A stretch of 64,000 nucleotides of DNA, taken from the NCBI GenBank assembly GCA_003225055.1, contig QIAU01000188.1, positions 1-64,000 on the forward strand, given 5' to 3'. The notes under the pieces were generated by a model. That model worked only from the letters and a program-made list of their open reading frames with translations, was not told the DNA's origin and did not search any database. Made by a program: the position numbers and the translations under genes. Shown piece by piece: positions 1-64,000 of the stretch; the first letter of the stretch is position 1, and every line of letters starts with the position of its first letter. The DNA comes from Acidobacteriota bacterium (GTDB lineage Bacteria; Acidobacteriota; Terriglobia; Terriglobales; Acidobacteriaceae).

Positions 1-322
1 AGAACTTTTCTGCTGACAGCCGACCAGCTACAGGGAGTGATCCTCAATTCTGATCGAGCCGTTGCACCCCTTGTCGGCTGTTTTCATGCGCGATCCGCGA
101 CCAAACTGGGTGGGCAGCCCTATGCGCACGTCATATCAGGCTCCGCAGCATCTTTCTCTACTTCTTGCCCCTGCCGCAAAGGCAGGGGTCGTAGCGACCA
201 ATTTAATTTTGGGCGTCGTCGAATGAATTGTCTGCCTTTGAACCGATGTGCGAACAGATTCAGAGTCTGTTGATTAGACCCCCCAGCACAGCGCTTATTT
301 GACCGGGCCGCGTGCTAAACCG
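1..322. other. Non-coding stretch with one strong hairpin
   Basis: No convincing gene is seen here. The one clear structure is a perfect inverted repeat: CCCCTGCC at 168-175, loop GCAAA, GGCAGGGG at 181-188. It lies downstream of the haloperoxidase fragment on the minus strand. No T-run follows on either strand, so a classical terminator is not supported. An IS-end-like or REP-like palindrome is possible. Confidence 0.5.
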
Positions 323-844
323 TCAATGGTCGACTGGTCGGAAGTACTTCCGCTCAAGTTGCTCAGCAACTTTCTTACCCAATCTGCCGCCATCCACCAA
401 CGAGTGATGGAAATGGAAGCCGGAGTGGATGCGGGCCCAGAAAACTTCAGGGAACAGGTCGTGCGTATTCTCAAAAATATGGGTGTCGATGCCATCCGGG
501 AACACCAAGCTATCAACGACCATGTGAACTTCGGGAGTACCAAAATAGCCCTCAATCAAGTGGGAGATTGCGCTAGTGATGCATCCGTGTTGGGCGGGAT
601 ACTCCGGGTGATTCGGGGTTGCGGCGAGTGGCAGCCAGCTTGGATCGGCGGAGAGTTCTGGGTTGCCTCCACCTGCCGGGATAGCGGTTATCGGGCGCCA
701 GAAACTGTAGTGGTACTTCGCGTTGAAGCATCCGATGCTGGCGTCGGCAGCTCCGGTCCAGAGCATTGCCATGAGCCGCGCTGTTTCCCGCACACTCAGG
801 TGATAGTTCGAAGCATAGCTAGCTGCCGGCCGCGAATCCGCCAC
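323..844 (-). pseudogene. 3' fragment of a PAP2-type vanadium haloperoxidase-like gene
   Basis: The 173 codons match only the C-terminal half of the vanadium-dependent haloperoxidase/PAP2 phosphatase superfamily. Visible motifs are AKYHYSFWRPITAI, the HPEYPAQHG segment that resembles the phosphate/vanadate-binding HPxYPSGH motif, and RIHSGFHFHHS near the C-terminus. Intact family members are about 400-450 residues, so more than half is missing. The 5' end runs into the last codons of the M23 peptidase gene and shares sequence with it, which suggests a deletion welded the fragment there. No start signal of its own is visible. In intact proteins these motifs bind vanadate or phosphate. Here the product is probably inactive or not made. 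Confidence 0.7.
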
Positions 845-1730
845 CGTGAGCCACGGTCAGACGCATGTACTTGTGGGGATCAACCGGCGTGTCGTTGATG
901 CGGACCTCGTAATGGAGGTGAGGTCCGGTTGAGCGGCCGCTGGCACCGACGTAGCCGATCGTGTCGCCGCGATGTATGTACTGTCCCGCGATCACGGCGA
1001 AGCTAGCCAGATGGCCGTAGCGGGTACTGATTCCGTGGCCGTGGGCGATGGCAACGGCCACGCCGTAACCACCGAGGAAGTCTGCAAAAGTCACCGTGCC
1101 ATCCGCGGGAGCAATAATTGGCGTTCCATAGGACGCCGAAATATCCACGCCGCTGTGAAACGCGCCTTCACCGTTGAATGGATCGATGCGTTCCCCGAAG
1201 GATCCGGTCACCTGTCCCTCGACAGGCCAGAGGTGGGGCTCGGCATTGGCCCGCAACCAGTCGCCGGTGGTCACACTACGGTTCAGTCCAAGCGTGATGC
1301 CAACCGTGGCTGCACCGCTCAGGGCTAACTTCTTAAGAGTATAGAATTGGTCGAGGGAGGAGCTTATCTGCGCGTCCTGGAAATTCTTCGTGCCGGAAGT
1401 GACCAAAATGGCTTCCGACTTCAAACCGTAGAACGCCGAGACTTCATTAGCCAGCGAGCTGAGTGAGGCCACCTGAATGTCCTTCTCCTGGGCGACCTGC
1501 TCCAGCTGTGAGTAGTTCTTCTTCAGTTCTTCGTTCTCGCTACGCAACTGGTTGTAATGTGACACCTTCAGCAGTATGTGAGTATAGTAACTGGTAATCC
1601 CGGTCAGGCTCAGCAGCCCGAGCGCCGCGCCCACCGTCGACACGTACAGGTAGTGAACGGGGACGGGGATCTTGCGGAGCTGCCCGTCGTCGTCGCACGA
1701 GACAAAAAGGAGATAGAAACGCTTACGCAA
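819..1730 (-). CDS. M23 family metallopeptidase, membrane-anchored
   Basis: Predicted peptidoglycan endopeptidase of the LytM/M23 type. The 303-residue protein has a short basic N-terminus, one membrane segment (about residues 28-50), a coiled-coil stretch (about 58-100), and a C-terminal M23 domain. The zinc ligands are visible in HSGVDIS (first His and Asp), and in YGHLA and HLHYEV of the last part of the domain. The architecture is that of envelope-anchored M23 proteins that cut or regulate cutting of cell-wall cross-links. Translation probably starts at TTG 1730, with an AGGA-type ribosome site about 9 nt upstream. The gene is complete, although a foreign haloperoxidase fragment abuts its stop codon. 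Confidence 0.88.
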   Translation of the reverse strand: MRKRFYLLFVSCDDDGQLRKIPVPVHYLYVSTVGAALGLLSLTGITSYYTHILLKVSHYNQLRSENEELKKNYSQLEQVAQEKDIQVASLSSLANEVSAFYGLKSEAILVTSGTKNFQDAQISSSLDQFYTLKKLALSGAATVGITLGLNRSVTTGDWLRANAEPHLWPVEGQVTGSFGERIDPFNGEGAFHSGVDISASYGTPIIAPADGTVTFADFLGGYGVAVAIAHGHGISTRYGHLASFAVIAGQYIHRGDTIGYVGASGRSTGPHLHYEVRINDTPVDPHKYMRLTVAHGGGFAAGS

Positions 1731-1929
1731 CAGTTTTTCCTGTCAAAGAACCAGGATGAATCGTTTTCTGGGGGGCTCGGAGGTTGCCGCGATGCCCGGT
1801 TCTTCCATCCTAATTCCGGTCGTCTACGCCCCATGCTTGGGGTTGAAGGCCTCTGCATGCTCCCGTCTTCCCTACCTAGAATCAGGCAAGGCCCGAAATC
1901 TAATCTCAAAGGGGAGGTACTGACCGACA

Positions 1930-2139
1930 CTACTTCAAGGCTAGCAACGGGGAGGGAATCGAGTAGGTTTCACCCTCGACTATCAGGCGGCCCTGCCACG
2001 GATCACCCCAAACTCTTCCCTGAAGACTGGATTCGACACCTCGTAACACCGCACCATCCTGGTCACCTTGAACTCTTCGTACCTTGCTAGCCATGCGGGC
2101 CGGTGGATCGGGATTCTGCCAAACGAGTTCCAGTAACAT
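1930..2139 (-). CDS. Small hypothetical protein (69 aa)
   Basis: A short reading frame beginning MLLELVWQNPDPPAR and ending at 1930. The start at 2139 is favoured because a perfect AGGAGG lies 6 nt upstream of the ATG. The frame remains open further upstream, but no other start has such a site. The protein is soluble and mixed in charge, with no recognisable domain. I do not recognise its function. The strong ribosome site is the main reason to believe it is real. Confidence 0.5.
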   Translation of the reverse strand: MLLELVWQNPDPPARMASKVRRVQGDQDGAVLRGVESSLQGRVWGDPWQGRLIVEGETYSIPSPLLALK

Positions 2140-2260
2140 GAATCCTCCTAGGAGTGTGCCCGAGTAATCAGTTTTGCGTTCATATGTTGCGGTACTCGGC
2201 GCGTTGGACCACAACTGCTTGTGGTTGCGAGCCGCGATTTTCCATTATTCGGACACGCTC

Positions 2261-2623
2261 CTAGCCGACCTCTTGCGCACGCTCTTGCTCCGCCAAGGGT
2301 GTACCCCCGGGCTCGGCCACTCCGAGTGCTGGACGACGCGGTAGCTTCTCCTGCATGAGAACCAATGGCTGGCTTTCCAGTGTGCCAATGATCGGCAGTT
2401 CTTCCCATCCGCTGCTTGGCAAGGGCGAAACGAAACCCCGCGAACTGCACAAGGTTTCAATCAGCCTTCGCTGGCGTCGGTTGAGCACCGGTTGTGGCAG
2501 CACGTCAAAGTGCCGGAAGATCCACACCAGATAGAACCGCTGCAGCAGAGAGGGCTTGATGTAGCGTGGCCCGAACGGCGTCAACACTCGCAGCACGCCC
2601 TCGAATAGTTTTTCGATCGACAT
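2261..2623 (-). CDS. Conserved hypothetical protein (120 aa)
   Basis: A 120-residue protein starting MSIEKLFEGVLRVLTPFGPRY. The first 70 residues are well ordered in appearance: an aromatic and basic stretch (LLQRFYLVWIFRHFDVLPQPVLNRRQRRLIETLC), then a proline-rich tail. I recall similar short proteins in acidobacterial genomes but know no function. No membrane segment or signal peptide is clear. The ribosome site is weak. The tail is poorly conserved in character and may be eroded. Confidence 0.5.
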   Translation of the reverse strand: MSIEKLFEGVLRVLTPFGPRYIKPSLLQRFYLVWIFRHFDVLPQPVLNRRQRRLIETLCSSRGFVSPLPSSGWEELPIIGTLESQPLVLMQEKLPRRPALGVAEPGGTPLAEQERAQEVG

Positions 2624-2900
2624 GTTCGGCCTGCTTGGGTACCGGGTTAGGCGGAATACATCTGGCAGTTTTGAGGGAGGGGTTGAACGGGGAGAGCTAT
2701 ACCATCAAACTTATGCAAGGTCGCAATTGCCTTCAAGAGGCCCTTTCACACAGTTACGGAAGACCCTGGATAGCGGAACCCAGAACCATCTCAGTCGGAT
2801 TAATGTAGTACTAATTTCTCTATAGGGAAATGGCCGATTACACTTGAGACGGACACGAATCGCTAGTACACTTTGACCCCCGATTCGACGGTTATGTCTT

Positions 2901-3587
2901 ATGGAATTCCCGAACGAAGTACCGGACCAGAGAAGAAAGCCGACCCTGCTGCTGGCCGAGGCCAATCAGATGGACTGCCAGTTGCTGCGAGATGCGATCG
3001 AGCGGCAAGGTCAGTTTCGCGTACTTGGATGCGTCTTCGGTTCTGCTGATGTGATCTCGGCGATCCGCGAGATCCAGCCTGACTTAGCACTCATGAGCTT
3101 ACGACTGGTGGATGGAATGTGCGCGGGGCTCGGTGCGATGAGTAAACTTCAAGCATCTCCGGTCCGCTCACGAATCGTCGTACTGCTTGACTGCGACGAC
3201 CGCGAGCTGGTGGTCGAATCTTTTCGCTGTGGCGCCAAAGCGGTCTTCAATCGAAGTGCCGCTCCCAAAGATCTGTGCAAGTGTCTTGCAAGCGTTTACG
3301 CAGGCCAGATATGGGCTAGCAACAACCAGGTGAAGTATCTGGTAGAGGCTCTTGCGGAAACTCCTAGGGCGACATCAATTAATCCCAAGCGCATCGAAGT
3401 GCTCTCGAAAAGAGAGGGGGAGGTCGCGCGATTAGTCCTTGTCGGCCTAACAAATCTTGAGATCAGCGAGCGCCTGAAGCTCAACGAACAGACCGTCAAA
3501 AACTATCTTTTGCATATTTTTGAGAAGTTAGCCGTCTCTTCGAGGATTGCGTTAATACATTGCCTGAGTCAAGAGAAGCCGAGTTAA
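2901..3587 (+). CDS. LuxR/NarL-type response regulator lacking the phospho-acceptor Asp
   Basis: A 228-residue transcription regulator with an N-terminal receiver-like domain (about 14-130) and a C-terminal LuxR helix-turn-helix (about 168-225; LSKREGEVARLVLVGLTNLEIS, then EQTVKNYLLHIFEKL). In the receiver, the position normally held by the phosphorylated Asp (consensus DLALMDLR) is Ser66, in DLALMSLRL. Classical phosphotransfer is therefore unlikely. I recall an acidobacterial subfamily with this feature and the same linker text (VYAGQIWASNNQVKYLVEAL). The gene converges with a paralogue at 3773-4453 that has the same substitution. The DNA-binding domain looks intact. Confidence 0.85.
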   Translation: MEFPNEVPDQRRKPTLLLAEANQMDCQLLRDAIERQGQFRVLGCVFGSADVISAIREIQPDLALMSLRLVDGMCAGLGAMSKLQASPVRSRIVVLLDCDDRELVVESFRCGAKAVFNRSAAPKDLCKCLASVYAGQIWASNNQVKYLVEALAETPRATSINPKRIEVLSKREGEVARLVLVGLTNLEISERLKLNEQTVKNYLLHIFEKLAVSSRIALIHCLSQEKPS

Positions 3588-3772
3588 AGAATCGAGTCCT
3601 TCCCGCCTCTCAAGTTTTGCGACTTAACAACCATTCACGAGACTCAATGCCAGCCGTTTTGGCGTGCCCTTTGACGTTAGCCAAAGTGTGCCAACCAAAG
3701 GCCAATTCGCGTCGAATCCGATCACCCTGTTCAATCCTCATTGAAAATCGACAATAGGTTAATTAAGTAAGG

Positions 3773-4453
3773 TTATGAAGCCTGAGCTTGAGATTTTCTG
3801 TCGGAGACTTCAACTTTGGACGAGGCTCGCTGGCTGGTCGCATACAGAACCACTAAATAATTCTTAATGGTATGCTCACTCAGGTCGAGCTTCATGGCAA
3901 TTTCTTTGTTGCTGAATCCCTCAGCCAAGTACCGGACCACCTGACTTTCTCGTTTTGAGAGTAGAGCTTGGCCTTCAGCACTCACCAGGTTTGTCGCCGG
4001 TGCATCGGCGAGCGCTTGCATCACAAACTCTAACTGAGGTCCGCTGATCCAGATCTGGTTGCCATACACACAGTGAACGCACTTCGGAAGCATCCTCAGA
4101 GGATCGCAGCGGCAAAACACGCCACGAGCTCCGCCGCGAAAGGCGTCTAGGACCAGATCGCGCTGGGACGAGTCCAGCAGCATCACAACACGGATCTCGG
4201 TATTGGAGACTCGCAACTCGCGGAGCACAGCAAATCCCCCTCGTGGGTCTTGCCCCAGTTGCGCGCTAACCACCGCGACGTGAGGTTTGTGCATAGCGAT
4301 GACCCGCTCAATCGGACTGTCTGTTGCATCGGCGATATTGAGTCGCTTGTCGTGACGCAAAACTCCTGCGAGCAGTTGTCCGCTCATTCGTGTACGGTCG
4401 GCAAGTAACACACGAACTGATTCACGATCGCCTGACGAGCGAGCATGCAACAT
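3773..4453 (-). CDS. LuxR/NarL-type regulator, no phospho-acceptor Asp, shortened HTH
   Basis: A paralogue of the convergent regulator at 2901-3587, 226 residues long. The receiver-like domain (about 12-125) has Ser63 in HVAVVSAQL where the phospho-acceptor Asp would be. The LuxR domain begins normally (LLSKRESQVVRYLAEGFSNKEIAMKLDLSEHTIKNYL, to residue 200) but then jumps to VVLYATSQRA. Family members have about 15 residues between KNYL and the LYALSQR-like end (LHIFEKLAVSSRIAL in the neighbour). An in-frame loss of about 45 bp near 3853 is the simplest reading. It removes half of the recognition helix and the start of the last helix, so DNA binding may be lost. Confidence 0.8.
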   Translation of the reverse strand: MLHARSSGDRESVRVLLADRTRMSGQLLAGVLRHDKRLNIADATDSPIERVIAMHKPHVAVVSAQLGQDPRGGFAVLRELRVSNTEIRVVMLLDSSQRDLVLDAFRGGARGVFCRCDPLRMLPKCVHCVYGNQIWISGPQLEFVMQALADAPATNLVSAEGQALLSKRESQVVRYLAEGFSNKEIAMKLDLSEHTIKNYLVVLYATSQRASSKVEVSDRKSQAQAS

Positions 4454-4607
4454 AAACGGATAAAAAGGATCTACTCCCGCTTCAGTGCTTTATCTTACTA
4501 CGCCAGACCACCTGGTCCTCCGCCGGAACCACGGCAGCCAACACTAGATTGCCACCGGAGCACGCGCTGCGAGGCTAGTCCCACCTATCCTCCAGAAACC
4601 CCCGCCG

Positions 4608-5041
4608 TTAAGCTGCGGGAGCTTCGATGATTTGGATTCCCAGGTTGGCGGCTTTCCACTTGAGGAAGTTGATTTCCCGCTGGCAGTGTTGTGCCTCGTA
4701 AAACTCCGCCCCTTTATCGACGAATTAACATTGCGGTACACTACAGCAGTCGTGCCAGTTTGGCCGCCATAGCCTTGGTCGCCACCGGAGCCCCAGCTTG
4801 GTTCTCGGTCGACGGAATTGCGCTCCCAGATAAGTTTTGCTCGCCCGTAAGGTGCAGGCCGCCATCTGGTACAGCCTTCCGAGAGCAGCCACTGCCGCAA
4901 GCTCAGCAGTTGTCGCGTCGTGGTCCCGAATGTCCGCATCTGCTTGCGGACTTTCCCGTTAGGCACAACCATCAGCAAGCAGGCTACGACGGTGGCCTGA
5001 TGCACATCCAATCCACAACCGCGTCCTACCAGGGTTTGCAT
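4608..5041 (-). pseudogene. IS110-family transposase remnant
   Basis: The N-terminal piece starts at ATG 5041 (MQTLVGRGCGLDVHQATVVACLL) and matches the start of IS110-type DEDD transposases, including the first catalytic Asp in GLDVH. After about 60 codons the frame breaks. A C-terminal piece in another frame (about 4608-4760, ending LKWKAANLGIQIIEAPAA then stop) looks like a transposase tail. Intact IS110 transposases are about 330-400 residues. Only about 145 codons remain, so the centre is deleted and the copy is dead. I see no clear element ends. Confidence 0.65.
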
Positions 5042-5491
5042 ACTCTCGCCTCCTTGCGGAAGCGATGCCTGCGCCGCAGGTCTGTTACAGACACTGCCAT
5101 GCGTCCTTCCCGTTTCCGGTAAGCGGCGCGGGTCAGTCTGGTCCGCAGGATCTGTGTCCTCACAGGGGGTCAACCTCCAAGCAATCGCTTTCCACGAAAT
5201 GCTTGTAGCACAAGACTGACCCGCTGCTCTGCCGCGCCAAATTTTCATGCTTGGTAGAGCGCCGTTAGGCGCATGAGGTCTGGTCCCGGAAAAAGGGATT
5301 CGGGAATCGTGCTGAACGTTTTCCTATAGGGCTTCAACGTCTGCTTCCTGCTCGACCACCTCATTCTGCGAGAATGTAAGTCTTGAATGGCAGTCCCAGA
5401 CCAGCGGTTCAAGCCTACTTTACTCTCGAAAACGATGGGAACATCCCCGTAAACAGGATAATCGGTGCGAACGTGCGCTAGGATGTGCTAT
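5042..5491. other. Intergenic stretch, no gene seen
   Basis: About 450 bp between the IS110 remnant and the small membrane protein gene. Open frames here are short and do not resemble proteins. The part next to the transposase remnant may be residual IS flank. No terminator with a T-run is seen downstream of the large operon. Confidence 0.4.
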
Positions 5492-5893
5492 CTATCCCTC
5501 TGTTTTTGCTTCATGCGCAGCCAGCGAGCGGGCAATGACCCCGAGCCCGCCAACCAGCAACACCAGCATCACAATGGTGTTGAACAAAGTGGTGGGTTGA
5601 AAGTAGATATGCATGTTAGCAATCACGCCAGCCAGGATGAAAAGCGCGCCGCCTGCGGTGAGCACCCAGCCGATTGTGCTTTTTCCATTCCAGAAAAGGA
5701 TCGCGACACCGAAAAGCATCGGAACGAGAGTGATTCCGAAGGTGTTCGCGCCGTAGAAGCTCCAGTATGAGCCGACCACGCTTACTTGATTCGAGAGCAG
5801 GTACCCTCCGACGCAAGCCATGACGAATCCAATGACAAACTCGCCGATTCCACCAGGCGTGCCGCCCACGTCACCGAAAGAACGGTTTTCCAT
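5492..5893 (-). CDS. Small membrane protein with four membrane segments
   Basis: A 133-residue protein starting MENRSFGDVGGTPGGIGEF, with four hydrophobic segments: GFVMACVGGYLLS, TFGITLVPMLFGVAILFW, GWVLTAGGALFILAGVI, and FNTIVMLVLLVGGLGVIA. The start at 5893 fits the glycine-rich conserved beginning. A longer frame would start at 5935. I recall a similar conserved acidobacterial family without known function. It lies 67 bp downstream of the AAA+ ATPase on the same strand and may be the last gene of that operon, but the gap leaves this open. Confidence 0.7.
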   Translation of the reverse strand: MENRSFGDVGGTPGGIGEFVIGFVMACVGGYLLSNQVSVVGSYWSFYGANTFGITLVPMLFGVAILFWNGKSTIGWVLTAGGALFILAGVIANMHIYFQPTTLFNTIVMLVLLVGGLGVIARSLAAHEAKTEG

Positions 5894-5960
5894 CGCATCA
5901 AACCCTCGTTGAATTCCGAACCCGTGTTTGTGCAAAATCTATCCCGCGTTAAATCAGTCG

Positions 5961-7718
5961 TCATCCCTCGGGACTAGTTCTGGAAAGTGCGAGAAGATCG
6001 TTTGCCCGCCGGATCAGTTCGCTTCGGTCAACATCGCGATACTGTTCAGGTAACAAGCTCTTACTGGTGCATTCCAGCACGGCTACGACATTCTGCAAGT
6101 CAATCTCGGTCGGATAGTACGGCGGTATGAAGTCTTCCAGAGCCGTTTTCAGGTCCTCGGTGTCCACAGCGGTCTTATTGCGCAAACTGCTCCGCATGTG
6201 GCTGCGGACCAGCACAGCTTCGATGTCGGCTCCGGAAAGGCTTCCGGAGTGATCAAGAAAAAACTTCTCGACATCGGTGGGAAAAGGAGGCATACCGATT
6301 TTTCTTTGCATGGCGCGCAAAAGCGCAAGGCGCTCCTCCGTTGTCTCCGGATAGAACAGAGCGATATGCTCCTCTGCTCTGCCCTGTCGCTTCAAGTCCA
6401 CGGGCAGCAGGTCAGGGCGGCAGGTGAGCAAAAACCAGATGACCTTCCCGCGGAGTTCCGTATTTCCCATGAACTGTGCGATTTGGGCAAAGACGCGATT
6501 ACTCACCCCACTGTCGCCGGAACGGGAGCGATCACCAAGTTGGGCATCGGCTTCGTCTACAATCACCGCGATCGGGCACATCGCTTTCAGCAGGCTCAAA
6601 ACTCGTTCTAAATTGCCTTCCGTAACCCCCTGCCACATACTGCGAAAATTCTTCAGTGTGACCGCAGGAATGCCGACCTCGCCCGCGAAGCAAGTCGTGA
6701 TAAACGTTTTCCCGGTCCCGACCGGGCCACAGATGACGTATCCCATGGGAAGAACGTCCGTCTTCCCCGCTTGTATCGCGGCGGCTGCCTCTTGTAGTTT
6801 GCGCTTTGCCTGATCGTTCCCGGCAACGAATGACAGATCGAATCGGCTCTGCACGAATTCGAGCAACCCGCCGGATTCGGCCTCGATGAGCTCTTTCTTG
6901 TGCTCGCTCAGGGTCTTCATGGTCAGAGGCCGGCGATTCTGCGTCGCATGTGAGATCACACTTTCGAGCTGAACTCGCTTTAAACCGGCACCCAGTTTCG
7001 CCAGTGATTCGTCACTGACTTCTGAACCTGGAGGGAGAGGCTGAATCCTCAGTTGCGCCCGGATAAAATCCAGCCGCTCGGCATAGTCTGGCAAAGGGAT
7101 GGCGATCGAAGACACCCCGGGATGTTGCACGATCCCTTGGTTCACCTCGATTTGGTTCTCAGAAACAAGGCATATCGTAACATCGGCATTCAGGAAAACC
7201 GGGCTGCGCGCCCACCGCTTAAGAATCACCAGCGAATTGCGGTCTTCCGCGGACATGTTGGCAATGTCCCCCGCGGGCACGATGGTTTCCGCAAAATCAA
7301 TGACCAGCCCTATCTTTCTGCCATCGGCAATGCGTAAACGCAAGTAGTTGTCCAGCAGATTCAGCACTGCATCCGGGCTGCGTGGAAGCCCACCTTGTGT
7401 GTAGTTCGTTCCATGAAAACTGTCGTAGCCTTCAAGAGCGCGGCGGAAGTCGGCCTGGCTGTCGGCGGAGCCAAAGCTTAGACCTCCTCGGTCGTAATGC
7501 AGAATTAAATCGCGCTGCCCGAAGAGGGCGTTTGAGAGAAACTCCTCAACCGGAACAAAATCAATGCCGTCAAGTCGGCGCAATGGTACAAGGTCGCGCA
7601 CATTTCCCGAGACAAGAAACAAGGCAAAAGACCGCGAGTAGTATTTTTCAGAAAGCTCGCGCGCCCACCCAGGGAGACCCTCCAAGTAGGTCTCGGTTTT
7701 TGGCGAACTCACCGGCAT
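5961..7718 (-). CDS. Two-module AAA+ ATPase
   Basis: A 585-residue ATPase. The C-terminal AAA+ module is canonical: Walker A GPVGTGKT (331-338), Walker B VIVDEAD (about 385-391), a sensor-1-like TCRPD segment, and a basic arginine-finger region DLKRQGR (about 442-448). The N-terminal module (about 25-215) keeps a Walker-B-like IGLVIDFAE but has SGNVRDLV where Walker A should be, so it is degenerate. This resembles Ycf46-like tandem AAA proteins. The start codon immediately follows the stop of the coiled-coil membrane gene, so the two are translationally linked. A remodelling role on the PspA/ABC/OmpA assembly is an inference from context. Confidence 0.85.
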   Translation of the reverse strand: MPVSSPKTETYLEGLPGWARELSEKYYSRSFALFLVSGNVRDLVPLRRLDGIDFVPVEEFLSNALFGQRDLILHYDRGGLSFGSADSQADFRRALEGYDSFHGTNYTQGGLPRSPDAVLNLLDNYLRLRIADGRKIGLVIDFAETIVPAGDIANMSAEDRNSLVILKRWARSPVFLNADVTICLVSENQIEVNQGIVQHPGVSSIAIPLPDYAERLDFIRAQLRIQPLPPGSEVSDESLAKLGAGLKRVQLESVISHATQNRRPLTMKTLSEHKKELIEAESGGLLEFVQSRFDLSFVAGNDQAKRKLQEAAAAIQAGKTDVLPMGYVICGPVGTGKTFITTCFAGEVGIPAVTLKNFRSMWQGVTEGNLERVLSLLKAMCPIAVIVDEADAQLGDRSRSGDSGVSNRVFAQIAQFMGNTELRGKVIWFLLTCRPDLLPVDLKRQGRAEEHIALFYPETTEERLALLRAMQRKIGMPPFPTDVEKFFLDHSGSLSGADIEAVLVRSHMRSSLRNKTAVDTEDLKTALEDFIPPYYPTEIDLQNVVAVLECTSKSLLPEQYRDVDRSELIRRANDLLALSRTSPEG

Positions 7719-8603
7719 TTAATTAGAAATCCTTACACGGCTCGGCCCGGAAGAAGTCGAAGTGCCATCGAGCGACATCAATCCATCGAGATCCGGCGAC
7801 AGATCGTTGAAAATAGCTTCAACTTGCTGCACCGTTTGCTCCGTTTGCTCGACATCGTGCACTAGGGTTTCCAGGCGCTCACTAACCTGCTGAGGATCGC
7901 GCATGGTAACCGATTGATCTCGTACCAGCATCAACACGTCTTCGACTGCGGCGCATTGAGCGTCCACGACTTTGCAGTTTTCACAAATCTTGTCGAATTT
8001 TTCCTGGCGTTTCGTCAGAATTTCTATGCGCTTCTTGTTGATTTCCTGCACCTTCGGCGGATCCGTGTTGAGCGTCCTCTCGAGGGCCACGATTTCGCGT
8101 TTGATCTCGTTCGCATCGGTGCTTTTCATGTATTGCTGCTGCTGAGCGGCCGCTACCAGCAATCGTGCGTAACCGCTCAGTAGCCCCTGTAAGCGCGAGT
8201 CAATCTGCTGAAGGAAGATCTGCGAAGTGGACGACAATTGGGTGAAGTTCGCTCGGATCGAGTTGCAAACCTGCGCCGAGTGGATATACCGGCTCTGCAT
8301 CTCAGCCGGCAGGCTCCTGAGCATTTCGCCTAGCCTTTGCTGCTTTTGCTTCTGCCGCTCGGCAAATTTCCAAGAGCGCACGAGCCGCTGAAAGCGATAG
8401 TTCTGCGGAACGATGGCGAGGTACATCAATTCCAGTCCGCCGGCCAGAATGAGAGGCAGAAGACTGCCGCTGATGAGCGCAAAGGCTCCGACGCCAACCA
8501 TTGCAATCCAGTTGTATTGCAGATTGAACGCCTCTTTGACAAAGCTGATGTTCTCTGGTTGTTCGGGCGGACTTGGTTGGTCCTGAAAGCCTGACGAAGC
8601 CAT
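7719..8603 (-). CDS. Membrane-hairpin, coiled-coil protein of unknown function
   Basis: A 294-residue protein with a soluble N-terminus (about 1-30), a hydrophobic hairpin (about 33-67: WIAMVGVGAFALISGSLLPL, then ILAGGLELMYLAIV), and a long charged helical part (about 70-270) with coiled-coil character. It contains a CENCKVVDAQC cysteine cluster near residue 210. The C-terminus is Ser/Thr-rich. I recognise no known family. It starts directly at the stop codon of the ABC ATPase (TAGATG) and ends directly before the AAA+ gene, which argues for a shared complex. A membrane adaptor for the AAA+ protein is a reasonable guess only. Confidence 0.8.
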   Translation of the reverse strand: MASSGFQDQPSPPEQPENISFVKEAFNLQYNWIAMVGVGAFALISGSLLPLILAGGLELMYLAIVPQNYRFQRLVRSWKFAERQKQKQQRLGEMLRSLPAEMQSRYIHSAQVCNSIRANFTQLSSTSQIFLQQIDSRLQGLLSGYARLLVAAAQQQQYMKSTDANEIKREIVALERTLNTDPPKVQEINKKRIEILTKRQEKFDKICENCKVVDAQCAAVEDVLMLVRDQSVTMRDPQQVSERLETLVHDVEQTEQTVQQVEAIFNDLSPDLDGLMSLDGTSTSSGPSRVRISN

Positions 8604-9431
8604 CTAGACACTCACTCGCACCTGGCCGTTGCCGGGAGCACGGCGCAGACATCCGAGAACGTAGTTTTGGAGCTCGTGAAATTCATTCCGCTGCTTCAGA
8701 TTGAGATCGCGGGGGCGGTCGAAGGGCACCTGAACATCTTCAACAATGGTTCCCGGATGTGCGCTCATGATGAAAACCCTGTCCGCCAGATAAATTGCCT
8801 CTTCTACATCATGAGTTACAAACAGGATTGTGCTGGCGGTTTCGTCCCACACCCGCAACAGCAGTTGTTGCATTTCGCTACGGGTTTGGGCATCGAGTGC
8901 ACCAAACGGCTCATCCATCAAAATGACGGACGGACGAAGCGCAAGCGTGCGGGCAATTGCGACCCGCTGCTGCATTCCGCCCGAAAGCGTCTCCGGATAG
9001 GAGTTTTCAAACCCGCCAAGGCCAACCGCTTGGATCAATTGCGCCACCGTCTCCTTGCGCTTTTCCGGCCCAACGCCATTAATCTTGAGCCCGTAACCTA
9101 TGTTATCAGCGACACTAAGCCAGGGAAACGAGGTGTATTTCTGAAACACCATACCCCGATCTTTGCCCGGACGATGCACGGGCTGATCATTGACCAGGAT
9201 TTCGCCGCTATCTGGGTGGTCCAGCCCGGCGATCAGGCGTAACAGTGTGGACTTGCCACACCCGGAGGGACCGAGAAGCACTCGAAACTCACCGATGTCG
9301 CGACCTTCCCTCGAATAAGCATCTTCAATTTCGAAATTAATATTCTCCAGCGCGTCAATTCTTTCGCCTTTGGGCGAAGCGAAGGAGCGATTGACATTCT
9401 TGACTGTGATTTTAGATTTCCTAGGCTCCAT
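8604..9431 (-). CDS. ABC transporter ATP-binding protein, NitT/TauT (SsuB/TauB) type
   Basis: A 275-residue nucleotide-binding subunit with Walker A GPSGCGKST (about 54-62), Q-loop VFQKYTSFPW, signature LSGGMQQR (about 149-156), Walker B VILMDEP with D-loop GALD, and H-loop VTHDVEE. The family drives uptake of nitrate, taurine, sulfonates or thiamine precursors. A loop EDAYSREGRDIGEF precedes Walker A and is longer than usual. It overlaps the end of the permease gene by 11 bp (ATG inside the permease end), so coupled translation is likely. Its partners here are the adjacent permease and an OmpA-fused binding protein, so a signalling rather than import role is possible. Confidence 0.92.
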   Translation of the reverse strand: MEPRKSKITVKNVNRSFASPKGERIDALENINFEIEDAYSREGRDIGEFRVLLGPSGCGKSTLLRLIAGLDHPDSGEILVNDQPVHRPGKDRGMVFQKYTSFPWLSVADNIGYGLKINGVGPEKRKETVAQLIQAVGLGGFENSYPETLSGGMQQRVAIARTLALRPSVILMDEPFGALDAQTRSEMQQLLLRVWDETASTILFVTHDVEEAIYLADRVFIMSAHPGTIVEDVQVPFDRPRDLNLKQRNEFHELQNYVLGCLRRAPGNGQVRVSV

Positions 9432-10287
9432 GCTTTGCCGCCTTCAGGTGTGCGTGGGCACTGGGGACCGCCGCACCTCCTCCGGAAAATGCAGAAGCAG
9501 CTTGCCGCCAAGGAAACAGGCGCCGCTCCAAGAACGTCAGCAGGAATCGGAACAAAAATGCCGCAATGCCAATGGCGATAATTCCCGCATACACCCGCTC
9601 GAAATCGAGCACCTTGCGCGCCGCTTCGACCATGTACCCCACGCCCTTGCGGGCATTTACCATCTCCGCCAGGATCACGTATGTCCAGCCAATGTCGTAG
9701 AGAATGCGGAAAGAGGAAAAGATCGCCGGAAACGACGCGCGGAACATCAGCCACAACGCGTGCCGCCGCTCAGCGCCTAGGGTGTATGCCGTTTCGAGCA
9801 GAGCATTGTCCACACGGTTCGCTTCCTCAACGACCACAGCCAGCAGATAGAAAAACATTCCAAACCACAGGAATGCTATCTTCATAGTCTCGTCCATGCC
9901 GAACAAGGCGATGAACGCCGGAAGGAAAGCGGTGAGCGGCATGGCGCGCATGGGTGCGGCAATCGGGTTGATCAACTCGAACAGCCAGCGAAAGCTGGCC
10001 ATGAGAATGCCAAGCGGAATCGCGATGACCGCACACCAAAAGAACGCTTGCGCAATGCGCCACCAGCTCTCCACCACGTTGCCGAGCAGATCGTACTCCG
10101 TCCATAATTTTCCAAACGCGCGAATGACCCCCAATGGCTTGGGTAGCGAGAAGGGCGGCAGGATTTCCCAGTGGGTCAGACCGATCCACACCAGGACGAC
10201 GATGGCCCAGCTCAGACATCCCAGGGCCAGTCGTAGGCGAGGCGAGATTTCTTTTCGAATACTGAACAGCTCACCGATATTGGCCAT
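9421..10287 (-). CDS. ABC transporter permease, NitT/TauT (SsuC/TauC) type
   Basis: A BPD_transp_1 family membrane subunit of about 288 residues with about six membrane segments. The coupling loop is seen at ETAYTLGAERRHALWLMFRASFPAIF (EAA-like). ATG 10287 is preferred and directly follows the stop of the binding-protein gene. An in-frame TTG at 10293 would overlap that stop. The tail after FPWRQAAS is Gly/Ala-rich and not conserved in character. It forms an importer-like unit with the ATPase at 8604-9431. Confidence 0.9.
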   Translation of the reverse strand: MANIGELFSIRKEISPRLRLALGCLSWAIVVLVWIGLTHWEILPPFSLPKPLGVIRAFGKLWTEYDLLGNVVESWWRIAQAFFWCAVIAIPLGILMASFRWLFELINPIAAPMRAMPLTAFLPAFIALFGMDETMKIAFLWFGMFFYLLAVVVEEANRVDNALLETAYTLGAERRHALWLMFRASFPAIFSSFRILYDIGWTYVILAEMVNARKGVGYMVEAARKVLDFERVYAGIIAIGIAAFLFRFLLTFLERRLFPWRQAASAFSGGGAAVPSAHAHLKAAKHGA

Positions 10288-10289
10288 CG

Positions 10290-11858
10290 TCAACTCGCCG
10301 GGTTCGCGTATACCTTGATGTCCGTTCGCCGGTTCTTCTCACGCCCTTCCGCGGTTCCATTTGTGGCAATGGGCTTGTCGGGACCGTTTCCCGCGGTGCG
10401 AAGCCGCACCGCCGGAAACCCATATTTCTCGATCAAGTAATCTCTCACCGCGTCGGCGCGCTGGTGAGAGAGTTGAATATTGTAAGCGCGCGAACCGGTG
10501 GAATCTGTATTGCCCTCAATATCGACGACGGTGTTTTCGTAGGCGCGCATAGTGCCTGCCAATTCATCCACCACCGCACGCGAATCGAGGCTCATGCGGG
10601 CCGAGTTGGGATCAAAGTAGATGGAGCGATGCTGGGTGGCCAAGGGGGTCGTCCCCTTGGCGGGCTCCCGATATTCTATGGGGGCTTCGCTCGAAGCCAT
10701 GGAGAAGCTGGCCGAGAGTTTCTCCATGTAACGCCGGTCCAGGCTCTCTTCCGGATTGCCTGTGTGCCTGATAATGCGCAATTCGCGGTACATGTCCTGC
10801 GCCATCTGAAAAATATTGGCGTAATCAGCGTTTGAACCTGCGGTTCCCATGAACGAGCGGTTGTCGGCATAGTCGGCCAGCTTGACTCCGCCAAGCATCG
10901 TCTTCGCCAAGTCTGACGGAATATTGAAATCTTTCACCGCTCCGATCAGGTTATATGCTCGGTCCGGCTGGCTCTTGATGAACTCCACCCCTTCCAGCCA
11001 GCCCTGAGCGAACTTGACCAACGTCTGTGGATGTCTTGCAGAAAAGCCGTCGCTCACAACCAGAATGTCCGCGATCAGGCGGTTCGCAATCCTTGTGTCG
11101 TAAATCTTCTTAGAGCCAGGCCTCTTGGCAACTGCGTCGCTCATGTCTGGATCCCATGCCACCGCGGCATCAACCTTCTGCTGGGCAAAAAGGGTTGCCG
11201 GCTCGATGCCATCTTTCGTGTGAACCGCTTTGTTGAATATTTCATTGCGCTGCTCGGTGCTCAGCCCTGAAGCCTTCAGCCCGTTCCATAGCAGGAAATG
11301 CGACGGAGTGTAAGGAGCAAATGCGACGGATTTTCCCGCCAGATCTTCGATACTATTGATTCCCTGCTTCCCTATCACTCCGTCGGCGCCACGCGACCAA
11401 TCGACCATTAAAAAAGCATGCGAGCCGAATCCCTTGTCTTTGAATTGCGCGTAATCTTTTGCGTAGACATCGGCGGTCGTCAGCATCACATCTACGTTAT
11501 TCGTTGCTAGCGCCGATGCACCTTCGGTCCAGTCATCAATAATCTTGAACGAAACTTTGAGGCCTTTCTTTCCATAAATAGAATCCGGTTGTGTGTCGAG
11601 ACCGCCGTTAGCGACCAAGCCCCCGACGCAGCCGACCCACACATTCACACGCAAGCGAACCTCGGCGTCGTCGCTCGTAGAGGAAGCGGGGATCAGCAGT
11701 GGCTTGGAGGAGTCCAACGTCTCGCCTCCGGACGAATTCTTCCCCCCACCAAGAACCCCGAGATTTATTACGCCGTACCGATTCAGGCTGTAGCCGACCA
11801 GCAGCACGCCAATGATGAAAATGAGGACCCATCCACCTCTTTCAATTTTCACTGCCAT
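10290..11858 (-). CDS. Membrane-anchored ABC substrate-binding protein fused to an OmpA domain
   Basis: A 522-residue two-domain protein. One N-terminal membrane segment (about 9-28) is not followed by a lipobox or clear cleavage site. Next comes an NMT1/SsuA-like periplasmic binding fold (about 65-335; LRVNVWVGCVGG, TTADVYA, AVAWDPDM). The C-terminus (about 412-518) is an OmpA-like peptidoglycan-binding domain: IYFDPNSARM, EGNTDSTGS, NIQLSHQRADAVRDYL and EGREKNRRTDI. A strong GGAGG site precedes ATG 11858. The protein would tether substrate sensing to both the inner membrane and the cell wall. It is followed without a gap by the permease. The fusion is unusual for a nutrient importer. Confidence 0.9.
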   Translation of the reverse strand: MAVKIERGGWVLIFIIGVLLVGYSLNRYGVINLGVLGGGKNSSGGETLDSSKPLLIPASSTSDDAEVRLRVNVWVGCVGGLVANGGLDTQPDSIYGKKGLKVSFKIIDDWTEGASALATNNVDVMLTTADVYAKDYAQFKDKGFGSHAFLMVDWSRGADGVIGKQGINSIEDLAGKSVAFAPYTPSHFLLWNGLKASGLSTEQRNEIFNKAVHTKDGIEPATLFAQQKVDAAVAWDPDMSDAVAKRPGSKKIYDTRIANRLIADILVVSDGFSARHPQTLVKFAQGWLEGVEFIKSQPDRAYNLIGAVKDFNIPSDLAKTMLGGVKLADYADNRSFMGTAGSNADYANIFQMAQDMYRELRIIRHTGNPEESLDRRYMEKLSASFSMASSEAPIEYREPAKGTTPLATQHRSIYFDPNSARMSLDSRAVVDELAGTMRAYENTVVDIEGNTDSTGSRAYNIQLSHQRADAVRDYLIEKYGFPAVRLRTAGNGPDKPIATNGTAEGREKNRRTDIKVYANPAS

Positions 11859-11982
11859 GGTGTTTCCTCCCTCACCTGCTTATCTTCCCCCTGGTCTTCC
11901 CATTCGGGCTTCGGTCATGATTTCGCAGGTCCGGTTCATTAGACAGGCTCAGTCAGAAGGACCGCAAAACCGCAGCACTCCC

Positions 11983-12720
11983 CTAAGAAGTGCGCTGCGG
12001 CTCTTTCGCGGCGATGGTTTTTTCTGCCGCAGAGGACGCTGCGGATGCCTGCGGCGGCGCGAGTCCCATCTCAATCTTGAACTGCTTCACCAGTTCGCTC
12101 GCCTGCAGCTTCTGCGCCTCGTCCTCGATCTTGATCTTCTGCTGATCTACGTTGCTCATGGCCATATCCATCCGGGCTTCGTTGACCGCAGTCATCTCTT
12201 CGATCTTGCGCACCATCTCGTCGTGCGTCTCGCTGATACCGGCAACCTCGAACTGCTCCATCGCATCCGCCACCTTCTTTTGCCACTGGGCGCGGCGGTA
12301 GTCGGCGATGGCGTTTAGCGCTTCCTGAGTCTTACGCTCTTTTTCGCGCATGAAGGCTTGTTTTACTGTCATGGCCTTCTCGAACGCCGCGCGAGCCGTG
12401 GTGAGCTGGCCTTGGGTTCTGGCCAAAGCGCCTTTCACCTGCTCCAGTTGGGCGGCAAAGCTGCCGGCAAGATCGTCCCGGTTCGCCTGAATTGCGGCTT
12501 TCACCTTTGCGGTCAGGTTCGCCATATCATCTTTGTATTTCGCTTCTTCCTTCTCCAGCAGTGTCACATTCGCCTTAACCATGGCGATGCTCTCGTTCAT
12601 CCGAGGCACCTGGTCGTTCATATCACGAATATTCTGCTGCAAGATCAGTTCCGGGTCTTCCGCCACGGAGATGAAGAAGCCGACGAACGACCGTATCATT
12701 CGGGTGAACCGTTGCCACAT
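11983..12720 (-). CDS. pspA: PspA/IM30 family protein
   Basis: A 245-residue, almost wholly helical protein. The start (MWQRFTRMIRSFVGFFISVAED) is the PspA-type amphipathic helix, followed by the PELILQQNIRDM segment and long coiled coils to about residue 215. An Ala/Ser-rich tail follows. The family (PspA, Vipp1/IM30) forms ESCRT-III-like polymers that protect or remodel the inner membrane. An AGGAGG site lies 5 nt before the ATG. It is the second gene of the minus-strand operon, 9 bp after the conserved KWYNYF protein and 124 bp before the OmpA-fused binding protein. The tail differs from classical PspA. Confidence 0.92.
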   Translation of the reverse strand: MWQRFTRMIRSFVGFFISVAEDPELILQQNIRDMNDQVPRMNESIAMVKANVTLLEKEEAKYKDDMANLTAKVKAAIQANRDDLAGSFAAQLEQVKGALARTQGQLTTARAAFEKAMTVKQAFMREKERKTQEALNAIADYRRAQWQKKVADAMEQFEVAGISETHDEMVRKIEEMTAVNEARMDMAMSNVDQQKIKIEDEAQKLQASELVKQFKIEMGLAPPQASAASSAAEKTIAAKEPQRTS

Positions 12721-12729
12721 AAACTCCTC

Positions 12730-13419
12730 CTATTCGGACCGCCGCGCTGTTTTGGATACAGGCGGCTGGGTTTGAGCCGGACCCGTCGTAATCGGGTTTT
12801 CGCTTACGAAATATCCGACGGCGTCGGCAATCTTCTTTTCCTCTTGCTGTTTCTTCAACCGCCAGCTGGCCAAGCGCTCTTTCTCGCGGGCAACCTCGTC
12901 ATTATTGGCTTGGATTTTAGCGCGCTGCTCAGTCAGATATTTGTCGATCTGCGCCTGAATTTCGCTGTTTTCCTTGCCTTTCCTCGCTTCCAGTTCCTCA
13001 ACCGCGCGTTGCTGCACGCGCTCATACGTGTCGAGAGCCCGATCACGCCGCACGGCATCCTGGATGACGTCCTTGATCTCGGCCCCCGCGGCATCCAGCG
13101 CAACCAGAACAGAAGACTTCTTGACGTCGGACGGAAGATTGCGAAGATGCTCGCTTTCAAGCATGTGCGCCACCTTCAAAATCGAATAGCCCTGCGGCGC
13201 CGGCGGGATTTCGGCGGCTTTATAGATTTCATCAAAACAGGTGGGATCAGAAACCGGAGTGGTGAATTTGGGCTCCGCGGCTACACTTGACGCTATCTCT
13301 GCCACGCTCTGCGCAGCACTCTTCGAGACGGTTGCGGTTGTGGTCGGAGTACGTGCGCTTTGATCAGCACCGTCAGCCTCGTCCACCGAAACGAAATAGT
13401 TGTACCACTTCTTTGTCAT
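12730..13419 (-). CDS. Conserved protein of unknown function, first gene of the PspA operon
   Basis: A 229-residue protein beginning MTKKWYNYFVSVDEADGADQ. The start at 13419 is fixed by a GGAGG site 6-7 nt upstream. Residues 1-60 have the WYNYFVSVD block and a Thr/Ser/Ala-rich linker. Residues 70-150 contain a compact region (FDEIYKAAEIPPAPQGY, HMLESEHLRNLP, SSVLVALDAAG), then helical coiled coil to about 210. No signal peptide or membrane segment. I recall the same opening in homologous operons of Alphaproteobacteria but know no assigned function. As lead gene next to PspA it is probably a cytoplasmic partner or regulator of PspA. Confidence 0.82.
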   Translation of the reverse strand: MTKKWYNYFVSVDEADGADQSARTPTTTATVSKSAAQSVAEIASSVAAEPKFTTPVSDPTCFDEIYKAAEIPPAPQGYSILKVAHMLESEHLRNLPSDVKKSSVLVALDAAGAEIKDVIQDAVRRDRALDTYERVQQRAVEELEARKGKENSEIQAQIDKYLTEQRAKIQANNDEVAREKERLASWRLKKQQEEKKIADAVGYFVSENPITTGPAQTQPPVSKTARRSE

Positions 13420-13479
13420 CTGGCCTCCAGCGCGACGAGGATCAATGGTGGTTCGTCGGAAGAAACACCGACACTGAAA

Positions 13480-13506
13480 ACTATAGCCTGGCGGCAGTAT
13501 AGTCAA
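13480..13506 (-). promoter_or_regulatory. Candidate sigma-70 promoter and operator of the PspA operon
   Basis: On the minus strand, TTGACT (13506-13501) and TATAGT (13485-13480) are separated by 15 bp, about 60 nt upstream of the operon start codon. The same bases form a perfect 6-bp inverted repeat, ACTATA (13480-13485) and TATAGT (13498-13503), with 12 bp between. A dimeric regulator could bind there and block the promoter. The spacing is slightly short for sigma-70, so this is a candidate only. Confidence 0.4.
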
Positions 13507-13645
13507 TTGTTTTCATTGGTTTCCGCGCACTTCCTACACCTCGCCTAGAATCCAGGCGTGTGCGTGAGACGGCTCGTCGCGAAGAATATATGGGAAGCGA
13601 TGAGCCCTTGCAATTCAGCTACAATGAGCATCTTCATTGTTCAAG

Positions 13646-14173
13646 ATGAACGACTCGTTGAACAACCCTCAGAATCGGGGGATTCTCGTGCCTCAAGATG
13701 ACCTAGCGTCAATCCTAAGCCGGGTCGTAGAAACCAAGGCGGAATATGACATCCGCCTACTGGCGCAACAATTAGGGACGAATTACCGCTCGCTGATGTA
13801 CTGGCTCAGGGGAGATCGTGCTCTGCCCGCGCACTTGCTGCCCCGCCTGTGTACGCTGCTTGGAAACTACGAAGGGCTCGATTTTTTGGAAAGCCAGGCA
13901 GGAAGGGTTGCGTTCAAAATCCCGGATCCGCGTGCCCCTCTGGAACAAGAGTTGGTAGCCGTTTCCAACCTTATCCGGGAGGTTGGTGAGGCCCTGGAAA
14001 GCGTTGCCGAAACCCTAGCTGACGGTGTTGTGGAGGAAACTGAACTGAGGATCACAATTCCCAAGATTGACGCTGTGATCCAGGAATGCGCTTCGCTCAA
14101 ATATCTCCTGGAAGACCTGTCGAAAAGAAAGAAGAAAAGGAGAACTGAAGCCGAAAGGTCCGGTTCGCGCTGA
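13646..14173 (+). CDS. Phage CII-like helix-turn-helix regulator
   Basis: A 175-residue protein (start ATG 13646; an in-frame TTG at 13637 is possible). The N-terminal part holds an HTH-like segment (IRLLAQQLGTNYRSLMYWLRGDRALPAHLLPRL) similar to the phage regulatory CII/CP76 family. The rest is helical, with a basic KKRKK-like end. It is divergent from the PspA operon, with about 225 bp between the start codons. An inverted repeat CATCTT/AAGATG (13629-13634 and 13643-13648) overlaps the start codon and could serve autoregulation. No ribosome site is obvious. Control of the PspA operon is an inference from its position. Confidence 0.7.
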   Translation: MNDSLNNPQNRGILVPQDDLASILSRVVETKAEYDIRLLAQQLGTNYRSLMYWLRGDRALPAHLLPRLCTLLGNYEGLDFLESQAGRVAFKIPDPRAPLEQELVAVSNLIREVGEALESVAETLADGVVEETELRITIPKIDAVIQECASLKYLLEDLSKRKKKRRTEAERSGSR

Positions 14174-14314
14174 ATCGAGGCTATTCTCCTGAATGACGGG
14201 TATACCTCTTCCTGCGTATTGCACCTAGATTGAAGAATTCCTGGCTAACCGTTATGGAACCACGGTGGTCACCAATGCGGCTCCTGGATTTTATTCGTGT
14301 TGAGTTCGTTCCAC

Positions 14315-14782
14315 TCAGTAGGGGATCCTGTCTCGCTTTTCCTGCCAGGCGCGAAAGGCTTGCTGGGCCTCTTCGCGCATCAGCGGAATCATTGGAAGCT
14401 GCCGGCGAGTGACCGGCCGGCGTATCTCATCGTAGATGAAAGCATCGCTAAATCCGATTTTCGCCGCATCTTCAATGGTGTTGGCAAAATAAACCCGTGC
14501 ACAGCGCGTCCAATAGATAGCACCAAGGCACATAGGACAAGGCTCGCAGGTCGTGTAAATTTCGCAATCGGAAAGCTGGAACGTCCTTAGTCTTCTGCAG
14601 GCTTCGCGGATAGCGACGATCTCCCCGTGCGCAGTGGGATCATTCACGGACGTGACCTCGTTGCTGCCCTCCGCGATGATTTTCCCATGTTTCACGATTA
14701 CCGTGGCGAAGGGGCCGCCCTTCCCAGATCGAACATTTTCGAGCGAGAGTTCGATGGCCCTCGCCATGAAGCCATTCGACAT
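14315..14782 (-). CDS. Nucleoside/guanine deaminase, CDA superfamily
   Basis: A 155-residue zinc-dependent deaminase of the GuaD/TadA-like branch. Zinc ligands and catalytic Glu are in HGE (His53, Glu55) and PCPMC (Cys82, Cys85). The later IGFSDAFIYDEI segment and size match guanine deaminases (about 156 residues), which convert guanine to xanthine. ATG 14782 is chosen over upstream starts because the extra 38 residues are not family-like. Substrate assignment to guanine is by resemblance only. The gene stands alone here. Confidence 0.85.
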   Translation of the reverse strand: MSNGFMARAIELSLENVRSGKGGPFATVIVKHGKIIAEGSNEVTSVNDPTAHGEIVAIREACRRLRTFQLSDCEIYTTCEPCPMCLGAIYWTRCARVYFANTIEDAAKIGFSDAFIYDEIRRPVTRRQLPMIPLMREEAQQAFRAWQEKRDRIPY

Positions 14783-14963
14783 GATGGTTGCGCGACGCTT
14801 TCCGCGGGACCAGGTGCTCGCCGGTCGCTCGCTTGGCTGGTGCTCAAGGATACACAAACTTTTCACTTCTGCATCCGAAATGTCGCTTGTACTCACCTTA
14901 GTCGTGAACTTAGTCTAGGTGGGCATTGGCAAGGCTGAAGCCGGTTTTTTGGGAAAGGACACC

Positions 14964-15388
14964 GTGAAGCCGACATTGTTTCTGCGGATTGCTTCCGTCT
15001 TATCACTGATTCATTGTGCATTGCACACTGCGGGCGGAGTCTTCGCCTCACCGAAGCATGGGGCAGAAGAACTGTCGGTGCTCGCGGCGATGAAGTCACA
15101 TCAGTTCGACTTCATGGGCTCGGCCCGCAGCTATTGGAATTTCTTCTTCGGCTATGGCCTTTTCGTCGCCCTTACGCTCTTGGTGGCGGGCATTTTGTTT
15201 TGGCAACCATCAACCTGGTTAAGACAAATCCCACCTCGACCAGGCGGATTGTGGCTTTGTTCTTCTGCAACTTTATCGGTATAGCGATGATCTCTTGGAG
15301 ATATTTTTTTATCGCGCCGTTGGTGACCGAGCTGCTGATCGCAGCGTGCCTGGCTGTTGCATTTGTGACCGTATCCGCTGCCGCTTGA
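14964..15388 (+). pseudogene. Frameshifted conserved four-helix membrane protein
   Basis: The first part (GTG 14964, good AAAGGA site 7 nt upstream) reads VKPTLFLRIASVLSLIHCALHTAGGVF to about LLVAGILFWQ. The reading then continues in another frame as LATINLVKTNPTSTRRIVALFF and ends at 15388. Together they make a continuous protein of about 140 residues with four membrane segments, similar to a conserved hypothetical family that I recall in Acidobacteria. One small indel near 15205 breaks the gene. A sequencing error is possible. No function is known. Confidence 0.7.
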
Positions 15389-15639
15389 ACCTGTCGCCCG
15401 GGACGTGAGAAGGTGATTCCTTGCTGCCGAAACTGTGTCCGAGCGCAGTTTCCAGGTGCAGGTCTTGACGACTTCAAGCAACCGACAAGCCCGTCCATCC
15501 GATCCCCCCGTTCGGCTCAGCGACCGGAAGATCGCGACGGTGTTCAAGCCAAATTCGGAGAAGATAATCCGAGAATTCCGGCGGGCTGGCCCTTCTTCGG
15601 CCAGTTCATTGCGCACGACATTGCGCATGACCGCGCTTC

Positions 15640-15865
15640 TCTATGTGGCAGTAATCTTGGAGGCGGCAAGGCGCTCATCTCGGGACATCCTGGTTACCAC
15701 CCCCAACCTGTTTTGGACGGGCTCGCCGGTTCGACGCGGCGAGGTTCCATGCTGAAGCGGTGCTTCGTTGGCCGCGGGATGTACCTGGAATCTCAACCCG
15801 CACCATTGAACGCCGATTGTCACCTCTTCGACTCAGGAAATTCGCGATTGCGGCAGCCCAAATAG
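15640..15865 (+). pseudogene. Degraded copy of the small ISGHPGY-type protein
   Basis: This stretch parallels the intact gene at 17845-18243: YVAVIL, then after a one-base loss GGGKALISGHPGYHPQPVL, AGSTRRGSMLK and FVGRGMYLES. The N-terminal half has diverged beyond recognition. Homology continues downstream through the CATCCCATACGG box into the kinase fragment, so this is one copy of a duplicated unit. The product is not expected to be functional. Confidence 0.65.
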
Positions 15866-15963
15866 CTCATTGGTTGCTGGTTCCGCCTAGCTCCGTCTTC
15901 GTTGACTTGGTCCACGCCACGACCTAACATCATTCATCCCATACGGAGTGAGGTCCCACCACG

Positions 15964-16298
15964 GTGGTCGGTCAAACCGTCTCGCATTATCGCATTCTGC
16001 GCAAGCTCGGCGGTGGCGGGATGGGGGTGGTTTACGAGGCTGAAGACGTCAATCTGGGCCGTCATGTGGCCCTAAAGTTTCTGCCCGAGGAGTTGTCCAA
16101 AGATCCGCAAGCCCTCGATCGCTTTCGACGCGAGGCCCGCGCAGCTTCGGCCCTCAATCATCCTTGTATCTGCACGATCTTCGAGATTTGCGAGGACCAG
16201 AACGAAGTCTTCCTCGTAATGGAGTACCTCGATGGCGTGACTTTGAAACATCTGGTTGGTTTCCGACCACTGGAGCTCGAGAGCCTCCTTGACCTGGC
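15964..16298 (+). pseudogene. Ser/Thr protein kinase, 5' fragment cut by an IS element
   Basis: About 111 codons of a Hanks-type kinase: [39 protein letters not shown] has the glycine-rich loop and the VALK lysine, and a hinge region EYLDGVTL follows. After [10 protein letters not shown] (near 16298) the sequence becomes the antisense of a TnpB gene. The catalytic HRD and DFG motifs and the membrane/sensor part are lost. The start is GTG 15964. The 3' part of the kinase is not found after the IS element, so a deletion accompanied or followed the insertion. Confidence 0.8.
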
Positions 16299-16761
16299 CG
16301 TTTTCATTCTTGAGAGTGAGCGTTTTAACTTCGCCTTGGAGCGAACGATGCAACTTGATTTTAACGTTGCCAATTTTGGACAACGATAGCTGTCCGCCGT
16401 TCACTCGGAATCCTGCCTGGGGATACGTGAACGAGTCAAACCAGCCTTTGCCCTTGAAGCGCGGAAATCCCCGGCCGCGCCGAAAGAATGCCTGGTACGT
16501 CTTATCTACACGGTGCAGCACATCTTGCAGCACCTGCGAATACACCTTGCCCAGCGCAGGGTCGGCTGCCTTGCAGGCGGGCAACTGTGCCGATTGCATG
16601 GAGAAAGATACGCAGGTGCGGCACAACTTCCAAGCCTCGCGCCGCTCTTTGAGCGCATCGTTGTACAACTGGCGGCACACTTCCAGCGTCGAAAACAGGA
16701 CTTCCCGCTGTTTGCGGTTTGGCCACAGCCGATATTTATACGTTCTTCTGACTTTCGACAT
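16299..16761 (-). pseudogene. tnpB: TnpB of an IS200/IS605 element, 3'-truncated
   Basis: About 154 N-terminal codons of TnpB: MSKVRRTYKYRLWPNRKQREVLF, then LYNDALKERREAWKL, AFFRRGRGFPRFKGK and [25 protein letters not shown]. This is the OrfB_IS605 N-terminal part. The RuvC-like nuclease half and zinc ribbon are missing; the sequence turns into kinase DNA at about 16299. Intact TnpB is about 370-420 residues. The element right end, where the guide RNA is normally encoded, is therefore also gone. It overlaps the end of tnpA by 26 bp, as is usual for this family. Confidence 0.85.
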
Positions 16762-17141
16762 ATGGTTGGATGACCGCCAGCGGCGCCCCCCCGACGGTGG
16801 ACACGAAATAGCTATTCGTCCACAGCGTCGGCAACCGTGATTTCAGGGTGCGAAATTCCTGCCGCAAGCTGTGCGAGGAAACCCCCTTGAGGTGCTTAAC
16901 CAACCGATGGATACCCAACTGCGGGTCTACTTCTACCAGCACGTGTACGTGGTCGGGCATGATTTCCAAAGCCATGATTTCGGCACGATATTTTCTGCCA
17001 CTTATCTACTGTAAGCACCTGTTCGCACCGTTTAGCTCTGGGTCCGACCCGCACAGCTCGCCGATACTTAGGCGTCCACACGCAATGGTACTTGCTTGAA
17101 TAGACCACGTTGTGGTTTGATTTGTAGCCTTCCAGGGCCAT
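16736..17141 (-). pseudogene. tnpA: TnpA (IS200-type Y1 transposase), one frameshift
   Basis: Two frames join into one Y1 transposase: MALEGYKSNHNVVYSSKYHCVWTPKYRR from 17141, then IMALEIMPDHVHVLVEVDPQLGIHRLVKHLKG to the end at 16736. The HUH motif (HVH) and the catalytic Tyr (VIQPYVESQKNV) are both present. The only visible damage is a single-base indel in the TTTT run at about 16991-16994. It could be a recent mutation or a sequencing error. The enzyme cuts and joins single-stranded DNA at hairpin-marked ends. Confidence 0.85.
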
Positions 17142-17198
17142 ACTGATGCTTATACCTAATGAAGCAATCTAAGACAAGTCAAAATCACGCCTTATATC

Positions 17199-17218
17199 CC
17201 CAGCCCTAAAGGGCGGGG
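17199..17218. repeat. IS200/IS605-type end hairpin
   Basis: An imperfect palindrome: CCC, A, GCCCT, loop AA, AGGGC, G, GGG, with one A/G mismatch in the stem. It sits about 60 bp upstream of tnpA on the element side, where the left-end hairpin bound by TnpA is expected. A hairpin of the same design, with a mismatch at the matching place, occurs alone at 46203-46221. Confidence 0.6.
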
Positions 17219-17844
17219 CTTTACGGCGCTTCTCGGTAAGGAACCTGTTTCGTGCGTTGATCGGCGGCGGGTGGTCACGATCGCCCAGTCCGCGTTGGGG
17301 TCATCGTCAGGCGAATCGGGTGAGCGCTTTGAATCGAAAGCCGATTCTGGATAAGGTCAGTCCTTGACGGACCAGCGCCAAACCAGGTAGGAAATGACCA
17401 TTACAGCACATAGGGATAATCAGCTGGGGAGTTAGGCGCTATGCTTATATACAGGGAACGGGGATTTTGGGGATTCTGTTCTCTTTTGCGTTTGTCATTA
17501 TGCGGCTTTGAGGCCAACGGCCCTCAATCACTTGCCCCAGAACAATGCCAGCCCATTCCAGCCCATGTCGACCATGTCGACCCCTACCTTACCTACGGTC
17601 ATGTATGAGATAGTAATGTGTCGGTCGGTCTGTGGGGTGATAGCCTTGGCAGAACGTAGAGCGCAAAGGATGTGAAGCACTCCTCCTACCTGAAGCCGAG
17701 CGACAAGCATCTGAAGCAAGCTTTGGCGCGAAAGCGTGGGCAAAAAAGATTCGCAGAAAGCCGGATGAGGTGGCAACAATTCGGGATGCCCCGGCAGCAG
17801 CCCTTCTGTTCGTGTGAGGTATCACCGGGCGGTACTGTACTGTC
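17219..17844. other. Non-coding stretch between IS element and second unit
   Basis: About 620 bp without a believable gene. It should hold the lost rest of the kinase if the IS had simply inserted, but no kinase motif (HRD, DFG, APE) is seen in any frame. A short direct repeat (ATGTCGACC, twice, near 17565-17583) is present. No transposase remnant is recognised. Confidence 0.4.
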
Positions 17845-18243
17845 ATGCTGTTCACAGTTATGTTCAAGCCTCATCCCAACCTCAGCGCTGAAGTGAATCG
17901 CAATATCGTGCAGTCTGAAATCGAAGGAGGAGTGTTCCTCGAACAACTGCCGCCCCAAACAGTGTTAGAAATCCGAACCAAGCATCATCGTTATGTGGCA
18001 GTGCTCTTGGGGGGCGGCGCGGCGCTCATCTCGGGACACCCTGGCTACTGCCCGCAACCTGTTTTGGTGGCCATCGCCGGCTCCACTTGGGGACGTTCCA
18101 TGCTCAAGCTGCGCTTCGTCGGCCGGGGAATGTACTTGGAGTTTCATCATCCGGACTACCGGACACCAATCATCACGTCCTTGATCCAGGAAATTCGCGA
18201 ATGCAGCCAGCTGAATAGCTCGTCGGTTGCTGCTCTAGCATAA
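17845..18243 (+). CDS. Small conserved protein (ISGHPGY type) of unknown function
   Basis: A 132-residue soluble protein. The conserved core runs VLEIRTKHHRYVAVLLGGGAALISGHPGY, PQPVLVAIAGSTWG, SMLKLRFVGRGMYLEF and ends with a helical TSLIQEIRE. I recall the same core in acidobacterial proteins encoded directly before Ser/Thr kinases, without a known role. Here too a kinase start follows at 18315, though it is dead. A second, degraded copy is at 15640-15865. The first 35 residues are less conserved, and the exact start is uncertain. Confidence 0.65.
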   Translation: MLFTVMFKPHPNLSAEVNRNIVQSEIEGGVFLEQLPPQTVLEIRTKHHRYVAVLLGGGAALISGHPGYCPQPVLVAIAGSTWGRSMLKLRFVGRGMYLEFHHPDYRTPIITSLIQEIRECSQLNSSSVAALA

Positions 18244-18314
18244 CTAGGCTTTCATTGACTTGCTCCCAGCCTCGACGTACCATTCTCATCCCATACGGGT
18301 GAGGTCCCGCCTAG

Positions 18315-18430
18315 GTGATCGGCCGAATCATCTCGCACTACCGCATCCTAGAGAAGCTCGGTGGCGGCGGGATGCGTGTGATCTAGAAGGCTGAGGATAC
18401 AGGGCAAGGCTGCCGCTTCTGATTCAGGGT
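18315..18430 (+). pseudogene. Second Ser/Thr kinase start, nonsense-mutated
   Basis: From GTG 18315 the sequence reads VIGRIISHYRILEKLGGGGMRVI, then TAG (18384-18386), then KAEDT. It matches the first 30 residues of the kinase fragment at 15964, including the glycine-rich loop. Nothing kinase-like follows. The upstream bases (CATCCCATACGG box, about 18290) are also shared with the first copy, so the duplicated unit includes the intergenic region. Confidence 0.7.
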
Positions 18431-18667
18431 AATCAGCCCTGTCCTAGGCAGGCTTCCCGAAAACTCGCCCGGTATCGCTGGCATGCCTTATGCAGCGCTA
18501 AAACGCTGTGCCACCCAGCGCATCTCATCACTTCGTGTTTTTCGGCAAACTGCAACCGCAGGTTCGGAAAACAAGGTACTTATGCAGCCGCTGGAGCGTG
18601 CGCGGCCTACTGGATTCTAGCAGCCTAGGATTCTCGGTTTTGGCGAACTGTTACGAGAGGCATTCAA

Positions 18668-20020
18668 CTATCGCTCCGGCTCAGTAACTTTAAGGACCTG
18701 GCCAGCGTCAACGTTCTGCAGCGTTTGCACGATGCCTGATGGCCAATGAATCTCGATGAGATCTGCGCGGGTGTCCAGCCCAAGCCCAAAATGCACAGGA
18801 CCAAGGCTGGAGGACGCGTAGCCCACGCTGGTTGTCATGTGGTTAAACTGCGCGCCCACGGTTTTGCTGACGAGCTTAATTCGGGCGCCAATCCCGTCGC
18901 GATTGCTCTTGGTGCCGCTCAGAGCGATGTCGAGCCAGTGGCCTGAATTCGGGCTGCGATTGATCCAGATCTCGGCGTTCGCGTTCAAGGCGGTGACCAC
19001 CACGTCGACCCGCCCATCCCCGTCCAGATCGCCAAAGGCGCAGCCCCGATGCCGAGCCTCAGGACCGGCGGTGAAACCTGCTTCTTCTGTCAATGGGGCC
19101 CATTTACCGCTGGGCCCAAGATTGCGGAACACACTGTTGTATTGATTGACTGGCTGGCCGGGCATGGAGATGGACTCCACGTGCCCTCGCGAGACAAATA
19201 TGTCTTCCCACCCGTCGTTATCGAAGTCATACAGATCCACGCCAAAACCGGACATCTAACGGCTTGGCTCACGCAGGCCACTTGGCGTGGTAACTTCGCG
19301 AAAATCCCCCTTCCCGGTGTTCTGAAATAGGGGAAAGGTCTTGTTGTTCAGGGCGACGAAGATGATGTCGGGAAACCCGTCGTTATTGTAGTCGCGGAAG
19401 TCGATGCCCATACCGGAAATGAACTCGCCGTCTTCGGTCAGGGCGACACCGGTCTCGAATGCAACCTCCTCGAACTTATTACCTGTGTTGTGAAACAGCG
19501 AGTTGTAGGAACCGTCGTTCGTAACCAACAAGTCGGGACGGCCGTCCAGATCGTAGTCAGCCATGCCTACGCCCATGCCCTTCCCTACGTGATCCCATAT
19601 ACCCCATTGCATGGAGACATCCTCGAACGTGCCGTTGCCCTTATTGAAGGAAGAGCTGGTTCGGCTGGCCCTTGTAGAGCTTGGGACTGCAGTAGTCGGC
19701 GAGTCCGCGAAAAGAACATAAGCTCCTCGCCGAATACGCCCATTGCATATAGTTCACGACGAACAGGTCGAGCAAGCCGTCATTATTTGCGTCCACCCAC
19801 ACGGCGGCGATTTCCCAAAAAGGGCCGTATTGCGGGTCGGGGCGATTGATACTGGCATCCAGGCCCGACTTCACAGTCACATCGGTAAACGTGCCGTTCC
19901 CATTGTTGTGGTAGAGCGTGCCGTGATGCAGACCGGCTACGAAGAGATCAGGGAAGCCGTCATTATCATAATCAGCGACGGCGACCCCCATGTCGTATCA
20001 CCAACGCTAACGCTTTGTCG
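18668..20020 (-). pseudogene. CRTAC1/ASPIC-UnbV family FG-GAP protein, broken
   Basis: Three pieces in different frames (about 19991-19641, 19612-19256, 19255-18668) align end to end with the intact protein at 28745-30472. FG-GAP/VCBS calcium loops are clear (DYDNDGFPDLFVAG, DANNDGLLDLFVVN, DYDLDGRPDLLVTND, DFDNDGWEDIFVSRG, DLDGDGRVDVVVTA). The C-terminal ASPIC/UnbV domain (SNRDGIGARIKLV, HMTTSVGYASSSLGPVHFGLG) is complete. The first roughly 170 residues, including the signal, are missing. The gene lies downstream of a TonB-domain protein and a receptor on the same strand. Confidence 0.85.
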
Positions 20021-20073
20021 GAATACAGAAGAGATGTCCGAAGATCCTAAACGCAGCTCGAAAGCCGCGAAGC

Positions 20074-20379
20074 TCAGAACTTCAATTCAATGGTAGCCGT
20101 TGATTCTTTGGCAGCAGCTTCGTACTTCCAGCCCTTCACCGCTTTTAGAGCAGACTCCGCCAATAAGGGGTGGCCGCCAATGTATTCCAACCGGCGCACC
20201 GTCCCGGCAGAATTTATCCAGATCTTGAGTCTGACCGTGCCGTGGAGATTCATCTTTTGTGCGACTTCTGGATATTCCGGCTGTTCGCGGCGAGTAATCT
20301 TGCGGTCCGCTTGATCGGCAGCGCTGGCACTCCCAACCAGGAGTAGCACACAAAGTAAGATGTGATTCAGTCTAGCCAT
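20074..20379 (-). CDS. Secreted TonB C-terminal domain protein
   Basis: A 101-residue protein: a signal peptide (MARLNHILLCVLLLVGSASA), then almost only a TonB C-terminal domain (about 30-101; PEYPEVAQKMNLHGTVRLKIWINSAGTVRRLEYIGGHPLLAESALKAVKGWKYEAA). It lacks the membrane anchor and Pro-rich spacer that classical TonB uses to reach ExbBD, so it probably cannot energise a receptor alone. ATG 20391, four codons upstream, is an alternative start. It follows the 20402-24103 receptor by 10-22 bp and is probably co-transcribed with it. Confidence 0.8.
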   Translation of the reverse strand: MARLNHILLCVLLLVGSASAADQADRKITRREQPEYPEVAQKMNLHGTVRLKIWINSAGTVRRLEYIGGHPLLAESALKAVKGWKYEAAAKESTATIELKF

Positions 20380-20401
20380 GCTTGATCCCATCGGTCTGCC
20401 G

Positions 20402-23400
20402 CTAGAAAGTGAGCCGCAATGCGAGTTGAATCAATCTCGGACTTCTGGCTCGTTGTACTTGTCCGAACGTTGTCCCCTCTGCGATATTGCCGTTAGGGCC
20501 GAAAAATTGAGTGTGATTGAACACATTGAAGACTTCGGTCCGGAACTCCAAAGATGTACTCTCCTTTACTGGAATCGTCTTGTGAATCGCAGCATCGAAG
20601 TTAGCAATGCCCGGACCGCAGCACACGGCGCGGGGAGCATTGCCGATCTGTCCTAGAGGAGCATCCGTGAAGGACGCCGGGTCGAAGTAGTAGCCGCCAG
20701 ATCTCCTTGGATCCAGCCGACGGAACGGCGCGACTTGGTTTGGTTCCCCTGGCGCCTCGAAATCGAAGCTACCCATCAATTCTCGATCGCTGGAGGACGT
20801 AATGCGAATTGGGAATCCTGACTGTAACGTGGCAATACCCGACACAGCCCATCCATTCACAACGTGCCCGCTCCAGTTCGAGACCTTCCAATCCGGAAGA
20901 CGCCAGTACCCACTTAGTACGAACCTATGTCGCGCGTCGGCCAACGACAGCGATCGAGACTTATTCGGGTCGGTGGGGTTAACAGAGTTCTCGAAGCTGG
21001 AGGCGTCGTCTATCGACTTGCTCCAGGTATATGAAGCCAAGAGCTGTAATCCGTGTGAAAACCGCTTGTTGAGCTGCGCTTGAAAAGAGTTATAGGACGA
21101 GTTCGCAACCGGTGCCATGGCGAATAGGCTGCTGAACACGGGAACCCCATCAGGCGGGCAGCCTTGCCCAGTGGTGGGTTGGCATAAAGGAGACGAGTAT
21201 TTGCGGAGTCCGACCAGGGTTATAGGATTCGGGTTAGGGCCGGTGACGCTTGGTACCGAGCCATAGGGCAGGTGTATGGTGACACCAGCTGGAATGGCGC
21301 CGGCGGGAATGGTATAGGCTACGTCCTCGCCGAATGGCCCGCAGGAGATGCCGGAGATTTGGTTCAGGTCAAGGCATGTCTGGGCATTGCCGTAGTTCTG
21401 ATCTAAGCTGGCGAGCAGTCGATGACCCTGGCTACCAACGTACCCCAGTTGCAGCAGCATATCCTGTGACAGTTCACGCTGTATGGTCAAGTGATACTGG
21501 TCCGCATACTGGCTTCGTAATGTCTGGGGGAAATCTCCAAACAACAAGATGGGACGAAACAGAGCAAAATCCACAGCCGACCCTGGAGCAGGGTTAGCAA
21601 ACCCGTTGAATGGGTTGGGTGTGACCGTCCCGTTTTGTGCAAGGAATGGGGTGTTCAAAAAGACGTTACTGATAAACGTGCTGCCACCAAACGGAGGCTG
21701 AGCGGCAAACGACGCCAACATCAACTCTTCATTGCTGTCGTAGAATATGCCCCAGCCCATGCGCACGCTGGATCTGCCCGGCCCACCGGACAGTTTAGCC
21801 AACCAGCCTTTGCTCCAGTTCGGAGACCAAGCCAAGCCCAATCGTGGGGCAAAAGAACGAAGGTAGTAATTCGTCAGGCCCTTCGGTACTCCGGGATCGC
21901 CGGGCAAGACTAATCCGAGCGGGAACACCGATCGTGCCGGTCCATTGGGCGAACAATCGCTTGAACCGAACGTGGTCAACAAGGGATTCGAAGAACTTAG
22001 CTCGCAACGGTAAATATCGGTGGCCTGCCCAGGGCGGAAGGCTTGAATTCGCTTACCAGCGTCGGCTTGGGGCGTGTTCAATTCCCAGCGAAGTCCATAG
22101 TACAAAGTGAGGTTAGGCTTCAGCTTCCACGCATCCTGAGCGAAGAAACCGAACTGGGTGGCGCGGGCGTCTACACTGTTCGCAGCGCCCTGTGAGTAGG
22201 TGTCCGGAAGTCCCAGGAGGTAGTTAGGTACCAGGTCTGCAAAGCCGACATCGTTGGAGCCGCCACCTGAAAACTGAAAGTTCCCATTGATGTTAAAGAA
22301 ATAGGTCTGGTGAAATCGCTGGTTGCGGAGGTCAGCACCAAACTTCAGCGAATGACTGCCAACGATTTTACTCACACTGTCGAACCCGTGATATACGTTT
22401 CCAGTCTGAGCGAAATTCCCGTTTGCATTATTGCCGACACTGAATCCTCCAGCCAGCGATATAAACGGCACGCCTTCGTACTTGGGACCATAGCCGGGAG
22501 TGATGCCCAGAAGGGGGTTCGTGCTATCAGAGAAGCACTGGTCAAGCGGCACAGTGCTGCAAGAGTTCTGTACTAAGCCCGTGCGCATAGGCGACAGGAA
22601 TTGACCTTGGCCACCACGATAGTAAACAAAGCGAGACTCGTTGATGGTTTTAGCGCTAATCATCCAGTTGTGTGAAAGGTTGAGCTGCTGGAAGCGCTCC
22701 CTTGTGCGGCCCCCGAACCCTGGTAGATTGGCCCCCACCGCTTGGAACCGGGCGAAGGGCTCGCCGTCAAAAACATCTGTCCCGTAATAATAAAAAGTCA
22801 GCTGCTGCTGGCTCGTGGGATTGTGATCCAAACGTGCAGTGATCTGGTCTTGACGGACTTTGGCGTTGGGGACGGCACGGTATGTCTGCGTACCTACGTC
22901 TGGGAAGGGTACAAACTCGGTCATCAAGTCAGCCGCTGTTCGAGCAAAGCATTCTGGCGGAATTATGTTCCCCGGGAACATGCCCGAATAAGGCGTACCC
23001 GCCGCTACCGGTGCTCCACCCAGAGCGTTGACCGCGGAGGCGCATCCTGGTCGGGTGTTCAGTTCAGTGGCAACCGTCGCGTCTTGCAGTACACCCGTGA
23101 AGGGCTGGCCCGCGGAAAAGTTCCCGGACCGCTCCTGCATGGTGGGCACGGTTACAGAGTCGGACGTGACCCCATTCCGCACTCTACGACCTTCGTAGGA
23201 CGAGAAGAAGAAAGTTTTGTCACGGCGTACGGGGCCACCCAGTGTGCCGCCGAACTCGTTCTGCTTGAAATCAGGCTTTTCCGGGTCGAAGTAGCCCCTT
23301 GCATTCAGTGCTGTGTTGCGGAAATACTCGTAGGCGCTCCCGTGAAATGCATTGCTGCCGGACTTCGTAATCACGTTCAGTACGGAACCGGAGTTGCGGC

Positions 23401-24103
23401 CGAGGTCGGCATCGTAGTTGTGCGAGATAACCCGAAATTCAGCGATAGTGTCCGGCGAAGGCTGAATTGAAGGGGCGTTTACGAACTGGTCGCCGGAGTG
23501 CCCGCCGTTCACATTGTAATTATTGGAGCGTGCACGTCCCCCGTTGACCGAAACCACCCCCGGCTGGTCGCTGCCGAAGAAAAGGTCGGCTCCCAGCGTA
23601 CTTTGTACTCCCGACTGCAACTGAAGCAGTTCGAACGTATCGCGGGACTTGAGGGGAAGCTCTGTCACCGAGATGTCATCCATAACCACGCCGAGCTGGG
23701 TGTTCGAAGTCTCGATCATCGGAGCACCCATGCCACGAAGGGAGGCTGTGTGGCTGTCGTTCACAGCGAGTGAAATGTCGAGCCGAACGACCTTTCCAAT
23801 ATTTGCGCGGACATCGTGGGCCCGAAAATCTACATATCCATCAGCTTTCACTTGAAGACTGTAGCTGCCAACTGGCAGTGAGCTGAACTTGAATTCGCCA
23901 GAGTCGTCGCTCGTTGCGGCGCGTATGAGCGCGGTATCCTGGCTAGTGACAATGATGAACGCGCTGATTACCGGGCGCCCGGTGGGATCGACGAGTCTGC
24001 CCTGCAACTCGGCTGTGTTTTGTCCCAAGCCGACGGCAGGGAATAGCAAAAGGAATATTAGGCAGGCGATCAGTCTGCTCGCTCGGCGGGTCATTCGACT
24101 CAT
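20402..24103 (-). CDS. Oar-like TonB-dependent receptor 1
   Basis: A 1233-residue outer-membrane protein. Signal peptide (about 1-27, LIACLIFLLLFPAVGLG), a carboxypeptidase-regulatory-like beta domain (about 30-110; LQGRLVDPTGRPVISAF), a plug region (about 125-240; SVNGGRARSNNYNVNGG, VLNVITKSGSNAFHGSAYEYFRN), then a very long beta-barrel ending LIQLALRLTF with a C-terminal Phe, as expected for barrel assembly. Such receptors are greatly expanded in Acidobacteria. Substrates are mostly unknown, probably glycans or other large molecules. Followed by a TonB-domain protein and a CRTAC1 pseudogene. No TonB box is obvious. Confidence 0.93.
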   Translation of the reverse strand: MSRMTRRASRLIACLIFLLLFPAVGLGQNTAELQGRLVDPTGRPVISAFIIVTSQDTALIRAATSDDSGEFKFSSLPVGSYSLQVKADGYVDFRAHDVRANIGKVVRLDISLAVNDSHTASLRGMGAPMIETSNTQLGVVMDDISVTELPLKSRDTFELLQLQSGVQSTLGADLFFGSDQPGVVSVNGGRARSNNYNVNGGHSGDQFVNAPSIQPSPDTIAEFRVISHNYDADLGRNSGSVLNVITKSGSNAFHGSAYEYFRNTALNARGYFDPEKPDFKQNEFGGTLGGPVRRDKTFFFSSYEGRRVRNGVTSDSVTVPTMQERSGNFSAGQPFTGVLQDATVATELNTRPGCASAVNALGGAPVAAGTPYSGMFPGNIIPPECFARTAADLMTEFVPFPDVGTQTYRAVPNAKVRQDQITARLDHNPTSQQQLTFYYYGTDVFDGEPFARFQAVGANLPGFGGRTRERFQQLNLSHNWMISAKTINESRFVYYRGGQGQFLSPMRTGLVQNSCSTVPLDQCFSDSTNPLLGITPGYGPKYEGVPFISLAGGFSVGNNANGNFAQTGNVYHGFDSVSKIVGSHSLKFGADLRNQRFHQTYFFNINGNFQFSGGGSNDVGFADLVPNYLLGLPDTYSQGAANSVDARATQFGFFAQDAWKLKPNLTLYYGLRWELNTPQADAGKRIQAFRPGQATDIYRCELSSSNPLLTTFGSSDCSPNGPARSVFPLGLVLPGDPGVPKGLTNYYLRSFAPRLGLAWSPNWSKGWLAKLSGGPGRSSVRMGWGIFYDSNEELMLASFAAQPPFGGSTFISNVFLNTPFLAQNGTVTPNPFNGFANPAPGSAVDFALFRPILLFGDFPQTLRSQYADQYHLTIQRELSQDMLLQLGYVGSQGHRLLASLDQNYGNAQTCLDLNQISGISCGPFGEDVAYTIPAGAIPAGVTIHLPYGSVPSVTGPNPNPITLVGLRKYSSPLCQPTTGQGCPPDGVPVFSSLFAMAPVANSSYNSFQAQLNKRFSHGLQLLASYTWSKSIDDASSFENSVNPTDPNKSRSLSLADARHRFVLSGYWRLPDWKVSNWSGHVVNGWAVSGIATLQSGFPIRITSSSDRELMGSFDFEAPGEPNQVAPFRRLDPRRSGGYYFDPASFTDAPLGQIGNAPRAVCCGPGIANFDAAIHKTIPVKESTSLEFRTEVFNVFNHTQFFGPNGNIAEGTTFGQVQRARSPRLIQLALRLTF

Positions 24104-24242
24104 GCTTCTATGTATTCCTCGGTGTTTTTACGATTCCCGCTGAAGGTAAGCGAATGAAAGTGATATGGGCAAGTGACTGAAGTAATTGCAGTGACTTTGG
24201 TGTAAACATCTCTTTACCTTTGTAAGCTTGTGCGCTTCTGTA

Positions 24243-25028
24243 ATGCGAGTATTTTTCCTAGAGGTCCTACCTGCTTCTGGTGGGACCAAGAAACAAGAAT
24301 TGCCATTGGTTTCGCCCAACCTGTGGACGATGGCCGGGAGAGAAACACCGCTGACACAAAAGCTCACACTCGCGGGCATCCAGGTTAACCGCAAGCTGCT
24401 TGTCAGCTTTGCGGAGTCGTTCAAAAGGTGCGATGTAACGATTCTCACCGTTCCTCTGCGGCCTGGGCAAAGCAGCGAAATCCGCGAGATTATTGCATGT
24501 GTGCTCCCCCTAAACGAGGCCGCCGTGGGGTGGCTAACAAGATCGTCCTGGTTTTTACCACGCCGAACAGTGATTTATGGGATTGGTGGTTTCAAACAGC
24601 TTACTCAGTTCGTAGACTTGGGGATCAACGCCTTACTGGAAAACAGCAGCGATTTGAGTGTTCAGGTCGCAGTTGCAGCAACTCAGCCGCTGCTTTCTCG
24701 TGGCATCGGGGAGTGTGCTCGTGTACCCATTGCGATCCCCGTCAGAATCGAGGCCGAGGGAAGAGTGTCAGCAGGGATCACAAAGAACGTTGGTTATGGG
24801 GGAATGGCGGTTAAGCTGTTCCGAAATGTTGCCGTTCCTCAGGAGATAACATTGACCTTTGTTCTGCCCCGTGCCGGCCTGTTCTCACTTTCGGCCTCAC
24901 CTCGTTGGTACTCGGGTCGTCTGGTCGGGTTGCGATTCCAGCAGTCCGTTCATGAAAAAACCTTCAGACAATGGGTACATGAGTATTCGTTGCTCGGTTG
25001 TGGTGGACAGCAACCTGGGGTTAGCTGA
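24243..25028 (+). CDS. PilZ-domain protein with receiver-like N-terminus
   Basis: About 261 residues. The C-terminal part (about 155-250) resembles PilZ: CARVPIAIPVRIEAEG supplies the RxxxR-like start, NVGYGGMAVKL replaces the usual D/NxSxxG, and WYSGRLVGLRFQ ends the barrel. PilZ domains bind cyclic di-GMP. Here the second motif is degenerate (Gly-Tyr in place of Ser), so binding is uncertain. The N-terminal part (about 40-145; RRTVIYGIGGFKQLTQFVDLGINALLEN) looks like a degraded receiver fold. The start is uncertain: no good ribosome site is seen at ATG 24243 or at ATG 24330. Confidence 0.65.
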   Translation: MRVFFLEVLPASGGTKKQELPLVSPNLWTMAGRETPLTQKLTLAGIQVNRKLLVSFAESFKRCDVTILTVPLRPGQSSEIREIIACVLPLNEAAVGWLTRSSWFLPRRTVIYGIGGFKQLTQFVDLGINALLENSSDLSVQVAVAATQPLLSRGIGECARVPIAIPVRIEAEGRVSAGITKNVGYGGMAVKLFRNVAVPQEITLTFVLPRAGLFSLSASPRWYSGRLVGLRFQQSVHEKTFRQWVHEYSLLGCGGQQPGVS

Positions 25029-25471
25029 GTCCGCTGCGAGTGCCTCGCAATGAGCCCACTTGCAAGGCGAGCGGGTTCGACAATTGACCTGACCCCCTTT
25101 GGTCATCGTCACAGCGTGACCGTGGTCACTTTCTGCGACCACTTGGCTGCGCTAGGATCCATTGTAGATTCATCGTACGTCAAAATCTGCAAGTATGAGT
25201 AACGGCAATGTTTGAGGATGCACTTTTATCGACGGGAAGAGGACCCTCTGCCAGTACGTCCGGGGGCTACAGACGACCTGTAATGAAGGGGATTCTAGAT
25301 ATCGAATCTGCTGCCATATCCGAACAGATCATCTCTATTTATCCAGGATCCGATTCTTTCGCGACGCTTCCACCCGGACGGCCACCTGTGAGTTCGAGCA
25401 GACCATGGAGAATGGCGTACCTTCCTGAAAGGCTCATTAGGCTCCTCTCCGCGGTATCGAAAACGCTGAGA
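25029..25471. other. Intergenic stretch upstream of the EamA pair
   Basis: About 440 bp with no recognised gene. A frame open from 25208 joins the EamA gene, but its first 88 residues are low in family likeness and lack membrane segments, so I treat them as leader. No clear promoter boxes or riboswitch structure are seen. Confidence 0.4.
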
Positions 25472-25882
25472 ATGAGATGGTTCTGGTATTCGATTGCTTC
25501 GTCACTGTGCTGGACAGGATGGGCATTCACCGCCAAACTGGGCTCGAAGGAGATTCCACCAGCAACCATGCAGTTTGTCTCTGCATTCGGATTTTTGCTG
25601 GTGGGGATAGTGCTTTTTGTAGTTAAGAAGTTTCAACTGAGTAGCAGCTGGCGTGGTGGCCGTTATGCGTTGCTAAGCGGGCTTTTCCTTGGACTGGGCG
25701 GCATCGCTCTGTATGGCGCCTATCGTGCGAGCGGTAATGGGTCCGTCGTTACAGCCGTTACCTCTCTGTATCCAGTTGTAACTGTACTTTTCGCGGTGAC
25801 TTTCCTGCGAGAAAAACTAAACAAGCTCCAAGTGCTTGGAATCTTTTTTGCCGCGGGCGCTATTCTCCTGCTCTCTTCTTAA
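25472..25882 (+). CDS. Half-size EamA/DMT transporter subunit A
   Basis: About 136 residues with four to five hydrophobic segments (WYSIASSLCWTGWAFTAKL, FVSAFGFLLVGIVLFVV, YALLSGLFLGLGGIALYGAY, VVTAVTSLYPVVTVLFAVTFLREKL, LGIFFAAGAILLL). This is one EamA repeat. Usual EamA transporters carry two repeats in about 300 residues. ATG 25472 is chosen because the protein likeness begins there. It ends 8 bp before a second half-size EamA gene, which suggests a heterodimeric transporter similar in plan to paired small multidrug-resistance proteins. Substrate unknown. Confidence 0.8.
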   Translation: MRWFWYSIASSLCWTGWAFTAKLGSKEIPPATMQFVSAFGFLLVGIVLFVVKKFQLSSSWRGGRYALLSGLFLGLGGIALYGAYRASGNGSVVTAVTSLYPVVTVLFAVTFLREKLNKLQVLGIFFAAGAILLLSS

Positions 25883-25890
25883 GGGGCCTC

Positions 25891-26325
25891 ATGCACTCAT
25901 CACTCTGGTTGTGGCTTTGCTTCATGGTGCTGTTGTTATGGGGTGTCCTTGGAGTGCTTCAAAAATTAGCCATGAAGTACATCTCCGCCGAAACGGCTTT
26001 ACTCTGGGCGGCAGCCGGTTTCGTGGTTTTGCAGCCACTGCTCTGGCCCAGCAAGTCTATTCTGAACTTTCCAGCGCTGAGCCTGGGCTGGGCTATGCTA
26101 AATGGTGTATTCAACGGTCTAGGGCTATTTAGCTTGATGGCCGCAATGCATCGTGGCGGCAAGGCTTCCATCGTGGAGCCTCTTTCAGCTCTGTACCCTG
26201 TGTTTGTCGTCCTGCTCGCCCCTATTTTGCTGCACGAAAGCATAAGGCCAGTTCACGGAGTTGGAATCGCATGTGCAGTAATTAGCGGTATGCTTCTCTC
26301 CGTTGAAACATCTCCTACCCGGTAG
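25891..26325 (+). CDS. Half-size EamA/DMT transporter subunit B
   Basis: A 144-residue membrane protein and partner of the preceding gene. It starts MHSSLWLWLCFMVLLLWGVLGVLQKLAMKYISAETALLW and has about five segments ending VHGVGIACAVISGMLLS. The PLSALYPVFVVLLAPILLHESI stretch matches the EamA pattern seen in subunit A (SLYPVVTVLFAVTFLREKL). Eight bp separate it from subunit A, so co-translation is likely. Function as half of a two-gene drug/metabolite transporter is inferred. Confidence 0.82.
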   Translation: MHSSLWLWLCFMVLLLWGVLGVLQKLAMKYISAETALLWAAAGFVVLQPLLWPSKSILNFPALSLGWAMLNGVFNGLGLFSLMAAMHRGGKASIVEPLSALYPVFVVLLAPILLHESIRPVHGVGIACAVISGMLLSVETSPTR

Positions 26326-26529
26326 CAAACTTCTCGTTGCATTTTTATTCATGCTCCTCCACATCCGCTCGTGTCACAGATGGCCAGTCTGAATCGAGCG
26401 ATCCGAGACGCTTTGTTGGGAGTCGCGGAATTATCGACCGCTGCTGGCGAAGAACTCGCATCGAGCGGGACCGTCGGTGAAAACGGTTGAACTCAGTTTC
26501 TACCCCTTATTTTGGCGCAATAAACTCGA

Positions 26530-27048
26530 CTGCAACAACCCAGAAACTACTGGCCGAAGGCAAGGCCATCAAACCCGGACTGCGACCCCTTCTTCGATGC
26601 CCAGGGCCGCTTACGCGCCGACCAGTTGACCTCCGCTGAGCAGTTCGATGGCTACTCTTGTATCTTCTGCACCCGTCAGGTGCCGCCCCAACAAATGCTC
26701 CCCCTGTACTTCGACAAGGAACTGATCGAGAAAGCTTTTCGTAGTCTCAAAGGCTCAAAGGGATTACCCAGCTGCGTCCAGTGCGCCACTGGCTGGCCGA
26801 GCGGGTGCGCGCCCACGGCTTCCTCTGCTATCTCGCGTACTTACTCTTATCCTTGCTTCGCTATCACTTGCGCAACACGGAATTCACGGCAGAAAAGGCG
26901 TTGATCGAACTCAGCACTATGTACAAAGTTTATGAAAGTTTATCTGCGCGATTCTCAACATCGCTTCCACCTCTCGCGCACGGTGGCTCTAACCAAAAAT
27001 CAAGAACTCATCCTGAAGGCGATCGATAAGTCGCTTCTGAAAACCTAG
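26530..27048 (+). pseudogene. IS1634-type transposase remnant (3' part)
   Basis: Pieces in shifting frames rebuild the end of an IS4/IS1634-like transposase: LLAEGKAIKPGLRP, DAQGRL, SAEQFDGYSCIFCTRQVPPQQMLPLYFDKELIEKAFRSLKG, then HWLAERVRAHGFLCYLAYLLLSLLRYHLRNTEF and FHLSRTVALTKNQELILKAIDKSLLKT with a stop at 27048. The YxxxxxIEKAFRSLK segment carries the catalytic Glu of the DDE triad. At least three frameshifts and the lost 5' half make it dead. No inverted ends are recognised. Confidence 0.8.
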
Positions 27049-27410
27049 CGTAGTGTACATTTTTGCGGTGGAATTCAGGTATTTACGCTCTTGCGGAATC
27101 GCAGTCGTCGCAGCGTTCGTGCATCGTCACGCTCATACTGATTTGCGACCGCGCACAATTTCGTTGTGAGCGTAGTATAGGAGCAAGTCCGGTCACGGCC
27201 CGAACAGGGATCGCGGCTGGCTTTTCCTGCACCGTGGTTGGCGCGAGGGCGTCCTGCTTTTCGTGCCAGAGTTCAGCAACTGCATCGACCAAAAGGAACA
27301 CCCGGGTCGAGTTCAGTGCTGTTGGGTAGTCGAAGACACGACTATGCAGAATGCCATGTCGGTTTAGGTACTCAGTCCTTCCCAAATTCATATCCCTGTT
27401 CACATCTAAC
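27049..27410. other. Intergenic stretch, no gene seen
   Basis: About 360 bp between the transposase remnant and a beta-propeller fragment. Open frames on both strands lack protein character. No repeat or promoter pattern stands out. Confidence 0.35.
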
Positions 27411-27416
27411 GTAACG

Positions 27417-27603
27417 TTGGTTCGAACGTAATCGCCCTCATTGAGCGGAACGGCGAGCAGTGGCTGAACACAGTCATTCCGGTCGGATCGGGCCCCGGGG
27501 GCATTGATTCGTCGCCCGATGGAAGCGAACTTTGGACGGTGCATTGGAAAGTTAGCGGTGTTTCGCAGCTGGCAGCCACGAAGACCAGGGTTATACTAAC
27601 TTG
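27417..27603 (+). pseudogene. Beta-propeller (YVTN/NHL-like) 3' fragment
   Basis: One frame reads NVIALIERNGEQWLNTVIPVG, then SGPGGIDSSPDGSELWTVHWK and ends at a stop directly before the TPR gene. The GIDSSPDGSELWTVH segment is typical of one YVTN-type propeller blade. Stops lie just upstream, so only a remnant of about 60 codons remains. The parent gene may have been the original upstream neighbour of the TPR gene. Confidence 0.45.
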
Positions 27604-28770
27604 ATGCGTCTCTCTGCGGTATGGGTGGGCGTCTTGCTGTCTGCCAGCTTGGCAGCTGGTCAGGAAACCGGCCCGGAAGAACTATTCAACCAGGCTCATC
27701 AGGCGCAACAGAGCGGGAAGGTCGAACTCGCGATTCAAAAATACAAGGAATTGATCCAGATCCATCCCGAGGTAGTGGCGGCGCACGCCAACTTGGGGGT
27801 TGTGCTTGTCTCGCTGGGACGCTACGACGAGGCGATTACGGAATACCACGTTGCCCTCACGGAAGCGCCTGGAAGCGCTCCGCTTGTTCTGGACTTGGCG
27901 TTAGCTTATTACAAGAAGGGCGACTTCGCGGCAGCAGCGTCGCACTTTGCCGCACTTCACAAAGAAAATCCCGCTGATCTGCGGGTCGGCACGCTGCTCG
28001 GCAAATGCGAGATCCAACTCGGCCTGATCGGCCAAGCCCTCGCGGTTCTCGAGCCGCTGGAAAAATCGAACGGCGACAATCTGGACCTGGAGTGGGCGCT
28101 GGGCACTGCGATGCTCCGTTCGGGGGAAAACTTGGAAGGAGTCAAGCGAATCCAGAAAGTAGCGGACCAGGCGCAGAACGCTGACGCATACCAACTGGCC
28201 GCCAATGTCTACCTGGGTCTCACGTTTTTCGATAACGCCCGGCGCGATGCGGAAGCGGTGCTGCGGCTCAATCCGAAGTCGCCGAAGGCGCATATTGTGC
28301 TTGGGATGATCGACGATTTCGCCGGAAACGCAAACTCTGCCGCGAAAGAGTATGAAAAGGCACTCGAAATCGATCCCAATGACATGCAAGCGCGGATACG
28401 TCTGGCAAGTGCCCTCTATTCCCAGCGGAGGCTGGACGCGGCCCGGCAAGAAGCGACTCGTGTGCTTAACGCCGTCCCGGATGCATACGGCGCACTCTTC
28501 ATCGTGGCGGAAGTAGAGCTGGCCGAGAGGAAATTGCAGGAGGCGCAGAAGGATTTCGAAAAAGTGACGCAGGAGAGCCCAGACTGGATCCAGCCTCACG
28601 TGCAATTGGCTGCCCTTTACTATCGACTAAAACGGCCAGCCGACGGGGACCGTGAAAGGGCAATCGTAGATCGGTTAAGAGACCAGGAGCAAAAGCGCCG
28701 CGAGCAGGCTCACGTCATTACTCCCCAGGTGGCTCCGCAATTCGTCAGCCCTGAGATTCCTCCACGGTGA
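27604..28770 (+). CDS. Secreted TPR-repeat protein
   Basis: A 388-residue protein with a signal peptide (MRLSAVWVGVLLSASLAAG) and about nine tetratricopeptide-type repeats (for example AIQKYKELIQIHPEVVAAHANLGVVLVSLGRYDEAITEYHVAL and AAKEYEKALEIDPNDMQARIRLASALYSQRR). TPRs are protein-interaction scaffolds. The tail is charged and Pro-rich. The 3' end overlaps the convergent CRTAC1 gene by 26 bp. TPR, CRTAC1 and Oar-like receptor genes often sit together in Acidobacteria as I recall, which suggests a shared envelope or surface role. Confidence 0.88.
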   Translation: MRLSAVWVGVLLSASLAAGQETGPEELFNQAHQAQQSGKVELAIQKYKELIQIHPEVVAAHANLGVVLVSLGRYDEAITEYHVALTEAPGSAPLVLDLALAYYKKGDFAAAASHFAALHKENPADLRVGTLLGKCEIQLGLIGQALAVLEPLEKSNGDNLDLEWALGTAMLRSGENLEGVKRIQKVADQAQNADAYQLAANVYLGLTFFDNARRDAEAVLRLNPKSPKAHIVLGMIDDFAGNANSAAKEYEKALEIDPNDMQARIRLASALYSQRRLDAARQEATRVLNAVPDAYGALFIVAEVELAERKLQEAQKDFEKVTQESPDWIQPHVQLAALYYRLKRPADGDRERAIVDRLRDQEQKRREQAHVITPQVAPQFVSPEIPPR

Positions 28771-30472
28771 GCACGCGGTCTCCGTTAACGTTGCGAAGTG
28801 TTTGCACAATGCCGGAAGGCCATCGAATCTCGATCAAGTCCACATGCTTCTCCTCGCCCAGTCCGAAGTGCACGGGGCCGTGGCTTGACGAGGCGTATCC
28901 GACGCTAGTCGTCATGTGATTATACTGAGTGCCCGACTTGGTGACGACCTTCACGACCGCGCCGATTCCGTCCCGGTTACTCTTCTTCCCCTTAAGGGCG
29001 ACATCCAGCCAGTGCCTAGAGCCTTGGCTGCGGTTCATCCAGATCTCGGCGGGGGCGAGCAGCGCTGTTGTGACAACGTCAATTCTGCCGTCGCCGTCGA
29101 AATCGCCGAAGGCGCAGCCCCGATGCCGCGCGGGCGGGGCAGCGGTCAAGCCTGCCTCCTCCGTGAGCGCCTGCCATTTGCCCGTCGGACCGAGGTTGCG
29201 AAACACAGTATTGTACTGCTCGATCGCCATGCCGGGTTTTGGCCGCGCCTCGACGTGGCCGCGCGAGACGAACAAATCCTTCCACCCATCGTTGTCGAAA
29301 TCGAACAAGCCAGGCCCGAAGCCACCCATCGAGTGACTCAGCTCGCGCATGCCGCTTAGGCCCGTGATCTCATCAAAAGTCTTCCCCGCTTGATTGCGCC
29401 AAATGGGAAATGTTTGGTGGTCGAGGGCCACGGTCACGATATCGGGGTAACCATCATTATTCACATCCCGAAAATCGACACCCATTCCGGAAACAAAGCT
29501 GCCGTCCTCGACCAGGCCAACCCCCTTCTCCAGAGCAACCTCCTCGAATTTGCTGCCCGTATTGTGGAATAAGTAGTTGTAATAAACGTCGTTGGTGATG
29601 AATAGATCCTGGCGGCCGTCCAGATCATAATCCGCCACGCCTATGCCCATGCCTTTGCCCAGGTGTTGGCGAATGCCACACGCCTCCGACACATCTTCGA
29701 ATGTGCCGTCGCCCTTGTTTAGGTACAGCTGGCTGGGGGAAGCCTTGTAGAAGTTCGGGGTACAGTAATCGTAGCGATTTTCAAATCCGCAGAGGTGCTC
29801 GTTGGCGTAGTTCCACTGAAGATAATTAAGCACGAATAAGTCGAGCAGGCCATCATTATTTATGTCCACCCAGGCGGCGGCCACAGACCACAGAGGGCCG
29901 TATTCGGGATCGTTCCACCCGTCCAGCCCCGCCTTCTTAGTAACGTCGGTAAAGGTTCCATCCCCATTGTTGTGGTAAAGAGTGCGTCCATGCACTCCCG
30001 CCACAAAGAGGTCGAGATAGCCATCGTTGTCATAGTCGCCGACGGCCACACCGTTGTCGTACCCCGTACCCGCCAGACCCGCTTGCTTGGTCACATCTGT
30101 GAAGTTCCCGTTTCCGTCATTACGGAATAACCGATTGGAGTATTTCGGCGAGTCCTTCCTCAGCGTGGCGATGTTGGCGCCGTTGGTAAAAAAAATGTCC
30201 GGACGGCCGTCTTTGTTGTAGTCGAAAACGGCAACCCCCCCGAGCATTGCTGCGGGGGCATGGGGAGTCTCCAGGCTCTCGTCAGTTTCGACACGAAAAT
30301 CGACGGATTGCAGTTCGAATTTGATCCGGGGCGACTGTGGCGCGGCAGATTTAGGCATGCTGGCCCAAGGCCAAGTCAGCGGCAGGAGGGCACCACCTAG
30401 GGTTGCCAAGGCTTCACGCCGCGTCAGCACACCTGAGAGTGGGGAAAGAGGTCGGGAGAAGCGAGAGGGCAT
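28745..30472 (-). CDS. CRTAC1/ASPIC-UnbV family FG-GAP repeat protein
   Basis: A 575-residue exported protein. The N-terminus (LTRREALATLGGALLPLTWPW) resembles a Tat signal with a twin Arg. About seven FG-GAP/VCBS blades with calcium-binding loops follow (DYNKDGRPDIFFTNG, DYDNDGYLDLFVAG, DINNDGLLDLFVLN, DYDLDGRQDLFITND, DVNNDGYPDIVTVA, DFDNDGWKDLFVSRG, DFDGDGRIDVVTTA). The C-terminus (about 485-570) is an ASPIC/UnbV domain (SNRDGIGAVVKVV, HMTTSVGYASSSHGPVHFGLG). It lies 87 bp after receptor 2, with a strong hairpin between them. Its role is unknown; surface adhesion or glycan recognition is plausible. Confidence 0.9.
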   Translation of the reverse strand: MPSRFSRPLSPLSGVLTRREALATLGGALLPLTWPWASMPKSAAPQSPRIKFELQSVDFRVETDESLETPHAPAAMLGGVAVFDYNKDGRPDIFFTNGANIATLRKDSPKYSNRLFRNDGNGNFTDVTKQAGLAGTGYDNGVAVGDYDNDGYLDLFVAGVHGRTLYHNNGDGTFTDVTKKAGLDGWNDPEYGPLWSVAAAWVDINNDGLLDLFVLNYLQWNYANEHLCGFENRYDYCTPNFYKASPSQLYLNKGDGTFEDVSEACGIRQHLGKGMGIGVADYDLDGRQDLFITNDVYYNYLFHNTGSKFEEVALEKGVGLVEDGSFVSGMGVDFRDVNNDGYPDIVTVALDHQTFPIWRNQAGKTFDEITGLSGMRELSHSMGGFGPGLFDFDNDGWKDLFVSRGHVEARPKPGMAIEQYNTVFRNLGPTGKWQALTEEAGLTAAPPARHRGCAFGDFDGDGRIDVVTTALLAPAEIWMNRSQGSRHWLDVALKGKKSNRDGIGAVVKVVTKSGTQYNHMTTSVGYASSSHGPVHFGLGEEKHVDLIEIRWPSGIVQTLRNVNGDRVLTVEESQG

Positions 30473-30508
30473 CAGGCTGGTTTCCTATCGACACCATACG
30501 ACGAAACC

Positions 30509-30530
30509 GGGGATGGCGAAAGCCATCCCC
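30509..30530 (-). promoter_or_regulatory. Intercistronic hairpin between receptor 2 and CRTAC1
   Basis: A perfect 9-bp stem: GGGGATGGC at 30509-30517 and GCCATCCCC at 30522-30530, with a 4-base loop. On the transcribed strand the loop is TTTC. No U-run follows, so it is more likely an mRNA-stabilising or attenuating element that lowers expression of CRTAC1 relative to the receptor than a full terminator. Confidence 0.6.
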
Positions 30531-30559
30531 AGGCTTCATGGTTGGCTGTTGACGCCAAC

Positions 30560-33500
30560 TCAGAAAGTGTACTTAAGAGCGAACTCCAAGCTACGGTTGC
30601 CAACGGTGTACTTGGGCTTTCCCGTTGTGTCCTTGTTGGTGTTGCGAAATTGCGACGGATCTGTACAGGTAGCACCCGTCGGACAGCCGAAGCTAAGGTT
30701 GACGTCGTTCCCCAGGCCGAATTGCTTGTTCGGGTGGTTCGGGAGGTTGAACGCCGTGAAGCGGAACTGTATCGCCTGGCGCTCTGTAATTTTGAAGTTC
30801 TTGTAGATGCCCAAGTCCGTGTCGAAGAACGCGGGAGCCGTGATGGTGGGCCAAATGAGCGGACCATTCACGCCCCTGATCGTGGGCTCCGCGAAGCAAT
30901 TGGGGTTGAAATACTGACCTGAAGCCAAGTGCCCGCTCGGATCACAGATAAGGTAAGGCTGAAGGGTTATGCCGTCCGTCCCCAGAATCGACCGATTACT
31001 CTGTCCCCCAAAGCTGGGATTAAGCCCCGTACCAGTCAAAGGCTGAAGCGGCGGGCCGGTTTGATATTGAAGCACGCCAGAAAGCTGCCATCCATTTACC
31101 ACCCCGCCTACGAAGTGATTCTGACGGATGGGGCTAGGCAAATTGATCACATAGTCGGCGTTGAATATGTGGAAGCGGTTGAAGGCAAGGGTGCCGTAGT
31201 TGTTCCTCAGGTTAAAGGCGTCGAGCGCGGCACCCGAGCCTTGCCCGTTGTCATTGTTGCCGTCGCGAATTCCTAGAACGTGGCTCCAGGTGTAATTCAG
31301 GGTGAATACAGCAGGACCGGTCTGCTTGATCCATTCCAGGACCATGCCGTTGTAGTTGGAGTAGCTGCCGTGCCGGAACAGATAAACATCCTTATAGTTG
31401 TAAGGCCTGTAGTCCGGGAGCGCACTGGTCGGCGGAGCAGCGGCAACGCAGTTGGGACTTGACGTTCCCAAGCAATAGTAGGTGATGCCAGTCACCGGGT
31501 CGGGTTTGAATAGGGCCCCCGGGGGAATGTAGTTGATCTCGTTAATTTTTATGCCGCCACCGCCGTTCGCGCTCAGCAGCAAGTCGCGGCTGCGGTTGCC
31601 CTTATAGGAGACCTGGAAGATCGATTTCCAGGGGGCACGCTGGCTGACCATGACGTTCCAACTCTGCGTGTGAGGGACCTTGTTGTCATTGGGCAGCATC
31701 CCGCCATAGCTCTGGGTGTTCCTGGCGCCCGCCGTCGCGGGTCCGCACGTGGCCAGAGTAGCAAGCCCAGTGAATGTGCAATTGCTGCTGAAGCTCTTCA
31801 ACCCCAGCGGAGCATCGAGCATGCCATTCTCGGTCACGTCGTTGTAAGCCACATTGAAACGGTAGACGCCGAAACCGCCGCGCAACACGGTTGTACCATT
31901 TCCAAACAGATCATAGGCAACACCGACGTGTGGATCAGGATAGAAGTTGTGGCTGGCCCAGCCCGAGAGGGGGTACTTGCTAGCTATACCACGCCAGACG
32001 AAACCCGCCAGGGGCACGGTGCTGCTGGCGCTGTAGGGTTGAACTGGGTTGTTGGGGTCCCACACCATGATCCCCTGGTTTTCGTTCGCTGGGAACCACT
32101 GACCCTCGCGATTGAAACGGACTCCGAAACTCAATGTCAATCTCCGCATCGCTTGCCAGCGGTCCTGAGCGAAGAAGGAGTATTCATTGTAGCGGACATT
32201 GTCGGTGAAGTTTTGACTCGCCATGCTGAAGCCTTGCGCGTGGCCCATCAGCATGTCGGCATAAATGTTATTGCTTGAGCTCGTTGCCCAGGGGTCGAAA
32301 TCCCACTGTCCGACAGTTCCGCCTCCGCAGCAAGCGCCTTCAGTTTGCACGTTGGCGTAACGAGCCCAAAAGAAACCGAATTTCATCGTGTGGGCGCCTT
32401 TGACCAATGTGAAATTATCGCTGAAGTCAGGCGTGTAGCTGTCTTTTCCGGCGGCGTTGCCATACCACTTCGGATTGGTCCCGAATGAAGAAGCATTGAA
32501 TCCAGCCGATTGCGTCTTGCTTGCACTGTTGCCCCCGCTACCGGGATTGCAGCACCAGCTGACGATATCCGGAATCTGGGGGACCGGCTGCTGGTAAGGC
32601 GTGGTGACGTTGTAACCGTAGGTTGCCGGGTTCGACGCATTCGGGTTCTTCAACTCAACCGGGTTAATGAAATAGGCGTAGCCGAAACTCGCCTCGTTGA
32701 CCATCGTTGGACTAAAGGCGTTGGTAACACCAACGCTCCAGGAGCGGCTAACCTGGTTGGCGGGAGTTTGCGAAGGGTAAGGCACTGAGGCGGGCTGCCA
32801 CCACCAAAGCCCGATATTATTAATGTCCTTCTCCGTCTGGCGCGTGAAAGTCGCAAACACTTTCGTGTTTTGTGTGAGGTTGACGTCGCCACGGAGATTC
32901 ATCTCGTTGCCGTTTACGGGCGTGTGATCAAGGAATTGCGCGTTAAACCCACCAGATGTCCCCGGATTGATTTGTTGCAGGCCCGGCGCGTTGGCCAGCA
33001 GCTTCATGAGCGCAATACCGTTCGGATCGAACAGACTGGGATCAACGGTCGCACCAGAAACGGGCGGGGAGGTGCAGCCAGAGTTATGGTTGGAGGAAAT
33101 GCAGTTGTCACTGCTAAGGTACGCCGAGCCATTGTAGGCGACGCCGTTCTGGTCGTACAGAGTAACCGTACCAGCCTGGACGGCACCCTGACAAAATTGG
33201 CTGTAGTTCCAGAATCCACTGTTGTCAGCGCAGGGTACCGCCCCTGATCCGTAAAACTTCTTGTAGGGCGCAAGGGATGCGGCCGTGAAGTTACCCGACA
33301 TCATTCCTGGTGTGGGGACGAAATATTGGTGAAGCGTGCCCGCCGGCAACTGGTTCAGGTGCTCAAAGCCGACGAAGAAGAAAGCCTTGTCACGCTTCTT
33401 GTTGAAATCCGTGCCCGGGATGATGACCGGGCCGCCCAGGTTACCACCTTCGTACCAATAGTGTTGAAGGGGTTTCCTGATGATTGGATTCTGGGCGTTG

Positions 33501-34429
33501 AAGAAGGAATTGTTCGCGTCAAGGCTGCTGTTGCGGGCGTAACCATACAGCGACCCGTGGAAGGTCTGCGAGCCACGCTTGCCGACCGCGCTAAACGTGA
33601 CCGGTCCATGGGCATATTCCGCGTCAAAAGCCGAGTCCTGGATCGTGATTTCCTGAGTCATGTCCTGATTGATATTGGCGATTTGCGTGCCCTGGTTCCC
33701 AGCATCGGTGATCACCGAGCCGTTACTAATCAGCTGCATGGAACCGTTCGGCTGGGTGCCGTTGGCCGAGAATGCCCCGATCGGACCATTGTTGATTTGC
33801 GTTAGAGCGCTGTTCCACTCAGTATTGTTGAGACCGCTGTTGATGGCCATACCGGGCATCAATCGGATCAACTCTGCCGCATCGCGACCCTGGATCGCAG
33901 TTTGACTCACCATCGTATTGTTCAGCGTCGTACTGCTGGCGCCGGTGTCAACCGGCACCGTCTGCGTAGTGGCTTCGACAGTGATCTCCTGCGAGGCCGC
34001 GCCCGGTTTCAAAGTTATGTCCGAAATCGCGCGGCTCTCATTTTGATGGAGCACGATACCTTTCGCCTGCCACGTAGAGAAGCCTCTGGCAGTCACCGTT
34101 AAGTCATAGGTGCTTGGAAAAATCGCCGTGTAGCTAAAGCGGCCTCCGCCATTTGCCGTGGCCACGTGTCTGTTGCCGGTGGCCTCGTCGATAAGAACTA
34201 CTTGCGCACCGGGAATGACGGCCCCGCTCGAGTCCACGACTGTACCGCTCAAGGACCCAGTGACTGTTTGTGCAATCGCCGGCCCTTGTCCCATCAAAAG
34301 GGCCATGGCCATGATGCTCAATAAGGCGATGAGCCTTTTCTTCCCCCCTGCCGATACGTATCGACTGCTGCTTCTCGCCGTCAGCGAATCAATGACTCCG
34401 CCAGCTCTCAAAACGACTTCATCAGCCAT
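30560..34429 (-). CDS. Oar-like TonB-dependent receptor 2
   Basis: A 1289-residue outer-membrane receptor. A GGAGGC site directly before ATG 34429 supports this start despite a long N-terminal extension. The signal segment lies at about 30-54 (KKRLIALLSIMAMALLMGQGPAIAQ). It is followed by a carboxypeptidase-regulatory-like domain (about 57-145; LSGTVVDSSGAVIPGAQVVLIDEAT), a plug (about 150-300) and a long barrel ending SLEFALKYTF. The TFHGSLYGYARNSSLDANNSFFNAQNP stretch is typical of the family. It heads the unit with CRTAC1. Substrate is unknown. Confidence 0.93.
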   Translation of the reverse strand: MADEVVLRAGGVIDSLTARSSSRYVSAGGKKRLIALLSIMAMALLMGQGPAIAQTVTGSLSGTVVDSSGAVIPGAQVVLIDEATGNRHVATANGGGRFSYTAIFPSTYDLTVTARGFSTWQAKGIVLHQNESRAISDITLKPGAASQEITVEATTQTVPVDTGASSTTLNNTMVSQTAIQGRDAAELIRLMPGMAINSGLNNTEWNSALTQINNGPIGAFSANGTQPNGSMQLISNGSVITDAGNQGTQIANINQDMTQEITIQDSAFDAEYAHGPVTFSAVGKRGSQTFHGSLYGYARNSSLDANNSFFNAQNPIIRKPLQHYWYEGGNLGGPVIIPGTDFNKKRDKAFFFVGFEHLNQLPAGTLHQYFVPTPGMMSGNFTAASLAPYKKFYGSGAVPCADNSGFWNYSQFCQGAVQAGTVTLYDQNGVAYNGSAYLSSDNCISSNHNSGCTSPPVSGATVDPSLFDPNGIALMKLLANAPGLQQINPGTSGGFNAQFLDHTPVNGNEMNLRGDVNLTQNTKVFATFTRQTEKDINNIGLWWWQPASVPYPSQTPANQVSRSWSVGVTNAFSPTMVNEASFGYAYFINPVELKNPNASNPATYGYNVTTPYQQPVPQIPDIVSWCCNPGSGGNSASKTQSAGFNASSFGTNPKWYGNAAGKDSYTPDFSDNFTLVKGAHTMKFGFFWARYANVQTEGACCGGGTVGQWDFDPWATSSSNNIYADMLMGHAQGFSMASQNFTDNVRYNEYSFFAQDRWQAMRRLTLSFGVRFNREGQWFPANENQGIMVWDPNNPVQPYSASSTVPLAGFVWRGIASKYPLSGWASHNFYPDPHVGVAYDLFGNGTTVLRGGFGVYRFNVAYNDVTENGMLDAPLGLKSFSSNCTFTGLATLATCGPATAGARNTQSYGGMLPNDNKVPHTQSWNVMVSQRAPWKSIFQVSYKGNRSRDLLLSANGGGGIKINEINYIPPGALFKPDPVTGITYYCLGTSSPNCVAAAPPTSALPDYRPYNYKDVYLFRHGSYSNYNGMVLEWIKQTGPAVFTLNYTWSHVLGIRDGNNDNGQGSGAALDAFNLRNNYGTLAFNRFHIFNADYVINLPSPIRQNHFVGGVVNGWQLSGVLQYQTGPPLQPLTGTGLNPSFGGQSNRSILGTDGITLQPYLICDPSGHLASGQYFNPNCFAEPTIRGVNGPLIWPTITAPAFFDTDLGIYKNFKITERQAIQFRFTAFNLPNHPNKQFGLGNDVNLSFGCPTGATCTDPSQFRNTNKDTTGKPKYTVGNRSLEFALKYTF

Positions 34430-35316
34430 AACGCCTCCAGCGCTAAAAGTCTTGACTCTTTCCTAGCCACTGCGCTCCGGCTACGCCGCCAGACAAGCGG
34501 CCAGCTTGAGCAATTCATAACGACCGAGAGGGGCACACGCCTATGCCGCCTCCTTCGTGATGACTGCTATGCTCAACCGACACGTTTCGACACGTTTTGC
34601 GGAATGTCACGCCTTGGAAGACGTGCCCAGATCGTTCCCCAAGCGAATGGACACACCCCGTGAGGTCCAGATTTATCGGTTTCGAGGACCCAGGACGGCG
34701 AGTATTAGGGGACAGAACATAACAATTGTCAAGACAAAAACACACAGAAGAACGATATTTTTGGGTCTTTTTCCAGATTTTGGGAACGTTTACACAAAAT
34801 GGGAGGAAAATCCCCGGAATTGGAAGACCTCTCAGGCCCGAGAACGCCGACCCCGATCAACTGATGAGGAGTGCTGTCGACGCCGGCAACGGAGGGATTT
34901 ACAGGCCGCCATAAAGGACCATCGAAAGGCTCTTTGCGGTTCCGCAAACACGATCGAAGCCAAGGTGAACCCGCGTGCCGCACTGGTCTTCGGTCCCGGG
35001 AGGAAAACGGTGCCCCTGGAGCACTCAACCCGGCGAGTTAGGAGTCGCCTGCCCGGCAGAAAGCCTGGTTGTTCTGCTACAATCGCGCGCGGTAAGGCTG
35101 CCTGCACGACTGCCGGTGCAAGCGCAACCGTACCTTCGCCCCGCACCGCGAAACCTTGTGATTGGCAGCTTGAAACGAAGGCCCAAAAAACGGGCGCCCT
35201 TGACAGCCCCCTCAACCCAAAGGGAGAAGTGTGCTTCATTTTTCGCTTGACATGGCCGAAATGGACTTAATCGGTAGGCAGCTAGCCAGCGGAGAATACA
35301 AATTAAGGATATTGGA
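34430..35316. other. Long intergenic stretch, no convincing gene
   Basis: About 890 bp between receptor 2 and the permease pseudogene. A frame of 237 codons is open on the plus strand (34557-35270) but is Arg- and Lys-rich, low in hydrophobic order and unlike any family I know, so I do not call it. An A/T-rich patch (about 34725-34815) stands out against the GC-rich surroundings and may hold promoters for the divergent genes. Confidence 0.45.
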
Positions 35317-36976
35317 GTGAGACTCGTCTTTCTGCAGGAGGCGATTCTCGGCAAATTCCGTAAGACGTTCCTGATATTGATGGGATCGGTTGCGGTCGTG
35401 CTTTTGATTGCCTGCGCAAATGTGGGCAATTTGATCCTTGCGATGTTTCTAGCGCGAAGGAAGGAGATAGCGATCAGGTTGTAACTAGGTGCGACGCACG
35501 GCCGGATAATCACTCAACTGCTTGTCGAGAACTTGCTGCTCGCGGCGGCCGGAGGAATAGGTGGCGTGATTTGCGGTATCGCGTGCCTGCGGATTCTCAA
35601 AGCTTGGGGACCGAAGGATATCCCGAGACTCTCAGGCGCCAGCATAGACCCTACGGTACTGGCATTTATTGTTGGAATCACCTTCCTTAGCGGTGTTCTC
35701 TTCGGACTTGCTCCCGTGTGGCAGCTTGTGCGCAGCGAGCGAACACATGTATTGAACACTGAAAGCGGATGGTCTACGACACGGTCCGGGCACTCGAGCA
35801 AGGTTTTAGTATAGTAGTCTCGAAAGTTGTGCTCTCAGTCGTATCGTTGGCTGCTGCAGGGTTGCTAACCAAGAGCCTATTCCTGCTCAGACGGGTCGAT
35901 CCAGGATTCAATGCCACGCATTTGCTCACGCTTCAGGTGGATCGTCCAATTCTGGCCGGCTCCGAGCCTCAGACAGGCCAATTCTTATGAGGAGCTCATT
36001 GCGCAAACTTCAGCCTTACCAGGAGTAGAGTCTGCCGGCACCACCATCGCCTTACCCATGGAAGGTGGAAGGCCGTGGCTGACAAACTTCGGAATTACTG
36101 GACGCGTCTTCCCAAACCCTGCCGATCGGGCCAGCCGCAGATGTTCGCATTGTTAGTCGGAACTATTTTCGTGTGATGCAGATCCCTTTGCGTCGAGGCA
36201 GGCTATTTTCAGAAACGGATACGAATGAGTCAGCACACGTGGCGATCGTAAACGAGAGCCTCGCGCGACGGTACTTGAATAGACGAGCTCCTGAGGGCCA
36301 GTACATTGAGCTTCGCCCGTTCGGGGCCGGACGATGCCAAAGTAATCGGGGTGGTTGGCGATGTACGCCAATCGTCGTTAAGCGAAGCGCCTGCTCCCGA
36401 AATCTATCTTTTGAACTCACAAGAATCTGTTCCATGGCAGGCATTAGTCGTGCGTACCAAATCTGAGCCGCTCAGGCCTTGCGGCCATGATCCGAGAGCG
36501 GATCCGTTTGCTCGACCCTAACTAACCAGACCATCGGACGTGTTGAGACGATGGAGCAGATTCTGGATTTCGGAACGAACCAACATCGCTTTCGCGCAGT
36601 TTTACTGAGTAGCTTCGGCCTGATAGCGCTGATGCTTGCGATCGCAGGGGTGTACAGTTTGGCGCCTTATTCCGTGAGTCAGCGTACGACAGAGACTGGG
36701 GTTCGGATGGTACTTGGCGCCAAGCCTGACAACATCCTTCCCTTAATCATCGTGCAGAACATGGGTATGGTATTGGTAGGCACTGGAGTCGGCCTGGCCG
36801 CGGCGCTCCTCTGTACTCGAGTACTCAGTAGCGTGCTGTACGGGGTTGGGAACACCGATCCTGCAACCTTTGGTCTCGTGATCGCACTGCTCGTTGTTGT
36901 TGCGTTATTGGCAAGCTATATCCCTGCCCGACGGGCCATGCGCCTCGATCCATTGGTCGCGTTACATTGCGGTTAA
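35317..36976 (+). pseudogene. MacB/FtsX-like ABC permease (ADOP-type), multiply broken
   Basis: Pieces in several frames rebuild a MacB-like permease: FRKTFLILMGSVAVVLLIACANVGNLILA, a stop codon (TAA near 35482) inside ARRKEIAIRL-stop-LGA, LLVENLLLAAAGGIGGVICG, GLLTKSLFLLRRVDPGFNATHLLTL, YEELIAQTSALPGVESAG, YFRVMQIPLRRGRLFSETD, AHVAIVNESLARRYL, and an intact last part (MEQILDFGTNQHRFRAVLLSSFGLIALMLAIAGVYSLAPYSVSQRTTETGVRMVLGA). The N-terminal part is missing. At least four frame breaks are seen. The family exports peptides or drugs with a separate ATPase, and none is nearby. Confidence 0.85.
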
Positions 36977-37155
36977 TTGGCGCCAGTTGTGCCAAGCCCG
37001 TGGTACGGATTTAGGAAAGCTGGTTGCGAACATCAGTCTATGAGGCCGGCAACTGTCAGCTGGACCGCGACGATATGGTTAACTTTTGTTCCGGTTGTGA
37101 CGAATAAGATCAGGCTCGGGACAAAGACTGCTTTTCTGGGTTAAAGTAAGTGCCC

Positions 37156-39285
37156 ATGCGGGCCTGGATTACCCATCTTCTAGTTCTTTTAGTTCTCTCT
37201 TGCGCCATCTTCCTTATGTCGTTCGTACACGATCGCGGACAGCATGTGCCCGTCAGTGAACAAGATTGGCCGGTCTGGGGAGGGGCACCGGATAACAGCC
37301 ATTATTCTTCGCTCGCCCAAATCAATCGACGCAACGTGAAGCAGTTGGAAGTGGCCTGGACTTTCGACACTGGCGAAAAGGGTGGTCTCCAGACCAATCC
37401 GCTCATCGTGGGCAGGACCCTCTACGGCATCAGTCCCACACAGAAGATATTTGCCTTGAACGCCGCGACAGGCGAGCGTTTATGGAGTTTCGATTCCGGC
37501 ATCAAGGGTATGCAACCGGACCGCGGGTTAGCTTACTGGTCGGACAGCAGAGAGAAGAGAATTCTGGTCGGCGTCATGAATTTTCTTTACGCATTGGATG
37601 CCACGACGGGCACACCAATTCCTTCCTTTGGCAACAACGGCCGAATCGACTTGCAGGAGAACCTGGGCCGCGAGCCGCGCTGGCAATCCATTGCGCTGAC
37701 CAGTCCAGGGGTTGTTTACCAGGACGTGATCATAGTAGGCGGTCGCAATCCCGAGACGCTACCTGCGCCTCCGGGTGACGTTCGCGCGTTCGATGTGCGC
37801 ACCGGCAAACTGCGCTGGTCCTTTCACACTATTCCTCATCCTGGCGAATTTGGTTACGATACATGGCCGAAGGACGCTTGGAAGACGAGCGGCGCCGCCA
37901 ATAACTGGGCGGGAATGGCTCTGGATACGAAACGCGGCATCGTCTATGTGCCGACCGGGTCGGCCGCATTCGATTTCTATGGAGGCGACCGCATCGGGGA
38001 TGATTTATTTGCAAATTGCCTGATCGCGCTCAATGCCGAGACCGGACAACGCATCTGGCATTTTCAGGCCGTCAGACATGATTTGTGGGACCGCGATTTC
38101 CCTTCGGCGCCTGTACTCCTGAGTGTAAAACACGATGGCAAATCCATCGACGCCGTCGCGCAAACCAGCAAGCAGGGTTTTGTTTTCCTGTTCGATCGTT
38201 TGACGGGCCAGCCGTTGTTCCCGATTGAGTATCGGAAGTATCCTCCGAGCACCCTGCCGGGCGAGCAGACGGCGCCTGAGCAGGGCCTTCCCACCAAGCC
38301 CGCACCGTATGCACGTCAATCGATCGACGAAACGCAGTTGATGAATCGCACACCGGAGGCGCATCGGTGGGCACTCGAGCATTTCCGCAACATGCGTCAT
38401 GAGGGGCAATTCGTACCTTTCAGCGTGGGGAAGGAAACCTTCGTCTTTCCCGGCTTCGATGGCGGCGCGGAATGGGGCGGTCCTGCCGTGGATCCTGAGA
38501 CTGGCATCATTTATGTCAACTCTAATGAAATGGCCTGGACGGCAGCGCTCTTCGAGGACACCGGCGAGCACGGCGCCCGTGCCGTCTACTTGAGCCAGTG
38601 TGCGGTGTGCCACGGCAACACGATGGCGGGGTCGCCTCCCGAGATTCCAGGGTTAATCGCAATCGGCGATCGCCTCAGCCCCGCCGACATCACGCTGACG
38701 ATTAAGACCGGTAAGGGCAGAATGCCCGCCTTCCCTAATTTGTATGAAGACCAACTCAACGGGCTGGTGAATTTCCTCCTCACCGGCGAGAACAAGGAAC
38801 TCTCCAGTTCCGAGCCGCGGCCGGCCGGGATGAAATACCGTCTCACCGGTTACCGCAGATTTCTCGTTCCCGAGGGCTATCCGCCCATCGCTCCACCTTG
38901 GGGCACGCTCAATGCCATCGATCTCAACACCGGGGAATACAAATGGAAAATCAATCTGGGCGAATATCCTGCACTGGCCTCCCAAGGCTTCAAGAATACC
39001 GGTTCGGAGAATTATGGCGGTCCGATCGTCACTGCCGGCGGCCTCTTATTTATCGGTGCCACCAACTTCGATAGGAAATTCCGCGCCTTCGACAAGGACA
39101 CTGGCGAACTGCTATGGGAAGCTACGCTGCCGTTCGCCGGGAACGCCACTCCTGCGACCTATGCTGTAAACGGCCGTCAATATGTTGTGATTGCGGCCGG
39201 GGGAGGAAAAGACCCGAAGTTCGGGTCTGGAGGAGTTTACGTGGCCTTTGCCCTGCCGAACGAAGCGGCAGCGTCTCACAATTAA
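37156..39285 (+). CDS. PQQ-dependent dehydrogenase with built-in cytochrome c domain
   Basis: A 709-residue quinoprotein. An N-terminal membrane/signal segment (HLLVLLVLSCAIFLMSFV) precedes a PQQ beta-propeller (about 35-440), beginning WPVWGGAPDNSHYSSLAQINRRNVKQLEVAWTF, with blades such as TNPLIVGRTLYGISPTQKIFALNAATG. A cytochrome c domain is inserted near the C-terminus (CAVCH at about 482-486, axial Met in GRMPAFPN). The propeller then closes (NYGGPIVTAGGLLFIGATNFDRKFRAFDKDTGELLW). This matches membrane-bound PQQ sugar or alcohol dehydrogenases that pass electrons to the respiratory chain from the periplasm. ATG 37156 is preferred over GTG 37150. Confidence 0.92.
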   Translation: MRAWITHLLVLLVLSCAIFLMSFVHDRGQHVPVSEQDWPVWGGAPDNSHYSSLAQINRRNVKQLEVAWTFDTGEKGGLQTNPLIVGRTLYGISPTQKIFALNAATGERLWSFDSGIKGMQPDRGLAYWSDSREKRILVGVMNFLYALDATTGTPIPSFGNNGRIDLQENLGREPRWQSIALTSPGVVYQDVIIVGGRNPETLPAPPGDVRAFDVRTGKLRWSFHTIPHPGEFGYDTWPKDAWKTSGAANNWAGMALDTKRGIVYVPTGSAAFDFYGGDRIGDDLFANCLIALNAETGQRIWHFQAVRHDLWDRDFPSAPVLLSVKHDGKSIDAVAQTSKQGFVFLFDRLTGQPLFPIEYRKYPPSTLPGEQTAPEQGLPTKPAPYARQSIDETQLMNRTPEAHRWALEHFRNMRHEGQFVPFSVGKETFVFPGFDGGAEWGGPAVDPETGIIYVNSNEMAWTAALFEDTGEHGARAVYLSQCAVCHGNTMAGSPPEIPGLIAIGDRLSPADITLTIKTGKGRMPAFPNLYEDQLNGLVNFLLTGENKELSSSEPRPAGMKYRLTGYRRFLVPEGYPPIAPPWGTLNAIDLNTGEYKWKINLGEYPALASQGFKNTGSENYGGPIVTAGGLLFIGATNFDRKFRAFDKDTGELLWEATLPFAGNATPATYAVNGRQYVVIAAGGGKDPKFGSGGVYVAFALPNEAAASHN

Positions 39286-39729
39286 CTGCCGGGGGCCCGC
39301 AGGATCAAGGCCCAGACGCGGAAAACGCGGTTTGGTTTACACTTCCGCTTTCTTCCGCTTCTAACAATTTTAGCCACCGGCGTACTCTGTTTTTCGGCTG
39401 GGTCGCGGTAACCTTGTTCGTTCAAATCGCGGACGCAACCAGATGAACGTACGCGTCTGTGTCGCTGGCCACTTTCTTATTGGTTGTTGCTGCACTTCCT
39501 ATGCAGTCGTAGCAGACCGCGCCCCATCCCGAGCCCGACGTTCCGAGCCTGGTTCACCATTTCGGCTGGCTGACGGCACTCAGTTCTGGAGCGGCGATGG
39601 CACTTCTATGTGCGCTGTTGTGGTGGATTTTGGGTCATGAGGCTGCTTTGAGGGTAAAACCGGTTCATGCCGAGTGAGCATAACCAGGCCGCGTCCGTTT
39701 ATAGAAAATATTAAAGAGAGGATACTCGA
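39286..39729. other. Intergenic stretch with a faint membrane-protein remnant
   Basis: About 440 bp. Short frames such as RTLFFGWVAVTLFVQIADATR (near 39385-39442) and VHHFGWLTALSSGAAMALLCALLWWILGHEA (near 39556-39640) look like pieces of a membrane protein, but stops lie between them. I cannot name the parent gene. The last 40 bp should hold the promoter and ribosome site of the isomerase gene (AGAGAGGA, about 9 nt before its ATG). Confidence 0.35.
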
Positions 39730-40689
39730 ATGCGTGTTGGAGTTTTTACGCCTCTGCTAGCGCAGTTCCCGCTGGACGCAGTTCTCAAGAATCTTGTCGA
39801 CCTCAAGATCCAAACCGTCGAACTTGGCACCGGGAACTATGTGGGCGACCCACACTGCAAGCTCTCGATGCTGGAGAATGATTCGTCTCTGGCCGATTTT
39901 CGACAGCTACTCCGCGATCATGGCTTCAGCATCAGCGCCTTGAGTTGTCACGGCAACCCTCTCCATCCCGACAAGGCTCGTGCGCAGCAAGATCGGGAAG
40001 TGAGCCGCAAGACTATCCTGTTGGCGGAAAAGCTCGGCGTCCCTGTAGTAGTCGACTTTTCCGGTTGCCCTGGCGACTCACCAAAGGCCGCAGCTCCCAA
40101 CTGGGTGACGTGCCCTTGGCCTCCTGACTACCGCAAGGTTCTCGACTGGCAATGGAACGAGGTGGTCGCGCCCTATTGGGTCGAGCATGTGAAGTTCGCG
40201 TCGGACCACGGGGTGAAAATCGCCGTCGAGATGCACCCCGGATTCGTCGTGTACAACCCGGAGACCATGCTCCGGCTGCGCTCGATCGCAGGTGACAACG
40301 TCGGCTGCAATTTCGATCCCAGCCATCTTTTCTGGCAAAGTATCGACCCGGTTGGCGCCGTGCGTATACTGGCAGGCGGCATCTTCCATGTCCACGCCAA
40401 AGACACGCAGCTTTATCCGGTTAACCTGCAGCGCACCGGCGTTCTCGATACCAAGCCATACACGGAAGAACGCGATCGCGCCTGGATCTTCCGCACCTGT
40501 GGTTACGGGCACGGAGCCGAGTGGTGGACCGAGTTGATCTCCACTCTGCGTATGTTTGGCTATGATTACGTGCTCTCCATCGAACATGAGGACAGCCTGC
40601 TCTCGCCGGCAGAGGGTCTGACTAAAGCTGCCAACTTCCTGAATAGCATTGTGATCCGAGAGCAGCCTGCAGCGGCCTGGTGGACGTAA
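39730..40689 (+). CDS. Sugar phosphate isomerase/epimerase family protein
   Basis: A 319-residue xylose-isomerase-like TIM barrel (AP_endonuc_2 family). Metal-binding residues are suggested by VKIAVEMHPGF (Glu), CNFDPSHL (Asp, His), FHVHAKDTQ (His) and LSIEHEDSLL (Glu). A good AGAGAGGA site precedes ATG 39730. The next gene, a Gfo/Idh/MocA oxidoreductase, starts 22 bp downstream, so the two form an operon. Such pairs act in inositol, 3-keto-sugar or unusual sugar catabolism. The exact substrate cannot be read from the sequence. Confidence 0.9.
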   Translation: MRVGVFTPLLAQFPLDAVLKNLVDLKIQTVELGTGNYVGDPHCKLSMLENDSSLADFRQLLRDHGFSISALSCHGNPLHPDKARAQQDREVSRKTILLAEKLGVPVVVDFSGCPGDSPKAAAPNWVTCPWPPDYRKVLDWQWNEVVAPYWVEHVKFASDHGVKIAVEMHPGFVVYNPETMLRLRSIAGDNVGCNFDPSHLFWQSIDPVGAVRILAGGIFHVHAKDTQLYPVNLQRTGVLDTKPYTEERDRAWIFRTCGYGHGAEWWTELISTLRMFGYDYVLSIEHEDSLLSPAEGLTKAANFLNSIVIREQPAAAWWT

Positions 40690-40711
40690 CGCTACGGGAC
40701 AGGAACTTACG

Positions 40712-41860
40712 ATGAAACCGATCAGAACAGCAATTTTCGGCACCGGCTTTATGGGACGTGTGCATCTCGAGGCGGCACGACGGGTCGAGTCCGTGGACGT
40801 CGCCGCTGTTGTGGGCAGAACTGACGAGGCGGCACGACGCTTAGGTGAGGGTTTTTCAGTCCCCCGAATGGGAAGAGACTACCGCGACGTGCTTCGCGAC
40901 GCCTCGATCGCTGCGGTCCACGTGTGTACGCCGAACGCCCAGCACTTCTCCATGGCCAAGGACGCGCTCCAGGCCGGCAAGCATGTCCTCTGTGAGAAGC
41001 CCCTGACCACCTCGGTAGAGGAAGCAGAAGAACTCACATCGCTCGCCGCGCGGCAGGGACTGCGCAACTGTGTGTGTCACAACCTGCGCTACTACCCCAT
41101 GGTGCAGCAGATGCGCAGCCTTCGAGAGGCGGGTGAGCTGGGCGACATTCTCGTCGTACAGGGTACCTATTCCCAGGATTGGCTGCTCTACGATACCGAC
41201 TGGAACTGGCGTGTTGACGCGCAGGCCGCAGGTCCATCGCGGTGTATGGCCGACATCGGGTCACACTGGTTCGATATGGCGGAGCACATCACGGGAATGC
41301 GGGTGACCTCTCTTTGCGCCGATCTTCAGACTTACCACCGTACACGCAAGAAGCCGAAGGGCTCAATTGAGACTTTCGCGAACAAGCTGATGGGACCGGG
41401 AGACTATCAGGAAACTCCCGTCGAGACCGAAGATTTCGGGGCGGTGATCTTTCAAATGGGAAGCCGCACGCGCGGTTGCATGACGGCTAGCCAGGTCTCG
41501 GCTGGACGAAAGAACGGACTCAGCATTGAGATCTATGGCTCACGGTCTTCGGCCCGTTGGAACCAGGAGCGGCCCGACGAACTTTGGGTTGGCCATCGTG
41601 ACAGTGGTAACGCGATTTTCGTGAAGGATCCGTCACTACTTACGCCGACAGCGCGCAGTTATGCCGATCTCCCCGGGGGGCATAGCGAAGGCTACGACGA
41701 CACATTCAAGCAGGTGTTCCGGCGGTTCTATGCTTCCATCGGATCAGGAGCCAGCCCCGAGTATCCGCAGTTCGTCGACGGACTGCGCCAGCTGAAAATT
41801 CTCGACGCCGTGCTCGAGAGCCACCGAAGCCGAAAATGGGTCGATGTATCGGAAAGGTGA
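40712..41860 (+). CDS. Gfo/Idh/MocA family oxidoreductase
   Basis: A 382-residue NAD(P)-dependent sugar dehydrogenase. The Rossmann motif is AIFGTGFMGRVH (about 7-18), followed by VHVCTPNAQH and LCEKPLTTS, the lysine of which (EKP) is catalytic in the family. The C-terminal part is a GFO_IDH_MocA_C domain (DWNWRVDAQAAGPSRCMADIGSHWFDMAEHITG). It follows the isomerase by 22 bp with an AGGA ribosome site. Oxidation of a sugar hydroxyl, perhaps at C3, before isomerisation fits the context. It lacks the exported signal found in the second MocA-type gene at 43191. Confidence 0.92.
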   Translation: MKPIRTAIFGTGFMGRVHLEAARRVESVDVAAVVGRTDEAARRLGEGFSVPRMGRDYRDVLRDASIAAVHVCTPNAQHFSMAKDALQAGKHVLCEKPLTTSVEEAEELTSLAARQGLRNCVCHNLRYYPMVQQMRSLREAGELGDILVVQGTYSQDWLLYDTDWNWRVDAQAAGPSRCMADIGSHWFDMAEHITGMRVTSLCADLQTYHRTRKKPKGSIETFANKLMGPGDYQETPVETEDFGAVIFQMGSRTRGCMTASQVSAGRKNGLSIEIYGSRSSARWNQERPDELWVGHRDSGNAIFVKDPSLLTPTARSYADLPGGHSEGYDDTFKQVFRRFYASIGSGASPEYPQFVDGLRQLKILDAVLESHRSRKWVDVSER

Positions 41861-41878
41861 GCGGCGGAACCCGGCCAC

Positions 41879-41967
41879 AGGGCTGAAGCCCTATTTCCTG
41901 CACGGCTTACGCGGCCCCCAGAGCACCGCTCTTCAACGGTGCAGGCTGCATTCACTGGTTTTCAGTG
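41879..41967. repeat. Palindromic repeats between convergent genes
   Basis: Small inverted repeats lie between the convergent oxidoreductase and fucosidase genes: AGGGCT-GA-AGCCCT (41879-41892), CACCG/CGGTG (near 41924-41941) and CACTG-GTTTT-CAGTG (41953-41967). The GGGCTGAAGCCC type is, as I recall, a common interspersed palindrome in acidobacterial genomes. It could also end transcription from both sides. Confidence 0.45.
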
Positions 41968-41973
41968 GGGCTG

Positions 41974-43026
41974 TTACTTTCGAATAAGCTTTGCAACCTG
42001 CTGCAGCGCTTGCACGGCCTCATCCGGCAGTCTGCCTGAGGTGTCAGGAGATAGATTCAGCAGAAAATTCGACTTTCGCTGCTTGCAAACCCGATAGTTG
42101 CCGGCGATAACTTCGGGATCTTGCGTCTTGAATCCCTCCCGCCAAAACCAACTGTGCATCGGCGGCATTGGCTTGTAAGGCGGTCCGGTTGGCATCCACG
42201 CCTCCATCGGCAAGTAGTAGGTTTTGTCGCCCACCTTGATGTGGGGATCGTGGCCCTCCGGGGCAGGCAGGGTATCTTCTCCATTAATTACGTCGGTCGG
42301 CCAACTTGCGGGCTCCGAGATCCGTCCCAAATTCCGCTTGCTCTGATAAAAAGCCTGGTTCATCACCACGATGCAGTCGGGGCTCAGCGACTTTATGAGC
42401 CGGTACAGCTCCCACCGCTGGTCGGAGGAGATTTTCCAGGTGATGTCCAGCAGCTGATAGAACGGCGTGCGATAGCGTGTGTGCAGTTCGGTGAGGTGGT
42501 GCTTGATGAGCTTGTAATAGCCGTCGGGAACGGGCGAATCCCAGTCGAACTTGCCTTCATTATGTGGATCTAGGATGCAGTAGTAGAAGCCGGGTTCCAG
42601 CCCATACTCTTTGCACGCAGCCATGAACTCCACAACTACGTCAGTTTTATTGCCACTTGCGGCGACGTCGTAATCGTAACCTTCCGAATCCCACAGGCAG
42701 AACCCGGACATGTGTTTGGCCGTGAGAACGGCGTATCTGGCGCCAAGCTCTTTTGCCACACGGATCCATTGCTGCACATCCAGCTTGGTGGGATTGTATG
42801 TGCTGGCCGGCACTTTACCGGTTTCGTAGTCGTCGCCGGTAAAGGTGTTCATGCTGAAATGATAAGAGACGCCAAACTGAAGCTCTTCGTATCGCGCCAA
42901 CACAGGTGTGCGTCTCGTGGCAGGCTCGAGTGGTGCCGCACCGGACAAAGTCTCAACCAACGGTTGCGCGAGTGTGGCTGCCGCCAAGCCCGCGGTTCGG
43001 GTCAAGAGTTCACGCCGAGTCATCAT
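41974..43026 (-). CDS. GH29-type alpha-L-fucosidase, exported
   Basis: A 350-residue glycoside hydrolase. The N-terminus (MMTRRELLTRTAGLAAATLAQPL) is a Tat-type signal. The fold matches GH29: YEELQFGVSYHFSMNTFTG, ELGARYAVLTAKHMSGFCLW (the conserved KHHDGF-like block), GLEPGFYYCILDPH, and PFYQLLDITWKI, where the Asp is the likely nucleophile. It ends LLNLSPDTSGRLPDEAV, as usual in the family. The KHMSGF variant in place of KHHDGF is noteworthy and may reflect another substrate. ATG 43026 is preceded by GTGGAAAC. The enzyme would remove L-fucose from glycans outside the cytoplasm. Confidence 0.85.
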   Translation of the reverse strand: MMTRRELLTRTAGLAAATLAQPLVETLSGAAPLEPATRRTPVLARYEELQFGVSYHFSMNTFTGDDYETGKVPASTYNPTKLDVQQWIRVAKELGARYAVLTAKHMSGFCLWDSEGYDYDVAASGNKTDVVVEFMAACKEYGLEPGFYYCILDPHNEGKFDWDSPVPDGYYKLIKHHLTELHTRYRTPFYQLLDITWKISSDQRWELYRLIKSLSPDCIVVMNQAFYQSKRNLGRISEPASWPTDVINGEDTLPAPEGHDPHIKVGDKTYYLPMEAWMPTGPPYKPMPPMHSWFWREGFKTQDPEVIAGNYRVCKQRKSNFLLNLSPDTSGRLPDEAVQALQQVAKLIRK

Positions 43027-43190
43027 AGTTTCCACAATTAAGATACCCGGATTAAGTTTCCGACTGTTTCCGACACATACGAAAATTCCTTGAAAAGGGT
43101 GAATAGTGTGGCTTCTATGTCGCCCTCCGTACAACGTGCGACTGTCCTACTGTCCCTTGGTGTCGATCGGCAGTTAAATCCTTACCTCAA

Positions 43191-44348
43191 TTACGCCTTT
43201 GGCGGCCAGGTGATCTGGCCACCATGGTGATAGGCTAAGTTACCGATGTGGCCGGCGCGCGCGGCCGCAACCCCGGTTTCGACGGGTGCATTGGGTTCTT
43301 TGCGACTCTTGATGCAGTTGAAGAAATTTTCCAGGTGATCGATGGTGCCGTCGCGGTAGCTGCGTTCGCTGAGAATGGGATTTTGGTCCCTGGGCACGTC
43401 TTCACGGTAGACGGTGAATCCGCCGCGATTGATCTTTAGCGTTGCCTCAGTGCCGCGGAACTCGAGGCCGCCATCGTCGATCGAGGAACTCATCATTCCC
43501 TCATACACGACATCAAAGCTGGGGTAGCGAAAGGCTGCCTGGATGGTGTCGGGACAATCCCACTGATCGAAAACATATTTGTCGGCCAGCATCTGTGCGT
43601 GACGTGGCTGGTCAGTTTTCATGGCCCAGTGCACCACATCAATCCAGTGCGTGAATAAGTCAGTCATCGCGCCGCCGCCAAAATTCCAGAACCAACGCCA
43701 ATGAAAGAATTTCTCCTGGCTGTATGGCTGATCTGGCGCGGAGCCGAGCCAAAGCTTCCAATCGAGGGCCTGCTGGTCAACCGGTTTCTTTGGCCAGTCT
43801 CTTTGATAGTTCTGCCACCAGTAGCTTCGAACCTGTACGACCCGGCCCAGGCTGCCCGCCTGAATCAGATCGACGGCATTGCGGAAGTGTGTCCAACTGC
43901 GCTGCTGCATACCGCACTGTAAAATGCGTTGGCCGGAACGGACGGCACGAATCAGGGTGGCGCCTTCTTCAATAGTATGGGTGACCGGCTTTTCCAGAAA
44001 AACGTCTTTGCCCGCTTTCAGAGCGTCGAGCGCCATGGGCACGTGCCAGTGGTCCGGAGATGCAATGATCACCGCATCGATGTCCTTCTCAAGTACTTCA
44101 CGATAGTCCAAGTGGGTCGTTGCCAGGCCATTGGAACGTTCCTTGACTGCATCGCGGTTGGGCGCATATACGTCGCTCACGGCCAGAATCTGGTAAAGGC
44201 CGACCTTGTCTGCAGCATCGAGAAGGACTTTCATCCGCTGTCCGGCCCCGATGATTCCGAGCCGGACTGTCTCGTTCGCGCCGAAGACGCGGGTTGAGGC
44301 GAGTGCGGTCAGTCCGCTGGTGATAAGGAAGCTGCGGCGAGTAATCAT
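43191..44348 (-). CDS. Tat-exported Gfo/Idh/MocA family oxidoreductase
   Basis: A 385-residue protein. The N-terminus MITRRSFLITSGLTALASTRVFG carries a twin-Arg signal. The Rossmann motif is RLGIIGAGQRMKVLL, then VIIASPDHWHVPMALDALKAGKDVFLEKP with the EKP lysine. The C-terminal domain (HWRWFWNFGGGAMTDLFTHWIDVVHW) is typical of the exported clade found with DUF1080 proteins. Members of this clade keep a tightly bound cofactor and oxidise or reduce sugars in the periplasm. It is divergent from the DUF1080 gene by 78 bp, so a shared promoter region is likely. Confidence 0.92.
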   Translation of the reverse strand: MITRRSFLITSGLTALASTRVFGANETVRLGIIGAGQRMKVLLDAADKVGLYQILAVSDVYAPNRDAVKERSNGLATTHLDYREVLEKDIDAVIIASPDHWHVPMALDALKAGKDVFLEKPVTHTIEEGATLIRAVRSGQRILQCGMQQRSWTHFRNAVDLIQAGSLGRVVQVRSYWWQNYQRDWPKKPVDQQALDWKLWLGSAPDQPYSQEKFFHWRWFWNFGGGAMTDLFTHWIDVVHWAMKTDQPRHAQMLADKYVFDQWDCPDTIQAAFRYPSFDVVYEGMMSSSIDDGGLEFRGTEATLKINRGGFTVYREDVPRDQNPILSERSYRDGTIDHLENFFNCIKSRKEPNAPVETGVAAARAGHIGNLAYHHGGQITWPPKA

Positions 44349-44426
44349 AATTTGGACAGGACCTCCGGCCGTTTCGACAGATGTTATCAATTTTTGCCGC
44401 GCCGCTGGGTGTATTCTCTTGAGGAC

Positions 44427-45248
44427 ATGCGCAGTTTAATCTCCCTAATCCTGGCGTTTACGACTCTGGTTGTCGTTGACGGCGCCCTTTACGCCCAGCA
44501 GCAGGCGGCACCTCAAACTGCCCGACCACAAACGGCGCCGCCTGCCACGCCAAAACCTCAAGACACGGAACTATGGGAGCCGGTGCCCAAAGTAGTTACG
44601 CCGGGCGCCGAGTGCAAGGCGCCCCCCTCCGACGCGATCATTCTGTTTGATGGCAATAATCTCGACGAGTGGGTGTCGGCGAAAGACAAGTCGCCGGCGA
44701 AATGGATCGTTACCGACGGCGTACTCACCGTGAACAAGGCCGTTGGCAACATCGAAACCAAGCGGGCGTTTCGCAACTATCAACTCCACATTGAATGGAA
44801 AATTCCTGCGAACATCACAGGCAGCGGTCAGGCACGCGGTAATAGTGGCGTGTTTCTCGCCTCCACCGCCCCCGATGCCGGATATGAGCTGCAGGTGCTC
44901 GATTCGTACAACAACCAAACCTACGTCAATGGCATGGCCGGCAGCATCTACAAGCAAAGCATTCCGCTGGTCAACCCGAGTCACAAGCCGGGCGAGTGGC
45001 AAAGCTACGACGTGGTTTGGACAGCACCCATCTTCAATGCCGACGGTTCCCTGAGGACTCCAGCGTATGTGACGGTCTTCTTCAATGGCGTGCTGGTCGA
45101 GAATCACTTCGAGTTGAAGGGTGAGACGCGATATATCGGCCAAGCTTCTTACAAGAAGTACGACACGGCGCCGATTCTGCTGCAGGCGCACGGCGATCCG
45201 AGCGAGCCCATCAGTTTCCGGAATATCTGGGTTAGGGAACTCAATTAG
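44427..45248 (+). CDS. DUF1080 (3-keto-disaccharide hydrolase family) secreted protein
   Basis: A 273-residue secreted protein: signal peptide (MRSLISLILAFTTLVVVDGALYA), a Gln/Pro/Ala-rich linker (about 22-45), then a concanavalin-like DUF1080 domain (LFDGNNLDEWVSAKDKSPAKWIVTDGVLTVN, QLHIEWKIP, GNSGVFLASTAPDAGYELQVLDSY, WQSYDVVWTAP). Family members cleave 3-keto-glycosides made by Gfo/Idh/MocA or other oxidoreductases. Such an enzyme is encoded divergently next door. The pairing supports oxidation of a glycoside at C3, then cleavage, in the periplasm. Confidence 0.9.
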   Translation: MRSLISLILAFTTLVVVDGALYAQQQAAPQTARPQTAPPATPKPQDTELWEPVPKVVTPGAECKAPPSDAIILFDGNNLDEWVSAKDKSPAKWIVTDGVLTVNKAVGNIETKRAFRNYQLHIEWKIPANITGSGQARGNSGVFLASTAPDAGYELQVLDSYNNQTYVNGMAGSIYKQSIPLVNPSHKPGEWQSYDVVWTAPIFNADGSLRTPAYVTVFFNGVLVENHFELKGETRYIGQASYKKYDTAPILLQAHGDPSEPISFRNIWVRELN

Positions 45249-45249
45249 C

Positions 45250-46090
45250 GTTCGCGGATTCTATTTCGTGCTGGTCTGTTGGTGCTCATGCCCAGCGGCC
45301 ACTCGTTTTGAGTGTAATCGCTGTTAGCTTGCAGGCTGCGATGCGTCGAGGGGGCTATGTCTCCCATTTCCTTGAGCGGCTGCCGTATGGTAGTCAGCCG
45401 CGGCGAGATGAACTCGGCAAGATGGATGTCATCCACTCCCACGACTGAGATGTCGCCCGAACCGTAAGCCCGCGGTCCTGAAGGGCGCGGAGGGCTCCAA
45501 TTGCAGATCCCTTATTGAAAACCATAATGGTAGTGAAGTCATGGGTACGCTGCGTCAATGCCATGGCAGCATGGTATCCCGCTCCATCATCGACAATTTA
45601 CTCGCCTCGCAATAATTGCCCATGGTAGCCGTAAGCTTCTCTCTCACGGCCACACCTGTTTCACTAATAGCCCTCAGGATGGCTGCCCACCGCGCTTCCG
45701 TGTCGCCGTTGTGTTCGGGTCCTCTGAAAAAAGCGAAATCGCAACCACGGGGACTGGCATGGGTTTCTTCAAAGGCATCTTGATCAAGATCATGACTTCG
45801 ACCTGGCGATCCATCAGCACGTCAGGATAATTTTCAACTTCCTCTGACGCAAACCCGTGGCTCTCGACAAAATAATTGAATTTTGCCTCTGCCAATTTTG
45901 ACTCGGATACCACTGATCAGCATGGCAGAAAACTGATCGCCAATTTCCGGTACCAGGGTTCCAATATTGAAGGGTCGCTTCGCTTGCAGGTAGCGTGCGA
46001 ACAGGTTCGGCCGATACTGAAACTTTTCTACCGCCTCCCAAATGCGTGCTTTTGTCCCCTTGGCGATTGTGCTCGTGGGTGGAGAGCCGG
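45250..46090 (-). pseudogene. LacI-family regulator, decayed
   Basis: Pieces in different frames rebuild a LacI protein: KARIWEAVEKFQYRPNLFARYLQ (end of the HTH and hinge), FNIGTLVPEIGDQFSAMLISGI, KLAEAKFNYFVESHGFASEEVENYPDVLMDRQVE, HDFTTIMVFNKGSAIGALRALQDRGL and VGVDDIHLAEFISPRLTTIRQPLKEMG. Several frameshifts and stops break it, and the first HTH helix is missing. LacI regulators normally repress sugar genes. The surrounding sugar operons have probably lost this control. Confidence 0.8.
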
Positions 46091-46165
46091 TTAAAACAAC
46101 CGAAACCGTAGTCGGGGATAATTCTAAGGTATTCGGCAGGGAGCTTTAGAGTGACTCGCTGCCCC

Positions 46166-46180
46166 GGGGTTCTTAACCCC
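46166..46180. repeat. Short inverted repeat
   Basis: GGGGTT (46166-46171) and AACCCC (46175-46180) with a 3-base loop form a perfect stem. It lies between the dead LacI gene and receptor 3, 22 bp from a second hairpin. No T-run follows. Its role is unknown. Confidence 0.4.
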
Positions 46181-46202
46181 CCCGCCGCTTTCGTGACTAC
46201 TC

Positions 46203-46221
46203 CCCGACCTAAAGGTCAGGG
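46203..46221. repeat. Solitary IS200/IS605-like hairpin
   Basis: CCC, mismatch, GACCT, loop AA, AGGTC, mismatch, GGG: the same plan as the hairpin near tnpA at 17199-17218, including the mismatch position and the AA loop. No transposase is found nearby. It may be the scar of an excised or deleted element, or a REP-like sequence. Confidence 0.45.
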
Positions 46222-46582
46222 CTTCTCAAGCCAACACAGGGCTACTAACTGTGCTTGACGCTTGAAGGCTCAGTCCAAGCCTGAGTATTTCCGGCGAAAC
46301 GGCCCTCTGCTGTCATACCCATTTGCACACTCACCGAAAAGCGGACAGGTTTTGGTCCGCAGGTTGGCGACTTCTCGGGTACCAGGTCGTAACTGTTCTT
46401 GGGGGTATGTTAGGAGTTCTGAGCTTATTTCCCTGAAAAAACAGGGCACAAGAAGTCATGAACAGAGGTTGACAATGAGTGTTGCTGGTGCCAAAGTCCA
46501 CAATCTGAAACGCTTTAGACACGGGAATTTTGGTCATTCCTCGGATCAATAAGCGGGAGAACTGTACGCGAGGAGAATCCCT
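46222..46582. promoter_or_regulatory. Upstream region of receptor 3
   Basis: About 360 bp without a gene. It should carry the promoter of the receptor at 46583, which has an AGGAG ribosome site 7-8 nt before its ATG. I see no clear operator palindrome, although a LacI site would be expected here if the dead regulator once acted on this gene. Confidence 0.35.
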
Positions 46583-49500
46583 ATGAGATTCAGCCCGAAC
46601 CGCGTCCTTGTGTTTTGTATTGCAGTTTGCGTTCTCGCAGCCATCGTTCAAAGCGGCTTTGCGCAGACGTTCTCAGCATCGATAACAGGTGTTGTCACTG
46701 ATCCGATCGGCGGTGTAGTTCAGGGAGCCAGGCTTCGTCTCCTGAACATGAATACGCATGACACTCGCGAGACCACTTCGAACGCCACCGGACTATACAA
46801 ATTCGACAATCTGCTGCCGGGAACTTACCAGATTACGGCCGAAGCACCGGGCTTCACATCTTACGTGCGTAGCAACATGATCTTGCGTGCGAACACCGCC
46901 GCGACTGTAAATGTCTCACTCTTGGTCGGGGGAGCACAGGAGCGCGTCCAGGTGACGGCCGAGGCGGTCCTGCTCGATACCGAGTCTGCCAACAACACGG
47001 TCACCTTGGACTCGCACCTAATCGAGTCATTGCCGAATAATTACCGCAACCCTCTGAATTTCGTGTTCGCGCTGGCTGGCACTACCGAGGCCCAAAGCGG
47101 CATGACTTCGAACTCAACCAGCTTCGACCAAAACGGCAGCTCCTTCGGTCTCAACGGGGGACGAAGCGGCAACGAGCAGATTCTCATCGATGGCGCTCCT
47201 TCGACGGCGGTGGATTGGGGCGGGCTTCTGGTTGCTCCCACGAATGATTCCGTGCAGGAGCAGCAGATTGTGCAGAATGTATACGATGCTCAGTACGAAC
47301 GCGCCGGGGCCGGCGTGGTCACGCTGGTCACGAAAAGTGGCGGCCAGTCGTTCCACGGTGAAGTTTACGATTACATGCGCAACTCCGCGCTCGATGCCAA
47401 CACCTGGTCGAATGACTTTAACCATACACCGAAGGGCCTGTTCCACCGCAATCAGTTTGGCGGAACTTTTACCGGGCCCATCACCAGGAGCCATCACCTG
47501 TTTGTCTTTGCTGCTTACGAAGGGCTGCGGCAACCGGAAACCGATTCGAGCGGACCGATGACAGTTCCTACTGCCGCCGAGCGCAACGGCGATTTCTCAC
47601 ATACCTACAGCCCCGACGGCACGCTCGCCGTGATCTACAACCCCTTCTCGACAAGAGCAGTGACCGATTCGAGCGGAAAAATCCTCTATTACACGCGCGA
47701 TCCCTTCCCCGGCAATATTATTCCCTCCAATCTTTTCAACTCCGTGGGACAAAAAATCCTTAATTTATATCCCCTGCCCAACCGTCCCAGCACTGGCGCA
47801 AACGACATAAACAACTATTACGCGCAAGGCAGCGGTTCGACGGCCAACGACAAGTTCGACTGGCGCATCGATTGGGAGCAGAGCGCTAAGAACAGAATCT
47901 TTGCGCGCATGTCCGACCGCGTTCGCCAGAATAACGTCCCTGCATGCTTTTTCTGCAACGGAGCCGACGAATCCGCGAACAATGATGACCACGGTTTTCA
48001 GCTTGTGCTGAACGATACTTTCACACCGAATCCTAAATGGGTGATCGACTCCTACGCCGCTTATGGACGCTGGTACGAAGCACAGACTTCCATCGGTTAC
48101 GGTAAAGCCAATGCGAGCACAATTGGCCTCTCGCCTGCCTTATTTCAAGCGCCTCTCTTGCCTCTGGTAAATGCCGACATGTATGCCACTCTCGGCAGCA
48201 CCTATTCGAGCTACAACCGTTACGTTCGCAGCAACATCACTGTGCTCGGAAATCTCACCAGGCAATTCAGCAGACACACTTTGAAGTTCGGCGCCAATTA
48301 CGATATAGCTTTCATGAATAACCGCCAGGATACGCCTGGGTCCTTTGGTTTCGGCAGGAGTCTCACGTCCTGCGAGCCAAATCAGGCCGGCGGTCCCTGT
48401 CAAGTCCAGCTCGATGGCATTTTCACCACCGGCAACGCGATTGCGTCCATGCTGCTGGGAACCGGCAGTGGGTCGTCAACCATACAAATGGACCCTGCGA
48501 TGGGGCTGCACACGTTCGGCGCTTACGTTCAAGATCAGTGGCGCGCCACTGACCGCCTGACCATCACGGCTGGCCTGCGTTACGAGAATCAGAGGCCGGC
48601 GACCGAGCGCTTCAACCGATTGACGTACTTCGATAAAACTGCCGTTAACCCGATCAGTACGGCTCTCGGGTACAACGTTTATGGAGCATTTGAATTCGCG
48701 AACCAAGATCATCGCTCCGCCTGGGGACCCGACAATCTCAACTTCGCTCCTCGCCTGGGGATCGCGTACAGAGTCACGGATAAGCTGGTGGCTCGCCTAG
48801 GTGCGGGTATGTTTTATGCCCCGGCTTCAGCCATGATCAGCTTCGACGCACCGGGCCAGTTCTTAGGGTTTACATCCAGCACAAACTGGATCGGGACCGT
48901 GGACGGCGAAGGATACATTCCTACCAATCTCGTCAGCAACCCGTTCCCCAACGGTCTCGTGCAGCCGGTTGGAAGCACACAGGGAGGGTTGACCTATGTC
49001 GGAAACGCGGTAAATCAGATGTGGCCAAAGGGTTCGCATCCGGTCGGTTACACGGAGCAGTGGAGCATGGATCTGCAATACAGACTGGGCACGCATTCGG
49101 TAGTCGAAGCCGGTTACATGGGCACGCGCGGACGGCGCTTGATGTATGGGAACCCGAATCTCAATGCCAACCAGCTTCCCACTCAGCTCTTAGCACTCGG
49201 CAGCAAATTGAGGGACTTGGTTCCCAATCCCTTCTACGGCGTGATCACCGATCCGAACAGCCCGCTTAGCGGCCAGACCATACCCTATAACCAACTTCTC
49301 CGGCCCTTTCCCGAATACGTTTATCTCAACTGGACACGCTCCTTGCCGGGTGCCAGCTCCGCCTATGATGCGCTGAGCCTCAAATATACGAAACAGTTCT
49401 CTAATGGTTTCAGCCTGATCTCCACTTATGTGTGGTCGAAGGCGCTCGACAATGGATCGGAGGATTTCCTTGGCTGGACCATCGGAAATATGTGGCGCGA

Positions 49501-50119
49501 TTCCTACAACACGAAACTGGACTATGCCATCAGTACCCACGATGTTCCGCATGGCTTCGCCACCGCATTCGTCTATCAACCGCCCTATGGCAGAGGCAAA
49601 CGCTGGGGAGGCGGGGCGCCAGCGGTGGTTAATCAGATTCTCGGGAATTGGGAAGTTTCTGGGGTCGTCCGATTGACCAGCGGTCTGCCTTTACTGCCGG
49701 CGTTCTATTCTTCCAACCCGCTGGGTGAGTTCGGCTTTCCGGGACCGGGGTTACCGAATGTCGTAGGAAACCCCAAGCCGGCACACCGGACCACGTCTAA
49801 CTGGATCAGCGCCGACGCATTTGCCGCACCGGCTGAGTTCACCTACGGGAATGAGCCACAGCGCATGACGCAACTTCGCGAGGCTCCCACGAAGAATGTT
49901 GATCTCGCCGTGGCTAAATCCTTTGGCCCGGAACGCTTCCGCGCGCAGTTTCGAGCCGAATTCCTGAATGCCTTCAATCACCCGATCTACGGCGGTGAAT
50001 TTTTTGGAACTTGGGGTAGCAACATAGCGAACTGCATCGATTGCGGCAATTTTGGACAGGTATACGGCACGCGCAACAATCCGCGTAACATCCAGCTCAG
50101 TTTGAAGCTGATGTTCTGA
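46583..50119 (+). CDS. Oar-like TonB-dependent receptor 3
   Basis: A 1178-residue outer-membrane receptor. Signal peptide (VLVFCIAVCVLAAIVQSGFAQ, to about residue 28), carboxypeptidase-regulatory-like domain (about 30-115; ITGVVTDPIGGVVQGARLRLLNMNT), plug (about 120-260; GLNGGRSGNEQILIDGAPS, VVTLVTKSGGQSFHGEVYDYMRNSALDANTW), and a barrel ending NIQLSLKLMF with C-terminal Phe. It lies inside the sugar region, next to a dead LacI gene and an isomerase fragment. Uptake or binding of a fucosylated or related glycan is a plausible but unproven role. Confidence 0.93.
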   Translation: MRFSPNRVLVFCIAVCVLAAIVQSGFAQTFSASITGVVTDPIGGVVQGARLRLLNMNTHDTRETTSNATGLYKFDNLLPGTYQITAEAPGFTSYVRSNMILRANTAATVNVSLLVGGAQERVQVTAEAVLLDTESANNTVTLDSHLIESLPNNYRNPLNFVFALAGTTEAQSGMTSNSTSFDQNGSSFGLNGGRSGNEQILIDGAPSTAVDWGGLLVAPTNDSVQEQQIVQNVYDAQYERAGAGVVTLVTKSGGQSFHGEVYDYMRNSALDANTWSNDFNHTPKGLFHRNQFGGTFTGPITRSHHLFVFAAYEGLRQPETDSSGPMTVPTAAERNGDFSHTYSPDGTLAVIYNPFSTRAVTDSSGKILYYTRDPFPGNIIPSNLFNSVGQKILNLYPLPNRPSTGANDINNYYAQGSGSTANDKFDWRIDWEQSAKNRIFARMSDRVRQNNVPACFFCNGADESANNDDHGFQLVLNDTFTPNPKWVIDSYAAYGRWYEAQTSIGYGKANASTIGLSPALFQAPLLPLVNADMYATLGSTYSSYNRYVRSNITVLGNLTRQFSRHTLKFGANYDIAFMNNRQDTPGSFGFGRSLTSCEPNQAGGPCQVQLDGIFTTGNAIASMLLGTGSGSSTIQMDPAMGLHTFGAYVQDQWRATDRLTITAGLRYENQRPATERFNRLTYFDKTAVNPISTALGYNVYGAFEFANQDHRSAWGPDNLNFAPRLGIAYRVTDKLVARLGAGMFYAPASAMISFDAPGQFLGFTSSTNWIGTVDGEGYIPTNLVSNPFPNGLVQPVGSTQGGLTYVGNAVNQMWPKGSHPVGYTEQWSMDLQYRLGTHSVVEAGYMGTRGRRLMYGNPNLNANQLPTQLLALGSKLRDLVPNPFYGVITDPNSPLSGQTIPYNQLLRPFPEYVYLNWTRSLPGASSAYDALSLKYTKQFSNGFSLISTYVWSKALDNGSEDFLGWTIGNMWRDSYNTKLDYAISTHDVPHGFATAFVYQPPYGRGKRWGGGAPAVVNQILGNWEVSGVVRLTSGLPLLPAFYSSNPLGEFGFPGPGLPNVVGNPKPAHRTTSNWISADAFAAPAEFTYGNEPQRMTQLREAPTKNVDLAVAKSFGPERFRAQFRAEFLNAFNHPIYGGEFFGTWGSNIANCIDCGNFGQVYGTRNNPRNIQLSLKLMF

Positions 50120-50122
50120 TTT

Positions 50123-50371
50123 CGACTGAACGATGCCGCCGGCCACTTCACGGAAGTGGGCAATGGAACCATCGCCTGGCCGCAGATACTACAAGCGGCG
50201 CAAAAGCTACACATGGAGCACTATTTCGTGGGGCAGGATAAGTGCGACAAGCCGCCGATCGACAGCTTGAGCAGTCGCTATCACTACCTGAAACCGCTGT
50301 TCGCCAACACAACATGGCGTGACAAACGGCCGTGCGATGTAAGCCAGCTCCGGGTGCGAAGTTTCCGATGA
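50123..50371 (+). pseudogene. 3' fragment of a sugar isomerase/epimerase
   Basis: The frame reads AAGHFTEVGNGTIAWPQILQAAQKLHMEHYFVGQDKCDKPPIDSLSSRYHYLKPL. This is the C-terminal end of a xylose-isomerase-like TIM-barrel protein, with the conserved EVGNGTIxW and HYFVxQD blocks. About 75 residues remain of roughly 300. It begins immediately after the stop of receptor 3 with no start codon, so a deletion joined the two. Confidence 0.7.
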
Positions 50372-51123
50372 ACGTCCTTACCGGCCGCTATGGAAAGCGC
50401 TTTTCGGAGCCACCCGCGTCGCGTATTTTTCAAAGTATAGGAAAACCGAATTCGAGGAGACTCCGGAGCGTCTTCGTGGCGATTTGGCTTCCCTTCGGGG
50501 CAGGTGGTGACGAGATTTCCACGTCATGGGAGAAGCCCATCCCAAAGCAAGGACAGATAATGTTGATGCCCATCTATTGTTGATGCCGATGCTGTTACTG
50601 TTCTGGATGGGAACGCCGATCTGTGACCTGATCCGCAGACGGACACAACCACAATCAGCAGCGGCTACATCATGACCATGCAAAGTTGAGAAGCGGCTGG
50701 ATGTCGCCATCATCCGCCTCTCTGATCGCCTCCAGATATCGCGTGGCGTGCTTCACCTTCTTTGACCAGATTAGCGCAACTCCAAGAGGGTGCGGGACGG
50801 CCAAGTTTCATTACGAGCACGTCGGCGACCAGAAGGCCATGCCTGGCGTTACTGTTCCTACATAAGTGAAAGAGCACAAGCCGATGGCAGAACCGAAAGG
50901 CTATTTCATCGAATGGTACGTGCTGTTCTCAATCCAGTAGCATTCGTCTGATGAACCCATCTTTCACATCTGACCGCAGCCGGTCATACTCCAACTGAGC
51001 CAATGTGCGCCGATGCCAAACAGATCGGTGCGGAGTGTGCAGACATGAAGAGGAGGAGGATGCGGAAGAAAGCCCAGTACTGGCAGAACATATTTTAATA
51101 ATTCGCCAGGCGGCGCAGACGGG
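50372..51123. other. Long intergenic stretch, no gene recognised
   Basis: About 750 bp. Short frames only. A stretch near 50805-50940 (KFHYEHVGDQKAMPGVTV, then KPMAEPKGYFIEWYVLF after a stop) has protein character and may be a remnant, but I cannot name it. No hairpin, promoter or RNA gene stands out. Confidence 0.35.
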
Positions 51124-52056
51124 TCACCCGCCTTCGGGAACCGAGGGCATCCCAATAGCAGGCATCGGCACCGGTTGCGCCTCCATGTCTGGTTCTGTCA
51201 TTTTCTGCCGATAGAATGCGACGGCAACGGCACGCTGCCAGAAACGCGCTGCAAGCCACAGAAGCAGGATCAGTTGACCGATCACGAAAGCGCCCAGCAC
51301 GCTGCTGGAAGGCACCCCTACATGCCAAACCCAGATCCCCACTGCCAGCACAATCACCGCAACAGTGGAAATGAGAACGTAGCTGCCCAGCAGCTGTCCC
51401 AGATTGCTCCGCGTGTTCCGAAGGCCGATCGCAATCGATTTTCGCACACGCCCTTCGTCTCTCAGAACAACGTCCACTTGTGCCAGATCAAACCAGACTC
51501 GGATGGTGGTCATGATGAGAAAAATGATCACGAATCCCGCGCAGCGCGTGTAAAACGGCAGCTTCTCACTCGAGCTTTCCCCGGCAAGTTTGGCGAGCGC
51601 GCCTTGGATCCCGGAAAGGATGCCGAAGGTGGGCACAGCAATCAGCAGAAAGAAAAGCACGAGGCGCACAAAGCGCCAAAGATTTCCACCGCAGGTACTG
51701 AAAAATTTGTCGCGCGGCAGTCGTTCGTCAGAGGCATAACCCCGCAGCACTCCCGGGATAAACAGCAGGGTCGTGAGAAAAAACAGAAAAACACAATAGA
51801 ATGCCGGCATGGTAGAGCTGTTGGGGGAACCCATTTCAGGTCGTGACAACATCTCGATCAGAACCACTGGATCAAAGCCGTGGAGCAGCTTATCGGCGTA
51901 CACGTTGTTGTCCAGAATCGCGTGCGCGTGGGCGCGAAAGCCGGAAGACCCGAACGCAGCCAATGTTAGGTTTAAAACAAAGAACCACACGATATAGCGT
52001 TTGTGTCTCCCCGCAATACGCGCGCCTGAGGAAATCAGGTTTCCCTTCTCCTTCAT
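51124..52056 (-). CDS. Polytopic membrane protein of unknown function
   Basis: A 310-residue protein with about six membrane segments (RYIVWFFVLNLTLAAFGSS, FYCVFLFFLTTLLFIPGVL, FVRLVLFFLLIAVPTFGIL, CAGFVIIFLIMTTIRVW, LGSYVLISTVAVIVLAVGIWV, VLGAFVIGQLILLLWLAARF). A large loop (about 45-80) follows the first segment. ATG 52056 is favoured; a start at 52080 would overlap the upstream peptidase gene. It is the second gene after the M1 peptidase on the same strand and is likely co-expressed. No function is recognised. Confidence 0.75.
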   Translation of the reverse strand: MKEKGNLISSGARIAGRHKRYIVWFFVLNLTLAAFGSSGFRAHAHAILDNNVYADKLLHGFDPVVLIEMLSRPEMGSPNSSTMPAFYCVFLFFLTTLLFIPGVLRGYASDERLPRDKFFSTCGGNLWRFVRLVLFFLLIAVPTFGILSGIQGALAKLAGESSSEKLPFYTRCAGFVIIFLIMTTIRVWFDLAQVDVVLRDEGRVRKSIAIGLRNTRSNLGQLLGSYVLISTVAVIVLAVGIWVWHVGVPSSSVLGAFVIGQLILLLWLAARFWQRAVAVAFYRQKMTEPDMEAQPVPMPAIGMPSVPEGG

Positions 52057-52067
52057 TGGCGTGTCTC

Positions 52068-54053
52068 CTACACTAGCCATGCGGCCAGGATTTGGGCAAG
52101 AAACTGGCTGACGAAGCCAAAATAATTGGCCAGCTTGCGCGCCGCTGCTCGGTTGGGCTTTGCGGTGCGGCTGTTATTGAAGTTATTGCGGTCGAATTGT
52201 ATCTTGTGATCGGGATCGATCTCGACCGACTCCACCTTTGCCTTCTTCTCATAGGTGTACCTTACCCAGCGATCCTGTCCATCCCAGTGTTCGCGGACTT
52301 TCTCGCCGTTATCGAACTTGATTTCCACGTCCACCGGGACAACGAAATCTTCCTTGCGGTGCAGCCAGACGTTCGACCGGTATGCCTCTTCCCGCTTCTT
52401 CTCTGCCTGTTTCCTTTCGTGCTTTTCTTTGTACCAGTCCACCGGCTCGGAATTGAACTTGAGTACCTCGTAATCAAGCACTTGGGTGCCGTAGACCGCC
52501 TGGCTGAAATACCAGCGCAGGTCTTTGCCCGAGACCTCTTCCATGGTTCTCAGAAAATCTTCTTTCGTGGGATGGGTAAAGCGATAGCGTATGAAGTAGG
52601 TGTGCATGGCCCGTCGCATCGTGTCCTCACCGATGATGTTTTCCAGCGTGAGCAGGACGACGGCGGTCTTCCCGTAAGTTATCCCGCCGTAAGATCCGGA
52701 GGTCGCATATTGCCACCCCTTGCGAGCCATGGGATCGAGATCAGCCACCCCGATATAGTTGAGTCTCTGCAATTCCCGCTCACCGGCCGCGATGCCACCC
52801 AGATTCATGATCGAGGTGTTTTGCCCGAGAACAGAATCCATGACTTTCACTTCGGTGTAGCTGTTGATCCCCTCATCCATCCAGGCATCTTCGAATTCGT
52901 TGGTGGCCACCATGCCGTACCAGTACTGGTGCCCAAATTCGTGTTCCACTACCACCTCCGGCAGGTAAAATCCCTCCGGCATCCACCAGGTAGTCCCGCC
53001 GGTGATGAAGGTGGGGTATTCCATGCCTTCGGCCGCGGAACCGTGTTCGGGGTCCACCAGCGTGAGCGTTTTATAAGGATAGGGACCGTACCATGCCTCA
53101 AACCGGCTTAGCGTCTCCTTGAGAATCCGCGCATGACGTCCAGACTGGTTCCAATGCGCCGGTTGCATCATGATGTGCAAGTTAACCGGACCCATGCTTC
53201 CCTGGAACGTATCATCCAAAATCTTGTAATGGGGACTGGCAGTCCAGGCGAAATCGTGGATGTCATCGCCATGGTAGGTAACCGTCTTCGTTCCATCGGA
53301 ATGGTTCACGCTACTGACCAAGATGCCGCTGGCGCCAACTACCTCATATTGCGGTAGTGTCAGCTTGACGTCATAGACACCGAAGTCCGCGAAGAACTCC
53401 GTCATCCCGTGGAACTGGCGGCAATTCCAAGCACCCTGCCACCAGACGCCAACCTTCGGAAACCACTGCCCTCCGAGAACGAAATCGCTCTTCCACCCCG
53501 TGCGCTCCAGCGTTTCAGGAAACTGGTCGTGGAAATTGATCTTGAACCGCACGTACGCGTTCGGCGGGACCGGTTTGGGAAGGCGCACCTGGACCACGGT
53601 GTGATCGTCTTTGTTGTCGTCATCCGGCTGAATGAATTCCAGTTGCGAGGTGAAATCCCCCATCCCGACGACTTCGAATTTCTTGATGTCGTCGGCGCCG
53701 TAGTACTTGCTTTCCCATTTATCGAACTTTACGTCGCGCGTGCCGTCCCGCTTGCTTTCACGTATCCACGTAGCGTTCGGCTGGAAGCCATTCAGATAAA
53801 GATGGAATGGAAAGCGGTCGAGCGGCTGCCCGGTCAGATTGTGATAGGTAAGTGTCTCAGTCGCGTCCAGCGAGTGCGTCTTGGGGTCGTATTTGGCATC
53901 GATGTCGTAGGCCACGATGCGCTGCGACAGCGGTTGCGAAGAGTTGATCGCGCTGGTCGTGTTCGGAATTACCGCACTGCCCGGCTGCGACCATGCAGCG
54001 CAACTGAACAAAAGCAACAGACACAAACAGGTAGGTTTTTCTCGTACGACCAT
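52068..54053 (-). CDS. M1-family metallopeptidase, exported
   Basis: A 661-residue gluzincin aminopeptidase-like protein. Signal peptide (about 1-22; LCLLLLFSCAAWS). The zinc site is HEFGH at 371-375, with the third ligand Glu in WMDEG (Glu394), 19 residues later. The exopeptidase motif GxMEN is replaced by GMEYP (about 343-347), a change seen in many bacterial M1 relatives. A catalytic Tyr candidate lies in the TSGSYGGITYGKTAVVL segment. GAGG precedes the ATG. It leads a two-gene unit with a polytopic membrane protein. Probably degrades peptides in the periplasm or outside. Confidence 0.9.
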   Translation of the reverse strand: MVVREKPTCLCLLLLFSCAAWSQPGSAVIPNTTSAINSSQPLSQRIVAYDIDAKYDPKTHSLDATETLTYHNLTGQPLDRFPFHLYLNGFQPNATWIRESKRDGTRDVKFDKWESKYYGADDIKKFEVVGMGDFTSQLEFIQPDDDNKDDHTVVQVRLPKPVPPNAYVRFKINFHDQFPETLERTGWKSDFVLGGQWFPKVGVWWQGAWNCRQFHGMTEFFADFGVYDVKLTLPQYEVVGASGILVSSVNHSDGTKTVTYHGDDIHDFAWTASPHYKILDDTFQGSMGPVNLHIMMQPAHWNQSGRHARILKETLSRFEAWYGPYPYKTLTLVDPEHGSAAEGMEYPTFITGGTTWWMPEGFYLPEVVVEHEFGHQYWYGMVATNEFEDAWMDEGINSYTEVKVMDSVLGQNTSIMNLGGIAAGERELQRLNYIGVADLDPMARKGWQYATSGSYGGITYGKTAVVLLTLENIIGEDTMRRAMHTYFIRYRFTHPTKEDFLRTMEEVSGKDLRWYFSQAVYGTQVLDYEVLKFNSEPVDWYKEKHERKQAEKKREEAYRSNVWLHRKEDFVVPVDVEIKFDNGEKVREHWDGQDRWVRYTYEKKAKVESVEIDPDHKIQFDRNNFNNSRTAKPNRAAARKLANYFGFVSQFLAQILAAWLV

Positions 54054-54370
54054 CCTTAACCTCTAAGAATCTGAGATAAACGCGAAACGGCATCATAACG
54101 TAACCGAACAGCTTTCGGGCATGGAATGGCGTCGCAGGCTCGGCACAAATGCAGCAGACGATGCAGGTACCTGTACCCTTTGCCGAAGACGATTAAGTCC
54201 ACCAGGAACCGACGTGTTCTGAAAGCCAACCGCGTTTTGCTCGATAACGACCCCATTAGCCTCGATGATAAAAGTGTTCTGGCCTGAGAAGCCCTGCCGG
54301 CCTTCGGCAAGCGTCTCCTAGATGGGCGCGGGTCAGTGGTGTGGCAGCAAGATGTATGATCTGGGCCAAT
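54054..54370. other. Divergent intergenic region
   Basis: About 317 bp between the divergent M1 peptidase and the MFS gene. It must carry promoters for both. I see no clear palindrome or RNA. Short frames on both strands have no protein character. Confidence 0.35.
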
Positions 54371-55671
54371 ATGCACAGTACCTCCCGGCGGAACAGTTCC
54401 TTTCGCTGGCTGATCGCGGCTATGGTCGGCGCATTTGCTTTCGTCAGCTACGTGCAAAGGATGAACGTGTCCGTCGCCCCTGAGCTGATGATGCCCGATT
54501 TCGGTCTGACGAAGAGCCAGATGGGGCAGATCTTTAGTAGTTTTTGGTGGGATACGCGCTGTTTCAAGTACCCGCCGGCAGGCTGGGTGACGCGATCGGC
54601 GCGAGGATCACCCTATCCCTGGCGGCGTTGGTGTGGGGATGCACGACCCTGCTCACTGGAGTGGTGCCAAAAATGTTCGGAGTCGGTACGGCCGCCCTTC
54701 TCATATCTTTGGGGGTGCTTCGGTTTTTGCTGGGTGCGTCCGAGGCGGCAACTTTCCGGGTGGGCAGCCGGGCGATACGCCAATGGTCGCCGCCGCGGGA
54801 ATGGGCCATTGGCAACGCATTCATGATGGTTGGCAGTTCGTCCGCGGCCGCAGCAACTGTGCCGCTGGTTTCCTGGTTGATGTTGCGTTTTGGCTGGCGA
54901 GCGGCATTTTCCATCACGTCTGGACTCGCCTTTGCCATTGCCGTATTGTGGTACTTGGCTGCAATCGACACGCCGGAAGAACACAAACGGGTAAGTGCTC
55001 GAGAATTGGAGCTGATCACTCGCTATCGCGCGACGACAACGCAAGCCCCGCTCACAGACTCTTCATCCTTGCGCAGTCTGCTCAAGGATCGAAACATTCT
55101 GATTCTTTCTCTGAGTTACATCTGCGAGGGTTACGTACTATTCGTCTTCGTGTTTTGGCTATACATTTATCTGGTCGAGGTACGTGGATTCAGTATTTTG
55201 AGCGGAGGTCTGGCTGGCGGCCTGCCCTGGTTGACGGCACTAGCCTGCACGCCTTTCGGTGGACTTGTCTGCGACCGCATCACCGCACTTCGTGGACGAA
55301 TCGCCGGTGCGCGAGCAGTGATCATGCTGGGATACGGGTTGTCTGCTGTTCTGCTTTTCGCGGCAGCCAAGCTGGACAGTCGAGCGGGTGCCGTGGCAAC
55401 CCTTTGCTTAAGTGTCGGCGCACTCTATTTTGCCGAGCCAGCGTTCTGGCCAACGGCCGTCCACCTTTCGGGAGAAAATGCAGGCGCCGCTTCTGGAATC
55501 ATGAGCACGGCAGGCATCCTGGGTGGAATTGTTTCGACCTCCCTTACGCCTATGATCGTCCAACGTTTCGGGTGGTTGCCTGCACTTGGTAGCGGCGCCG
55601 CGGTTGCAGTCGCCTGTACTTGTGTCTGGTTCGTGATCGGCCGGAATCAACAACTATCAACTGACACTTAG
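54371..55671 (+). pseudogene. MFS transporter with one frameshift in a T run
   Basis: The first frame gives NSSFRWLIAAMVGAFAFVSYVQRMNVSVAPELMMPDFGLTKSQMGQIFSSF. The second gives LVGYALFQVPAGRLGDAIGARITLSLAALVWGCTT to the end, a complete 12-segment transporter of about 433 residues. The break is at a TTTTT run (54541-54545), where one missing base explains everything. The rest is well preserved, so a very recent mutation, a sequencing error or slippage is likely. The start resembles the anion:cation symporter branch. It is followed by a secreted nucleoside hydrolase, which suggests nucleobase or sugar uptake. Confidence 0.8.
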
Positions 55672-55705
55672 CACGTGCGCAGGCGTTTTGAGGTTGGAGG
55701 GTAAC

Positions 55706-56686
55706 ATGGGGCGACTACCTACGGGATGGCTTCTAGCTATTTTATTGGCATTGCTATTACCCTCTTGGGGATTCGCCCAAGCAGGGCCCGAGACCGCGCG
55801 CCAGAAGATCATCATCGATACCGATATTGGCGACGATATTGATGACGCGTTCGCGCTTGCTCTGGCTCTGTCCAGCCCGGAGTTTCAGATTCTCGGAGTC
55901 ACGACTGCCTGGGGCGATACGCAGCTGCGCGGCCGGGTGGTGGAGCGGATGTTGTGTGAAACCGGCCGTGACGACATTCCGATCGCGGCTGGCGTTGCGA
56001 CCGAAAGCAAGCCTGTTCTGGATCACGCCCCCTGGGCTCGGGCGTTTTGGAAACCAGTCCGGCAGTATGGCCCCGCGGTGGACTTCATTCTTGATCAAAT
56101 TCGGAAATACCCGGGTGAGATCACGCTGATCGCAATCGCACCCTTAAAAAATATTGGCGACCTGATTCAGCGCGACCCGGAGATGTTTCGAAGACTGAAG
56201 CGAGTCGTAATCATGGGAGGATCTATCTATCGCGGCTACAACGATTTGGGTTATGCGCCCAATCACGGACCGGATCCCGAGTACAACATTGCATCCGACA
56301 TTTCTTCAGCCCGGCGCCTGTTCACCGCCGGAGTTCCACTGTTCGTAATGCCGCTCGACTCAACGCAAATGAAACTCGACGAAGTCAAACGAGAACTCAT
56401 ATTCCGCGACAGCACTCCTTTAACCGACGCGTTGACATTGTTGTATCACCAATGGGGCCAGCAGACGCCTACACTCTTTGACCCGGTTGCGGTGACTTAT
56501 GCAACCGCACCGCAGATATGTCCTACCAAGCCGATGCACCTGGAAATCGATGACAAGGGCTACACCCGTCGTACCGCGGGTGTGCTCAATGCAGATGTCT
56601 GCCTGGACGCGAAGGAAGAAGACTTCTTCCGCCTATACATGAGCCGAGTACTATCACAGAAGCTGGTAGGCCATTGCACGAGATAA
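55706..56686 (+). CDS. Secreted nucleoside hydrolase (IUNH family)
   Basis: A 326-residue enzyme that splits nucleosides into base and ribose. Signal peptide (about 1-25; WLLAILLALLLPSWGFAQ). The calcium-binding motif is DTDIGDDIDDA (38-48), a slightly lengthened form of DTDxGxDDA. Further conserved blocks are ITLIAIAPLKNIGDLI, VVIMGGSI and PEYNIASDISSARRLF, and LFDPVAV supplies a late metal ligand. ATG 55706 follows a GGAGG site. It directly follows the MFS gene (34 bp), so the pair may salvage extracellular nucleosides. Confidence 0.9.
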   Translation: MGRLPTGWLLAILLALLLPSWGFAQAGPETARQKIIIDTDIGDDIDDAFALALALSSPEFQILGVTTAWGDTQLRGRVVERMLCETGRDDIPIAAGVATESKPVLDHAPWARAFWKPVRQYGPAVDFILDQIRKYPGEITLIAIAPLKNIGDLIQRDPEMFRRLKRVVIMGGSIYRGYNDLGYAPNHGPDPEYNIASDISSARRLFTAGVPLFVMPLDSTQMKLDEVKRELIFRDSTPLTDALTLLYHQWGQQTPTLFDPVAVTYATAPQICPTKPMHLEIDDKGYTRRTAGVLNADVCLDAKEEDFFRLYMSRVLSQKLVGHCTR

Positions 56687-56709
56687 ATTCGTCATCTAGA
56701 TTCCGATGC

Positions 56710-57026
56710 TGTCGCAAACGGCGCATCACCCTTTCACTTACGATCGGAACGAGTTGGGTTCGTGTTGCCGCCAGCATTCTGGTTTTTCTTTGGCTTGGCT
56801 TACGTAGGGCTGCCGGCAACTTCAAAGATGTGGAGTACATGCGATGCGGCGGACGTCCACGTTGTATTTCGCCGCATTCACCCTCACATAGCGAAACGCT
56901 GCCTGATTGGCGAATCTGCTGGCGGTCACCTATGTGGGAGCGCACAACGAGCCTCAATCGCGCGTGGCCGCCGCAGCCCCCCTCTATGGGATTCACGACT
57001 TCATTTCCACTTGCGTGCATGACTTG
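56710..57026 (+). pseudogene. Alpha/beta hydrolase (esterase) remnant
   Basis: Frames shift, but NFKDVEYMR, RCLIGESAGGHL and VTYVGAHNEPQSRVAAAAPLYGIHDFIS rebuild the middle of a BD-FAE-like esterase. GESAGGH holds the nucleophile Ser elbow. The 5' and 3' parts are missing. It sits between the nucleoside hydrolase and the convergent exonuclease gene. Confidence 0.65.
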
Positions 57027-57935
57027 CTAAGGTTGTGCCGCGGGTCGAATAAAGGGCGTGTTCACCGAGCGCCGTGCTATTCGTCGCCGGCTCTCAGTAC
57101 GTGCCCCATCCAATCGGGCAGCCAGCTCGTCAAAAGCGGGTGTAGGGCCGCTCCATCTCAGTTGGTCCACATCCTCGAAAAGACTGATGTCGGTCCGAAG
57201 CGTGGCGAGTCTTCGATAGAGCACGGCGCTATCCCACTCGCGGCAAAGTGTGTCTGCCAGAGCTCTCGCATTGGCGGCGTTCACGTGCCATTCCCCGCAG
57301 TCTTTAGGGATAGATTCAAGATGGAGAAACTTGGCCAGCACGGCAGCCGAAGATTTCGCACCCCACCCAGACAGGCCCGGATAGCCGTCCGCCGCGTCGC
57401 CTACCAGCGCAAGATAGTCCGGTATCGATACTGGTGAGACCCCAAATTTCTGCACTATGGCGGATTCGTCCAGAGTCACGCGCATCCTCCGATTCAATTG
57501 GACGATGCGGGAGCCGCACACACACTGGGCAAGATCCTTGTCAGGGCTGCAGATGATCACGCGCCCAACACGCTTATCTGCGGCCGCCGCTAGCGCCGCG
57601 GCCGCGAGGGCATCGTCGGCTTCGAATTCGACCATCGGCCACAGGGGAACACCCGCAGCGGAGAGGACCTCTTCGAGCAGCGGGAACTGTGCCAATAGGT
57701 CGGGTTCAACATCGTCGCCGGTCTTATAGCCAGACCACAATTCGTTGCGGAACGACTCGATAACGTGATCGGTCGCGACCGCGATGTGTGTAGCGCCCTC
57801 TTTGATCATCCCAAGCACCGAGGCAAGGACGCCTCTAACGGCCGCGACCTCACGTCCGTCCTTGTCGCGTGAGGAGGGCAACGCGTAGTAGTGGCGGAAC
57901 AACTCGTAAGTGCCGTCTATCAGATGAATATCCAA
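57027..57935 (-). CDS. Stand-alone 5'-3' exonuclease (FEN/PolI N-domain type)
   Basis: A 302-residue nuclease resembling the 5'-3' exonuclease domain of DNA polymerase I. Metal-binding acids are visible: Asp7 (LIDGTYELFRHYY), Glu105, Asp107 and Asp108 (FEADDALA), Asp132 and Asp134 (SPDKDLAQ), Asp180 and Asp183 (LVGDAADGYPG). The helix-hairpin-helix region follows (GLSGWGAKSSAAVLAKF). Start TTG 57935 has a GGAG site 7-8 nt upstream. It removes 5' flaps or RNA primers. A separate copy beside polymerase I suggests a backup or repair role. No operon partner. Confidence 0.9.
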   Translation of the reverse strand: MDIHLIDGTYELFRHYYALPSSRDKDGREVAAVRGVLASVLGMIKEGATHIAVATDHVIESFRNELWSGYKTGDDVEPDLLAQFPLLEEVLSAAGVPLWPMVEFEADDALAAAALAAAADKRVGRVIICSPDKDLAQCVCGSRIVQLNRRMRVTLDESAIVQKFGVSPVSIPDYLALVGDAADGYPGLSGWGAKSSAAVLAKFLHLESIPKDCGEWHVNAANARALADTLCREWDSAVLYRRLATLRTDISLFEDVDQLRWSGPTPAFDELAARLDGARTESRRRIARRSVNTPFIRPAAQP

Positions 57936-58194
57936 CTCAGCACTCCAGGCTAAAAGTATAGGACCGGCCCGGTACGATCAACCTCGAGAGCCGATCGACG
58001 ATCCGGGGCTATGCCGGACATTGATGTCCTCCAATAATAGATGATGCATGTGCTGGAGAGCGGCGTACCTGAGAAAACTCTGCATGCCTTCGTCAACAAT
58101 CCAATTGTAAGTCTAGCTCCAATATTTGTGGGACACTGGTTAACAGTTGAACGCGAAATGCGTCTTTCTTTGTGTAATAGGACGGGAGGGTCGT

Positions 58195-58490
58195 ATGGCA
58201 ACTCGCTGCGTATTCGCTTTGCTCGTGCTTGTAGCTGGAGTACCTCTCGCCTACAGCAAGGATTCTCCGGACCTGATCCTGATCTCAGGCGGCGGGCTCA
58301 ACCAACCGGTTGAGATCACCGATCCGGCGTCGTTGAAGGCATTCGACCCTTGGATGGGACAGTTCGCCAATTGGCAGCAGAAACCGCTCGTAGATGCGCC
58401 TTGTTTTGAGCGGGTCGCGAGCGTAACCTACGAGGTTTTCACCAGCTACGAGCCCTGCAGGCGTGTGTCTGTTTTGTCCTTCAGTTTGAG
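58195..58490 (+). pseudogene. Truncated secreted protein, 3' end lost
   Basis: A good GGGAGGG site precedes ATG 58195 and a signal peptide (MATRCVFALLVLVAGVPLAYS). About 75 residues follow with protein character (SPDLILISGGGLNQPVEITDPASLKAFDPWMGQFANW). From about 58481 the frame is antisense to the convergent M1 peptidase. I recall longer proteins with the ISGxGL and ITD blocks in Acidobacteria, so the 3' part was probably deleted. Function unknown. Confidence 0.6.
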
Positions 58491-60910
58491 GCCAGGACGT
58501 CGTAGTTGTAGTTCAGCAACGCACGCTTCGGTGCAGTTTTCAATCCGCGAATCGCGACCTTCTGCTCGACCGAAGTATTCCCGGACAAGCGCGCCCGGCC
58601 GAAATTGACCGTGCGGCCATCCGCAAGTTCCAGGTAAACGGGGACAAGCATACGGAAGTTGTCATCCACTCCGGATTGCGTGACCTTCAATGAAAACAGC
58701 ACGTCTCCACTTGGGTCCTTGTCGAATGAATAGTCTAGCTTGTAGCCGGGCAGGGCGGTGCCGTAGACATACTCATTGAAGAACCAGTCCATGCGATGGT
58801 TGCCCTGGAGATCCATCTCCGGGGTCATGTGTTTTTCGATCATGGCCTTGAAGTCTTCGGTGGTAGCGGGCTTGTTGGAATAGGTCTTGACGAAATCCTG
58901 CATCGTGTCACGGAACAGTTGATCGCCATTCTTGCGGTCCCACATCATCATCCGGACCATGTGCAGGACGTACGCGCCTTTGGGATAAATTAGCCGACGC
59001 GTGATGTCGTATCCCGTGCGCGTGTTGCTGAGTCGATAGCCGAGAGTGAGGGGGCCGGCGTCAATGGCACGGTAGCCTTCCTTGTTGCGTTCGGTCAGAA
59101 GCTCGCGTTCATCCTTCCAGAATTCAAGGTAGCGGTTTGGTTCCTTGGAATAAACCGTCTGGAGGTAGAGGGCGGCCGAGAAGTCAGAAAAGCCTTCGCT
59201 CATCCACTGGTCGCGATAGGAGCCGAAGCCGACGCTATGTCCCCACCACTGATGAGCGACCTCGTGGGGAGTCACGACTTTCCAATACCCTCTGTTGCCC
59301 CACTCAATGCCCAGTTGATGGCGCACGGTGGTGTCGAAGAAATAGCAGATCGGAATCCAAACCAGCTGCGGCCAGGACTGGCCGAAGTTGCACGCTGTCT
59401 GCTGGGTGAGGGCGAGCCGCTTGTACGAAGACGGCCCGAAGTAGTCGGTGTAGAGCTGGACCGCAATCTGTCCCTCGGCCAAGGCTTTTTTGTTCAGCGA
59501 GGTGGTCCCCATCGTGCCCAAGGCAACTCCCGATATACGGGACGCTCCCAAAACCGGAACATTATCACCACTGACGGACTGTTGCAGGCTCTGGACCCAG
59601 TCCGGGGGTTCCTGGTTGGCGAACGACTGCACCAGGTATTCCGGTTTCGTCAGCTTCGCCTCTTCTATTTTGAACCTGCCGAAGCTGAATCCCGCCACGG
59701 TCTGGGGGCGGCTCTTCCAGACCGTTACATTCTGTCCGCCATCGTTGCTTTCGCTGACCAAGTCGCCGGTAGCCGCGATCTTCATCCCCTTGGGAATACG
59801 GAAGGTCATGTCGTAAGTGGTGTACTGGCCCAATCCACCGGTGGGGTTGTTGGGATACCAGCTGCTGCGAGCGATGGGGAAGTAGTTACCACCACCTTCA
59901 TTGGAGACCGCTTCTTTGCCGCTATAGGTGGTAGTTACGGTGTATTTTTCGCCCGCCGCCAAGGCCTTGGGTAGGATGACAGAAAAATCAGCGTCGTCGT
60001 TTTTGTCTTCCTGTATGAACGATAGGGGCACTCCGCCATCCCCGGTTACGCTGTCCACACGCAGGGTACGAAACAGCTCCAGCGGCACGATGCGCAAACC
60101 GTCGTTCTGTGACACAAGGGTAGTTGAGGCCTTGCCGATTAAGTTGCCGCTTTTCTCGATGGTGGCGTCCAGCTGCTGGTGCTCGATGTAAAAGCGATTC
60201 CGGTGCACGGCGTTCTTGCTGCGCTCTGAGAGCGGGAAGCCAGCCCAAAGGCCCGACTTGCTCTCTTCATAGGTCTCCAACGCGACATCCTCCAAGGCGC
60301 TATGCGGGTCAATAGTGAAGAGTTCCTTGTCGCTATAGCGTTTGCCGTGGACGAACGCGACGAACAGTGCGCCCGGTTGGAGGCTGAGCACGTCTTCTAG
60401 GATGCGGGCTTCGAGGTTGTACTTGATCTGGCGATTGTGCCGCGTAGCGTTCTGGCTGTCTTTGAGCGGGCCGGAATCGCATCCGCCGGCGGCCGCGCTG
60501 CCCGCTTTCTTGAGTTCGTCGTAGGTTGCATCGGTGAAGCGCAACACCATCTGGCTGAAGTTCTCGCTGAACTCGTCTTCCTTGGTGAGCAGCTTCAGCA
60601 TGCTCCTCTCGGACGCAGAGGGCGCAGCGATGACAAAGTTGCCATCGCCAACGAAGACCGCGCCAGTCACTTTGTCTTGGACGGGGCTGGCGAAGCAAAC
60701 CGTGCCAGAACGCAGGTGGAAGGTGGCCGCGTCGCGACGAAGGTCTAGATTGTTGACGGTGACAGCCTCGCCCAGAGTGAGGTTGCGGAGTTGCTGATAG
60801 GTCGGGTCGGAGTTGCGTCCAACCTGTAGAGTACCGGCAGAGAACAAAGGAAGAGAGGCGAGGAACAGAACGACCCCGCCGAAAAACACCGAACGCACTG
60901 CGCTCAGCAT
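58481..60910 (-). CDS. M1-family metallopeptidase, exported (large)
   Basis: An 809-residue protein. Signal peptide (SVFFGGVVLFLASLPLFSAG), a long N-terminal beta region, then the M1 catalytic domain near residue 550 (HEVAHQWWGH, third ligand Glu in WMSEGFSDFSA, with SNTRTGYDITRRLIYPKGAYVLHMVR after it). The C-terminus (KLDYSFDKDPSGDVLFSLKVTQSG) forms a beta domain. ATG 60910 has a GGAGG site and is better than 60949. It differs from the 661-residue M1 protein at 52068. Likely a periplasmic or surface aminopeptidase. Confidence 0.88.
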   Translation of the reverse strand: MLSAVRSVFFGGVVLFLASLPLFSAGTLQVGRNSDPTYQQLRNLTLGEAVTVNNLDLRRDAATFHLRSGTVCFASPVQDKVTGAVFVGDGNFVIAAPSASERSMLKLLTKEDEFSENFSQMVLRFTDATYDELKKAGSAAAGGCDSGPLKDSQNATRHNRQIKYNLEARILEDVLSLQPGALFVAFVHGKRYSDKELFTIDPHSALEDVALETYEESKSGLWAGFPLSERSKNAVHRNRFYIEHQQLDATIEKSGNLIGKASTTLVSQNDGLRIVPLELFRTLRVDSVTGDGGVPLSFIQEDKNDDADFSVILPKALAAGEKYTVTTTYSGKEAVSNEGGGNYFPIARSSWYPNNPTGGLGQYTTYDMTFRIPKGMKIAATGDLVSESNDGGQNVTVWKSRPQTVAGFSFGRFKIEEAKLTKPEYLVQSFANQEPPDWVQSLQQSVSGDNVPVLGASRISGVALGTMGTTSLNKKALAEGQIAVQLYTDYFGPSSYKRLALTQQTACNFGQSWPQLVWIPICYFFDTTVRHQLGIEWGNRGYWKVVTPHEVAHQWWGHSVGFGSYRDQWMSEGFSDFSAALYLQTVYSKEPNRYLEFWKDERELLTERNKEGYRAIDAGPLTLGYRLSNTRTGYDITRRLIYPKGAYVLHMVRMMMWDRKNGDQLFRDTMQDFVKTYSNKPATTEDFKAMIEKHMTPEMDLQGNHRMDWFFNEYVYGTALPGYKLDYSFDKDPSGDVLFSLKVTQSGVDDNFRMLVPVYLELADGRTVNFGRARLSGNTSVEQKVAIRGLKTAPKRALLNYNYDVLASN

Positions 60911-61530
60911 GGGGCCTCCGATTCTGGAGAAGAATGAGAGTATGCACAATTTCCGATTGCTTGGAAAGGGTGCACATTCACAAGGATTGATGCGCCTTTT
61001 GCGCGTGGGGAAAAGGCCTAGCAGAGAGCTATCTTAGCCCTGCGGGGGCTCCAGCGGCTACGGCGGCTGGTCGCAATTGACAAGCGAATAGTGAAGCGTT
61101 ATTGGTCAGTCGCTAGGAAGCCGCTGACGCGGTTGAAAAACTTGAAACCCAACCAGCCCTCCCCGCCGAAACGATGGTTGACTCTCTTGTGCTCGAAACC
61201 GATGCGATAACTGGCGAACATCGACTTATGACTCTAGTGACAAATGCTGTGGTCGCCAGCGCAGGGCTCGCCTTTCGAATGACTAGCTCTCTTGAGCCAA
61301 CCCATGCCCCAACGGACTGTGCCACAAACGCGCCCCGCGTTTTGCTCCCATGTACGTCAATTGGGCTTTTCTCGATACTTTCGTAAAGTGCCTCCGTGCG
61401 GGCTTGGTTGTAGGTAAGCGTTGATGGCAAAATGAGTTGAGAAGAAATCTTGACCTGAGTCGCACTGATCGCCCTCAGTCGACTGAGGCGATCTCCATCA
61501 GCCTTTGCAACTGCGAGGAGCCGAGCATCC
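60911..61530. other. Long intergenic stretch, no gene recognised
   Basis: About 620 bp. A plus-strand frame at 61174-61386 (MVDSLVLETDAITGEHRLM) could be part of the lost LuxR-type gene whose end lies at 61531, but it shows no family motif. Nothing else is supported. Confidence 0.35.
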
Positions 61531-61680
61531 TTGAACAAGCAGATAGGCCGCGCGCTGGAGATAAGTAGCAACACAGTCCGAAATCACGTTAATGGGATCA
61601 TTGGGAAACTGGACGTCTCCGACCGCACCGAAGCTGCTACCACCGCTATTGCGCGCGGCATCATTGAAGTCAACTGCTAG
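61531..61680 (+). pseudogene. LuxR-type HTH 3' fragment
   Basis: The frame reads NKQIGRALEISSNTVRNHVNGIIGKLDVSDRTEAATTAIARGIIEVNC then stop. It is the last three helices of a LuxR/NarL DNA-binding domain, with the recognition helix SSNTVRNHVNGII. The rest of the regulator is missing or unrecognisable. It is unrelated in detail to the two regulators near 3-4 kb. Confidence 0.7.
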
Positions 61681-61734
61681 CTCGTTGCTGTCGCGCTGCC
61701 ATTGATGATGGAGTTAGGGGGCGAAGGTTGTCAG

Positions 61735-61862
61735 CCGATTTGCTCTGTTGTGGGTTTGCCATGAGCCTGCGGTCTCCCCGGCGGTTTCCAGTTCGTCGAG
61801 ACGCTTGAGAAACAGCAGGTAAGTGATTTGCTCAATGACTTCGAGCGGATTGGATATGCCTC
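61735..61862 (-). pseudogene. HsdM (type I restriction methyltransferase) fragment
   Basis: On the minus strand one frame reads GISNPLEVIEQITYLLFLKRLDELETAGETAGSW. This matches the N-terminal helical domain of type I restriction-modification M subunits, which has a similar PxEVIEQITYLLFxKRLDE line. Only about 40 codons remain. No catalytic NPPF or S/R subunit genes are nearby, so it is a footprint of a lost restriction system. Confidence 0.6.
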
Positions 61863-62064
61863 CCGATCAAAAGGCATAAAGGCATCCATCCAACGTACTT
61901 TGTTCGTTCTTTGTGGTAGGTCGTTAATCCCGATCCGAAGAATGCCTCGCAGATCTGCCCTACACTCCGCCCTTCGGATGCCGCCACGGATTCCAATTTC
62001 TTTTTCAGAGCAACTCGACTAAACAAACGCCGCCAAGCCTCAAGACCAGAATCGCCGGCAGCTT

Positions 62065-62240
62065 GTACTTGGGTAGCGCTTGTGGCGGCGGCAATTGCCT
62101 GCTACGCCATGCCTCTGGCGCCCGTCACCTGGGTTGTGATTTCAGAAAGTCTTCCCAATCGAATTCGCGGCACCGCAGTTTCCGTAGCAGCGGCATTGTG
62201 GATCGGCTCCTTTGTCCTGATCGTTACTCTGCCGAAAAGA
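62065..62240 (+). pseudogene. Sugar-type MFS transporter 3' fragment
   Basis: The frame CTWVALVAAAIACYAMPLAPVTWVVISESLPNRIRGTAVSVAAALWIGSFVLIVTLP matches the tenth and eleventh segments of sugar-porter MFS proteins, including the PxxWVxxSExxPNRIRGxA motif. No start or rest of the gene is seen. About 58 codons remain. Confidence 0.7.
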
Positions 62241-62266
62241 GATCACCGCCACAAAAGCGCCAGGAT

Positions 62267-62875
62267 CTACTTGTGGGCATACTTTACAGAACAGCCGTAG
62301 GGACGAGTGGTCGCCGTGCTCACGGGCTTTCCCGCAGTCGCTTCCTGAAGCACCTGCGACACGTAATTCCTTGCGCTTGCTATGTCTGCCTGGTCAGTTG
62401 TAGCTTTGTCGTCGATTGCCCCGTCGTAGATCAGTACACCGGCAGGGTTAATGACAAACATATGGGGAGTCGTTTTTGCGGAGTAAAGTCGCCCCACTTC
62501 CCCTTGCGGATCCAATAGCGCAGCGGTGGGCGAAGCCTTCATTTGCTTGAGGTAATCATTCTCCCGCTCGGCAGTGACATATCCCTGCTGGCCTGGTGCA
62601 GACGAGATCACCGTAAACCAGACAACGCCTTTGCCTGTCCACTCTTTCTGCAGCTGCTGCATGTTGCCACTCTCGTAGTGTTTCCTGGTGTACGGACACC
62701 CATTGTTGTGCCACTCCAGCACCACGAACTTGCCGCGGTACTGGGAAAGTTTTTGCTGTAGACCATTGCTGTCGATGGCTTGAAAGTCTGGTGCAGATTC
62801 GCCCACCTTGACGGCGCGGGCCCAAGGTGTCAGTAACGGAGCAATGACTAAAACCCACCAGAAATTCCGCTTCAT
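62267..62875 (-). CDS. Secreted redoxin (AhpC/TSA-thioredoxin-like)
   Basis: A 202-residue thioredoxin-fold protein. Signal peptide (about 1-21; FWWVLVIAPLLTPWARA). The domain starts VKVGESAPDFQAIDSNG. The active site is NNGCPYTRKHY with a single Cys60, so a peroxidase-like rather than disulfide-reducing chemistry is likely. A second Cys sits near the end (YGCSVKY), a hallmark of this subfamily. A strong GGGAGGAG site precedes the ATG. It is 18 bp after the DsbD-N-type gene, so both form an operon for envelope redox work. Confidence 0.9.
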   Translation of the reverse strand: MKRNFWWVLVIAPLLTPWARAVKVGESAPDFQAIDSNGLQQKLSQYRGKFVVLEWHNNGCPYTRKHYESGNMQQLQKEWTGKGVVWFTVISSAPGQQGYVTAERENDYLKQMKASPTAALLDPQGEVGRLYSAKTTPHMFVINPAGVLIYDGAIDDKATTDQADIASARNYVSQVLQEATAGKPVSTATTRPYGCSVKYAHK

Positions 62876-62893
62876 AATCTCCTCCCGTTTGGT

Positions 62894-63751
62894 TTACGTG
62901 CGAGCTCTCCTCACTCTCCCCAATTTTTGTGAGACAGGAACATCTAGTAGATAAGCCTTTTCGGGACCAAGAACGATGATCCCCCTTAGTCGTGCGATAG
63001 GCTGCAAGAGGTGCGTCGATTTCTTAAGATGCAGGCGAATACCGCCCGGGAGCGGAGTCGTTTGTTGCGGGGCAGCATTCTCGATCAGCTCCGCCTGAAG
63101 TGGGAAGAATTGAGGCGCTTTGGCCAATTGTTGCCCCTTTAAGTCCAATAGGAACTCGTCTCCCAGCGAAATGACCGAGACCTTCCAATCGCGCGGCGCG
63201 GGCCGGGGAAGCCTTGACCGCGTCGTGTTAAACAGGTCACGAGCAGCCGAACTCATAGCACGGTTCTTCACCGGCAGTGACAACTCAAGCTGCTCTCGTC
63301 CAGGGATACAGACGTTCTGGCATATTAGATAGTCCACCAGAGCAGCAATCTTTGCGGACTGTCCCTCTTTCAGCTGCGCAGGTGGCCGGATAGGGGCGAT
63401 CAGCAAGGCCTGATGCTGATATCCGTAGTCTGCAAACGGAGGCGCCGCTAAACGCTCAGGATAAGGCCACTGAATCTCACCTGCTTCGAATCCAGCGGGT
63501 AAACGCCACGCAATTCGCGGTGCTTCCCCGGAGTCCCCCGGATTGATCCAGTAAGTGTGCCAGCCATCCTCCAAGTCAAAGCGGATGCCTAGCCAGATCG
63601 CCTTACCCGGCACCAATGCATCTTGTTCAGAAACCAACTCCACTTTTACATGTTTGTCTCCAGGGTTCGGTGAAGAACGTACTGGCGTAGAAAGCCACAC
63701 GGCCGACACGAAGAGAAGCCACGGCAACCGGAATAGTGAGCGATTCGGCAC
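62894..63751 (-). CDS. DsbD N-terminal-like (ScsB/DsbD-alpha type) periplasmic protein
   Basis: A 285-residue protein with a signal peptide (LFRLPWLLFVSAVWLSTPVRS) and one domain of the DsbD N-terminal type (VKVELVSEQDALVPGKAIWLGIRFDLEDGWHTYWINPGDSGEAPRIAWRLPAGF, CQNVCIPGREQLELSLPV). The CxxxC pair at CQNVC is the redox-active centre. The membrane and thioredoxin parts of full DsbD are absent. GTG 63751 is the likely start, with a weak ribosome site. It is co-transcribed with the redoxin downstream. Confidence 0.85.
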   Translation of the reverse strand: MPNRSLFRLPWLLFVSAVWLSTPVRSSPNPGDKHVKVELVSEQDALVPGKAIWLGIRFDLEDGWHTYWINPGDSGEAPRIAWRLPAGFEAGEIQWPYPERLAAPPFADYGYQHQALLIAPIRPPAQLKEGQSAKIAALVDYLICQNVCIPGREQLELSLPVKNRAMSSAARDLFNTTRSRLPRPAPRDWKVSVISLGDEFLLDLKGQQLAKAPQFFPLQAELIENAAPQQTTPLPGGIRLHLKKSTHLLQPIARLRGIIVLGPEKAYLLDVPVSQKLGRVRRART

Positions 63752-64000
63752 TTCGCTTGAGCCGTCCTAAAATCAGGTTTGATGCTTTGATCCGTACGCA
63801 GGCTTCATACCGGCGTCGCAGTAGTCGCACATTGGGTGATTCGAGGTCATTGGGCAGGTTTACGGTGAACCGGTGACCAGCAGAAGGCAGCGAACCGTAA
63901 ACCGTTTGAATTTTCCGGAGGCGAACCCCGAGACTCGCTCGACTGAATGAAACTGCCGTTTCAAGCGACCAGGCCGGTACTCTGCGATCTTCAAATTATT
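63752..64000. other. Window end, no gene seen
   Basis: About 250 bp upstream of the DsbD-N-type gene. It should hold that gene's promoter. No coding frame with protein character reaches the window edge on either strand. Confidence 0.35.

Follow-up and report, generated by a model that had tools for sequence, protein, structure and literature searches.

The window, as we term the whole 64,000-nucleotide stretch of contig QIAU01000188.1 that was analyzed, carries a seven-gene operon on its minus strand in the order X258, PspA/IM30, SBP-OmpA, permease, ATPase, CC294, and AAA+. The first gene, X258 (12730..13506, 258 aa), matches no known Pfam or NCBIfam family above cutoff and may encode a PspA partner. 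It is followed by a PspA/IM30 family protein (11983..12720, 245 aa; PF04012, E = 8e-20, 71.8 bits) and, after a 124-base gap, by the SBP-OmpA protein (10290-11858, 522 aa), in which a substrate-binding protein (SBP) is joined to an OmpA domain; from SBP-OmpA through AAA+, the genes overlap or abut. The permease (9421..10293, 290 aa; PF00528, E = 6.4e-18) is TauC/SaoP-like, with an EAA-like motif, and scores 107 bits with the TauC model, under the cutoff of 342. The ABC ATPase (8604..9431, 275 aa; PF00005, E = 1.8e-32) is SaoA/TauB-like. Its Walker A, signature, Walker B, and H-loop motifs are intact and, together with the EAA-like loop and the SBP, are the features expected of a functional ABC importer. 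The AAA+ ATPase (5961..7718, 585 aa; PF00004, E = 2.7e-18) is the last gene, and among homologs of at least 520 aa, a Walker A motif is present in the C-terminal half in 40/40 and in the N-terminal half in 0/40.

The product of the sixth gene, CC294 (7719..8603, 294 aa), has hydrophobic stretches near the N terminus, as seen by eye, followed by long helices in its structural model (pLDDT of 72, lower in the N-terminal part). No Pfam family was found for CC294, and a fold search of the PDB with this model returned no match at an E value of 0.001 or better. Neither that search nor profile comparison supported CC294 as a relative of PspA or Snf7, although, given the modest confidence of the model, it may still be one. 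A 147-aa protein encoded downstream of the operon (5492..5935, minus strand) is loosely attached: it is found in L020, L021, and L023 and lies on the opposite strand in L026. On the other side, a CII/YmfL-like gene (13637-14173, plus strand; PF06892, E = 9.4e-10) stands divergent beside X258, is kept there in 14 of the closest loci (L021-L023, L025-L034, and L071), and is a candidate operon regulator. Transposase-like pieces of TnpB type and IS110 type, noted by eye, flank the region (16072-16761 and 4544-5248, both minus strand). Promoter and terminator scans gave about the same yield as shuffled sequences.

The SBP-OmpA gene is an intact open reading frame with an ATG start. Its product begins with an N-terminal membrane anchor (residues 7-27, 11778..11840), delimited by a model helix and by conservation, and continues with a flexible leash (residues 31-60, 11679..11768), which has low pLDDT and a length that varies among relatives. 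A TauA/SsuA-type substrate-binding domain (residues 66-380, 10719..11663) follows, assigned from Pfam NMT1, the model, and the match to TauA, and the protein ends in an OmpA-like peptidoglycan-binding domain (residues 407-518, 10305..10640), which includes D452 and R467. The anchor, the TauA/SsuA-like domain, and the OmpA domain had all been named in an earlier sequence-only reading of this DNA, and the open reading frame, Pfam, and the AlphaFold2 model bear them out. PF00691 (OmpA) matched residues 414-510 (E = 1.2e-20, 74.1 bits against a cutoff of 27.2), and NMT1 matched residues 164-301 (E = 2.6e-7, 31.2 bits against a cutoff of 20.5). The AlphaFold2 model of the full protein (mean pLDDT of 84.5, pTM of 0.83) contains a two-lobed binding domain at approximately residues 66 to 380, as well as the OmpA fold, the absence of which would have spoken against the sequence-only reading. 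Among solved structures, the binding domain is closest to Escherichia coli TauA (Z of 29.0 over 286/297 residues, rmsd of 3.0, 17% identity), with SsuA second (Z of 27.2), and the C-terminal domain matches solved OmpA domains such as 5wtp (45% identity). In fold, the SBP-OmpA protein is an NMT1/TauA-type SBP, and it passes the Pfam cutoff.

A homology search returned 61 loci, 60 of which contain the SBP-OmpA protein (L020-L079, here termed the close loci), although a contig end truncates some of them (L069, L075, and L076); the remaining locus, L080, matches the OmpA part only and was dropped ahead of all counts. The conservation alignment comprises 51 rows, one for the window and 50 drawn from the 60 close loci, with L026, L029, L037, L051, L060, L066, L069, L071, L075, and L076 left out as near-duplicate, cut, or split. 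The Pfam matches, the homologous loci, and the model together rule out chance or misannotation as the source of the open reading frame. The first OmpA motif, FDPNSA, had been described as slightly unusual, a description that does not hold: the relatives read FDPNSA, FEPNSA, FETNSA, FDTGSA, and similar.

Inspection of the anchor by eye revealed neither a lipobox Cys nor an AxA cleavage site. Positions M1, I5, E6, G8, G9, W10, I13, F14, G17, L20, Y23, L25, and Y28 are conserved in at least 90% of the 51 rows, and, judged by its sequence, the anchor looks uncleaved. It is very improbable, in our assessment, that the helix serves as a signal peptide and is cleaved off, leaving a mature wall-bound SBP free of the membrane; the length and hydrophobicity of the helix would also suit a signal peptide, but besides the missing AxA site, both sides of the helix are nearly invariant, unlike those of the free paralogs in L036 and L052.

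The two connections within the protein differ in how much they vary. From the membrane helix to SBP residue 70, the distance is approximately 38 to 50 residues in the close relatives, 50 to 70 in the distant ones, and 27 in the orphan copy of L073 (the helix ends, and hence these lengths, derive from a hydrophobicity window), and the pLDDT block means for residues 31-60 are 45 to 66. From the SBP to the OmpA domain, the distance is 28 to 31 residues in the close relatives and 30 to 35 in the distant ones, and the junction is modeled at a pLDDT of 88 to 89. These values suggest that the SBP and OmpA domains form a fairly rigid unit, joined to the membrane by a leash of variable length. The proposal that the protein reads the distance between membrane and wall is weakened in its strict form, that of a ruler, because the leash length varies while the SBP-OmpA junction hardly does. 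The broader idea of a mainly mechanical strut or membrane-wall distance gauge, with ligand binding secondary, draws on the near-constant, well-modeled junction, on the two-ended architecture like that of MotB/PomB (a profile match), and on a relative with no transporter found (L128, described below). A leash of 27 to 70 residues among relatives counts against it, as does the pocket, whose mapped positions rank with the most strongly conserved in the SBP, and we regard it as quite improbable.

At the other end of the protein, Asp452 and Arg467 are invariant in 51/51 close rows and 11/11 distant relatives, a distant set that includes near-duplicates (L015-L017, one genus) and excludes L019, whose score was just under the filter. 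The two residues are 15 apart, as are those of the DAP-binding pair in Omp38. The OmpA domain keeps both of its predicted peptidoglycan-contact residues. As an architecture, the two-ended tether of the sequence-only reading has good support from both sequence and model; its attachment to the cell wall is deduced from these residues. In a distant paralog (L168, 6245-7825), the OmpA Asp is lost, as seen by eye.

The pocket of the SBP domain includes W74, D109, T128, D130, D153-W154, D159, P185, W235, and D264. According to PMC6906117, TauA holds the sulfonate of its ligand through the Gln30 side chain and through main-chain contacts from Gly61, Gly79, and Thr132, and it holds the amine through Glu106, Thr132, and Asp205. 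In the alignments, the residues of the window protein at TauA sites are W110 (Gly61), T128 (Gly79), P185 (Thr132), D159 (Glu106), W235 (Trp176), and D264 (Asp205). The placement of W74 at Gln30 comes from the joint alignment alone and is the least certain of the mapped positions, and the T128 match is without support from the single-sequence alignment, which places a gap near Gly79. TauA Asn55, Asp84, and Ser109 were left unmapped, as the fetched E. coli sequence has different residues there; Ser32 aligns to G76 and did not enter the pocket count. W74, T128, D159, P185, W235, and D264 are invariant in the 51 close rows and kept in at least 10/11 distant relatives, whereas W110 is conserved in the close set only. 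Eight of the nine mapped TauA positions fall among the 46/330 SBP positions common to at least 10/11 distant relatives. A pocket too degraded to hold a ligand, which the sequence-only reading had named as a possible refutation, is rejected on this conservation in close and distant relatives, since the positions mapped as ligand contacts are some of the best conserved in the SBP.

The amine-binding acids of TauA (Glu106 and Asp205) are conserved in kind as D159 and D264 in 51/51 close rows and 11/11 distant relatives, while the sulfonate-binding residues are not: W74, W110, T128, and P185 stand in their places. Main-chain contacts would still be possible from W110 and T128, because TauA Gly61 and Gly79 act through their main-chain NH groups; judged by sequence, clear evidence against a sulfonate comes only from Trp74 and from Pro185, which lacks an NH. 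We infer that the sulfonate site is altered and the amine site kept. Because the sulfonate residues of TauA are replaced while the amine-binding acids and the Trp remain, the predicted ligand is of the amine/amidine type, an assignment of class that rests on residue mapping at approximately 17 to 20% identity to TauA. A sulfonate, as the family name suggests, is disfavored by the pocket alignments. The NCBIfam model SsuA_fam scored the SBP-OmpA protein at 78.2 bits (cutoff, 163.5), taurine_ABC_bnd at 31.9 bits (cutoff, 304.25), and the "urea" ABC model TIGR03427 at 63.9 bits (cutoff, 333.9), all below threshold. The SBP of the host genome that passes the SsuA_fam cutoff (L171) is without the pocket signature.

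Free SBPs with a similar pocket were found on plasmids. When the free SBP of L132, rather than the SBP-OmpA protein of the window, served as the query, 153 records matched, and five of the best 20 of these (H2, H5, H6, H8, and H11) were inspected. Position 74 is Trp in 5/5 of them, with Gln in none, position 264 is Asp in 5/5, position 159 is acidic in 5/5, position 128 is Thr in 4/5, and position 235 is Trp in 4/5. H2 adjoins an agmatinase and an aminotransferase. H8, named an aliphatic sulfonate SBP by NCBI, adjoins a nucleoside deaminase and an isochorismatase-family hydrolase. The neighbors of H5, H6, and H11 are ambiguous, with no clear pointer to amines. The five gene tables, though incomplete, name no product as taurine dioxygenase or alkanesulfonate monooxygenase.

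Conservation of the gene neighborhood was tallied across the close loci with enough flank, a gene being counted wherever in the locus it stood and regardless of order. On this basis, X258 is present in 48/50 loci, PspA in 53/55, the permease in 53/54, the ATPase in 50/50, CC294 in 44/47, and AAA+ in 35/38; the three loci without AAA+ (L065, L067, and L078) have it elsewhere in the same genome. With the permease and ATPase this constant, the suggestion that the protein positions an ABC transporter at the wall is plausible. In L077, the genes form two convergent operons, SBP-OmpA/permease/ATPase and X258/PspA/CC294/AAA+, which are still adjacent. Across 199 genomes of the phylum Acidobacteriota, the SBP-OmpA protein was found in 14 (E of 1e-30) and AAA+ in 29, with AAA+ in 13/14 genomes that have SBP-OmpA versus 16/185 that do not (Fisher P of ∼1e-11, a value that ignores shared ancestry and includes the window's own genome). 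Eleven of the 13 pairs lie on one contig, 1.1 to 3.6 kb apart; in G005 and G066, transporter and AAA+ are on separate contigs. No AAA+ match was found in G030, which carries SBP-OmpA. Of the 16 genomes that have AAA+ but no strong match to SBP-OmpA, three (G012, G016, and G021) carry diverged SBP-OmpA genes. Both SBP-OmpA and AAA+ are missing from 19/19 same-family genomes among those listed.

The neighborhood also extends to ten stretches with distant SBP-OmpA genes (L125-L134), whose SBPs are 26 to 37% identical to that of the window in nine cases and 62 to 67% in L129. CC294 is present in 10/10, permease and ATPase in 9/10, AAA+ in 8/10 (absent from L132 and L133), and PspA in 8/10, with four of the eight PspA matches weak (16 to 30 bits). 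Stretches L116, L117, and L120 have PspA, CC294, and AAA+ without the transporter, whereas AAA+ is present in L118, L119, L121-L124, and L135 with PspA, CC294, and SBP-OmpA all absent. Because PspA/CC294/AAA+ stretches occur without the transporter, PspA/CC/AAA+ looks like the core and the transporter like an accessory, and for the same reason the link of the transporter to PspA/AAA+ could be loose. One of the ten distant stretches, L128 (4458-9240, genome G116), encodes SBP-OmpA and PspA, with CC and AAA+ upstream, and is without the permease or ABC ATPase; the genes that take the place of the transporter were recognized by eye as an FAD oxidoreductase gene and a VWA-like gene. A permease search of genome G116 returned nothing at an E value of 1e-5, which is weak evidence. 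In the L128 protein, W74 is replaced by Tyr and P185 by Glu, so this copy may bind a different ligand.

In other relatives, a second SBP gene without an OmpA domain stands beside the tethered one: L036, L037, and L052 among the close loci and L132 and L170 among the distant ones. The free SBPs of L036 and L052 have a leader that looks cleavable by eye and the same key pocket residues as the window protein, those of L132 and L170 have Val at position 185 and Thr at position 110 with the other mapped positions as in the window, and that of L037 is broken between two reading frames. L168 (3206-12548) and L169 (3529-12402) have three SBP-like genes ahead of the permease, ATPase, and AAA+; at least one has an OmpA domain, and the middle one of L168 is that without the OmpA Asp. 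Separately, L073 (8815-10506) is an orphan SBP-OmpA paralog, 61% identical, with the operon genes absent from its locus, a Cys-rich zinc-ribbon-like N terminus, and a RelA/SpoT-like neighbor (both noted by eye); its MAG also supplied L070, which has the usual neighbors.

The extra untethered SBPs, found in five loci beside the same transporter genes, would be expected if ligand delivery is what counts, that is, if the system is an ordinary ABC importer that keeps its SBP at the wall only for proximity to the permease and whose PspA/AAA+ neighbors are coregulated without receiving its signal. Complete importer genes with intact motifs and a conserved pocket agree with this explanation. On the other hand, the neighborhood holds over deep divergence, AAA+ accompanies SBP-OmpA in nearly all genomes that have it, and in L128, SBP-OmpA occurs with PspA/AAA+ where no permease was found. 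On balance, an ordinary importer seems somewhat unlikely. The variants, both those with an extra untethered SBP and the transporter-less L128, favor a wall-anchored, ligand-reading input to PspA/AAA+.

We give about an even chance to the reading that SBP-OmpA serves a PspA/AAA+ membrane-maintenance system as its periplasmic arm, one that reads a ligand and grips the wall. Under this model, the N-terminal helix would stay in the inner membrane and the OmpA domain would clasp meso-DAP peptidoglycan; the leashed SBP domain, near the wall, would capture a small amine- or amidine-bearing solute rather than a sulfonate. The SBP domain would also dock on the permease dimer, and the ABC unit would import the solute, take the docking as a signal, or both. 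In the cytoplasm, its activity would be coupled to PspA assembly, with CC294, and to the remodeling of PspA by the AAA+ ATPase. If the protein lost its hold on the wall or its ligand, the transporter would change state, and membrane repair would be adjusted accordingly. A bolder version, in which a wall-clasping, ligand-gated ABC transporter controls an ESCRT-like PspA and AAA+ machine, we consider tentative and, as a whole, unlikely. There, SBP-OmpA would sense peptidoglycan contact together with an amine/amidine solute, which might be a metabolite derived from the wall or from stress, and would signal PspA assembly via the transporter or, where the transporter is missing, directly. For envelope sensing by PspA-type polymers outside the proteobacteria, the operon offers a candidate sensor, a matching transporter, and an AAA+ remodeler, the sensor likely combining physical wall contact with a specific ligand pocket. 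The pocket analysis turns a vague link to solute transport into a testable ligand class, and sensing may prove separable from transport in the variants that have an extra free SBP or no transporter found.

The SBP-OmpA/PspA/AAA+ system is real and of a kind already predicted. PMC11237479 (Ravi et al. 2024) describes a neighborhood of PspA, a two-domain AAA+, ABC, and PBPB-OmpA (example, OGG56892.1) and proposes that the PBPB-OmpA protein binds wall and solute, so the idea of the sequence-only reading is already in print as a prediction. The window matches those operons in both content and proposed function, with PspA, AAA+, ABC ATPase, permease, and SBP-OmpA all inside one operon (5961-12720). 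The N-terminal AAA+ copy described there as inactive may correspond to the half that is without Walker A here (40/40). The Snf7 homolog with a transmembrane segment in the same text could not be matched to CC294, which also gave no PspA-profile match. No other paper or experiment on this operon was found in the open-license literature. The PspA/AAA+ operon, its printed precedent, and the relatives with no transporter found or with an untethered SBP lie outside the sequence-only reading; new in the present analysis are the pocket signature with its predicted ligand class, the tether lengths, the transporter-less and double-SBP variants, the distribution in Acidobacteriota, and the X258 gene.

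Compared with better-known systems, the operon resembles TauABC/SsuABC in its SBP fold, TauC-like permease, and SaoA/TauB-like ATPase and differs from them in the replacement of TauA Gln30, Gly79, and Thr132, the added membrane anchor and OmpA domain, and the PspA/AAA+ neighbors. MotB/PomB and TssL have an N-terminal membrane helix and a periplasmic part and, according to profile matches, share the C-terminal OmpA domain; unlike them, the SBP-OmpA protein holds a whole SBP between anchor and OmpA domain, and its operon is without flagellar or secretion genes in Pfam. In NrtC/CmpC, an NMT1-type SBP domain, represented among the structural matches by 8wm7 and 9uak, has a regulatory role and is fused to the ATPase.
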